A stretch of 35,069 nt of DNA from assembly GCA_903825945.1 (NCBI GenBank), contig CAIKCJ010000018.1, forward strand, positions 64,737 to 99,805. The letters are read 5' to 3'. The notes below the pieces were generated by a model that had not been told where the DNA came from, searched no databases, and saw nothing but the letters and a program-made list of their open reading frames with translations. The position numbers were made by a program, and so were the translations under genes. This DNA comes from an uncultured Actinomycetes bacterium (GTDB taxonomy: Bacteria; Actinomycetota; Actinomycetes; Nanopelagicales; Nanopelagicaceae). Shown here one piece after another: positions 1 through 35,069 of this stretch (positions are counted from its first letter, which is position 1; each line of letters opens with the position of its first letter).

Positions 1-242
1 CAGGTGCTGTAGAACTTGGGCTTGGCGAAGATATTGCAACAACTCTCACCGTTCAAACGATTCTTGGCGCAGCACGGATGTTAGATGAAACAGGTAAGAG
101 CGCTTCAACTTTGAGAGAAAATGTTACAAGTCCCAAAGGAATGACATACGAAGGTCTCAAAGTATTTAATGAGGGCCATCTTGGGGACGTAGTTGCCCAA
201 GCAATGAAGGCAGCTCGAGATCGATCTCGAGAATTGGCGTGA
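1..242 (+). CDS. proC: Pyrroline-5-carboxylate reductase, C-terminal part (5' end outside window)
   Basis: Reading from base 3 gives about 79 residues ending in a TGA at 240-242. They match the C-terminal dimerisation domain of ProC, which reduces pyrroline-5-carboxylate to proline with NAD(P)H in the cytoplasm. The recognisable signature is the 'LRENVTSPKGMTYEGL' stretch, equivalent to the family's TSPGGTT..GL motif, followed by the usual helix with Ala-rich ending. Only the end of the gene is visible, so the cofactor domain cannot be checked. The stop codon overlaps the GTG start of the next gene (GTGA), suggesting the two are translated together. The call rests on the motif and on helical pattern; a different dehydrogenase is unlikely. 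Confidence 0.85.
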   Translation, partial: GAVELGLGEDIATTLTVQTILGAARMLDETGKSASTLRENVTSPKGMTYEGLKVFNEGHLGDVVAQAMKAARDRSRELA

Positions 243-1225
243 AATCTAAGCTCATCGTTGCAATAGCTCTGCTCCTGGCGTTATCGGGCGGAACCTCGCA
301 AGCAGCTACTGTTATCAAGCCAGCACCAATAGTTCCTAAGACAATTCCTGTCGTTCCACTACTTCCACAAATATTGCCACATCTGAGCCAGGGCGACGAT
401 ATTGCCCAGGCGCTAACTACACCACAAAGTGCTTATTTAATAGGCACTTTAGAGTCTTCATCCTCCACCCTGGTCAGCGCCTCGTCCCTCGGCGGTTCAA
501 GCGACGGATATCTGAGTTCATTTGGCTGGGATGGGTCACCTTCATGGGGAGTACGCCTTGGTGGGGCAGGCGATGATATTGCTACCGCAGGAACGGTCGA
601 TACCCTTGGCAATCTCTGGGTGGTTGGAGCAAGCAACATCCCAGTTGCAACACCAACCCCATATGCAACTCCTACAAATATTTTTAACCCCAACCATGTG
701 TCAATTGCGCCAACTACACCAGCTACAACCGGATTGCGTCGGTTGCTAGTCTGGGAAATCTCTGCCGCTACAGGAGCGGTCATCGCCAACTATGGCTACG
801 ATTTTGCCAACGTGATCGAGCCGACCGTAATTGTGGTGAAGGCAAACAAGTTGACGATTACAGGGCTATCGAATGATCCAGCTGGTCCAAATTTTTCTAT
901 TGTCATGAGCGCAACTGGCACATTTAGTAACCCCAAATATCTTGTAGCAAAAACTACTTTAGTTCCAGCTGTAACAATTATTAAGAGCACAAATTATCTT
1001 TGGCAGAGTTATGTGACCTCAAGGGCGATCCCAGGGATACCAGGTTTCAAACCAAAGTCGCCCACAACAGTGCTTATCAAGAGTTCGGCAAAAAGTGGAA
1101 AAATAGTAGATCTCTACACATTAAGTGGTTCTCTTGTCTCACTCGTGTATCAAAAAGGTAGCGGTCTATTGCTTGTTACTCAAGGGCCTACAGACTATGG
1201 AATTAGCCTCATAAAAACTCCTTAG
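239..1225 (+). CDS. Secreted beta-propeller-like protein of unknown function
   Basis: The 328-residue product starts at a GTG that overlaps the proC stop. It has a clear Sec signal peptide (KSK, then a hydrophobic run, then SQA-A around residues 20-23), followed by a Pro-rich linker (IKPAPIVPKTIPVVP). The middle contains one stretch, 'GGAGDDIATAGTVDTLGNLW' and following 'VVGASN', that resembles an SBBP-type beta-propeller blade (GG..DD.A......G..YV.G.T). No catalytic motif, membrane anchor or sorting signal is visible. It is Ser/Thr-rich like many exported actinobacterial proteins. It converges with another secreted protein with only three bases between stops. I do not recognise a function; an extracellular or surface binding role is a guess. 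Confidence 0.6.
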   Translation: MKSKLIVAIALLLALSGGTSQAATVIKPAPIVPKTIPVVPLLPQILPHLSQGDDIAQALTTPQSAYLIGTLESSSSTLVSASSLGGSSDGYLSSFGWDGSPSWGVRLGGAGDDIATAGTVDTLGNLWVVGASNIPVATPTPYATPTNIFNPNHVSIAPTTPATTGLRRLLVWEISAATGAVIANYGYDFANVIEPTVIVVKANKLTITGLSNDPAGPNFSIVMSATGTFSNPKYLVAKTTLVPAVTIIKSTNYLWQSYVTSRAIPGIPGFKPKSPTTVLIKSSAKSGKIVDLYTLSGSLVSLVYQKGSGLLLVTQGPTDYGISLIKTP

Positions 1226-1228
1226 AAA

Positions 1229-3637
1229 CTAATTTGCTTTCATCAATGTTAGTTTGCCATTAATCCCAGCCAATGCATACGTTGCGCCATTGATCGTAAT
1301 CCAATGGCTCATTGAGGTGCTGGAAATATTTGCACTCGAAACCAAGGAAGTCATTTGCGTTGAGGAGTTAAATGAGCAGAGTCTGCTCTCACAATTGAAG
1401 AGAATATTTTGTCCATCATAGGTAAGAGGGGCCTGGGGGATTCCATACATTGAGGTCTCATCTTGGGCAACGGAGCCGTTATGCGTGATGTCTACATAGC
1501 GTAAAACACTGGGATTAGGCAGGGAGATAGCGTTAGCAGCTAACCAGGCACCCTTGAGATCAGCCTTCGTGTAACTCAGCGCGACGTCGTACCCCGCAAC
1601 CGCCACCGCTCCACCAGCAGCATCTAGAGTCTGATACTTCCAATCTTCCGGATAAGCAGAGCTGCGTGAAGCTAGACGAACTTCTCCCTCAATAGCGAGC
1701 TTTTGTTGATTGACTTGTAAAACAGAGTCATACAACAGGTAGACCTGGCGACTAAGGCTGAGTGCGCTCAAGTGAAATCCAACATCTCCAGTAGTTCGAC
1801 CATCCGTTGCGCGGTCTCCATCAACAAGCTCGTAGGACCATTGCGTCGCTGGAGTAATGGTTCCTGGTAGTGCGACCGCACCCAAAATAATGCCTTGGCT
1901 CTGATCACGATAGAAAACTTGAAGCCCATCTGGAGTATCAACGCATGCACTTGCGCCAGAAACATCACTTGATGTGCGTACTCGCTCGGGATCGGTGTAG
2001 GTGTTGATCTTGGTGCCGTTGCCATCGACAACGTTGTAACTCCATTTCTTTCCATCAAAACCAGCGTAGCGAAGCCACTTATTGGTTAGGTCTCCGTAAA
2101 AAATGTCGAGGCGTTGCTTTGCGCCAGGTGCAGAAGTACAGACCGAAATCGAACCCGATACATCGTTTTTAGTTCTACCAAGAGCGAAGGAATTTCCATC
2201 AACTGTTGTGATTTGCCATGTTTTGCCGCCCCAGGTTGCAAGTTTGAGATCACCACTCTTGGAGTCGCTATACGCAATTACTGGTTGGCCACGGAACGTT
2301 GTGGTCGCTAGGTTTTTAGCATCCGCGCTCGGATCAATAATTGTGCTTCTCCACGATGGCTGCGGGATGACTACATTGCTTGTCGCCGCTGGTGAGGTTC
2401 CAAGCGCGTTGGTTGCCGTCACCGTAAATGTGTATCTATTTCCATCAACTAAGTGTGGGATTGTTACCGGCGAACTCGTAGCAGTAACGAGTAAGCCCGT
2501 CTGATCGACTTTGATCGTATAGCTGGAAACTATTGAAGTACGGGCATTATCTGGAGCGTTAAAGGCAACGATTGCGGACTTATCACCCACGATTGCTGTT
2601 ACCGAGCGTGGCGCATCAGGCACTCCAGCAGGTTTGCCAGCAGGTGGTTTGTTGCGCATATCTTGCAACATGGCCACAGCGAGAGATCCAGGAGTAAGAA
2701 AGACGGCGCCTGCTGGCCAGCTTGGTGTCATCAGCGCGTTAGGTCCAGAGTTTTGAAAAGTGCTCTGGTCCAAATGACTGACTGAAGATCCAGGTTGGTA
2801 AGGGTTCGGTGTGTAAAGAAGTGGCTTCACACCATTGTTGGCGGCAATGCCAAGCGGACCGTTCCAGAGAAGTGTGTTTTCAAGAGCATGGCCGAGGGCG
2901 GCAGATGGTGATGGGAGATCCATCAGGCGAGTTCCATCGGGCGTCTGGGCAAATGCATCGAATGGAGTTGGCTGATCGATCGTTCCGTAACCAAACGATG
3001 GGTCGTAAGAGTCGTTTGATAGAAATCCGAGCCCGTGAGTCATCTCATGAATGATGATCGACTCCAGGTCGTATTCATTACTCGGACAGTTTCCATCAGT
3101 GCCGAGATAGAAACTACTCGCCATCGTAGAGTTGATGTTGATTTGGATCTCAGGATTACTTGGATCTAAATCTTTACCGGCTAGCGCATTTGCCATCGCT
3201 GATGGATACCAAATCGATGGGTCTGGTGCTCCACTAAATCCCTGGAAGAAATTAACTGGGCTTGCTGATGCAAGAATGCCACCCGCTCCTTGGGCAACGT
3301 AATGCGCATTGACACTTACGGGAACACTCGATTGCCAATATTGCGTCCAGATATTTACTGCTGCTTGCACCGCATCTTGTTCAGCCTGCGGAACATCGGT
3401 GTAGGTAACATTGATTGCGCTCTGAGCTGTGGAGCGTTTGTATCTCCCGGTGTTACCACTTCCATCAATCGAGGTGAGATGCGCACTCGATTTTTGAGCT
3501 GGCCCCGCGTACGTGTTTGCCCAACCAGCTGGAATCTCGCGAAATGAAAGAGCATGGGCGGGAGATAATCCAGCGAGTAGTGATGCCCCAACTCCAGCCG
3601 CAAGAAGCGCGCATTTAAGACGGAACCGGGCTCGCAT
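1229..3637 (-). CDS. Secreted HExxH metalloprotease-like protein with fibronectin type III domain
   Basis: The 802-residue protein begins with an Arg-rich n-region and hydrophobic signal peptide ending near AHA at residues 27-29. Residues about 75-330 look like a zinc peptidase: 'IIIHEMTHGLGFLSND' gives H197, E198 and H201, and the nearby 'NALMTP' segment (about residue 300) recalls a Met-turn. The third ligand position of a classical metzincin (HExxHxxGxxH/D) is Ser207, with Asp209 two residues on, so the exact zinc site is uncertain. Around residues 337-425 there is a fibronectin type III-like domain (PDAPRSVTAIVGDKSAIVAF...). The remaining approximately 370 residues are repetitive beta-strand sequence with 'W.Y..VDG' and 'W.ITTVDGN' motifs, probably a beta-propeller or lectin-like fold. 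No anchor is visible, so it is likely released. Extracellular protein degradation is a plausible inference only. Confidence 0.7.
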   Translation of the reverse strand: MRARFRLKCALLAAGVGASLLAGLSPAHALSFREIPAGWANTYAGPAQKSSAHLTSIDGSGNTGRYKRSTAQSAINVTYTDVPQAEQDAVQAAVNIWTQYWQSSVPVSVNAHYVAQGAGGILASASPVNFFQGFSGAPDPSIWYPSAMANALAGKDLDPSNPEIQININSTMASSFYLGTDGNCPSNEYDLESIIIHEMTHGLGFLSNDSYDPSFGYGTIDQPTPFDAFAQTPDGTRLMDLPSPSAALGHALENTLLWNGPLGIAANNGVKPLLYTPNPYQPGSSVSHLDQSTFQNSGPNALMTPSWPAGAVFLTPGSLAVAMLQDMRNKPPAGKPAGVPDAPRSVTAIVGDKSAIVAFNAPDNARTSIVSSYTIKVDQTGLLVTATSSPVTIPHLVDGNRYTFTVTATNALGTSPAATSNVVIPQPSWRSTIIDPSADAKNLATTTFRGQPVIAYSDSKSGDLKLATWGGKTWQITTVDGNSFALGRTKNDVSGSISVCTSAPGAKQRLDIFYGDLTNKWLRYAGFDGKKWSYNVVDGNGTKINTYTDPERVRTSSDVSGASACVDTPDGLQVFYRDQSQGIILGAVALPGTITPATQWSYELVDGDRATDGRTTGDVGFHLSALSLSRQVYLLYDSVLQVNQQKLAIEGEVRLASRSSAYPEDWKYQTLDAAGGAVAVAGYDVALSYTKADLKGAWLAANAISLPNPSVLRYVDITHNGSVAQDETSMYGIPQAPLTYDGQNILFNCESRLCSFNSSTQMTSLVSSANISSTSMSHWITINGATYALAGINGKLTLMKAN

Positions 3638-3645
3638 AAGGCAAA

Positions 3646-3651
3646 ATCTTA
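3646..3651 (-). promoter_or_regulatory. Possible -10 element for a leaderless transcript
   Basis: On the minus strand the hexamer TAAGAT fits the actinobacterial TANNNT -10 form and ends only 8 bases before the ATG of the secreted metalloprotease gene. No purine-rich ribosome binding site lies in that gap (tttgcctt). This spacing would place the transcription start at or next to the ATG, i.e. a leaderless mRNA, which is common in Actinobacteria. Inferred from spacing alone. Confidence 0.35.
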
Positions 3652-3673
3652 GTCTTCTGGAAGGATAGACACC

Positions 3674-3952
3674 ATGTCACAATCCAAGTCTGTGGTGGTC
3701 TACTCCCGCAGGGGATGCCATCTTTGCGAAGAGGCGCTCTCCACATTGGCTAATCTTCGTTTGCGAACCGGTTTGCGAACCGGTTCAGAAGCCGGCCCAG
3801 GTACCTTTGAAATCTCAGAAATCTTCATCGATGGTGACAGCGACTTGGAAGTTAAGTATGGCGACCAAGTTCCCGTTATCGTGATTGATGGCAAGGTCCA
3901 CGATTTTTACAGAGTGGACCCCGAGCGCTTCTTAGGAGCGATTTCCAAATAG
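3674..3952 (+). CDS. Glutaredoxin-like thioredoxin-fold protein
   Basis: A 92-residue protein with the start 'VVVYSRRGCHLCEEA', a redox CxxC pair at Cys15 and Cys18 after the first beta strand, and the cis-Pro loop 'QVPVIVIDGK' near residue 70. This is the small glutaredoxin-family (DUF836-type) protein of Actinobacteria, expected to be a cytoplasmic thiol-disulfide oxidoreductase of unknown client. A good Shine-Dalgarno, GGAAGGA, lies about 8 bases before the ATG. Residues 32-39 carry a doubled LRTG from a 12-bp tandem repeat in the DNA, which lengthens the loop after helix 1. The gene is divergent from the metalloprotease gene, and its last 21 bases overlap the end of the convergent XPB helicase gene. 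Confidence 0.8.
   Translation: MSQSKSVVVYSRRGCHLCEEALSTLANLRLRTGLRTGSEAGPGTFEISEIFIDGDSDLEVKYGDQVPVIVIDGKVHDFYRVDPERFLGAISK
3761..3784 (+). repeat. 12-bp in-frame tandem duplication
   Basis: The unit TTGCGAACCGGT occurs twice in direct succession inside the glutaredoxin-like gene. It is in frame and adds one extra LRTG to the protein. The two copies are identical, so it may be a recent slippage event. Confidence 0.85.
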
Positions 3953-5584
3953 CACATCATCGGCATCGATAATTCGATAGGCATAACCTTGCTCGGCCAA
4001 GAAACGTTGACGATTGGCAGCAAAATCTTGATCAACAGTATCGCGTGCGACAAGTGAATAGAAACGTGCGCCACGGCCATCTGCTTTAGGTCGTAACACT
4101 CGCCCAAGTCGCTGAGCTTCTTCTTGACGTGAACCGAATGTTCCTGAAACCTGGATCGCAATGGTTGCATCTGGCAAGTCAATAGAAAAGTTTGCGACCT
4201 TTGAAACAACAAGGCACTTAATCTCGCCAGCGCGATAGAGGTTGAATAACCGCTCTCGTTCTTTCACAGGAGTGTCGCCCTTAATTACTGGCGCCCCCAG
4301 ATCTTCTCCTAGCGCATCAAGTTGATCCAGGTATTGCCCGATAACGAGTACCTGCTCATCTTCATGTTGTTTTGCAAGTGCCACTGCGACTTTATGTTTT
4401 GTGGCAGTAGTCGAGCAGAAGCGATAGCGATCTTCAACTTCTGCTGTTGCGTAGTTAAGTCGTTCTGCATCTGTGAGAGTGACTCGTACTTCTACGCAAT
4501 CTGCTGGAGCGATGTAGCCCTGTGATTCAATCTCTTTCCATGGAACGTCAAAGCGTTTTGGACCTATGAGCGAGAAGACCTCGCCCTCCATTCCATCTTC
4601 CCGAACCAAGGTAGCTGTAAGCCCCAGTCGACGTCTTGATTGGATATCGGCTGTAAATCTAAAGATCGGTGCTGGAAGCAGGTGCACTTCGTCATAGATG
4701 ATCAACCCCCAGTCAATCGCATCAAAGAGGTCGAGGTGGCTATAAAGCCCATTTCTACGCATCGTCATCACTTGATAAGTGGCAATTGTTACTGGGCGAA
4801 TCTCTTTTTTAGCTCCTGAATATTCGCCGATTTCATCTTCATGAAGAGTGGTGCGTCGCAAAAGCTCATCGCGCCACTGGCGAGCTGCCACAGTATTTGT
4901 CACAAGAATGAGAGTCGTTGCTTTTGCATGAGCCATTGCAGCAGCGCCAACAATTGTTTTGCCGGCACCACATGGGAGTACAACTACTCCAGATCCACCA
5001 TGCCAAAATCCTTCAGCGGCCATCGCCTGATATTTGCGAATAGACCAACCTTCTTCACGCAGTGCAATCTCGTGATGCTCGCCATCAACGTACCCCGCAA
5101 AATCTTCAGCTGGCCATCCAAGTTTGAGCAAGGCTTGCTTAAGGAAACCGCGCTGGCCTGGGTGAACGATGATTGTCTCATCATCTAGTTGGAGTCCGAG
5201 CATCGGTGCAATCTTTTTGCCACGAGTTACTTCCTTGAGAACTGCAGGATCGTGTGAGACAAGCACGAGCCCGTGGACAGGGTGTGCTTCTAGTCGCAAA
5301 CGACCATAGCGCGACATCGTTTCGGCAATATCAACAAGGAGCGCATGCGGTACTGCAAAGCGCGAATACTTGAGCAAGGTATCGATGACATGCTCGGCAT
5401 CATGTCCTGCCGCGCGAGCATTCCACAGTCCCAGTGGCGTGAGTCGGTAAGTGTGAATATGTTCTGGAGATTTTTCGAGCTCAGCAAATGCTGCAATGGC
5501 TCTTCTGCAATCATCAGCAAGAAGATGATCTACATCGAGAAGTAAGGTCTTATCTGATTGAACAATTAGTGGACCATCACTCAC
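3932..5584 (-). CDS. DNA repair helicase of the XPB/Ssl2 type
   Basis: A 550-residue superfamily 2 helicase. The N-terminal part (about 1-180) matches the XPB damage-recognition-like region with a 'HPGQRGFL' turn. The motor has Walker A 'PCGAGKT' (residues 204-210), DEVH at 298-301, 'GLTAT' at 321-325 (motif III-like), an RED motif at 328-330 ('LVREDG', typical of XPB), and motif VI 'QEEAQRLGRVLRPK' near 495-508. It should be an ATP-dependent 3'-5' DNA translocase in the cytoplasm. Bacterial XPB has been linked to repair, but its exact pathway in Actinobacteria is not settled. Its start codon overlaps the stop of the upstream M20 peptidase gene by 4 bases (ATGA), so the two are cotranscribed. 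Known mycobacterial XPB (Rv0861c) lies next to a helicase-associated protein as here. Confidence 0.93.
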   Translation of the reverse strand: MSDGPLIVQSDKTLLLDVDHLLADDCRRAIAAFAELEKSPEHIHTYRLTPLGLWNARAAGHDAEHVIDTLLKYSRFAVPHALLVDIAETMSRYGRLRLEAHPVHGLVLVSHDPAVLKEVTRGKKIAPMLGLQLDDETIIVHPGQRGFLKQALLKLGWPAEDFAGYVDGEHHEIALREEGWSIRKYQAMAAEGFWHGGSGVVVLPCGAGKTIVGAAAMAHAKATTLILVTNTVAARQWRDELLRRTTLHEDEIGEYSGAKKEIRPVTIATYQVMTMRRNGLYSHLDLFDAIDWGLIIYDEVHLLPAPIFRFTADIQSRRRLGLTATLVREDGMEGEVFSLIGPKRFDVPWKEIESQGYIAPADCVEVRVTLTDAERLNYATAEVEDRYRFCSTTATKHKVAVALAKQHEDEQVLVIGQYLDQLDALGEDLGAPVIKGDTPVKERERLFNLYRAGEIKCLVVSKVANFSIDLPDATIAIQVSGTFGSRQEEAQRLGRVLRPKADGRGARFYSLVARDTVDQDFAANRQRFLAEQGYAYRIIDADDVLFGNRS

Positions 5585-6663
5585 TTAAGGAGCTCCTTAA
5601 TAAGACTAGCTAGTAGTGAGATTCGGTTAGGGATTGAACTTGCAAGAATATGTTCATGCGCGGCATGTGCGCCATCTCCGACTGCACCTAGTCCATCCAG
5701 GGTTGGGGCTCCAGCAGCCGCAGCAAAATTGCCATCACTGGCGCCGCCGACCGATGCGCTTCCGATAGGAGCCATGTCGAGCTGGGCTGCCACTCTTTCT
5801 AGAGTCTCATAGAGCGCAGCTGTGGATGCCAGCTCAAGAGGCGGGCGATTAATGCCTCCGACAATCTCAATTCGAGCTTCTGGATGCATAGGTTTTAAAT
5901 CATTGATAGCTGCATCAATTCGTTCTAATTCTGAATATAAGAATGAACGTGAATCGATATCAAGTTCAGCGAGTGCTGGAACAGTATTGGTAGTGGAACC
6001 AGAGCGCATCAAAGTGGGAACGACAGTGGTGCCATGGCTCTGATCATTGAGTTTCATGACCTGCTCAACAATTCGCGCGATTTCGATAGTGGCATTGATG
6101 CCTTTTTCTGGTTCGAGTCCAGCATGCGAAGCGCGACCGTGAATAACAATATGGTACATCGACGTACCCTTGCGCCCAATCTTTGCTTTGCCATCAAGAG
6201 ATGCTTCCAAAACTAAAACCGCACGCGCGCTCGAAGCTAGACGCTGAATTAACTTGCGAGAAGATTTACTACCAGTTTCTTCATCGCTCGTCGCAATAAG
6301 CGCAACTTTCGTGTGGGCATCTGGGACCTCCTTGAGGCTATAGAGCGCTTGAAGGAATCCTGCCTTCATATCAAATATGCCCGGTCCTGCAATCTCATCA
6401 CCATTGATCTGCCATAGCGGCAGAAACGAATCAAGTGGCCAGACAGTGTCGAGGTGTGCAAGCAAAATGATTTCGGGTTCTTTGGCGCCCCACCAAAATA
6501 CTGGACGTTCTTCTTCAATCACTATCTGCGCGGGATGAGGCAGATTGCTTGCACTAATCTCTACTGCCAATTCCATGACCTTGCGGATCGCTTCAAGATC
6601 CTCACTCGGTGACTGTGCGCGAACGAGTTTTTCTAGATCGGCAAGAAAAGTAGCAGTGGTCAT
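5581..6663 (-). CDS. M20 family metallopeptidase (glutamate carboxypeptidase-like)
   Basis: A 360-residue cytoplasmic zinc peptidase/deacylase. The two-metal site is visible: H70 and D72 in 'LLAHLDTVWP', the bridging D98 in 'GPGIFDMKAG', the catalytic Glu pair at 128-129 in 'TSDEETGS', and a late His in 'GDGAHAAHEH'. The dimerisation lid domain starts near 'MYHIVIHGRASHAGLEP' around residue 175. It most resembles carboxypeptidase G2/ArgE-DapE relatives that split C-terminal Glu or acyl-amino acids; the substrate cannot be read from sequence. It sits between two helicase-related genes and is translationally coupled to XPB, which is odd for a peptidase but may only reflect tight packing. Confidence 0.85.
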   Translation of the reverse strand: MTTATFLADLEKLVRAQSPSEDLEAIRKVMELAVEISASNLPHPAQIVIEEERPVFWWGAKEPEIILLAHLDTVWPLDSFLPLWQINGDEIAGPGIFDMKAGFLQALYSLKEVPDAHTKVALIATSDEETGSKSSRKLIQRLASSARAVLVLEASLDGKAKIGRKGTSMYHIVIHGRASHAGLEPEKGINATIEIARIVEQVMKLNDQSHGTTVVPTLMRSGSTTNTVPALAELDIDSRSFLYSELERIDAAINDLKPMHPEARIEIVGGINRPPLELASTAALYETLERVAAQLDMAPIGSASVGGASDGNFAAAAGAPTLDGLGAVGDGAHAAHEHILASSIPNRISLLASLIKELLK

Positions 6664-6687
6664 AGGTCTAAGTCTGCCGTATTTCCG

Positions 6688-8838
6688 CTACTCGGCGAGG
6701 CTTACGCCGGTAATACGAGGAATTCTGAAGTGGATTATCTCTCCTGAGCTATGGTCAAAAGCCACCAGAGTGCCTAGTGAGATGGACTTTGGCTCAATCA
6801 TGCGATTAGAGACACCACCGTTTGTGTCAGCGTAGCCAATAGTGAGAGTGGAGCGCTCGGCAATGTAATGATGCAGGAGCTCAACTGTTTCGTTGGCAGA
6901 AGTGCGCGGAACTTCACGTGGCTTGTGAGATGTCGCCTTTTCACCCACACGAAGTGAACGTAGCGCCGCATCGATGGCAACATCGAGTGGAGCTGCGGGT
7001 TCAGTAAGCGAGCGAGGTGGCTTTGGCCGAGATTTAGAGCGGCGAAGCTTGGGTGCAGAAACCAATACACCTGTTTGATTCTCGGCTGCTGGCAAATATC
7101 CGGCTTCGCGTAGCGTGCTGATCAACTCTGCGCTCTCGGACTCTGCAATCAGAACTTGTGGAGCTAATTTACGGAGCCCAAAACCATCGAGTTTTCGATC
7201 ATGAATTATTTGGGCGATAAGCCCTTCGTCTTCACAGCGAATATAGGAAGTAGCGACGCCAACTCGTAGCCGACCATGACGCTTTGCTACATCGACAATG
7301 AGGTACTCGAGTGGCTGAGGCATCGGAGTCTTAGACGTCTTTCTTAGGAAATCAATAATCGCTTCACCCGTTTGACCATGATCAAGTCCACGTCGAATAG
7401 ATGTCTCGCTAAAACGATAGACAGTCGCACCACCACGACTTTCGATATCTGCAATTGTTCCCATGGCATTTGCTACTTCGAGAGTCAATGGACCAGGAGC
7501 GATCGCACTATTGTCGCTCTGAATCAAAATGTGATCTACCGGTTTTGGCAATGCATCATCAATGCCTAAATCATCGCTCTCTAAAAATCTCTTGCCAAAG
7601 GTAGATATTGCGCCTTGCCCACTAAGGCCAAGCCATTCGGCTTCACGCAATATCCATTCGGTGTACGAACTATTTGCGCGTGCAGGTGCAAGCCAACTGA
7701 TATTTTCGTGCATTGATGCAAGTTCTGGATCGAGCTCGGGGTTTGCTGAAAGTAAAGCCAGGGTGAGTTTTTTGAGTGTGGGAGTGCCTGGTCGATCGAG
7801 CTCTGGACCAAGTGCAGATACGCTCTTTGAGTCCCCGCGACCGACGAGTCCACTCATACGAGATGACTCAAGCCATAGACAAGCAAGTGCGTACCACTTC
7901 TCGTCCATCGAGCGAGAAAGCCAGATATCGAAGGCGCTGGTTGGCAAAATAGCATCATCGGAATCAATAACAACTAGTCCTGCGATGTAAGTGACTTCTG
8001 CAACAAAAGCTGCACACCCTTCATCAATACCTAAATGTTCCGCGCTATGTTTGAGATCGCGCACACCGAGCCCACCAGAACGAAGCGCTGTAGGCGGTTC
8101 ATCTGACCAGTTGTGTGCCAACTCTTCGACCCAACGAATGATCGTGGATATATTCGCAATAGCAGCTTGATCGACATCTTTCTGTTTGCGCGATGTGCCT
8201 TTGAGCGGTGGCTGGGTTGGCACTATTTCTTTAAATATTTTTCCATTACGCAAATGCATCGCAACTTCGCGGGGCAGCAAAACGGTTTGCGAATCAAAGG
8301 CTAGGAGGAATTTATTCTCAAGGAGCCATTTAATATGAGCTGGTGCTTTTTTAATATCCGCAATCTGACCTTTGGGTGGTCCCCACATCATCCGCTCAAG
8401 AATTTCGAGCGCTCCTTTTGGAGCAGTTGCAAGAAGTCCAAAATCTAAAGTAGCCGTTCCTCGTGGGCCAAGACCAGCTGGGGTATCGCCAATGAGTGTG
8501 CGCACATTTGTTGGGACGCGATAGTGCTCGCCATCCTTATAGATGAGTGCTTTTGCCTCTAACTCATGCACTGTTGCTTGTGCATCCTTGCTTGTCACGG
8601 CGAGCAATTCAATGAGTGAGATGGGTTCAGATAAAGCGCACAGCGCTGTAAGAATGTCGAACTGCCATTTATTTAGTGCTTCACAGGCCCGCATCACGCT
8701 CGGCATAGAGTTTGCACGAGCCGCTAGCGCGCCGATATCTGCGGGCACAGGTGAGATGAGATCAGGACGAGCTCTAAAGAGTTCGGCTATCTCTACATCG
8801 TTTTTGCTTCGCAGGGCGTCGCTGAGGCTGTTGGACAT
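6688..8838 (-). CDS. Helicase-associated (Helicase_C_3) domain protein
   Basis: A 716-residue protein without Walker motifs. The N-terminal half is made of winged-helix-like segments (for example 'LNKWQFDILTALCALSEPIS' at about 55-75). The region about 440-565 ('DHILIQSDNSAIAPGPL...') matches the helicase C-terminal-like domain known from XPB partners, and the last approximately 65 residues ('TIGYADTNGGVSNRMIEPKS') resemble a WYL-like beta barrel. In Mycobacterium the homologue (Rv0862c) is the neighbour of XPB, so a partner role in DNA repair or transcription is likely but inferred. The gene is upstream of the M20 peptidase gene in the same direction, separated by 24 bases. The upstream sequence holds TAATGT 9 bases before the ATG and a 5-bp inverted repeat (ACCGC/GCGGT). 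Confidence 0.75.
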   Translation of the reverse strand: MSNSLSDALRSKNDVEIAELFRARPDLISPVPADIGALAARANSMPSVMRACEALNKWQFDILTALCALSEPISLIELLAVTSKDAQATVHELEAKALIYKDGEHYRVPTNVRTLIGDTPAGLGPRGTATLDFGLLATAPKGALEILERMMWGPPKGQIADIKKAPAHIKWLLENKFLLAFDSQTVLLPREVAMHLRNGKIFKEIVPTQPPLKGTSRKQKDVDQAAIANISTIIRWVEELAHNWSDEPPTALRSGGLGVRDLKHSAEHLGIDEGCAAFVAEVTYIAGLVVIDSDDAILPTSAFDIWLSRSMDEKWYALACLWLESSRMSGLVGRGDSKSVSALGPELDRPGTPTLKKLTLALLSANPELDPELASMHENISWLAPARANSSYTEWILREAEWLGLSGQGAISTFGKRFLESDDLGIDDALPKPVDHILIQSDNSAIAPGPLTLEVANAMGTIADIESRGGATVYRFSETSIRRGLDHGQTGEAIIDFLRKTSKTPMPQPLEYLIVDVAKRHGRLRVGVATSYIRCEDEGLIAQIIHDRKLDGFGLRKLAPQVLIAESESAELISTLREAGYLPAAENQTGVLVSAPKLRRSKSRPKPPRSLTEPAAPLDVAIDAALRSLRVGEKATSHKPREVPRTSANETVELLHHYIAERSTLTIGYADTNGGVSNRMIEPKSISLGTLVAFDHSSGEIIHFRIPRITGVSLAE

Positions 8839-8902
8839 AACTGCCCTACATTACCGCCCTCTGCGGTGATCGTTCGACCGCTAGTAATTCGTGAGAAATT
8901 TC

Positions 8903-9730
8903 TTAGATTTGTGTATTTTTTTTGCGCTTGACCCAGGACTTTGGGTTGAGATGTATCCCGATGTGAAGCCCTTTGCTCAAGATCGGAGCCAAGGCTTTCT
9001 TGATCGCGCGCGCACGTCTAAAGTCATAGATCGGCCAGTTCTTTTTAAGAGCATGGATTTGAAGCAAAGTATCGGGATTGATCACGCGAGGGTTGCCAAC
9101 CGCCGTCAATAGCGGAATGTCATGATGACTATCTGAATACGCATACGAGCGGGCCAGGTCAATGCCATGCTCCTGTGCGAGAGCTTCAATGGCAAGAGCT
9201 TTGTTGGGTCCGTGAAGCAGTTGTCCGATGATTTCACCTGTGTAGACGCCATCTTTTGTTTGGGCCACAGTGCCTAGGGCTCCGGTGAAGCCCAACCGCT
9301 TGGCAATCAAATCTGCAAGATCTTTAGGAGTAGCAGTTACTAGCCACACCTCTTCATGGGCAGCCAGATGCTCATTGGCGATTTCAATCGTGCCCGCCCA
9401 AAGCGCTGGCGAGACATATTCGTCGTAGACCTCGATACCCATCTTCTCGATCTCATCAACTTTGTGACCGCGGAAGAATTCGCATGCTGCCGCTTGAACC
9501 TTGGCGATCTCTTCCTTGTTCTCAAGTCCGGAGAGGCGATAACGCAGGTTGGCAACGATGAAATTAGAGATATCTTTTTTGGTAAAAAACCCCCGCTTGT
9601 ACATGCCTCGACTGAGGAAGTAGAGGGAAGAGCCCCTCATAAGGGTGTTGTCGACATCGAAAAATGCTGCTCGGATTCCTCCTGTGGGGGCTTGAGCGCC
9701 CACGGGGGTAACTTCGCAATCGTAGGACAT
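8903..9730 (-). CDS. HAD-IB family phosphatase (SerB-like)
   Basis: A 275-residue HAD hydrolase. Motif I is 'FFDVDNTL' (Asp25 nucleophile, Asp27 acid), motif II is 'LVTATPKDLAD' and motif IV 'YSDSHHDIPLL'. A helical cap lies between motif I and II (about 40-120). This is the subfamily IB pattern, with phosphoserine phosphatase-like proteins such as mycobacterial SerB1 and CicA; the substrate is not certain. The C-terminus (IHLNPKSWVKRKKNTQI) is basic. AAGGAG directly abuts the ATG, too close to act as a normal ribosome binding site, while TAGGCT (TANNNT) ends 6 bases before the ATG, so a leaderless transcript is possible. Divergent from the histidine phosphatase gene. Confidence 0.85.
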   Translation of the reverse strand: MSYDCEVTPVGAQAPTGGIRAAFFDVDNTLMRGSSLYFLSRGMYKRGFFTKKDISNFIVANLRYRLSGLENKEEIAKVQAAACEFFRGHKVDEIEKMGIEVYDEYVSPALWAGTIEIANEHLAAHEEVWLVTATPKDLADLIAKRLGFTGALGTVAQTKDGVYTGEIIGQLLHGPNKALAIEALAQEHGIDLARSYAYSDSHHDIPLLTAVGNPRVINPDTLLQIHALKKNWPIYDFRRARAIKKALAPILSKGLHIGIHLNPKSWVKRKKNTQI

Positions 9731-9736
9731 CTCCTT

Positions 9737-9742
9737 AGCCTA
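9737..9742 (-). promoter_or_regulatory. Possible -10 element for a leaderless transcript
   Basis: TAGGCT on the minus strand, 6 bases before the ATG of the SerB-like phosphatase gene. The only AAGGAG touches the start codon, so a normal leader with a spaced ribosome binding site is not visible. Inferred from spacing. Confidence 0.3.
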
Positions 9743-9859
9743 TTCCCAGAAGTAGCCAATGCCTTCGCTCGGGCCGCTCGTGGCTAGGCCCAGCTATGGC
9801 TGTTCACCCTCAATTTCCTCACAGAGATGGGCAAGCCCTACCTCCTTTATGATGGGCGC

Positions 9860-10498
9860 ATGGCTCAAAGCGTGCACGTCCTTCGTCACGGGCAGGTGCA
9901 CAATCCCGAGAATATTCTCTATGGACGCCAGCCGGGATGGCGCCTATCTGAGCTCGGCCAAGAGATGGCTCAAACGGTGGGTGATTGGTCCAAGCAATTT
10001 GATGTCGGAGCAGTCCTTGCCTCACCCCTGCAGCGCGCACAGGAGACGGCAGCTCCATTAGCTGCTGCACACAATCTGGAGATCATCACCGATCCGAATT
10101 TGATTGAAGCGGCAAATATTTTCGAGGGAAAGAAATTTGAACTCGGATCAGGAGTACTTCGTCATCCAGGAATGTGGCGTCACCTTACGCGTCCATGGCA
10201 ACCTTCATGGGGCGAGCCATATGATGAACAGATCAATCGCATGCTAGCCGCGCTCTTTGCTGCCCGTGATGCGGCCGCAGAATCTGGGCCGGATAAAGAT
10301 GCATTCATGGTCTCTCACCAATTGCCGATTTGGATTCTGCGTTCAGCAGTAGAGGGACGTCGCTTGATGCACGATCCCCGTAAGCGCGAGTGCACGCTAG
10401 CTTCAGTAACAAGTTTTCACCTGAACAATGACGGAATTATTGAAGGCGTGAGTTATTCCGAACCTGCAGCCCTGTTACTTCCAGAAAAAAAGAAATGA
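9860..10498 (+). CDS. Histidine phosphatase family protein (phosphoglycerate mutase-like)
   Basis: From the ATG at 9860 the product is 212 residues and begins 'MAQSVHVLRHGQVHNPENIL', placing the RHG phosphohistidine (His10) where the family expects it. 'ASPLQRAQETAAPLA' supplies the second Arg of the active site, and 'MVSHQLPI' the second catalytic His. An earlier in-frame ATG at 9827 would add 11 residues; neither has a strong Shine-Dalgarno, and I prefer the family-like start. It is most likely a cytoplasmic phosphatase rather than a glycolytic mutase. In Actinobacteria this gene commonly opens the cytochrome c maturation operon, as it does here (4-base ATGA overlap with the next gene). Its link to cytochrome assembly is unknown. 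Confidence 0.85.
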   Translation: MAQSVHVLRHGQVHNPENILYGRQPGWRLSELGQEMAQTVGDWSKQFDVGAVLASPLQRAQETAAPLAAAHNLEIITDPNLIEAANIFEGKKFELGSGVLRHPGMWRHLTRPWQPSWGEPYDEQINRMLAALFAARDAAAESGPDKDAFMVSHQLPIWILRSAVEGRRLMHDPRKRECTLASVTSFHLNNDGIIEGVSYSEPAALLLPEKKK

Positions 10499-11055
10499 AA
10501 AAGTATTTATTTGCTGCGCTCGCAGCCGTCCTTCTTCTCACCGGTTGTTCTGCCAATGGCGTCTCCAAGACAACGCAGCAATCCTTTGTCGAAGGCGATG
10601 GAGTTGCCGCGTATGTGAAGCCAGCTCTTCGAAAGCCGGCGCCAGTCATCCACGGTGCAACGCTCGAAAGTGGAGTCACTACTCTCAATTACAACAAAGT
10701 CACCGTGCTTAATGTGTGGGCTTCGTGGTGTTCGCCATGTCGCGCCGAGGCACCGCTCCTCTCTGACTTCGCCCAGAGATATTCATCTGATGGTGTGCAA
10801 TTTGCTGGCATCCTGACACGCGATAACCCATCTGCAGCGCTGGAATTCGTGAAGCGATTTGGTATTACTTACCCGATATTTACAGATGATTCCGTATTAG
10901 CCAGCTTTAGAAATTCGCTAGTTCCCAATGCAATCCCTACTACGTTAATTATTGACTCACATGGCTATGTTGCGGCTCGAGTGAGCGGGGAAGTGACAGT
11001 TGCTTTGCTCTCTGATCTCATTGCGCGTGTTCTGAAAGATGGTTCACATGCATAA
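10495..11055 (+). CDS. resA: TlpA/ResA-like thiol-disulfide lipoprotein
   Basis: A 186-residue thioredoxin-fold protein anchored outside the membrane as a lipoprotein: the signal sequence ends in the lipobox LTGC with Cys18. The redox site is WCSPC (Cys79, Cys82) and a cis-Pro loop is seen in '[10 protein letters not shown]'. In System II cytochrome c maturation this protein keeps the apocytochrome CxxCH thiols reduced before haem attachment. It lies between the histidine phosphatase gene and ccdA with overlapping ends, so the operon order is the standard actinobacterial one. The symbol follows the context; the protein could equally be called a TlpA-family oxidoreductase. Confidence 0.88.
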
Positions 11056-11779
11056 TTTCTTCGTTAACCAAATTTTTTCTGGCAACTTAATTTTGGCAAT
11101 GATCGTTGCACTCATTGCCGGTCTCATCTCATTCTTCTCGCCTTGCGTGCTTCCGCTTGTTCCTGGCTATCTCGCATATTCGGCGGGAATGACAGATGTC
11201 AAGAATAAGGGACGCACAGCACTTGGTGCGCTTCTCTTTGTTCTTGGTTTCTCATTTCTCTTCATCAGCTACGGTGCGCTTTTCGGCTCTCTGGGTTCAA
11301 AAATTTCAAGTGGATCGCGAACACTCTCAGTAATTCTTGGCTTACTCACGACTCTGATGGGCGTTGTCTTTCTCTTCAACCAACGCTTCTACCGTTCATT
11401 CAAGCCCCAATGGAAAGCAACTGCAGGTCTCCTTGGGGCTCCGCTACTCGGTTTTCTATTCGGACTCGGATGGACACCGTGCATTGGGCCAACGCTTGGC
11501 GCAGTACAAGCTCTCTCATTCCAAAGTTCAAGTGCTTTACGCGGTGCCATCCTTTCCGTTGCTTATTGCATGGGCATCGGAATCCCATTCATTTTAGTTG
11601 GCGTTTTCTTTGATCAATCAGCAAAGTTGCGCAGATTTATATCCAAGCGAGGCAATCTCCTTACGCGATTTGGTGGAATATTTTTGATCATTATCGGTTT
11701 GTTACAGGTAACCGGGTTGTGGGGTCATTTGATTAATGATCTTCGGGACTCAATGACTGGCTTTATCCCGGCGCTCTAA
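11039..11779 (+). CDS. ccdA: Cytochrome c biogenesis protein CcdA
   Basis: A 246-residue, six-helix membrane protein that passes electrons from cytoplasmic thioredoxin across the membrane to ResA. Both conserved cysteines are present: '[16 protein letters not shown]' near residue 33 and '[12 protein letters not shown]' near residue 142. It overlaps the end of the TlpA-like gene by 17 bases. A second ATG three codons in (11048) is equally possible as start. The stop codon TAA shares its final A with the resB ATG, showing tight coupling. Confidence 0.93.
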
Positions 11780-13266
11780 TGGCAAACACAGAGAATTCAA
11801 TCGACATCGGGGTGGTCGGCCTGCTCCGATGGGGTTGGCGCCAGCTGACGAGCATGCGTACGGCCCTTATTCTGCTTATGCTTTTGGGAGTTGCTGCCAT
11901 TCCGGGATCGCTCTTCCCGCAGCGGAGCCAAGAGCCACAGAAGGTGGACCAATACTTCGCACATGATCCAAGCCTGGCCCACTGGATGGATCGTCTTCGC
12001 CTATTTAATGTCTACGCATCGCCATGGTTTAGCGCCATTTACCTGCTTCTCTTTATCTCACTCATTGGGTGCGTTCTTCCGCGCACCTTCACGCACCTTC
12101 GTGCCATTGGAAAGAAGCCACCGCTCACTCCTAAAAATCTGGATCGCATGGAGGGGCATCGCATCATTGCTAGCGCTGATACTGCTGCCTCATTTGAACT
12201 CGCACGCAAGTGGCTAAAGAAAAATCGATATCGGCTGAGGATTCAAGATGGTTCGATTTCAGCAGAGAAGGGTTACCTGCGCGAGACCGGCAACTTGATG
12301 TTCCATCTCTCACTTATTTTGATTTTGGTTGGCGTTGCCCTCGGTTCACTTTTTGGAATGAAGGGCGAGACGATCCTAAACGTTGGTGATCGTTTTATTA
12401 ATACCCCGACTTCATACGACACGATTACATATGGAAAATTTCAGGGGCAAGGAACGCTGATTCCATTTGCGCTAACGGCCACAGATTTTGCAGCTAAATA
12501 TGATCCGATTACTGGACAACCAACTGATTACACCCTGACTACATCAGTTGAAAATCCAATTGGTTCAACCCCTAAGAAGATTATTATTAAAGTTAATAAG
12601 CCACTGACGTATGGATCGACAAAGATCTATCTGCAAGCAAATGGTTATTCACCGATCGTCACAATTCGTGATAAAACTGGAGCAGTAGTTTTTAACGGTC
12701 CAACTATTTTTCTACCCCAGGATTCGGATCTCACTTCTGTAGGCGCGATTAAGGAACCAGATATGACGCCGCAGATTGGCTTCATCGGCACCTTTCTTCC
12801 AACTGCTCAAATGAATATGAAGCGCGGAGGATTCTCTTCTTATCCAGAGGTGCTCAATCCTGAGCTTCTTCTTTCGGCATGGAAGGGCAACCTTGGACTC
12901 GATTCAGGTACCCCACAGTCTGTCTACCAACTCAACACAGCTGCCATGAAGGAGATTGGCATTAAGGCGCTGCTGCTTGGTGATACCTATAACTTCGGTG
13001 AGGGTTCGATCACATTCACTGGCTGGAAGTCGTGGGTGAACCTGCAGATTGTTGAGGATCCAGGCAAGATGTATGCATTGTTCGGTGCGATATTTGCCAT
13101 CTTGGGTCTGCTGATCTCGCTCTTCACGCGCCAGCGTCGAATCTGGGTTCGCGTAGGAAGTGAAATCGAGATTGCAGGTCTGGCAAAGAATGGCATTCCA
13201 GGGCTTGATAAAGAACTTGAAGATCTAGCTCGAGCATTATCAGGAAGTAAAGAGGAGCAAAAGTGA
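11779..13266 (+). CDS. resB: Cytochrome c biogenesis protein ResB
   Basis: A 495-residue membrane protein. Hydrophobic segments lie near residues 25-45, 85-105 and 168-195, then a large extracytoplasmic domain (about 200-430), then a last helix near 433-455 ('MYALFGAIFAILGLLISLF'). 'SLFPQRSQEPQKVDQYF' in the first loop is typical of ResB/Ccs1. With CcsB it forms the haem export and cytochrome c synthetase of System II. The length is usual for actinobacterial ResB. The start overlaps the ccdA stop, and the stop overlaps the ccsB GTG by 4 bases. Confidence 0.93.
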   Translation: MANTENSIDIGVVGLLRWGWRQLTSMRTALILLMLLGVAAIPGSLFPQRSQEPQKVDQYFAHDPSLAHWMDRLRLFNVYASPWFSAIYLLLFISLIGCVLPRTFTHLRAIGKKPPLTPKNLDRMEGHRIIASADTAASFELARKWLKKNRYRLRIQDGSISAEKGYLRETGNLMFHLSLILILVGVALGSLFGMKGETILNVGDRFINTPTSYDTITYGKFQGQGTLIPFALTATDFAAKYDPITGQPTDYTLTTSVENPIGSTPKKIIIKVNKPLTYGSTKIYLQANGYSPIVTIRDKTGAVVFNGPTIFLPQDSDLTSVGAIKEPDMTPQIGFIGTFLPTAQMNMKRGGFSSYPEVLNPELLLSAWKGNLGLDSGTPQSVYQLNTAAMKEIGIKALLLGDTYNFGEGSITFTGWKSWVNLQIVEDPGKMYALFGAIFAILGLLISLFTRQRRIWVRVGSEIEIAGLAKNGIPGLDKELEDLARALSGSKEEQK

Positions 13267-14159
13267 ATTCAATTCAGTTAGCAACATTTTCAAATCATGC
13301 GATCTACGCCTGTCTAGCCATCTTTGCAGTGGCGTTCGTGGCTCACACGATTGAAGTTGCTTGGTCTGTACGCAATGTCCCAGGACAGACAAAGACTGAA
13401 TTCGAATTTACTCGCACTGATCGTGCCGGTCGCATCGGAACAGCGATGATGATTCTAGGGTTTCTTGTTCTTCTTATTGCAGTTACTGCCCGAGGAATGT
13501 CTGCGCATCGCGTGCCGTGGGGCAATATGTATGAGTTTTCAATAACAGGTGCTCTTACTCTCACCGGTGCTTACCTATTTGCTTTAGCTAAGTACAAACT
13601 GCGTTGGCTCGGTCTTCCAGTTTCGCTGGCTACCCTGCTCACTCTAGGAACAGCAATCACAGTGCTCTATCGTCCAAGTGAACAACTGGTACCGGCACTT
13701 AAATCTCCGTGGCTTGCACTTCACGTCTCGGCTGCGATCATTTCTGGTGGAGTATTTCTTGTTGCCAACCTTGTTGCTGCAACATACCTCTGGATGGACG
13801 CTATTGAAAAGAAGGGTCCTCGCCCAACATGGGCAGCAAAGATTCCTTCACTGGAATCACTCGATCAACTCTCATATCGCCTAATCGCCTTCGTTTTCCC
13901 ACTCTGGACCTTTGCCATTATTGCTGGAGCAATCTGGGCTGAATCAGCTTGGGGAAAGTATTGGGGTTGGGATCCAAAGGAGACGTGGGCATTTATTACC
14001 TGGGTTGCCTATGCGGCTTATCTACACGCACGCGTAACCGTTGGTTGGCGCGGCAAGCGTGCAGCATGGCTCTGCATATTCGCGGGCTCAACATTCCTCT
14101 TTAATTACATTTACATCAATATTTGGGGAACTGGTCTACATACCTATTCCGGTTTATAA
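13263..14159 (+). CDS. ccsB: Cytochrome c assembly protein CcsB/ResC
   Basis: A 298-residue multi-spanning protein with the haem-handling WWD-type motif 'WGWDPKETWAFITW' near residue 236 and conserved histidines in the flanking helices (for example 'LALHVSAAIISG' and 'YLHARVTVGWRG'). Together with ResB it exports haem and attaches it to apocytochrome c outside the membrane. The GTG start overlaps resB (GTGA), with GGAG within AGAGGAGCAAAA as ribosome binding site. It is the last gene of the operon; only 14 bases separate it from a convergent small gene, and no clear terminator hairpin is seen there. Confidence 0.95.
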   Translation: MNSIQLATFSNHAIYACLAIFAVAFVAHTIEVAWSVRNVPGQTKTEFEFTRTDRAGRIGTAMMILGFLVLLIAVTARGMSAHRVPWGNMYEFSITGALTLTGAYLFALAKYKLRWLGLPVSLATLLTLGTAITVLYRPSEQLVPALKSPWLALHVSAAIISGGVFLVANLVAATYLWMDAIEKKGPRPTWAAKIPSLESLDQLSYRLIAFVFPLWTFAIIAGAIWAESAWGKYWGWDPKETWAFITWVAYAAYLHARVTVGWRGKRAAWLCIFAGSTFLFNYIYINIWGTGLHTYSGL

Positions 14160-14173
14160 GATCTAGTTTTATT

Positions 14174-14437
14174 TCAGAGTTTTCCAAGAAATTCGGGGTT
14201 GTCGTCTGGCGGAATAGGACGTCCGCCGCGGACTTTGCGCACTCTTGGAGCTTGGGGTCCTTTTGGGCGACCAGCGAAAAACCAGGCTAGTGCGCCAAAG
14301 AATCCAAAAAATAGAACAGTGAGTACCCACGCCCATTTTGGCAGATTACGCACCAGGCTCTGCTCTGTGCGAGCTGCATCAATCAGTGCATAAAGTTCTA
14401 CACCGAATGAGATCAGGACAATCAGGGTATCTAGCAT
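14174..14437 (-). CDS. Small membrane protein with PLD-nuclease N-terminal domain
   Basis: An 87-residue protein with two predicted helices (residues about 2-20 and 34-54) and a basic, Pro-rich cytoplasmic tail (GRPKGPQAPRVRKVRGGRP). 'ELYALIDAART..SLVRNLPKWAWVLTVLFFGFFGALAWF' (in parts) is the PLDc_N pattern of short actinobacterial membrane proteins often found beside menaquinone and cytochrome genes. Its function is unknown. It is downstream of menA in the same direction, after a 35-base gap. Confidence 0.8.
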   Translation of the reverse strand: MLDTLIVLISFGVELYALIDAARTEQSLVRNLPKWAWVLTVLFFGFFGALAWFFAGRPKGPQAPRVRKVRGGRPIPPDDNPEFLGKL

Positions 14438-14472
14438 GGTTTGAGTTTAGTCCTATCTGAAGTGAATCTGTT

Positions 14473-15351
14473 TTAGATAAAAAATGCGGCTGCGAGTCCG
14501 ACTGCAAAGTAAAGCTGCAATTTTCCTACTCGGCCAAGAATGGGAATGAGATCGCGACCCTTCGCTCCCTTAAGGACCTCGCCGCAAATCAAATAAGTTT
14601 GTGGAATGAGCGCAAAAGTGATGAAAGCACGCGTGGTGATAATTGCAGCGATGCCCGCGGCAATATGAGCAAGCAGAAGAAGTCCAACAAACATCAAGCG
14701 GGCTCCACGATCGCCAAGACGCACAGCTAGCGTTTTTTTACCGACACCTGCATCCTTAGGAAGATCGCGAAGATTATTAATGGCCAAGATTGCGCATGAC
14801 AGAGCGCCCATAGGTAGTGCGACAACAAAAGATTTCCAGGTCAGTCGTCCTGATTGAACGAAGTAACTTCCCATTGTCGCGACTAATCCGAAGAAGAGAA
14901 AGACCGATACTTCGCCGAAGCCCTTATAGCCATAGGGACTTTTGCCACCGGTATATGTCCACGCAGCAATAATTGCGACTGCTCCTACGAGCACAAGCCA
15001 CCATGATGTCCTTGACGATAGATATAAACCAACAATTGCAGCCGCTGCGAAGGTGAGGTACGCAGCTCGTTTAACGGCAGCAGCTGTTGCGAGTCCTGTG
15101 GCTACCAAACGAACGGGACCCACACGATTTTCGTCGGTTCCACGAATACCGTCGCTGTAGTCATTTGAGTAATTAACGCCGATTTGAAGCAGCAGACTTA
15201 CGCTAAGCGCCAGCCCTGCGTTGAGCCAGTTGATTGGGCGGCTGCTCATATGTTCGAGAGAAGTAGCGACAACCACCGGTGCCAGTGCCGCAGGAAGAGT
15301 GCGGGGACGGGCTCCTGCTATCCATTTATTCACGTATTTGACTCGATTCAT
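14473..15351 (-). CDS. menA: 1,4-dihydroxy-2-naphthoate polyprenyltransferase
   Basis: A 292-residue UbiA-superfamily integral membrane enzyme that attaches the polyprenyl tail to dihydroxynaphthoate, giving demethylmenaquinone. The first Asp-rich motif is 'NYSNDYSDGIRGTDENR' near residues 62-78 (NxxxDxxxD form) and the second is 'DLPKDAGVGKKTLAVRLGD' near 190-208. Eight to nine hydrophobic helices are visible. It follows menE with a 36-base gap in the same direction. The side-chain donor would come from the polyprenyl diphosphate synthase encoded at 22513-23499. Confidence 0.95.
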   Translation of the reverse strand: MNRVKYVNKWIAGARPRTLPAALAPVVVATSLEHMSSRPINWLNAGLALSVSLLLQIGVNYSNDYSDGIRGTDENRVGPVRLVATGLATAAAVKRAAYLTFAAAAIVGLYLSSRTSWWLVLVGAVAIIAAWTYTGGKSPYGYKGFGEVSVFLFFGLVATMGSYFVQSGRLTWKSFVVALPMGALSCAILAINNLRDLPKDAGVGKKTLAVRLGDRGARLMFVGLLLLAHIAAGIAAIITTRAFITFALIPQTYLICGEVLKGAKGRDLIPILGRVGKLQLYFAVGLAAAFFI

Positions 15352-15387
15352 CGCGGTGGTGCTTGTAATGGAACTTCTGACAGATTC

Positions 15388-16473
15388 TCATGCTCTCTGC
15401 CGTTCAAATGCAGCCCGCAATTTAGATCGATCAGGCTTGCCAATTGATGTTAATGGCAGGGTAATAGGAGAGAGATATTCCTTAGGAACCGCATGGCTTC
15501 CGATTGTCTCTCGCAGATAATTTTTTATCTCTTCGATCTCGATCTGCGCATCTGATGCCAAACAAAGAATCGATCCCCATTCGACACTTGCCACCGAGAA
15601 AGTCATAAACGCTTGGCTCGAATATCGTTTGTTGAGTTCGTTTTCGATAAGCGATAACGAGATTTTCTCGCCACCAGAAATTATCTGGTCATCAATTCGG
15701 CCGTGAATAAACAATTTACCGTCGCGGAATTCGCCAATATCTGAAGTAACAAACCAATCACCATCTGTGGTTTTTGCCCACGCATCATCTGACCCAAGAT
15801 ATGTGGAAGCTCTCATGGGACCCCTCAGCTCTATGACTCCGTGCTGGTCCACGCGAGCATCGACACCTTCGAGCGGCATGTTGTTATAGATGCATCCACC
15901 ACTCATCTCTGACATTCCATATGTGGTGACAATGTTGATGTTCTTATTTATAGCAGCGGACATAAGAGGAAGTGGCGTGGCAGCTCCACCTACGAGCACC
16001 GCACGAGCCTCCTGCAAATGTTGAAGCAACGCCTCATCACCATTAAGCGCACGGTATAACTGGGTAGGGACCACTGATGTAAATTCAGCGCTCTGATAAG
16101 TGCCACCTTTGCGCAGATCCATAATGTCAGTGCCAAGTTCGAGCGCTCTTACTAAGACATTAACTCCGGCAATGTGATTAATAGGAAGAAGGAGAGACCA
16201 GCGCTGCCCTGGTTGGGCTGCAAGGAATTGATGAGCCGCGCGCGCCGAAGCAATAATCGCGCTGGCAGTGAGGGCAACTTCTTTGGCATCTCCCGTAGAT
16301 CCACTAGTCGGGATAACAACGGCGATCTGGGCTGGAACGCTTTTATGGCGAGTGGGTCCAAATGCAAGAGCGGGGCCGGTTCCGTCGAGCGCTGCCCGTA
16401 GGGCTAGCTGAACCTGTGCGATTGGCCACTCAGTAGGTACATTGAGCAGTTCTCGCGGTGACGTATTTACCAT
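15388..16473 (-). CDS. menE: o-Succinylbenzoate-CoA ligase (short actinobacterial form)
   Basis: A 361-residue adenylate-forming enzyme that activates o-succinylbenzoate with ATP and CoA. Visible motifs are the P-loop-like 'VVIPTSGSTGDAKEVALT' near residue 52, 'TTYGMSEMSGGCIYN' near 188, 'WFVTSDIGEF' near 236 and the C-terminal 'SIGKPDRSKLR', whose Lys is the usual adenylation residue. It lacks roughly 100 N-terminal residues compared with the E. coli or Bacillus enzyme, as is common in actinobacterial MenE. An inverted repeat spans its start codon. Transcribed toward menA and divergent from menB. Confidence 0.92.
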   Translation of the reverse strand: MVNTSPRELLNVPTEWPIAQVQLALRAALDGTGPALAFGPTRHKSVPAQIAVVIPTSGSTGDAKEVALTASAIIASARAAHQFLAAQPGQRWSLLLPINHIAGVNVLVRALELGTDIMDLRKGGTYQSAEFTSVVPTQLYRALNGDEALLQHLQEARAVLVGGAATPLPLMSAAINKNINIVTTYGMSEMSGGCIYNNMPLEGVDARVDQHGVIELRGPMRASTYLGSDDAWAKTTDGDWFVTSDIGEFRDGKLFIHGRIDDQIISGGEKISLSLIENELNKRYSSQAFMTFSVASVEWGSILCLASDAQIEIEEIKNYLRETIGSHAVPKEYLSPITLPLTSIGKPDRSKLRAAFERQRA

Positions 16474-16489
16474 AGCCCCCGTAGGCTAT
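16472..16489. promoter_or_regulatory. Inverted repeat over the menE start in the menE-menB divergent region
   Basis: ATAGCC-N6-GGCTAT is a perfect 6-bp inverted repeat. On the minus strand it contains TAGCCT, a TANNNT-type -10 candidate 9 bases before the menE ATG, and its other arm runs into the start codon. That is a natural place for a repressor site; as RNA it could also form a small hairpin. No known regulator motif is recognised. Confidence 0.35.
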
Positions 16490-16573
16490 CGGCTTGTAGG
16501 GGATGAACGCGAAAGATAGAGATCATCGACCCCCTTTGGTAAGTGGATTGACGTAGCAAGAGAGGAATTTATT

Positions 16574-17452
16574 GTGAGTAAGCCATTTAAGCGTGAGCCG
16601 GGCAGTCGAACGATTCCTGCATGGTCCATAGGTGAAGGTGGGGAGTCGTTCACCGACATCACCTACGAAGTTGCTGAAGGCATCGCCAAGATCACGATCA
16701 ATCGACCTGAAGTAAGAAATGCGTTTCGACCACAGACCCTCTTTGAATTACAAGATGCTTTCGCGCTTGCACGTGATGATGAGAACGTCGGCGTGATCAT
16801 CTTTACTGGCGCTGGCTCAGAAGCGTTCTGCTCTGGCGGAGATATCAACGTTCGAGGCGATGATGGGTATATCGGAAGCGATGCGCTGGGCAAGAAAGGC
16901 ATTGGGCGACTCAATGTCTTAGACCTCCAGATTCAAATTCGCAGACTTCCAAAGCCTGTCGTTGCAATGGTTGCAGGCTGGGCGGTAGGTGGTGGACATG
17001 TTCTGCACGTTGTCTGCGATCTGACCATCGCAGCCGAGAATGCAAAATTTGGGCAGACAGGTCCGATGGTTGGCTCATTCGATGGTGGATATGGCGCTGG
17101 CCTACTCGCTGCGCATATTGGTCAGAAAAAGGCCCGCGAAATTTGGTTCCTCTGTCGTCAATACGATGCGCAGGAAGCTCTCGATATGGGGTTAGTCAAC
17201 ACGGTCGTTCCAGTAGACCAACTTGAAGCCGAAACTGTTTCATGGTGTCGCGAGATGCTTCGCCACTCTCCAATGGCGCTACGTTTGCTCAAAGCTGGAC
17301 TCAACGCTGCCGATGATGGACTTGCAGGCGTTCAGCAGTTAGCTGGCGATGCCACACTCCTTTTCTATCTAACAGAAGAAGGCCAAGAGGGTAGAGATGC
17401 CTTCAAGGAAAAACGAGATCCAGACTTTAATAAGTTTCCACGCAGGCCTTAA
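16574..17452 (+). CDS. menB: 1,4-dihydroxy-2-naphthoyl-CoA synthase
   Basis: A 292-residue crotonase-family enzyme that closes the second ring of the naphthoquinone from o-succinylbenzoyl-CoA. Signature parts are '[17 protein letters not shown]' near residue 90 (oxyanion hole region) and '[16 protein letters not shown]' near residue 158, which is the MenB-specific stretch with the Gly that marks bicarbonate-dependent enzymes and the catalytic Asp in SFDGG. The start is a GTG with GAGAGGAA about 7 bases upstream. It begins a menB-menC-menD operon; menC follows after 5 bases. Confidence 0.96.
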
Positions 17453-17457
17453 TTTTC

Positions 17458-18402
17458 ATGGTGCTTTCAGACTTTCCCAATCTGCAGATACTGCAACTAC
17501 CGCTACGCAATACCTTTAGAGGAATTGATACGCGTGAAGTAGCTGTATTTCAAGGCCCTACAGGCTGGAGTGAGTTCTCACCATTTATTGAATATGACGA
17601 AAATGAATCACTCCGGTGGCTGCGAGCTGCAATAGAAGCAGCACAAACCCCATGGCCAGCTATGTACCGAGACAAGGTCGCAATAAACGCGACACTTCCC
17701 GCCGTTGATCCACGGCAGGTGGCTGGAATTCTTTCTCGTTTTAAGGGTTGCACAACAATCAAGATTAAAGTCAGTGATTTTACGCAAGGTGCAGCGCTGG
17801 TCGAAGCAACGTTAAATTTAATTCCAGATGCAAAAATCCGTTTAGATGTAAATGGACTCTGGTCTTATGACCAAGCCATATCTCATCTCACGGAGTATCA
17901 CCTGAGGTTTGGAAGTGTTTTTGAGTATGTAGAACAACCAACCACCAAGGTTCTGGATCTAAAAAGACTACGGGCAGAGTCCCCGGTCAAAATCGCGGCG
18001 GACGAGTCAATTCGAAAGAATCTTGATGGTGATCTCAGTGAGATAAAGAACTTCGCCGATGTTGCCATTCTCAAGTGGCAACCGCTAGGGGGTATTGCAG
18101 CAGCACATGAGATTGCTGAGGAAGTGGGACTCCCAGTTGTCATCTCGAGCGCGCTCGATACAGGGATTGGGATTTCACATGGCTTGGCGCTAGCTGGCTC
18201 ATTTCCACACTTAGATATGGCATGCGGGTTAGGAACGACATCACTCTTTGAAGAAGATATATGTGGGGAGCAGTTTCAGATCGACAATGGCTACCTGAAG
18301 ATCGAAAGAGCGTTCCCAGTAGATTGTGAGAAATTTGCAGCACCTGACGATCGAGTTCAATGGTGGCACAATCGCCTTATGAAGGTCAGTGAATTGCTGT
18401 GA
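17458..18402 (+). CDS. menC: o-Succinylbenzoate synthase
   Basis: A 314-residue enolase-superfamily enzyme that dehydrates SHCHC to o-succinylbenzoate. The full catalytic set of the actinobacterial MenC type is visible: Lys104 in 'IKIKVSD', Asp130 in 'IRLDVNG', Glu159 in 'EYVEQP', Asp182 in 'IAADESIR' and Lys206 in 'AILKWQPLGG'. The ATG lies 5 bases after the menB stop. Its stop overlaps the menD GTG (GTGA), consistent with coupled translation. Confidence 0.94.
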   Translation: MVLSDFPNLQILQLPLRNTFRGIDTREVAVFQGPTGWSEFSPFIEYDENESLRWLRAAIEAAQTPWPAMYRDKVAINATLPAVDPRQVAGILSRFKGCTTIKIKVSDFTQGAALVEATLNLIPDAKIRLDVNGLWSYDQAISHLTEYHLRFGSVFEYVEQPTTKVLDLKRLRAESPVKIAADESIRKNLDGDLSEIKNFADVAILKWQPLGGIAAAHEIAEEVGLPVVISSALDTGIGISHGLALAGSFPHLDMACGLGTTSLFEEDICGEQFQIDNGYLKIERAFPVDCEKFAAPDDRVQWWHNRLMKVSELL

Positions 18403-19955
18403 ACGCGACAAAACTTGCTCGCTTCATAGTCCGCTCCCTGATCGAGAGCGGCGTCAGTCAGTACGTGCTTTCGCCTGGCTCGCGTAATGCCCCTTTATCT
18501 ATTGCCCTTTACGAGGCTAGCCAGCTTGGGTTAATTGAGCTCTTTGTTCGTATCGATGAGCGAAGCGCAGCCTTCTTTGCACTTGGATTATCCAAGTCAT
18601 CTGATAAATATGTAGCCGTTGTTTGTACCAGCGGAACCGCTCTCGCCAATTACCACCCAGCGGCGCTAGAGGCTTATCACAGCGATAACAAACTTTTAAT
18701 TGTGAGCGCTGATCGCCCCGAGCGACTGCGTCGAACTGGGGCTAATCAGACAACGCTTCACTCTGGGCTTTTGGCACCTATTCCAACAATCGATACTGCC
18801 ATTGAGATTGAGCTTGCCCATCATTTAAGGACTGGACCAGTTCATCTCAATCTCCAGTTCGATGAACCACTACTCGCAGATTCGCCAAGCGGCTGGCTGG
18901 ATGGGATTACTCAAAAGCCTGTCACAGTTAATTCTCTCAACCGTGAGGAATTATCTGTTGACCCAAAAACGCTAATTATTGTGGGACATGACCATGCAGG
19001 AATAGATATTGATCTGGTCAACCATTTTGTCGAGAGTTCACACTTACCAGTTATTGCTGAAGACCCTCTGAGCATTCCCTCCGCGATAGCGCACGCTTCT
19101 CTTTTTCTTAGTGAGCCAAAAATTCGGAGTTATCTCAAGCCAGAGCAGATCATTATTATCGGACGAACAACTCTCTCTCGCAGTATCAATGCTCTCATTG
19201 CTGAGTGCTCGCGTCTAGCTGTAGTTGATCTGCGAACTGCATCAATCGATACGGCTCGCGTAGCCGATCGCATTCTCGTCTCCTTGCCACACATATCGAC
19301 TTCGCCTGATACAGAGTGGGTAGCTGCCTGGCGCACATGTGGTGAAACACCAGTTGTGCTTCCGGAGTGGTCAGAGCAACTCGCAATCCAGACTATTGCA
19401 GAGCTGCTACCGGATGAGAGCGCTCTCTTTGTGGCTAGCAGTCGGCCTATTCGCGACATCGAAGGTTTTGCAACGCCGCGAAGTGGCCTAAAGTGCTTTG
19501 CTAACAGGGGTTTGGCGGGCATCGATGGCAATATCTCTACTGCGTTTGGTATCGCAGCCAATGTCGAGCGCAGTTACGCAATTATCGGTGACATTACATT
19601 CTTGCATGATATTTCAGCCTTAGCGGCGCCAGTTGAGGCCAACCTAACAATATTTCTTATCGACAATAATGGTGGCGGAATTTTTAATACTCTTGAACAA
19701 GCTAAGGTCGAGGGATTTGAAAAATTGTTTGGCACCCCCCACAATCTCGATTTAGGCAAAGCCATTACGGGATTCGGAGTCTCGACTCAGCGAGTTAGAG
19801 GAGTGAGCGATCTGCAGCGAGTAATTAACCATCCCCACACTGGACTCCAAGTTATTGTTGTCGAAGTTCCAGACAGGCAAGCGAATGCTGCAGGAATTAA
19901 ATCATCAACTCAGAGTCTTGTGAGCGCGCTTTTAACTGGAGCCAACTTAGCCTGA
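18399..19955 (+). CDS. menD: 2-succinyl-5-enolpyruvyl-6-hydroxy-3-cyclohexene-1-carboxylate synthase
   Basis: A 518-residue thiamine-diphosphate enzyme that joins isochorismate and 2-oxoglutarate, the committed step of classical menaquinone synthesis. The N-terminal PYR domain shows 'LSPGSRNAPLSIAL' and the catalytic Glu in 'IDERSAAFFALG'; the C-terminal PP domain shows 'IGDITFLHDISAL' and 'DNNGGGIFN', which bind the diphosphate and Mg. Start GTG overlaps menC. The last 46 bases overlap the convergent menF gene, so the two transcripts are antisense at their ends. Confidence 0.96.
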   Translation: MNATKLARFIVRSLIESGVSQYVLSPGSRNAPLSIALYEASQLGLIELFVRIDERSAAFFALGLSKSSDKYVAVVCTSGTALANYHPAALEAYHSDNKLLIVSADRPERLRRTGANQTTLHSGLLAPIPTIDTAIEIELAHHLRTGPVHLNLQFDEPLLADSPSGWLDGITQKPVTVNSLNREELSVDPKTLIIVGHDHAGIDIDLVNHFVESSHLPVIAEDPLSIPSAIAHASLFLSEPKIRSYLKPEQIIIIGRTTLSRSINALIAECSRLAVVDLRTASIDTARVADRILVSLPHISTSPDTEWVAAWRTCGETPVVLPEWSEQLAIQTIAELLPDESALFVASSRPIRDIEGFATPRSGLKCFANRGLAGIDGNISTAFGIAANVERSYAIIGDITFLHDISALAAPVEANLTIFLIDNNGGGIFNTLEQAKVEGFEKLFGTPHNLDLGKAITGFGVSTQRVRGVSDLQRVINHPHTGLQVIVVEVPDRQANAAGIKSSTQSLVSALLTGANLA

Positions 19956-21130
19956 CTTTCGGACAACTCTTGCGCAGAATCTGAACCGGCAACAATTCCG
20001 CAGCCAGCAAAGAGTCTGATTGATTTCTGATCATCTGAGATCTGACCGCAACGAAGTGCAATTCCCATTTCGCCATCGCCACGAGCATCAATCCAGCCAA
20101 CTGGCCCTGCATAGCGACCACGATTCATAGATTCGATCTCAGCAATTAAGGCGCGTGCGCTGTTGGTAGGAGTTCCGCAGACTGCAGCCGATGGATGAAG
20201 TGCAGCCGTTAAGGCAAAGATGTCGATGTGTGTCACGGAGTCATTGATGACGCCGGTGACATCAGTTGCTAAGTGCATGACATTTGGCAGGTGTAGAACA
20301 AATGGAGTTTCAGGAACATTTGTTGAGGATGCAAAAGGAGCCAGTGCATCAGCCACAGATCGAACCGCATATTCATGTTCTTCTAAATCTTTCGAGGATT
20401 TAGCGAGTGAGCCCGCCAACACCAAGTCGCGATCTTCATCACCTGTCCTGCGGATGGTTCCTGCAAGAACTCGTGAGGTGACGAGAGTTTTATTGAGGCG
20501 AACCAGCAGTTCGGGGGTGGCACCGACGAGGCCATCAACGAGGTAGAGCCATGTGGATGGGTACTCCTCCTGAAGGGCCCGCAAAAGTGAGCGCGGATCA
20601 ATATCTTCCGTCGATGTAGCTACTTCGTCTCTAGCAAGGACCACCTTTTCAAGGTCCCCACGTTTAATTCGCGATACAGCCTGATCAACGCGTTCACCCC
20701 AGGCGAGATCTCCAAGGGATCCCTTGCCCCAGATAAATTCTTGGTGGCTCTGTTTACGCAGAGCTTCATGGAGCTTTGGTTGTTCATCGCCAATCCAGGT
20801 CATCCAGGACTTGTCGCCTTTTTCAACAACAATGACTTGAGGAATCACCAATATGGATGGCTCATTTTCATCGAAGGAAAATGAAGCGAAGAGAATCGGT
20901 CCAGTGCCGGAACCGTGGACGCCATTTTTTATATCAAGTTGCTTGAGTTGTTCATGCCACCAATTTTGCGCATCGACAAAGCGTTTTGGTCCTTGGACTA
21001 TTGTGGAGCGATATGTGCCAAATCCAATGAAACCTTGACCGCCACGAATCCATGTTGCTGTTATAGGAAGACCGCACTCAATAGCTGTGAGCGCAGGATG
21101 TTCTCCGAGGAGTTCTGTGGTGAGCTTCAT
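19910..21130 (-). CDS. menF: Isochorismate synthase
   Basis: A 406-residue chorismate-binding enzyme making isochorismate for MenD. The active-site Lys lies in 'LEKVVLARDEV' near residue 162; 'LAGTIRRTGDEDRDL' near 236, 'HPSAAVCGTPT' near 313 and 'RGRYAGPVGWIDARGDGE' near 335 are the conserved C-terminal motifs with the Mg-binding acids. The N-terminal part is variable, as usual. It could be called EntC/DhbC, but the location among men genes and the absence of siderophore genes favours MenF. A 5-bp inverted repeat (ACGCT/AGCGT) lies just upstream of the ATG. Confidence 0.9.
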   Translation of the reverse strand: MKLTTELLGEHPALTAIECGLPITATWIRGGQGFIGFGTYRSTIVQGPKRFVDAQNWWHEQLKQLDIKNGVHGSGTGPILFASFSFDENEPSILVIPQVIVVEKGDKSWMTWIGDEQPKLHEALRKQSHQEFIWGKGSLGDLAWGERVDQAVSRIKRGDLEKVVLARDEVATSTEDIDPRSLLRALQEEYPSTWLYLVDGLVGATPELLVRLNKTLVTSRVLAGTIRRTGDEDRDLVLAGSLAKSSKDLEEHEYAVRSVADALAPFASSTNVPETPFVLHLPNVMHLATDVTGVINDSVTHIDIFALTAALHPSAAVCGTPTNSARALIAEIESMNRGRYAGPVGWIDARGDGEMGIALRCGQISDDQKSIRLFAGCGIVAGSDSAQELSESQAKLAPVKSALTRL

Positions 21131-21154
21131 AACGCTCTTAAGCGTAGTGTCTGA

Positions 21155-21748
21155 TTAGGAATTGCGCAGGTTGGCAGGAAGCAGGCGCCAAACTAAAGGA
21201 AGTGCTGTGCTAGCGATTGCAATTTTCAAGACTTCACCTGGAACAAATGGAGCGAATCCCTTGGAGAAGGTCCAGCTCCAACTTTGTGCCGCAACATGAT
21301 GCAACCAGATAAGGCCAGCTGTGAAGATAACAACCTCTCCAGCAATCATTGTTGTAATTGATGTGCGTAGCTTGCGATCCCACGCACGGTGAGCAAGAAA
21401 GCCGGTGATCAGTGAAGCAAGGAGCATTCCAACGAGATATCCACCAGTAGCACCTGATAAACGTGCAACGCCATGGCCACCAGAAGCAAAAATTGGTGCT
21501 CCAGCTATTCCGATGACGAGATATGTTGCAAATGTTGTGAATCCAAGTGATGCGCCATAGGCGGTTCCGAGAAGAAGTGCGCCAAGTGTCTGACCCGTGA
21601 CAGGGACTGGCGAACCAGGAATAGGTAGCGCAATCTGAGCCATGAGCGCCAAGAATGCGCTTCCACCTAGGACAAGTGCCGCTTGTGTAACTACTGTTGA
21701 ACGTGTGAGGACAGTAGAACGCAATGTAGCTTGTGATGTGAAGGACAT
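21155..21748 (-). CDS. bioY: BioY family biotin transporter (S component)
   Basis: A 197-residue membrane protein with about six helices. 'PIPGSPVPVTGQTLGALLLG' near residue 43 and 'GVARLSGATGGYLVG' near 95 are the BioY signatures for biotin binding. It works as a biotin importer, either with an ECF ATPase/transmembrane pair encoded elsewhere or alone; no bioM or bioN is in the window. A strong ribosome binding site (AAGGGAG) precedes the ATG. Cofactor uptake suits a reduced-genome lifestyle. It is divergent from menG across 60 bases. Confidence 0.92.
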   Translation of the reverse strand: MSFTSQATLRSTVLTRSTVVTQAALVLGGSAFLALMAQIALPIPGSPVPVTGQTLGALLLGTAYGASLGFTTFATYLVIGIAGAPIFASGGHGVARLSGATGGYLVGMLLASLITGFLAHRAWDRKLRTSITTMIAGEVVIFTAGLIWLHHVAAQSWSWTFSKGFAPFVPGEVLKIAIASTALPLVWRLLPANLRNS

Positions 21749-21808
21749 TTAGGCTCCCTTTAAGGATCTCAGGTTGTCAGAAAAGCCTACTCCCGAAAGA
21801 ATGTACGC

Positions 21809-22510
21809 GTGAGTAAGTCAGCAGATCTCAATAAAAAGCCACAGGAAGTATCTGCCATGTTCGATGGGGTAGCTAAGCGCTATGACCTGATGAATGACTT
21901 GCTGAGCCTGGGTCAGACGAAGAATTGGCGCAAAGCAGCTACCGCGATTATTAAACCAACTGCTGGCATGAAGATCCTAGATCTCGCTGCAGGAACTGGT
22001 GCATCTAGCCGTCCGCTGGCAGATGCAGGCGCTGAAGTTTACCCAGTCGACTTTTCGCAAGGCATGCTTGATTCAGGTCGCAAGCGCCACCCAGATCTTC
22101 ACTTCACTTTGGGCGATGCACTCAATATTCCATTTAAGGATAATGAATTTGATGTCACAACGATCTCCTTTGGACTTCGCAACACCAACGATGTTAACAA
22201 AGCACTTCATGAAGCGCTACGAGTCACAAAAGATGGCGGGCGACTTGTTGTGGTTGAATTTTCACACCCAACCAACAAAATATTTCGTACTGTGTACATG
22301 AAATATTTGATGGCCTTACTCCCAAAAATTTCTCGTAAACTTTCATCTAATCCAGATGCATATGTCTATCTAGCTGAGAGTATCCAAGCATGGCCGACTC
22401 AGAGTGAGCTTGCTAAGAAAATTGCAGCTGCAGGTTGGCAACAGACTGCGTGGAAAAATCTTACTTTTGGAATCGTCGCGATTCACAGCGCGGTTAAAGT
22501 GGGTAAATAA
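21809..22510 (+). CDS. menG: Demethylmenaquinone methyltransferase
   Basis: A 233-residue SAM-dependent methyltransferase (UbiE/MenG family) that methylates demethylmenaquinone in the last step of the pathway. The N-terminal 'MFDGVAKRYDLMNDLLSLGQ' segment at about 17-36 is the family signature, 'LDLAAGTGASSRPLA' is the SAM-binding loop, and 'RVTKDGGRLVVVEFSHP' the post-motif. The GTG start at 21809 has a GAAAGAA-type weak ribosome binding site. Only two bases separate it from the prenyl synthase gene, so both are in one operon. Confidence 0.94.
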   Translation: MSKSADLNKKPQEVSAMFDGVAKRYDLMNDLLSLGQTKNWRKAATAIIKPTAGMKILDLAAGTGASSRPLADAGAEVYPVDFSQGMLDSGRKRHPDLHFTLGDALNIPFKDNEFDVTTISFGLRNTNDVNKALHEALRVTKDGGRLVVVEFSHPTNKIFRTVYMKYLMALLPKISRKLSSNPDAYVYLAESIQAWPTQSELAKKIAAAGWQQTAWKNLTFGIVAIHSAVKVGK

Positions 22511-22512
22511 AA

Positions 22513-23499
22513 GTGGCCTTCGGTATTCCAAAGATTGACTTGGGGTTAGAGCTCTCCCTCAAGCGCGATATGAAGCGCGTAGAAGAACTCTTGCTCTCGC
22601 ATATCGAGGGCGATTACCCATTGGTGATTGAAACTTCACGCCATCTCGTTCAGGCTGGCGGCAAGCGGTTACGTCCCTTGCTTGCTCTACTTGGAGCTCA
22701 GTTTGGGGATCCAAAAGCGGCGGGCATCATTGAGGCGGCTGCGGTAGTTGAACTCACCCACTTAGCTACTTTGTATCACGATGATGTTATGGATGAAGCT
22801 CCACTAAGGCGTGGGGTAGTCAGCGCAAATGAGCGCTGGGGAAATACCGTTGCAATTTTGACTGGTGATTATCTCTTTGCAAAAGCCTCGGATCTCCTTG
22901 CAGATCTAGGGCCAGAGGCTGTTCGCCTCCAGGCTAAGACATTTGAACGTCTGGTTATTGGTCAAATTAGTGAAACCCAAGGCTCTACGCCGGGGCTTTC
23001 GCTGCTCGATCACTATCTCAAAGTTGTTGCCGATAAGACTGGTTCACTGATTGCAACATCTGCTCGCCTAGGTGCGATGTTGGCTGGTGCTCCTGCTAGC
23101 GACATTGAAGCGCTCACAAAATTCGGTGAAAAGATCGGTGTAGTTTTCCAACTCGCAGATGACGTTATCGATGTTGAAAGTGAATCCACTGAATCAGGAA
23201 AAACTCCGGGAACTGATCTTCGCGAGGGCGTCCCAACCTTAGTCACGCTCTTTATTCTTACATCAGATGATCCTGCAGATGCAGAGTTGAAGAAGATTCT
23301 TTCGGCTCCAATTACCGATGAGACGGTAGTGGCACAAACGCTTGAAGCGCTACGACGCCATCCTTCTTTAGGTCTGGCTAAAGATTTGCTTAATCAGTAT
23401 GCGCAGGATGCAACAAATGAAATTGCATCTCTGCCAGAGAATGCAGCTAAACGTGCCCTAATCGAGCTCTGCCAAGTTATTGTCACTAGAACGTCCTGA
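22513..23499 (+). CDS. Long-chain polyprenyl diphosphate synthase for menaquinone
   Basis: A 328-residue trans-prenyltransferase. The first Asp-rich motif DDVMD occupies residues 90-94 ('YHDDVMDEAPLRRG') and the second DDVID residues 216-220; 'GGKRLRPLL' near 49-57 binds IPP. Small residues before the first motif fit a long product such as the C40-C45 chain of actinobacterial menaquinones, but exact length cannot be read. The mycobacterial equivalent next to the men genes is GrcC1. GTG start; the last 42 bases overlap the convergent rarD-like gene. Confidence 0.92.
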   Translation: MAFGIPKIDLGLELSLKRDMKRVEELLLSHIEGDYPLVIETSRHLVQAGGKRLRPLLALLGAQFGDPKAAGIIEAAAVVELTHLATLYHDDVMDEAPLRRGVVSANERWGNTVAILTGDYLFAKASDLLADLGPEAVRLQAKTFERLVIGQISETQGSTPGLSLLDHYLKVVADKTGSLIATSARLGAMLAGAPASDIEALTKFGEKIGVVFQLADDVIDVESESTESGKTPGTDLREGVPTLVTLFILTSDDPADAELKKILSAPITDETVVAQTLEALRRHPSLGLAKDLLNQYAQDATNEIASLPENAAKRALIELCQVIVTRTS

Positions 23500-24357
23500 T
23501 TTCACAAGATCAATTCCTAGGGCGAAGAGTGCTAACCAGACGATTGAAAAGCCCATCCATCGTCCACTTGTCATCTTCTCGTGGTTTTTAAATACACCGA
23601 TAAGGAACTGAACTGTCGGAACAATGTATTGAAATAGACCGATGACCGAGTATGGAAGTTGGTTTACAGAGTTATTGAAAAGTAGAAGTGGTACTGCTGT
23701 CACAACACCGGCACCCATGAGAAGGAGCGTTAGATGAGTGCTGTGCCCGAATTGACCTGTTCCTTTGTTGGCTAGGTAAACCAGATATGCACCGTAAGGA
23801 ATCGCCGAAAGGAAGGTTTCGAGGGCAAGACCTTCAAGAGCTCCTAGTCCTAACTTCTTTTTAGTCAGGCCGTACGAGCCCCATGATGCCGTAATTCCGA
23901 GTGCAATCCAAGGAAAGTGCCCGTAATCAATCGCTAAAACAAGAACTCCGATTGCTGCAATCCCGACTGCGAGCCACTGAAGTGGACGCATTTTCTCTTT
24001 AAGGAGCACCACACCGAATAAAACAATGACGAGTGGATTGATGTAATACCCGAGCGCACACTCAACGACATGTCCGTGGTTAACGCCCCAGACATAGATC
24101 AACCAGTTACCTGAGACAAAGATGGTAGCCAGCGTGAGTCGAATCAGGTTATGGCGAATCTTTAGCAGCGCAAAAGTCGCTCTGAATTTCTTTGAGAATA
24201 GTAAGACGACGGTGCAGAAGACCATCGTCCAAATTGCCCGGTGCGCAACGATCTCAAATGAATTGGCAGGCTTTAGTAGTGGCCAGTAGAGGGGGAATAG
24301 ACCCCACATCAAGTTGGCTGCGATGGCAAACGCGATCGCGCGACCAGAATGTTTCAT
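23458..24357 (-). CDS. rarD: RarD-like EamA-family transporter
   Basis: A 299-residue protein with about ten hydrophobic helices in two EamA halves. 'LMWGLFPLYWPLLKPANSFEIVAHRAIWT' (in parts) is the hallmark N-terminus of RarD, a drug/metabolite superfamily permease first named for chloramphenicol sensitivity; the natural substrate is unknown. It starts 4 bases downstream of the yajQ stop in the same direction, so it is likely cotranscribed with yajQ. Its 3' end is antisense to the prenyl synthase gene. Confidence 0.88.
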   Translation of the reverse strand: MKHSGRAIAFAIAANLMWGLFPLYWPLLKPANSFEIVAHRAIWTMVFCTVVLLFSKKFRATFALLKIRHNLIRLTLATIFVSGNWLIYVWGVNHGHVVECALGYYINPLVIVLFGVVLLKEKMRPLQWLAVGIAAIGVLVLAIDYGHFPWIALGITASWGSYGLTKKKLGLGALEGLALETFLSAIPYGAYLVYLANKGTGQFGHSTHLTLLLMGAGVVTAVPLLLFNNSVNQLPYSVIGLFQYIVPTVQFLIGVFKNHEKMTSGRWMGFSIVWLALFALGIDLVKSGRSSDNNLAELD

Positions 24358-24361
24358 GCGA

Positions 24362-24850
24362 TCAACGGTAATTAGTGAATTGGACTGAAAATTCCCAAGG
24401 ATGATCTTTCACAAGGGCGATGGCATCTTGGAGATCATCGCGGCTCTTGCTTGTCACGCGGAGCTCTTCACCTTGAATCTGACTCTTAATTGACTTAGGA
24501 CCTTCGTCGCGAAGCAATTTAGCGATCTTCTTCGCATCTTCAGTTTTGATTCCCTCTTTAAAGGAGCAAGAGATCTTGTAGAGCTTGCCACTGAGTTGTG
24601 GGTCAGTAGCATCCAAATGCTTGAGTGAAATTCCACGCTTTACTAACTTATCACGGAGGACTTCGAGAGCGGCCTTAGCTTTCTCTTCTGATCCGGCTTC
24701 GATATTGATCTTCTCGCCCGATTTTTCAAGGGTTGTCTCTGTGTTTTTGAAATCGAAGCGAGTATCGATTTCACGTGAGGCCTGATTGAAAGCATTATCA
24801 ACTTCCATATGGTCGATCTTGGAAACTATGTCGAAACTGGAATCAGCCAT
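24362..24850 (-). CDS. YajQ family nucleotide-binding protein
   Basis: A 162-residue protein starting 'MADSSFDIVSKIDHMEVDNA', typical of the YajQ/DUF520 family, with the two repeated ferredoxin-like domains ('EIDTRFDFKNTETTL' and 'KSIKSQIQGEELRVTSKSRDDLQ' in parts). Some members bind cyclic di-GMP and act with transcription factors; in Actinobacteria the role is unproven. Normal length. The first 8 bases overlap the end of the NCS1 permease gene upstream. Confidence 0.92.
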   Translation of the reverse strand: MADSSFDIVSKIDHMEVDNAFNQASREIDTRFDFKNTETTLEKSGEKINIEAGSEEKAKAALEVLRDKLVKRGISLKHLDATDPQLSGKLYKISCSFKEGIKTEDAKKIAKLLRDEGPKSIKSQIQGEELRVTSKSRDDLQDAIALVKDHPWEFSVQFTNYR

Positions 24851-26291
24851 TGTGCGCCTCCTGCTTTGTTATTGCTCTACGTGAAAGAAGTATGTGTCCT
24901 GCGAATCCTACGGCTAGGGCCACTATGACCCCGACATTGGCTGGTGCCCATTGTCCGGACTTTCCACCGATAGCGCTCATGAAGTAACCCTGCCAATTAA
25001 GCCATTTGGCCGATGGGTCACTGTTGGTGACAAACCCCCACCCAATAACTGTGGCCGAAATCAGAAGAAGAAGGGATCGCGTATTCCATGCCCCATAGCG
25101 CCCGAGTGGATCAAATAGATCACCCTGCACGTAATCGACCTTGCGCATAATGACATCGGCTACGAAGATCGCAGACCAGGCAGCAATCGGAACACCCAAA
25201 GTAATGAGGAATGCTTGGAATGGCGCGACGAAATTGGGGGAGTGCCAGGCAATATAGATCGTGCCAATAAGCATGATGATCGCATCGATAATCGCAGCAC
25301 GGTGACGGCGATAAGGAAAGCCAATCGAGACAAGTGCGATACCAGATGAATAAAGATCCAAAATCGCTCCACCAATAAGTCCAAGGATAGCAACGATTGC
25401 AAATGGAATTAAGAACCATGTTTGCAAGATGCTTGTGAGTGCACCAACGGGATCGCCTTCGATTGCTCCTTTAAGAGTCGATGAACTCGCAGAAAGTAGT
25501 GTTCCAAAAATGACAAGAATGATGGGAACTAGTGATGAACCGAATACTGTCCAACCAATAACACTTCGGTTCGACGTATTGCGTGGCAGGTAACGACTGT
25601 AGTCGGCTGCTGAATTCACCCAACCAAGTCCGATTCCGGTAATTGCAAAGATTGTGGCACCGACAAGTCCGGCAAGTGAACCAGAGTGCCCTGCGTTAAG
25701 TGTGTGAACCTTGTGCCAATCAATCTTGCTCCATGTAAGAGCGATATATCCCAGTGTGAGCACGATTGTGATTGATGTGAGCCAGCGTTGTACCTTCATG
25801 ATGGTCTGGAATCCAAGAACTCCGCCGAAGATTACAAGTCCGGCAGAGACCATGAAACCGATAACGAGCGCGAAGTTGTGGTTGATATGCCCCACTCGAA
25901 CAAGCACTGTGCGCGAAGCAAGTGTGGCTAGTGCAACAAGGACGGTCTCCCAACCCACAAAGGTGAGGTACGAGAGAAAGCCCGGAAGAACATTTCCTTT
26001 GACGCCGAAAGCTGCTCGTGAAAGCGTCATTGTCGGTGCATTCGAACGCTTACCTGCGATGGAGCTAACCCCAACGAGCCCAAAAGAGCTGACGGTTCCA
26101 ACGACTGCGGCGATTACGGCCTGCCAAAATGAAATATTAAAGAGATCCAGAAACAATCCGCCATAGCCCAAGGCCAAGAGCGAGACATTGGCGGCGGCCC
26201 AAGGCCAGAAGAGTGAGCGAGCTGTGCCACCACGCTGCGCCTCATCGATCACGTTGGTGCTGTTGAGTTCGATAGAATTAAGGATATTCAC
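24843..26291 (-). CDS. NCS1 family nucleobase:cation symporter (cytosine/purine permease)
   Basis: A 482-residue permease with about twelve hydrophobic segments. The early 'AFGVKGNVLPGFLSYLTFVGWETV' region (in parts) and 'GLGWVNSAADYSRYLP' near residue 224 are characteristic of the purine-cytosine permease branch of NCS1 transporters, which import cytosine, purines or related compounds using a cation gradient. Substrate cannot be assigned. No nucleobase-salvage gene is adjacent. The 74-base divergent region in front of it contains a GC-rich palindrome. Confidence 0.85.
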   Translation of the reverse strand: MNILNSIELNSTNVIDEAQRGGTARSLFWPWAAANVSLLALGYGGLFLDLFNISFWQAVIAAVVGTVSSFGLVGVSSIAGKRSNAPTMTLSRAAFGVKGNVLPGFLSYLTFVGWETVLVALATLASRTVLVRVGHINHNFALVIGFMVSAGLVIFGGVLGFQTIMKVQRWLTSITIVLTLGYIALTWSKIDWHKVHTLNAGHSGSLAGLVGATIFAITGIGLGWVNSAADYSRYLPRNTSNRSVIGWTVFGSSLVPIILVIFGTLLSASSSTLKGAIEGDPVGALTSILQTWFLIPFAIVAILGLIGGAILDLYSSGIALVSIGFPYRRHRAAIIDAIIMLIGTIYIAWHSPNFVAPFQAFLITLGVPIAAWSAIFVADVIMRKVDYVQGDLFDPLGRYGAWNTRSLLLLISATVIGWGFVTNSDPSAKWLNWQGYFMSAIGGKSGQWAPANVGVIVALAVGFAGHILLSRRAITKQEAHNG

Positions 26292-26307
26292 AGGCTCACT
26301 CTAACGG

Positions 26308-26326
26308 AGCGCGGTTGCGAGCCGCG
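26308..26326. promoter_or_regulatory. GC-rich inverted repeat in the NCS1/DUF4190 divergent region
   Basis: CGCGG-N7-CCGCG (26309-26325) is a perfect 5-bp inverted repeat, extendable by G-T pairs on both sides, midway between the NCS1 permease gene and the following small gene. It may be an operator or an mRNA hairpin. No U-tract follows, so it is not a standard terminator. Confidence 0.3.
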
Positions 26327-26365
26327 TCGAAAGTGCCATATTTAATGAAACAAAGGAGTTTTACT

Positions 26366-26791
26366 ATGAGTGATAAAGACGATCGCAAAGAGCTTATCCG
26401 CCTTCAAGAAGCGACTAACACCTCAGTCATCGCATTCGTGCTGAGTATTTTCATGCCTCTCGTTGGTTTGGTTTTGGGTATTAAAGCTCATCGCGAAATT
26501 AGAGATTCGAAGCACACACTGACGGGCCGCGCATTTGCAGTGGCTGCAATGTGGATCGGCGGAATTGGAACTGCGCTGTGGGCTGGATTGATTGCACTCA
26601 TTCTTATTTGCTCAGCCGGAAACGGTCATCACGGTTTCGGACATAACCACGGAATGTTTGGTCGCGGTAATGGCCAAAACATGACACGCAATTTCAATGG
26701 ATTCGGTTCCTCAAACTTTGGCAACCCAGCTAATCCCTCTGGTCCAGGTAATCCATCAGGTAGTCAAGGATTCGGTGGCGCCAACAAGTAA
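26366..26791 (+). CDS. DUF4190-like membrane protein with Gly/Asn-rich tail
   Basis: The ATG at 26366 is chosen because AAAGGAG (26352-26358) lies 7 bases before it; longer readings from 26315 or 26345 lack this. The 141-residue product has a charged N-terminus, two hydrophobic segments (about residues 20-40 and 58-83) with 'LGIKAHREIRDSKHTLTGRAFAVA' (in parts) between them, which is the DUF4190 pattern, and a tail of about 55 residues made almost only of G, N, F, S, P and H ('GHHGFGHNHGMFGRGNGQN' is its start). The tail should be disordered and could bind metal through its histidines, but no function is known. Confidence 0.75.
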   Translation: MSDKDDRKELIRLQEATNTSVIAFVLSIFMPLVGLVLGIKAHREIRDSKHTLTGRAFAVAAMWIGGIGTALWAGLIALILICSAGNGHHGFGHNHGMFGRGNGQNMTRNFNGFGSSNFGNPANPSGPGNPSGSQGFGGANK

Positions 26792-26810
26792 TAGTTTTGT
26801 TCATGTTTAA

Positions 26811-26834
26811 GACACCTTCACGCTAACAGGTGTC
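26811..26834 (+). promoter_or_regulatory. Inverted repeat upstream of the flavin oxidase gene
   Basis: GACACCT-N10-AGGTGTC, a perfect 7-bp inverted repeat 22 bases before the oxidase ATG. It may be a regulator site or the first of two successive hairpins in the leader. Its left arm could also pair, with a one-base bulge, with AGGTGGTC at 26842-26849, giving an alternative structure to the next hairpin. Confidence 0.45.
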
Positions 26835-26840
26835 AATGAA

Positions 26841-26872
26841 GAGGTGGTCTAATAAATGATTATGACCACCTC
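26841..26872 (+). promoter_or_regulatory. Hairpin enclosing the ribosome binding site and start codon of the oxidase gene
   Basis: GAGGTGGTC (26841-26849) and GACCACCTC (26864-26872) are perfect 9-bp inverse complements. The inner TAAT/ATTA pairs add four more base pairs after a one-base bulge. The left arm holds the only Shine-Dalgarno (GAGG), the loop holds the ATG at 26856, and the right arm begins at the second in-frame ATG (26862). Folded mRNA would hide the initiation site. As DNA it could instead be a long-spaced operator; TGGTC/GACCA halves recall GntR-family sites, but the 14-base spacer is too long for those. Confidence 0.55.
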
Positions 26873-27998
26873 CTCACGTAAAACAGTTGTTGTCGTTGGC
26901 GGAGGTATCGTTGGAACGATGCATGCTCTGCTCGCCATCAAAGCCGGATATTCAGTCACGCACATTGAGCGTGATAGCCTGCCTCAATCTTCCTCTGTAC
27001 GAAATTTTGGACTCATTTGGGTCAGTGGCCGTGAGGCAGGAGCCGAACTAGAAGTTGCACTTCGCGCCCGGGAACTGTGGGGCGAAATTGGTAGCGAAGC
27101 CAAGATCGGCTTCCGAGCCCAACACTCCCTCACAATTGCTGTAAATGAAGATGAATTTGCAGTGATGCACGAAGCGGCGAATATGACAGACGCATCAGCA
27201 CGTGGATTTGAACTACTAACCCGCGAAGAAATTATCGCTCGCGATCCCGCGCTTCAAGGGTCCTTTGTTGGCGGATTGCTCTGCACCCAAGATGCCGCTG
27301 TAGAACCACCGCTTTTACTCGGTGGATTGAGGGAATTTCTGTCGCAAAGCCCCGATTATCAATGGCTCCCTAACTTTGAAGTTGTTGATTTTTACCATGA
27401 CGAAACCGGTAATCACGTCACTGACATTCAAGGGAATAAGATTTCCGCGCAACTTATGGCTATCTGTCCTGGTGCTGCACACAAGGGCTTCCTCAGTGAG
27501 TTCTTCGAGGGCGCCGCGCTACGTAAAGTACATCTGCAAATGGGGGCGACGGCTCCATTTGCGCATCCGCTTAAGTACTCAATCGCTGATGCAGACTCTA
27601 TGCGCTATTACCCTGCGTTCAAAGATCTCTCTCTGCACAAGTTAGGTGAGCAATCTGAGATAGCTGTTAGAAATAAAATGCAATTACTTATGGTTCAACG
27701 ACTCGATGGCTCATTCACTATTGGTGATACCCACGATTATGTAGAACCGTTTAATTATGAGATTCAGGAAGAACCATACGTGCATCTTAAGAAGGTAATG
27801 GATTCAATCCTCGGAACTCCTAGCCCAGCAATTGTTCGGCGCTGGGATGGGGTTTACTCGCAAAGCACAAATAGTGATATCTACTTCCGAAGAGAGATTG
27901 CACCAGGTGCAGTTGTCGTGACTGGAGGTGGTGGGCGCGGCAATACCATCTCACCTGCAATGGCTGAAAAAACAATATTGGATTGGGCAAAACTATGA
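26856..27998 (+). CDS. FAD-dependent oxidoreductase of the phosphonate-associated type (TIGR03364-like)
   Basis: A 380-residue DAO-fold flavoenzyme. The dinucleotide-binding loop is 'VVVVGGGIVGTMHALLA' (residues about 11-27) followed by 'VTHIERD'; 'SSVRNFGLIWVSGRE' near residue 46 and the C-terminal 'VVVTGGGGRGNTISPAMAEK' complete the FAD site. This pattern matches the family that occurs beside phosphonatase-like hydrolases and is thought to oxidatively deaminate an aminophosphonate to the 2-oxo compound; relatives have been associated with AEP derivatives that are hydroxylated or N-methylated. The exact substrate cannot be read from sequence. The stop overlaps the hydrolase ATG (ATGA). No signal peptide, so cytoplasmic. 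A structured leader covers the start; ATG 26862 is an alternative start two codons in. Confidence 0.8.
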   Translation: MIMTTSSRKTVVVVGGGIVGTMHALLAIKAGYSVTHIERDSLPQSSSVRNFGLIWVSGREAGAELEVALRARELWGEIGSEAKIGFRAQHSLTIAVNEDEFAVMHEAANMTDASARGFELLTREEIIARDPALQGSFVGGLLCTQDAAVEPPLLLGGLREFLSQSPDYQWLPNFEVVDFYHDETGNHVTDIQGNKISAQLMAICPGAAHKGFLSEFFEGAALRKVHLQMGATAPFAHPLKYSIADADSMRYYPAFKDLSLHKLGEQSEIAVRNKMQLLMVQRLDGSFTIGDTHDYVEPFNYEIQEEPYVHLKKVMDSILGTPSPAIVRRWDGVYSQSTNSDIYFRREIAPGAVVVTGGGGRGNTISPAMAEKTILDWAKL

Positions 27999-28675
27999 GC
28001 GATATTAAATTAGTAGTTCTTGATGTTGCAGGAACTACCGCCAAAGACGATGGTCTGGTTGTAAAAGCCTTTATCAACGCAATTGAGCCGCTCAATCCCA
28101 GCGCAACCGAACTTGCTTCGATGATTGACTACGTGAATGTGACCATGGGTCAACGCAAAATCGATGTTTTTATGCACCTATGCAATCAAGATTTTGCGCA
28201 GGCCAACGCTGCACACGACCGTTTTGTCGAGAGCTATAGAAATCTCGTGGCAGAAGGATTGCTCGAAGAATTCGAAGGAGTCTCGGACTTCTTTAGAGAA
28301 TTGAGTGACCGAGGTGTTGGAGTTGCTCTAACAACCGGCTTTCCACGCTCAATTTTGGACTTTATTATCGAAAGCCTGGGGTGGCAGCAACTTGTGGATG
28401 TCTCGGTAGCAGCTTCAGAGGTTGTACAAGGTAGGCCTGCGCCAGACATGATTGAGCGCGCCATCGAGCTCTACAACGCTGACCGAGGAACAGACCTTGG
28501 GGCAAGCCAGATTGCGATTGCGGGTGACACCCAATCCGATATTCAGGCCGGCTTAAGCGCGCACGCAACAATTGTTGCCGGAGTAACAAGTGGCGCAAGC
28601 AGCAAGGAAGAGTTGGTTGCAGCAGGAGCTACTCATACTTTGGATTCCGTCGTCGAGCTTTTGGATCTCATTTAA
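27995..28675 (+). CDS. Phosphonatase-like HAD hydrolase (PhnX-related, TIGR03351-like)
   Basis: The ATG at 27995 overlaps the oxidase stop and gives 226 residues; a TTG four codons earlier is less likely. Motif I is 'VLDVAGTT' with Asp10 and the phosphonatase-specific Ala12 in place of the usual second Asp. The cap carries 'VNVTMGQRKIDVFMHL' with Lys55, aligned by its MG..KID context with the Schiff-base lysine of PhnX. Arg147 ('QGRPAPDM') replaces the normal HAD lysine, and Asp178/Asp182 ('AGDTQSDIQAG') bind Mg. These features predict C-P hydrolysis of a 2-oxoethylphosphonate such as phosphonoacetaldehyde or its 1-hydroxy form, releasing phosphate and an aldehyde. The amine-removing partner is presumably the coupled flavin oxidase rather than a PhnW transaminase. 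Confidence 0.86.
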   Translation: MSDIKLVVLDVAGTTAKDDGLVVKAFINAIEPLNPSATELASMIDYVNVTMGQRKIDVFMHLCNQDFAQANAAHDRFVESYRNLVAEGLLEEFEGVSDFFRELSDRGVGVALTTGFPRSILDFIIESLGWQQLVDVSVAASEVVQGRPAPDMIERAIELYNADRGTDLGASQIAIAGDTQSDIQAGLSAHATIVAGVTSGASSKEELVAAGATHTLDSVVELLDLI

Positions 28676-28693
28676 TCATCTCACTCGCTAAGA

Positions 28694-28715
28694 GTTAACC
28701 TGAAGGTCACTTTAT
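28694..28715 (+). promoter_or_regulatory. Possible PHO box before the ABC transporter operon
   Basis: Two direct repeats with an 11-base period, GTTAACC-TGAA and GGTCACT-TTAT, resemble the actinobacterial PhoP box (GTTCACC repeated every 11 bases) at 6/7 and 5/7 positions. It lies 72 bases before the binding-protein ATG. TATAGA at 28713-28718 could be a -10 overlapping the second repeat. The second repeat is also the left arm of an imperfect inverted repeat (28705-28711 with 28727-28733). Suggestive only. Confidence 0.4.
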
Positions 28716-28786
28716 AGACGTCCAATAGTGATCAATTATTTAGGTGCAAACGATTTGCTTCTCCCACAATCCTTGAAGGGGGACTA

Positions 28787-30028
28787 ATGCGCAAGCACTT
28801 CATACTTGGAACTGTTGCAGCAATCGCTGTTGCAATTCTTCCTGCTGTCTCTTCAGCTCCATCATTCGCTGATGATTCAACATTTGCTACATGCACCGAC
28901 CTCGCATCTTGCGGAGGAATGACTGCTCTTATTAAGGCAGCTCAAGCAGAAGGTTCATTGAACATCACAACAGTTCTTCGTAACTGGGCAGACTACGGCG
29001 ATGCAATCGATTCATTCCAAGCTGCATTTGGCGTTCATATCAACGATGACAACCCAGATGGCGGATCTTCATACGAGATCAAGTCAATCCAGACAGCTCC
29101 TGAAGCAAGCGCTCCCGATGTAGTAGATATCGGAGCTTCTCACATTGCAGATGCAATGACAGGTAACAAGAGCGGCGGAAGCTTGTTCGCTCCATACAAG
29201 GTAGCAACTTGGAACGACATTCCAACAGCGTGGAAGGATCCAGCTGGATATTGGTTCGGTAACTATTCTGGTCAGATCGTGCTTGGCTATGATGCAAAGC
29301 TTAAAGTTCATCCAACAAAGATCTCAGATCTTCTCAACCCTGCTTATAAGAAGGTTGTAGGAATCGCTGGCGATCCAACAGGTGCACAAGAGGCTCTTAT
29401 CACTGTCATGACAGCTTCTGTAGCTAACGGTGGATCACTCGATAACGTCCAAAAGGGTGTTGATTTCTTCCACAAGCTCAAGACAATTGGCAACCTTTCA
29501 GGTGCAAATGCTGACTCAACACATATCGCGACCGGTAACCCAAAGGTCTGGTTCGACTACTCATTCAACGCACTTGGTACACAACAAGCTGGCGCTCAGA
29601 TCGGCAAGACATTTAATTACGTCAAGCCTTCTGATGCAGCAGTCATGGGTACTCCGTACATCTTCGGTGTTAGTGCAACAGCTCCACACCCAGCAGCAGC
29701 TCGCCTTTGGGTTGAGTTCTTAATGTCTGAAAACAAGGGTCACCTTGCTAAGGACCTCGCTGGTGATGAAGCAACAAACGTTGCAGCTGGAACTCTTGAT
29801 GGAGCAAAGTTGTTCGCTTCACTCATGGGTGGACAGAACATCTTCACACTTGGTGGTGCGATTCCTATCGAGCAGGCTGCAATGGCAAAGAAGAAGTTGT
29901 TGGTTCCATCACCAACATCAATCTTCCAGTCAAACCCTGCTGCTGATAAGTTGACGCTCCAGATGCCAACAGTTGCACAGCAGACAACAGCAACAGCACT
30001 TCTCAAGACAGCATGGGCGAAGATCTAA
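28787..30028 (+). CDS. ABC transporter substrate-binding protein, 2-aminoethylphosphonate/iron type
   Basis: A 413-residue exported protein: Sec signal peptide with Arg2/Lys3, hydrophobic core and SFA-D cleavage near residue 28. It has no lipobox, so it is either released or held by the Sec helix. Mature sequence begins with a Cys pair (Cys36, Cys42) that may form a disulfide. 'DVVDIGASH' near residue 110 and 'DPAGYWFGNYSGQIVLGYD' near 151-169 are typical of the type 2 periplasmic binding fold used for Fe(III), polyamines, thiamine and aminoethylphosphonate. The phosphonate assignment comes from the neighbours. A strong ribosome binding site (GAAGGGGGA) precedes the ATG. Codons are strongly biased to GCA, ACA, TCA and AAG, unlike neighbouring genes, suggesting very high expression. 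Confidence 0.82.
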   Translation: MRKHFILGTVAAIAVAILPAVSSAPSFADDSTFATCTDLASCGGMTALIKAAQAEGSLNITTVLRNWADYGDAIDSFQAAFGVHINDDNPDGGSSYEIKSIQTAPEASAPDVVDIGASHIADAMTGNKSGGSLFAPYKVATWNDIPTAWKDPAGYWFGNYSGQIVLGYDAKLKVHPTKISDLLNPAYKKVVGIAGDPTGAQEALITVMTASVANGGSLDNVQKGVDFFHKLKTIGNLSGANADSTHIATGNPKVWFDYSFNALGTQQAGAQIGKTFNYVKPSDAAVMGTPYIFGVSATAPHPAAARLWVEFLMSENKGHLAKDLAGDEATNVAAGTLDGAKLFASLMGGQNIFTLGGAIPIEQAAMAKKKLLVPSPTSIFQSNPAADKLTLQMPTVAQQTTATALLKTAWAKI

Positions 30029-30064
30029 GTAATTAGATTCGAACTCATGTCTCAAACTTCACTC

Positions 30065-30103
30065 CAGAGCACCCTCAGCCATCAAACGGCTGAGGGTGCT
30101 CTG
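30065..30103 (+). promoter_or_regulatory. Perfect 16-bp hairpin between binding-protein and permease genes
   Basis: CAGAGCACCCTCAGCC (30065-30080), a 7-base loop ATCAAAC, and GGCTGAGGGTGCTCTG (30088-30103) form a perfect, GC-rich 16-bp stem 37 bases after the binding-protein stop. No U-tract follows. Such elements after a binding-protein gene often protect the upstream mRNA or partly block readthrough, making the binding protein more abundant than the permeases. It also bears on the permease start (see that entry). Confidence 0.75.
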
Positions 30104-30118
30104 CCTGTTGCAAAGAGA

Positions 30119-30958
30119 ATGTTCCGGTTAGATAAATCATTTCTCGGAATACTCCCGTTCCTAGCACTGATCGGATATTTCTTTTTCTATCCATTAGCCG
30201 TTGTATTTAATGAATCGATTCATGATTCACATCATCATCTGACCGCCTCTGCTTACAAAGCTCTATTTGGCGGAGACTATCGGAACGCATTTATCGGCTC
30301 TTTTGAGCTAGCAGCTTATTCGATGGCCATATCAGCGATCATCGGCGCACTCATCTGCTGGGCCGTAGTAAAAACACAGGGCCACGCTCGCAAGCTCATT
30401 ATTGCTGCTGCAGGAGTTCTCACCAGCACGGGCGGAATTCCACTGGCATTTAGCTTCATTGCAGCCTTTGGACAAGAAGGACTCGTTACCAAAATCCTGC
30501 TCAACGTATTTCACTGGGATATTTATGGTGGCGCCTTCGATATTTATAATTTTTGGGGCATTCTCCTCGTTTATTGCTTCTTCCAAGCGCCTCTCATGGT
30601 GATCATTTTTATCCCTGCGGTAGAAAACTTGAAAGTAGAGTGGCAGGAAGCCAATGAAACTTTAGGCGGCTCTCGCATTGCCTATCTCCGCTTCGTCGTG
30701 ATTCCGGTGTTAGCGCCAGCGTTTATCTCGTCATGTTTGCTTCTATTCGCCAGTGGGTTCTCTGCATACGCAACCGCGGCCGCTATGTCCAACGGCACGA
30801 TCCCGCTCGTCCCACTTCTTATAGGTAATCTCGTCAATGGCGAAGTCCTTGCAGATCAAGCTAACCAGGGTGATGCCCTCGCGATGGGAATGATCCTTGT
30901 TTGCGTGCTGGTCTTTGGACTTTATGCGCTTGTCATGAGAGTTTCGAGAAAGAAATGA
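30119..30958 (+). CDS. ABC transporter permease (first subunit)
   Basis: The ATG at 30119 gives 279 residues starting 'MFRLDKSFLGILPFLALIGY', with the first helix at the usual distance. An in-frame ATG at 30047 would add 24 residues translated straight through the 16-bp hairpin and has no Shine-Dalgarno; AAAGAG just before 30119 is also poor, so the choice is not firm. About six transmembrane segments are visible, and the EAA-type coupling loop 'EANETLGGSRIAYLRFVVIP' lies near residue 180. It imports the ligand of the preceding binding protein, with the second permease and the ATPase. The stop overlaps the next ATG (ATGA). Confidence 0.82.
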   Translation: MFRLDKSFLGILPFLALIGYFFFYPLAVVFNESIHDSHHHLTASAYKALFGGDYRNAFIGSFELAAYSMAISAIIGALICWAVVKTQGHARKLIIAAAGVLTSTGGIPLAFSFIAAFGQEGLVTKILLNVFHWDIYGGAFDIYNFWGILLVYCFFQAPLMVIIFIPAVENLKVEWQEANETLGGSRIAYLRFVVIPVLAPAFISSCLLLFASGFSAYATAAAMSNGTIPLVPLLIGNLVNGEVLADQANQGDALAMGMILVCVLVFGLYALVMRVSRKK

Positions 30959-31737
30959 AACGTACTTTAGGTTGGTCAGACCGCACCATTCTGATCGCAG
31001 CAGGTTTCTTTTTTATTACACCCTTTTTGGCGGCTGGTGAGTATTCACTTCGCGGATATGGCGGAAAAGGCCATACATTTGCTAACTACACCTGGATTCT
31101 CCATCAGCTTGGCTTTGGACCGGCACTCCTAACAAGTCTGCGAATCGCGGGAGTCTCAGTCCTGCTTCTTCTATTCTTGATGATCCCAACAGTCGTCTAT
31201 GTCCAATTAGGTGGTCGGCGCTGGGCACGGCTTATTGAAATCCTCTGCTTACTTCCGATTGTGATACCAGTGGTCTCCTTAGCAATTGGAGCTCAGGTTG
31301 CAATGCCAAAGCGACTCCAATCCACATCCTATGAACTCTGCTTCTTCTACGTGATCATTTGTATGCCTTATGTCTATAGAACCCTCAACACTGGCCTTCA
31401 GGCAATTGCCTTACCCACATTGGTTGAAGCCTCGTCGAGTCTTGGAGCAACTCCCGTAAAGACGCTGGTTCTGGTGATCATTCCCGCGATTCGCTCGGCA
31501 ACGCTAGGTGCTGCATTTATCACTTTCGCAATTTCCATGGGTGAGTACGCACTAGCAGTGCTTCTCCACTTCCACACGCTGCCTACCTGGGCGACAAACG
31601 CAGCGCAAGAGAATCTCTATGGTTCTGTGGCAATCTCAATCGGCTCTCTCTTCTCTGTGTGGTTCTTGCTTGTTCTATTTAGCTATCTGCCAGCCATCAA
31701 AGGCGCACTCCAGAATAAGAAGGTGAAGGTTACTTAA
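30955..31737 (+). CDS. ABC transporter permease (second subunit)
   Basis: The ATG at 30955 overlaps the stop of the first permease gene and gives 260 residues; an upstream TTG reading into the previous gene is rejected. 'MKRTLGWSDRTILIAAGFFF' begins the first helix. About six helices are visible with the EAA-like loop 'EASSSLGATPVKTLVLVIIP' near residues 160-180. It forms the membrane channel with the first permease. The stop shares its final A with the ATPase start codon, so all transporter genes are tightly coupled. Confidence 0.86.
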   Translation: MKRTLGWSDRTILIAAGFFFITPFLAAGEYSLRGYGGKGHTFANYTWILHQLGFGPALLTSLRIAGVSVLLLLFLMIPTVVYVQLGGRRWARLIEILCLLPIVIPVVSLAIGAQVAMPKRLQSTSYELCFFYVIICMPYVYRTLNTGLQAIALPTLVEASSSLGATPVKTLVLVIIPAIRSATLGAAFITFAISMGEYALAVLLHFHTLPTWATNAAQENLYGSVAISIGSLFSVWFLLVLFSYLPAIKGALQNKKVKVT

Positions 31738-32789
31738 TGGATATTCATGGAAGCACCGTCGAATTTCATGGCGTTACTCGTAAATTTGGGAACGTGGTTG
31801 CCCTCAACGACTTTTCGCTCAAAATTAAACCTGGTGAGCTCGTCACCTTGCTCGGACCTTCTGGTTGCGGCAAGACGACCGCTTTGCGAATCTTGGCCGG
31901 CATCGATAAAGAACATTCTGGCGTTGTAGAGATTGACGGTAAGGATATGTCCAGTATCCCTGCAAATAAGAGAAACATTGGAATGGTATTTCAGGCTTAT
32001 TCACTATTCCCTAACATGACGGCGCAAGAAAATGTCGAATACGGCCTTCGTGTAAGAGGAGTGGATTCTGTTGCTCGAAGCAAGCGAGCTTCCGAACTTC
32101 TCGAACTAGTCGGACTTGCTTCTCAATCAGCTCGTCGTTCTACTCAGCTTTCTGGTGGACAACAACAGCGCGTTGCTTTAGCAAGAGCCCTTGCGATTGA
32201 GCCGAGCGTTCTCTTGCTCGATGAGCCACTTTCTGCTCTCGATGCCCAAGTGCGTTCACAACTACGCGATGAGATTCGCCGTATTCAAAAAACGATTGGG
32301 ATTACAACGCTATTTGTCACACACGACCAAGAAGAAGCTATGGCTGTATCTGACCGAGTCGGTGTTATGAATAAGGGCAATTTGGATCAGATTGATTCAC
32401 CAAGTCATCTGTATAACAAGCCAAAGACACCATTTGTGGCTGGCTTTGTGGGTCTCACAAATGTGGTCCCTGCCGTTGCGCAATCCAAGAACGAGGTCTT
32501 AGTACTTGACCAAGTACTTGATATTTCAGAGCACGCACCTAGCTTGGTAAAAGGTGAAGAAGTTAAGGCTCTGATTCGTCCCGAGGCGATCAGCATCGAG
32601 AAAGCCGCAAAGGGCGCTGTAGTTATCACCAAATCGTTCTTAGGGCCTATGACCAGAATTGGTATTGATGTTGGCCTTCATGACCTTATTTATGTTGAGC
32701 TCACTTCGAAGGAAGCAAAGAAGATTGATACTGGAGATCATGTTGAGGTTACGATCTCAAGTGACTCGGTTATGGTCACTCATGCCTAA
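31737..32789 (+). CDS. ABC transporter ATPase subunit with TOBE-type C-terminus
   Basis: A 350-residue importer ATPase of the PotA/FbpC/AEP class. Walker A 'GPSGCGKT' at 40-47, Q-loop Gln86, signature 'LSGGQQQR' at 138-145, Walker B 'LLLDEP' at 159-164, D-loop 'SALD' and switch His196. The C-terminal approximately 110 residues ('FVGLTNVVPAV...' and 'ALIRPEAISIE') are a TOBE-like domain that can sense ligand or regulate activity. It powers the two permeases encoded just upstream. The last 8 bases overlap the metallophosphoesterase start in another frame. Confidence 0.92.
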   Translation: MDIHGSTVEFHGVTRKFGNVVALNDFSLKIKPGELVTLLGPSGCGKTTALRILAGIDKEHSGVVEIDGKDMSSIPANKRNIGMVFQAYSLFPNMTAQENVEYGLRVRGVDSVARSKRASELLELVGLASQSARRSTQLSGGQQQRVALARALAIEPSVLLLDEPLSALDAQVRSQLRDEIRRIQKTIGITTLFVTHDQEEAMAVSDRVGVMNKGNLDQIDSPSHLYNKPKTPFVAGFVGLTNVVPAVAQSKNEVLVLDQVLDISEHAPSLVKGEEVKALIRPEAISIEKAAKGAVVITKSFLGPMTRIGIDVGLHDLIYVELTSKEAKKIDTGDHVEVTISSDSVMVTHA

Positions 32790-34353
32790 GTTGGACACTC
32801 AAGTACAGCGAATCGTTCGAGATCTTCCCAATGACAAAGGTTGGCGCGATCTTAAGCGTGCAGAAGGCGAAGTACTAGAGGGCCTGGCTCCATCAGAGGA
32901 TGCAGAGTCGGTACTTAGCCTGGTTCACATCTCGGATCTTCATATCTGCGATGCGCAATCTCCTGCTCGAGCTGAACTTATGGATCGATTTGCCGATCCA
33001 CATCATCCGATGTCGCAGCTCATCAAATTAGTTGGCGCTTATCGCGCACAAGAAATCCTAACGACTCAAACTCTTGAGTCGATGATCCGAACAATAAATC
33101 AGATTGAGCATGGACCAGCAACAACTCGTCCAATAGATGCGGTCGTTGTCACAGGGGATGTCACGGACAACGCTCAGCGCAACGAACTCTCTTGGTATTT
33201 AGCGCTCATGGATGGCGGCATCGTGCATCCCGATAGCGGTGACTTCGGGGTTTGGGAAGGCGTAGCTTCGAACGATCCCAAGAAGTATGACCCTTCATAT
33301 TGGAATCCGGAAGGAACACCAGAGGGTTGCATTGATGATTACCCACGCTCTCTCTATGGTCTACCAACAATTCCTGGCTTAACCGATGCAGTGCGCCAAC
33401 CATTCACCGCAACTGGTCTGCGACATCGTTGGTTTGCAACTCATGGAAATCACGATGCGATGCTTCAGGGTACTGTGCCAGCAGCTCCGCAGCTTCTTGC
33501 AATGGCTATTGGTGATAAGCGCTTGGTGTCGTTGGCACCAGATAGCGATTTGAATGAGATTTTCAGCAAGTGGACCCAGGTAGGTCCGGCCGGCTACGCG
33601 TCTCCAGAGGGTGGTCAATTTGTTGATCAAACAAGAGATGAAAATCGGAGCTTCAACGATGCATCTGATTGGGCCAAGATTCATCTTGCATGCGACCATG
33701 ATGGTCATGGCCTCAGCCATGAAAATCAAGTAGCCGGAACCAAATATTGGTTTAAGGATGTTGGAGCCGTTCGCTTGATTTCTTTGGACACAGTCAACAC
33801 TCATGGTGGCTGGCAAGGTTCACTCGATGAGAGCCAATTTAATTGGCTTAAAAGTGTTCTGAGCGATCCAACCCCTCGATATATCGTTTTGCTCTCACAC
33901 CATCCAGCTGCGACTCTTTTTAATGACTATGCGCCAGAAAATGGCGAGCGTCGCATCTGCCAGGATGAGCTCGTTGCCGAACTTCTCAAGCATGAGCGAG
34001 TTATCCTCTGGCTTGCTGGACATAATCACGAGCACGCGGTTGAACATATCGGTGGTAATGATCTGCGTGGCTTCTGGCATGTGCAGACAGGGTCAAATAT
34101 TGATTGGCCGCAACAGGGTCGATTGGTAGAAATTCTTGAACAGAACGAACGAATCGTTATTGCAACATCAGTATTTGATCATCAAAGCCCTATTGATCTT
34201 AAGGAAGCAACGTCAGATCTATCGGACCCAGTTAATCTTGCAGGCATTTCACGCATCTTGTCTGCCAATCATTGGCAACGTCGCTCTGGTGAATTTGATC
34301 TAGAGTTGATGTCAGGAAAAATAGAAGATCGGAATCGATACCTTTGGCTCTAA
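32782..34353 (+). CDS. Calcineurin-like metallophosphoesterase with long inserts
   Basis: The ATG at 32782 overlaps the ATPase stop by 8 bases and gives 523 residues ('MPKLDTQVQRIVRDLPNDKG'). All five dimetal motifs are present: Asp52 and His54 in 'ISDLHICD', Asp126 in 'VTGDVTDN', 'GNHD' at 222-225, 'LLSHHPAA' near 374 and 'LAGHNHEHA' near 414. Long insertions between motifs resemble the actinobacterial family built around Propionibacterium PPA1498 (TIGR03767), but here there is no twin-arginine signal, so the enzyme is cytoplasmic. Sitting between the transporter and the PhnZ-like gene, it probably hydrolyses a phosphonate or phosphate ester that enters through this transporter, such as a conjugated aminophosphonate. 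That role is inference. Confidence 0.82.
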   Translation: MPKLDTQVQRIVRDLPNDKGWRDLKRAEGEVLEGLAPSEDAESVLSLVHISDLHICDAQSPARAELMDRFADPHHPMSQLIKLVGAYRAQEILTTQTLESMIRTINQIEHGPATTRPIDAVVVTGDVTDNAQRNELSWYLALMDGGIVHPDSGDFGVWEGVASNDPKKYDPSYWNPEGTPEGCIDDYPRSLYGLPTIPGLTDAVRQPFTATGLRHRWFATHGNHDAMLQGTVPAAPQLLAMAIGDKRLVSLAPDSDLNEIFSKWTQVGPAGYASPEGGQFVDQTRDENRSFNDASDWAKIHLACDHDGHGLSHENQVAGTKYWFKDVGAVRLISLDTVNTHGGWQGSLDESQFNWLKSVLSDPTPRYIVLLSHHPAATLFNDYAPENGERRICQDELVAELLKHERVILWLAGHNHEHAVEHIGGNDLRGFWHVQTGSNIDWPQQGRLVEILEQNERIVIATSVFDHQSPIDLKEATSDLSDPVNLAGISRILSANHWQRRSGEFDLELMSGKIEDRNRYLWL

Positions 34354-34898
34354 CAACGTACGAAGAGATTGCAGAGATCTACTCATCAGGAGTTTCTGAA
34401 GAATATCTAGGCGAAGATGTGAAGCTTGTCGAGCATATGTTGCAATGTGCAGATCTTGCGTTGGCGGAAGGCGCTGCAGATCATTTAGTTCTTGCTGCCC
34501 TACTGCATGACATCGGTCATCTACTTATTCCTGACGCGACCGAAGCACATTTTTCAGGGGTAGATGCACACCATGACGAGATAGGTTCGCATTGGGTAGA
34601 AGAGCGATTCCCAGAGAGTGTGAGTCTTCCAATTCTGTTGCATGTGGATGCGAAAAAATACTTGGTGGCTACAGATAGTGAGTATTACGAGAAGCTTTCC
34701 CAAGCAAGTAAAGAGACTTTAGCGATGCAAGGTGGAGCACTCAGCCCAGAAGAGGCTGCGGAGTTTCTGCTGATGCCTGGAGCTCAAGAAGCCGTGCAAG
34801 TTCGACTGTGGGATGATCAGGCGAAAATTCGCGGTAAGGCAACCTCACAGATCGCTGATTTTAAAGCGATTATTGAGCGATTAGCGCTGCATCAATAA
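34344..34898 (+). CDS. PhnZ-like HD-domain diiron oxygenase
   Basis: A 184-residue HD-domain protein from a TTG start that overlaps the previous gene by 10 bases. The TTG is needed because the next possible starts (GTG at codon 26, ATG at codon 32) would remove the N-terminal active-site residues. It matches PhnZ: lid residues Tyr21 and Glu24 in 'EYLGEDV', His31, His55-Asp56 and His59 in 'LLHDIGHLL', His77 in 'HHDEIG', His100 and Lys104 in 'LHVDAKKYL', and an Asp at 157/158 in 'RLWDDQAK'. PhnZ uses a mixed-valent Fe(II)/Fe(III) pair to split the C-P bond of (R)-1-hydroxy-2-aminoethylphosphonate to glycine and phosphate; related enzymes act on other 1-hydroxyphosphonates. No PhnY gene is in the window to make the hydroxy substrate, so it may be imported or come from elsewhere. 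Confidence 0.8.
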   Translation: MALTTYEEIAEIYSSGVSEEYLGEDVKLVEHMLQCADLALAEGAADHLVLAALLHDIGHLLIPDATEAHFSGVDAHHDEIGSHWVEERFPESVSLPILLHVDAKKYLVATDSEYYEKLSQASKETLAMQGGALSPEEAAEFLLMPGAQEAVQVRLWDDQAKIRGKATSQIADFKAIIERLALHQ

Positions 34899-34905
34899 CC
34901 TGGGG

Positions 34906-34911
34906 TAATCT
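34906..34911 (+). promoter_or_regulatory. Possible -10 element for tRNA-Tyr
   Basis: TAATCT fits the actinobacterial TANNNT -10 form and lies 26 bases before the tRNA 5' end. A poor -35 candidate is TTAGCG at 34881-34886, with 19-base spacing. Low certainty. Confidence 0.3.
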
Positions 34912-34937
34912 ACGCTCGCTGCTTAACTGATAGCCCT

Positions 34938-35022
34938 GGCGGGTTGCCCGAGCGGCCAATGGGAGGGGACTGTAAATCCCCCGGCTCTGCCTTCGAAGGT
35001 TCAAATCCTTCACCCGCCACCA
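34938..35022 (+). tRNA. tRNA-Tyr (GTA anticodon)
   Basis: The acceptor stem is GGCGGGT (34938-34944) paired with ACCCGCC (35012-35018), followed by discriminator A and an encoded CCA. The anticodon stem GGGGA/TCCCC encloses the loop CTGTAAA with anticodon GTA. A long variable arm (around GGCTCTGCC) marks it as class II, as bacterial tRNA-Tyr is. The T arm is GAAGG-TTCAAAT-CCTTC (34995-35011). All stems pair fully. Confidence 0.95.
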
Positions 35023-35069
35023 GATAGCTGATCTATATATCAAGCGTATTTATATGTAATTGTGCGACC

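Follow-up and report, generated by a model that had tools for sequence, protein, structure and literature searches.

How could a bacterium without the usual feeder enzymes use two unrelated C–P-cleaving enzymes encoded in one operon with a phosphoesterase? The question is raised by a locus of an uncultured Actinomycetes bacterium (order Nanopelagicales), lying in the 35,069-nucleotide stretch of DNA analysed here (the window). The initial annotation described eight adjacent same-strand phosphonate genes, and the ORF check of the window bore this out: eight ORFs, all on the + strand, were confirmed across 26856–34898, with matches that agree with the families proposed (Table 1). Among them, the curated NCBIfam cut-off is reached by the metallophosphoesterase (MPE) alone, the others scoring below theirs. 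The hydrolase start at ATG 27995 is likelier than TTG 27983, the second permease start was corrected to 30955, and for the MPE ATG 32782 was preferred over TTG 32659. An Rfam scan of 24000–35069 gave no match at gathering thresholds. A search for the same gene set in other genomes, as the annotation had proposed, recovered the complete order in four more and a partial order, up to contig ends, in six, so the cluster is more than a chance arrangement.

Table 1. Features of the locus, with positions in the window and model scores.
Feature	Position	Strand	Evidence
HpnW/PbfD-type FAD amine oxidase (TIGR03364)	26856..27998	+	NCBIfam 284.1 bits, cut-off 285.1; Pfam DAO
PhnX-like HAD hydrolase (TIGR03351)	27995..28675	+	199.9 bits, cut-off 218.9; ATGA overlap with oxidase stop
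PHO-box-like element GTTAACY-N5-KTCAY	28694..28710	+	upstream of importer genes
Substrate-binding protein, SBP_bac_6 type, PhnS-like	28787..30028	+	PRK15046 AEP-binding model 40.2 bits, cut-off 310
ABC permease 1	30047..30958	+	AEP permease model NF011624 63.1 bits, cut-off 247
ABC permease 2	30955..31737	+	PhnV 47.8 bits, cut-off 358.7
ABC ATPase, PhnT2-like	31737..32789	+	389.8 bits, cut-off 457.7
TIGR03767 calcineurin-like metallophosphoesterase (MPE)	32782..34353	+	345.1 bits, cut-off 330.75
HD-domain diiron oxygenase, PhnZ/TmpB family (TIGR03276 Phn-HD)	34344..34898	+	198.5 bits, cut-off 214.6

The hydrolase matches TIGR03351 over its full length and does not reach the cut-off of the true PhnX model TIGR01422 (63.8 bits against 220, NCBIfam); PhnX structures head a PDB search with it (E 4.4e-18). 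PhnX-like enzymes share a DxAGT nucleophile motif, a cap lysine and an arginine before the C-terminal motif. The present protein carries DVAGTT, MGQRKID (MGLLKID in PhnX) and GRP, and DVAGTT, MGxxKI (K55), GRP (R147) and GDT..D are invariant in six aligned rows; the catalytic lysine is assigned by motif, the HMMER alignment leaving that column unaligned. The TIGR03364 cut-off, just missed by the oxidase, is reached at 12 of the 40 HpnW places in the order, and a plasmid search with the oxidase returned three distant records at E ≤ 1e-20. An enzyme with the TIGR03364 annotation, PbfD1 of A. baumannii, has been assayed; PbfD is described as converting N-methyl-AEP and AEP to phosphonoacetaldehyde, and the feeding of PhnX by PbfD/TIGR03364 oxidases without PhnW was assayed in 2023 (PMC10590968). 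By analogy, the present oxidase would turn AEP and N-methyl-AEP into phosphonoacetaldehyde and H2O2.

The HD protein scores highest with TIGR03276, ahead of the TmpB (161.1 bits) and hydroxymethylphosphonate PhnZ1 (133.3 bits) models of NCBIfam; one of the 13 HD matches in the order, a TmpA-linked one, reaches the TIGR03276 cut-off. The H..HD..H..H..D ligands and YxxE loop that are described as defining PhnZ/TmpB HD oxygenases (PMC8177086) are all present, with H31, H55-D56, H77, H100, D157 and Y21/E24 invariant in 12 rows and aligned to TmpB 6npa and PhnZ 4mlm, which the protein matches in the PDB at E 3.5e-47 and 6.2e-39. The gene occurs in 13 of 251 genomes of the order: in 11 it directly follows the MPE, whereas in the other two, the only genomes with TauD matches at E ≤ 1e-10, it follows a TmpA-like hydroxylase. 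In the HD tree, ten MPE-type rows form one group (SH-aLRT 86) nested in a 12-row set (99) with the order's two TmpA-linked HD proteins. Because of this grouping with TmpA-fed enzymes, the HD protein probably descends from a TmpB-lineage oxygenase whose hydroxylase was lost. We infer that it cleaves (R)-1-hydroxy-2-aminoethylphosphonate to glycine and phosphate. A decaying gene is unlikely, given dN/dS of 0.05–0.16 in four of 16 listed pairs (all above 75% identity; one of the four with dS near 3, dS saturated in the other 12), and purifying selection acts on both HD and MPE in the measurable pairs.

The window's genome is 94.8% complete, and the feeder enzymes were sought throughout it. PhnW over the cut-off was not found in the whole genome (best match 24 bits against 400.8), and all 14 control genomes likewise give PhnW matches at that low level, none over the cut-off. 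Neither PhyH (the PhnY*-type hydroxylase) nor a TauD-type (TmpA) hydroxylase had a match in the genome, and PhnJ of C–P lyase was found in none of 13 genomes, this one included. On these searches we reject a PhnW, PhyH or TauD feeder elsewhere in the genome as well as the C–P lyase route. The absences that the initial annotation had reported for the window thus extend to the genome, where it had asked for phnW and phnY to be sought, and its PhnX-like hydrolase with catalytic lysine, its PhnZ-like HD protein with metal ligands and its pairing of two unrelated C–P cleavage routes in one operon all agree with the families and motifs above.

Across the order, HpnW was detected in 37 of 251 genomes, at 40 places (E ≤ 1e-40). 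At 27 of these the same strand carries the MPE downstream, at a distance of 4.77–4.96 kb; a contig end truncates 12 of the remaining 13, and the only intact one (genome G228) is a TmpA–HD–HpnW cluster. The MPE is therefore at a constant spot in 27 of the 28 HpnW places uncut by contig ends, which gives genomic support to the phosphoesterase as a pathway member, as first proposed. The core unit in the order is HpnW–PhnX-like–ABC–MPE, which is new here, and the HD gene is an optional addition outside it.

The metal motifs of the MPE are invariant in ten rows, and we read it as a putative phosphonate-ester hydrolase. TIGR03767 proteins are described as having a TAT signal; in the present N-terminus (MPKLDTQVQRIVRD) no hydrophobic stretch or export signal is visible by eye, and a motif search found a loose RR motif within the first 160 residues of nine of 19 phylum homologues. 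Phosphoesterases were also sought near HD loci outside the order, using the best 80 of at least 174 confirmed loci. Seed proteins were matched within 8 kb (E ≤ 0.01) at seven of 10 HpnW-linked, two of 28 TmpA-linked and five of 31 other loci, a circular comparison, since the seeds came from the same loci and the MPE; a motif search added two more to the other loci (L040 and L041). Pfam counts are lower bounds, as they cover the leading 25 families out of 134 in one run and out of 88 in the other. Around the ten HpnW-linked loci (69 of 88 called ORFs; the other 19 are HpnW, PhnX-like and importer genes) there are at least four PF04185 and at least four Sulfatase members, with a metallophosphoesterase in one locus (L054). 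The run on TmpA-linked loci covered 14 of 28, drawn at random after 10 Mesorhizobium-group near-copies and L037 had been dropped; their 101 neighbour ORFs (of 115, leaving out 11 TmpA genes and three others) include at least three Phosphodiest and at least two Sulfatase members. ORF calling missed HD itself in five of 28 TmpA-linked and seven of 31 other loci. As phosphoesterases lie near TmpA–HD genes too, having one nearby does not set hydroxylase-less HD clusters apart.

The importer is only weakly AEP-like by its binding protein, which matches PDB entry 5t1p (E 3.1e-42) and has ferric-binding proteins among its distant relatives in the PDB search; the permeases resemble PhnU/PhnV/CysT in NCBIfam. 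The element upstream of the importer genes has one match in the window and none in 100 shuffles. It recurs upstream of pstS in a pst operon (C23:4688–4704), whose PstS protein, at 136.2 bits, falls short of the 205-bit cut-off of its model. Of 27 gaps examined, 19 carry the element at p ≤ 0.05 and the other eight show no significance, a result that is partly circular because the element was derived from inspecting those gaps; the pstS site was found afterwards. An earlier consensus, a Streptomyces-type PHO box, gave p ≤ 0.05 in six of 17 gaps. The operon is probably under phosphate-starvation (Pho) control, and the element common to the importer and pstS upstream regions fits the role in phosphorus supply suggested at the outset.

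We favour, with a probability of about 0.55, a Pho-controlled pathway that salvages aminophosphonates, some of them in ester form, with AEP and N-methyl-AEP handled by oxidase and hydrolase and 1-hydroxy-AEP by the HD protein. The importer would take in aminophosphonates including small esters such as deacylated headgroups of lipids or glycans, and the cytoplasmic MPE would cut the ester to free phosphonate ahead of the C–P enzymes. The oxidase, in PhnW's stead, would convert AEP and N-methyl-AEP to phosphonoacetaldehyde, from which the hydrolase would yield acetaldehyde and phosphate. The HD oxygenase would release glycine and phosphate from (R)-1-hydroxy-AEP, a compound that the PhnW–PhnX couple handles poorly; with its TmpA-type hydroxylase lost, it would depend on substrate that arrives already hydroxylated. 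We infer all of these substrates, as well as the TmpA loss and the place of the MPE before C–P cleavage. A bolder version, tentative at best, would make this a dedicated phosphonate-ester salvage: an intracellular sphingomyelinase/GpdQ-like MPE would free AEP-type phosphonates from the headgroups of lipids and glycans made by protists or bacteria, the TmpB-lineage oxygenase would use hydroxy-AEP arriving in the same polymers, and one operon would strip P from whole phosphonolipids or phosphonoglycans.

The MPE might instead be unrelated to phosphonates, a general cytoplasmic phosphodiesterase (of glycerophosphodiesters, for example) that shares the Pho operon, with free phosphonates alone entering the C–P branch. 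MPE-family genes are commoner than HpnW (104 against 37 of 251 genomes), 88 of 115 MPE places are on contigs without an HpnW match, and a separate MPE clade stands away from any HpnW, so a general role may exist. A genome (L193) with importer and MPE in tandem and no HpnW points the same way, as do the Foldseek neighbours of the MPE model (pLDDT 64), mostly phosphodiesterases at low TM-scores, which presumably act on ordinary phosphodiesters. Against this stand the constant position of the MPE beside HpnW and a tree of 30 order MPEs, in which those of HpnW clusters and seven stand-alone or loosely importer-near ones belong to different clades. We hold this explanation to be possible, though a minority one.

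The substrates of the C–P enzymes may also differ from those favoured. It is rather doubtful that the HD protein still acts on 1-hydroxy-N-trimethyl-AEP, the substrate of TmpB, or on hydroxymethylphosphonate, either of them imported ready-made: it groups with TmpA-linked relatives and the TmpB model outscores PhnZ1, but with no hydroxylase detected in the genome the hydroxylated compound would need an outside source, and the conserved amine-binding glutamate argues against hydroxymethylphosphonate. Still less probable is a division of racemic 1-hydroxy-AEP, with oxidase and hydrolase acting through hydroxy-phosphonoacetaldehyde to glycolaldehyde and the HD protein taking the other enantiomer. 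The TIGR03364 description quoted in PMC10590968 does propose HAEP as the substrate of the oxidase family, and the hydrolase is TIGR03351-like rather than a true PhnX; the PbfD enzymes assayed there, however, use N-methyl-AEP and AEP, and in 27 of 37 HpnW genomes (some assemblies being incomplete) no HD gene was detected, so HpnW and the PhnX-like hydrolase seem to work without it.

The salvage that we favour draws on known systems. The initial annotation took the pairing of routes to be unusual, which does not hold, as both oxidase-for-PhnW pathways and hydrolytic clusters with PhnZ homologues are already described (PMC10590968, PMC8154272, PMC11203657). In the PbfD2–PhnX pathway of Mariniblastus fucicola, a FAD oxidase likewise does the work of PhnW in supplying a PhnX-type hydrolase, and phnW is reported as apparently absent from the genome (PMC10590968), whereas the present operon has a TIGR03351-like hydrolase, the MPE and the HD oxygenase. 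PhnZ homologues are counted in 15 of 1,186 phnWX and 24 of 75 phnWAY clusters, read in table 1 of that paper as R-HAEP use (PMC8154272); here, an oxidase takes the place of PhnW and the MPE is added. Another relative is the HpnW–PhnX–transporter–PhnHD cluster of Achromobacter (hpnW-phnSXUT with phnHD), which shares HpnW, a phosphonatase, a PhnSTU-type importer and a TIGR03276 HD protein, but is described with the phosphonatase PhnX, a LysR regulator and phnW elsewhere in the chromosome, and with no MPE named (PMC11203657). The HD protein shares its ligands and YxxE with PhnY*/PhnZ, whose PhyH hydroxylase is missing here, and groups with relatives linked to TmpA, as in the TmpA/TmpB pathway of Leisingera caerulea; a TmpA-like hydroxylase lies directly upstream of HD in two same-family genomes, whereas the window's genome has the MPE in its place. 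The open-access literature, searched without subscription papers, listed no paper recognised as a description of the cluster in this order, or of TIGR03767 beside HpnW. Both C–P routes being known, what appears to be new is the arrangement, with a built-in ester-cutting enzyme and an oxygenase apparently without its usual partner.

How PhnZ-type oxygenases function in organisms without a feeding hydroxylase is stated as a puzzle in PMC11203657. The present cluster offers a possible answer to it. In nature, phosphonates frequently form part of lipids and glycans, and their catabolism there requires that the ester be opened; the MPE would be a candidate for this release of free phosphonate. These observations suggest that small-genome, perhaps freshwater, actinobacteria can draw P from aminophosphonates by a route that has mostly been characterized in Proteobacteria.

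The phosphonate cluster described in the initial annotation was confirmed as a run of eight plus-strand genes whose neighbours mostly overlap or nearly touch, with a single 111-base gap. Only the metallophosphoesterase (MPE) passed its curated cut-off; the oxidase (HpnW) fell one bit short, the hydrolase, ATPase and HD protein gave near full-length matches, each under cut-off, and the binding protein and permeases matched 2-aminoethylphosphonate (AEP) models weakly. The motifs of the hydrolase (DVAGTT, MGQRKID, GRP), the MPE (DxH, GD, GNHD, GHxH) and the HD protein (the H..HD..H..H..D pattern and YxxE loop, interpreted after PMC8177086) are intact. A small DUF4190 gene separates the operon from an NCS1-family permease, and the two inverted repeats by the oxidase gene are possibly a terminator or operator.

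Features of the operon and its flanks (window positions)
Feature	Position	Strand	Family or remark
NCS1-family permease	24843-26291	-	weakly like hydroxymethylpyrimidine transporter CytX
Inverted repeat GACACCT/AGGTGTC	26811-26834		perfect, 7 bases; just ahead of oxidase gene
Inverted repeat GGTGGTC/GACCACC	26843-26870		perfect, 7 bases; at oxidase gene start
Operon	26856-34898	+	eight genes
Gene 1, oxidase		+	TIGR03364
Gene 2, PhnX-like hydrolase		+	TIGR03351
PHO-box-like element GTTAACCTGAAGGTCAC	28694-28710		in gap preceding binding-protein gene
Genes 3-6, binding protein/permease/permease/ATPase		+	AEP-importer type, by family matches
Gene 7, MPE		+	TIGR03767
Gene 8, HD oxygenase		+	TIGR03276
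tRNA-Tyr gene	34938-35022		immediately behind operon

A 99.8 kb contig, from an assembly of 1.26 Mb (94.8% complete), ends with the window. The absence of C-P lyase noted initially holds across this whole genome, which gave no PhnJ match, and the missing feeder enzymes were not found elsewhere in it either: there was no PhnW above cut-off, and no match to PhyH or to a TauD-type hydroxylase.

Among 251 genomes of the order, drawn evenly, HpnW was detected in 37 (40 places, E <= 1e-40), MPE in 104 (115 places, E <= 1e-30), HD in 13 (E <= 1e-10) and TauD in two (E <= 1e-10). The conserved unit comprises seven genes with MPE last, and HD is an optional eighth, because 27 of the 40 HpnW places share contig and strand with an MPE at a spacing of 4,768-4,956 bases, and 12 of the other 13 reach a contig end ahead of the MPE position. 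Gene order was intact as far as the contig reaches in the 11 of these 12 that were fetched, the twelfth (G201:C221) being judged from coordinates alone. The sole uncut exception, genome G228, carries TmpA-HD-HpnW-PhnXlike-SBP-TM-TM-ATP. The full eight-gene set, sought in other genomes, is complete and in the same order at four further loci (L024, L025, L026, L028) and partial at contig ends in six (L027, L029, L030, L032, L033, L034). HpnW matches occur in 10 of the 13 HD genomes; in G075, G102 and G217 the HD contig stops short of the HpnW position.

By match coordinates, HD lies 6-93 bases behind MPE in 11 of the 13 genomes. The other two are G108 and G228, where HD overlaps the tail of a TmpA-like gene (NF049936 scores of 330 and 350 bits against a cut-off of 400). 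G108 also carries, on another contig, the seven-gene cluster complete with MPE, and that contig shows no HD. The named HD loci surveyed (the best 80 of at least 174) contain TmpA-like genes in 39 cases, HpnW and PhnX-like genes in 9 each and MPE in one (L038), a member of this order. In a quick-method HD tree (SH-aLRT support), the ten MPE-type rows form one group (86), joined with the order's two TmpA-linked rows in a 12-row set (99) that lies inside a 59-row region (82) containing 38 TmpA-linked rows. The simplest reading is that the ancestor of the HD oxygenase worked behind a TmpA-like hydroxylase, since lost. As HD-bearing clusters are dispersed among HD-less ones in the MPE tree, HD has been gained or lost repeatedly; where measurable, it is under purifying selection (dN/dS 0.05-0.16, four pairs).

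The MPE tree, built from 30 MPEs of this order and 19 of the phylum, places those of the order in one clade (100), in which HpnW-cluster MPEs and seven stand-alone or loosely importer-near MPEs form separate subclades; one unlinked copy (L182) sits among the former. A stand-alone clade of TIGR03767 phosphoesterases in the order, remote from any importer, includes L177, L178, L187, L188 and similar loci. At L184 (G023), PhnX-like, importer and MPE genes cluster, with HpnW not detected. The AlphaFold model of the MPE is weak (pLDDT 64), and its 19 Foldseek matches (E <= 0.001) have low TM-scores (0.18-0.38 on the query). Most of them are phosphodiesterases (SMPDL3A/B, acid sphingomyelinase, Lmo2642 and GpdQ); a dimetal phosphatase and PhoD also appear. 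Because a phosphonate monoester chemically resembles a phosphodiester and the predicted fold draws such matches, the MPE is plausibly a phosphonate-ester hydrolase. Against a special link, phosphodiesterases also lie near TmpA-HD genes, and 88 of the 115 MPE places share no contig with HpnW.

GTTAACY-N5-KTCAY was matched at a single site in the window and in none of 100 shuffles. Among the 221 loci examined, it recurs only in the corresponding gap of six related clusters and ahead of one window-genome gene, which three overlapping loci cover; the 64.7 kb that precede the window on contig C18 (L217-L220) contain none. This second site (G000:C23:4688-4704, L221) precedes a PstS-like gene (136.2 bits against a cut-off of 205) that directly follows PstC, PstA and PstB, all three over cut-off. 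A looser element score was significant in 19 of 27 gaps (simple shuffles). Because the pattern was derived from these gaps, counting it in the clusters is partly circular; the site at pstS played no part in deriving it. Common to the operon and the pst operon, it is a candidate Pho motif for the order.

Two loci outside the order offer parallels to the setting of the MPE. The Hymenobacter sp. NBH84 plasmid NZ_CP043649.1 (L199) encodes a Phn-HD oxygenase, SusC/SusD, a HAD hydrolase, a TIGR03364 oxidase, and sulfatase-like and alkaline-phosphatase-family genes, and looks like a phosphonate-polymer utilisation locus. A Zwartia panacis run (L054, 3498-10492) holds a metallophosphoesterase, PhnC, PhnD, a further gene, a PsrA-like Fe-ADH, HpnW, a true PhnX and HD. 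On Rhodococcus and Dietzia plasmids (L196, L197), HD directly follows a gene of the phytanoyl-CoA dioxygenase family; the conserved block around them also encodes a 2OG/Fe oxygenase, a YaaH transporter and a protein resembling cobalamin-independent methionine synthase. In three Bacteroidota HpnW/PhnX-like loci (L062, L083, L105) the HD gene is followed by a DUF5690 gene; DUF5690, matched by 5 of 69 neighbour ORFs of HpnW-linked loci, is perhaps a phosphonate transporter family.

The hydrolytic branch is read here from the published enzymology of PbfD oxidases, one annotated TIGR03364, which convert N-methyl-AEP and AEP to phosphonoacetaldehyde, one seemingly standing in for PhnW (PMC10590968). 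PMC8154272 describes inefficient handling of R-1-hydroxy-AEP by PhnW-PhnX, which would give a second, HD branch its reason; it places PhnZ homologues in 15 of 1,186 phnWX clusters and in 24 of the 75 phnWAY clusters, and in none together with PbfA. The initial interpretation is partly supported: pairing of the two routes was already known, and Achromobacter likewise combines HpnW, PhnX, an importer and PhnHD, the role of PhnHD being left open there (PMC11203657). To this the present analysis adds the core with its MPE, an orphaned oxygenase of TmpA lineage and the Pho-type promoter.
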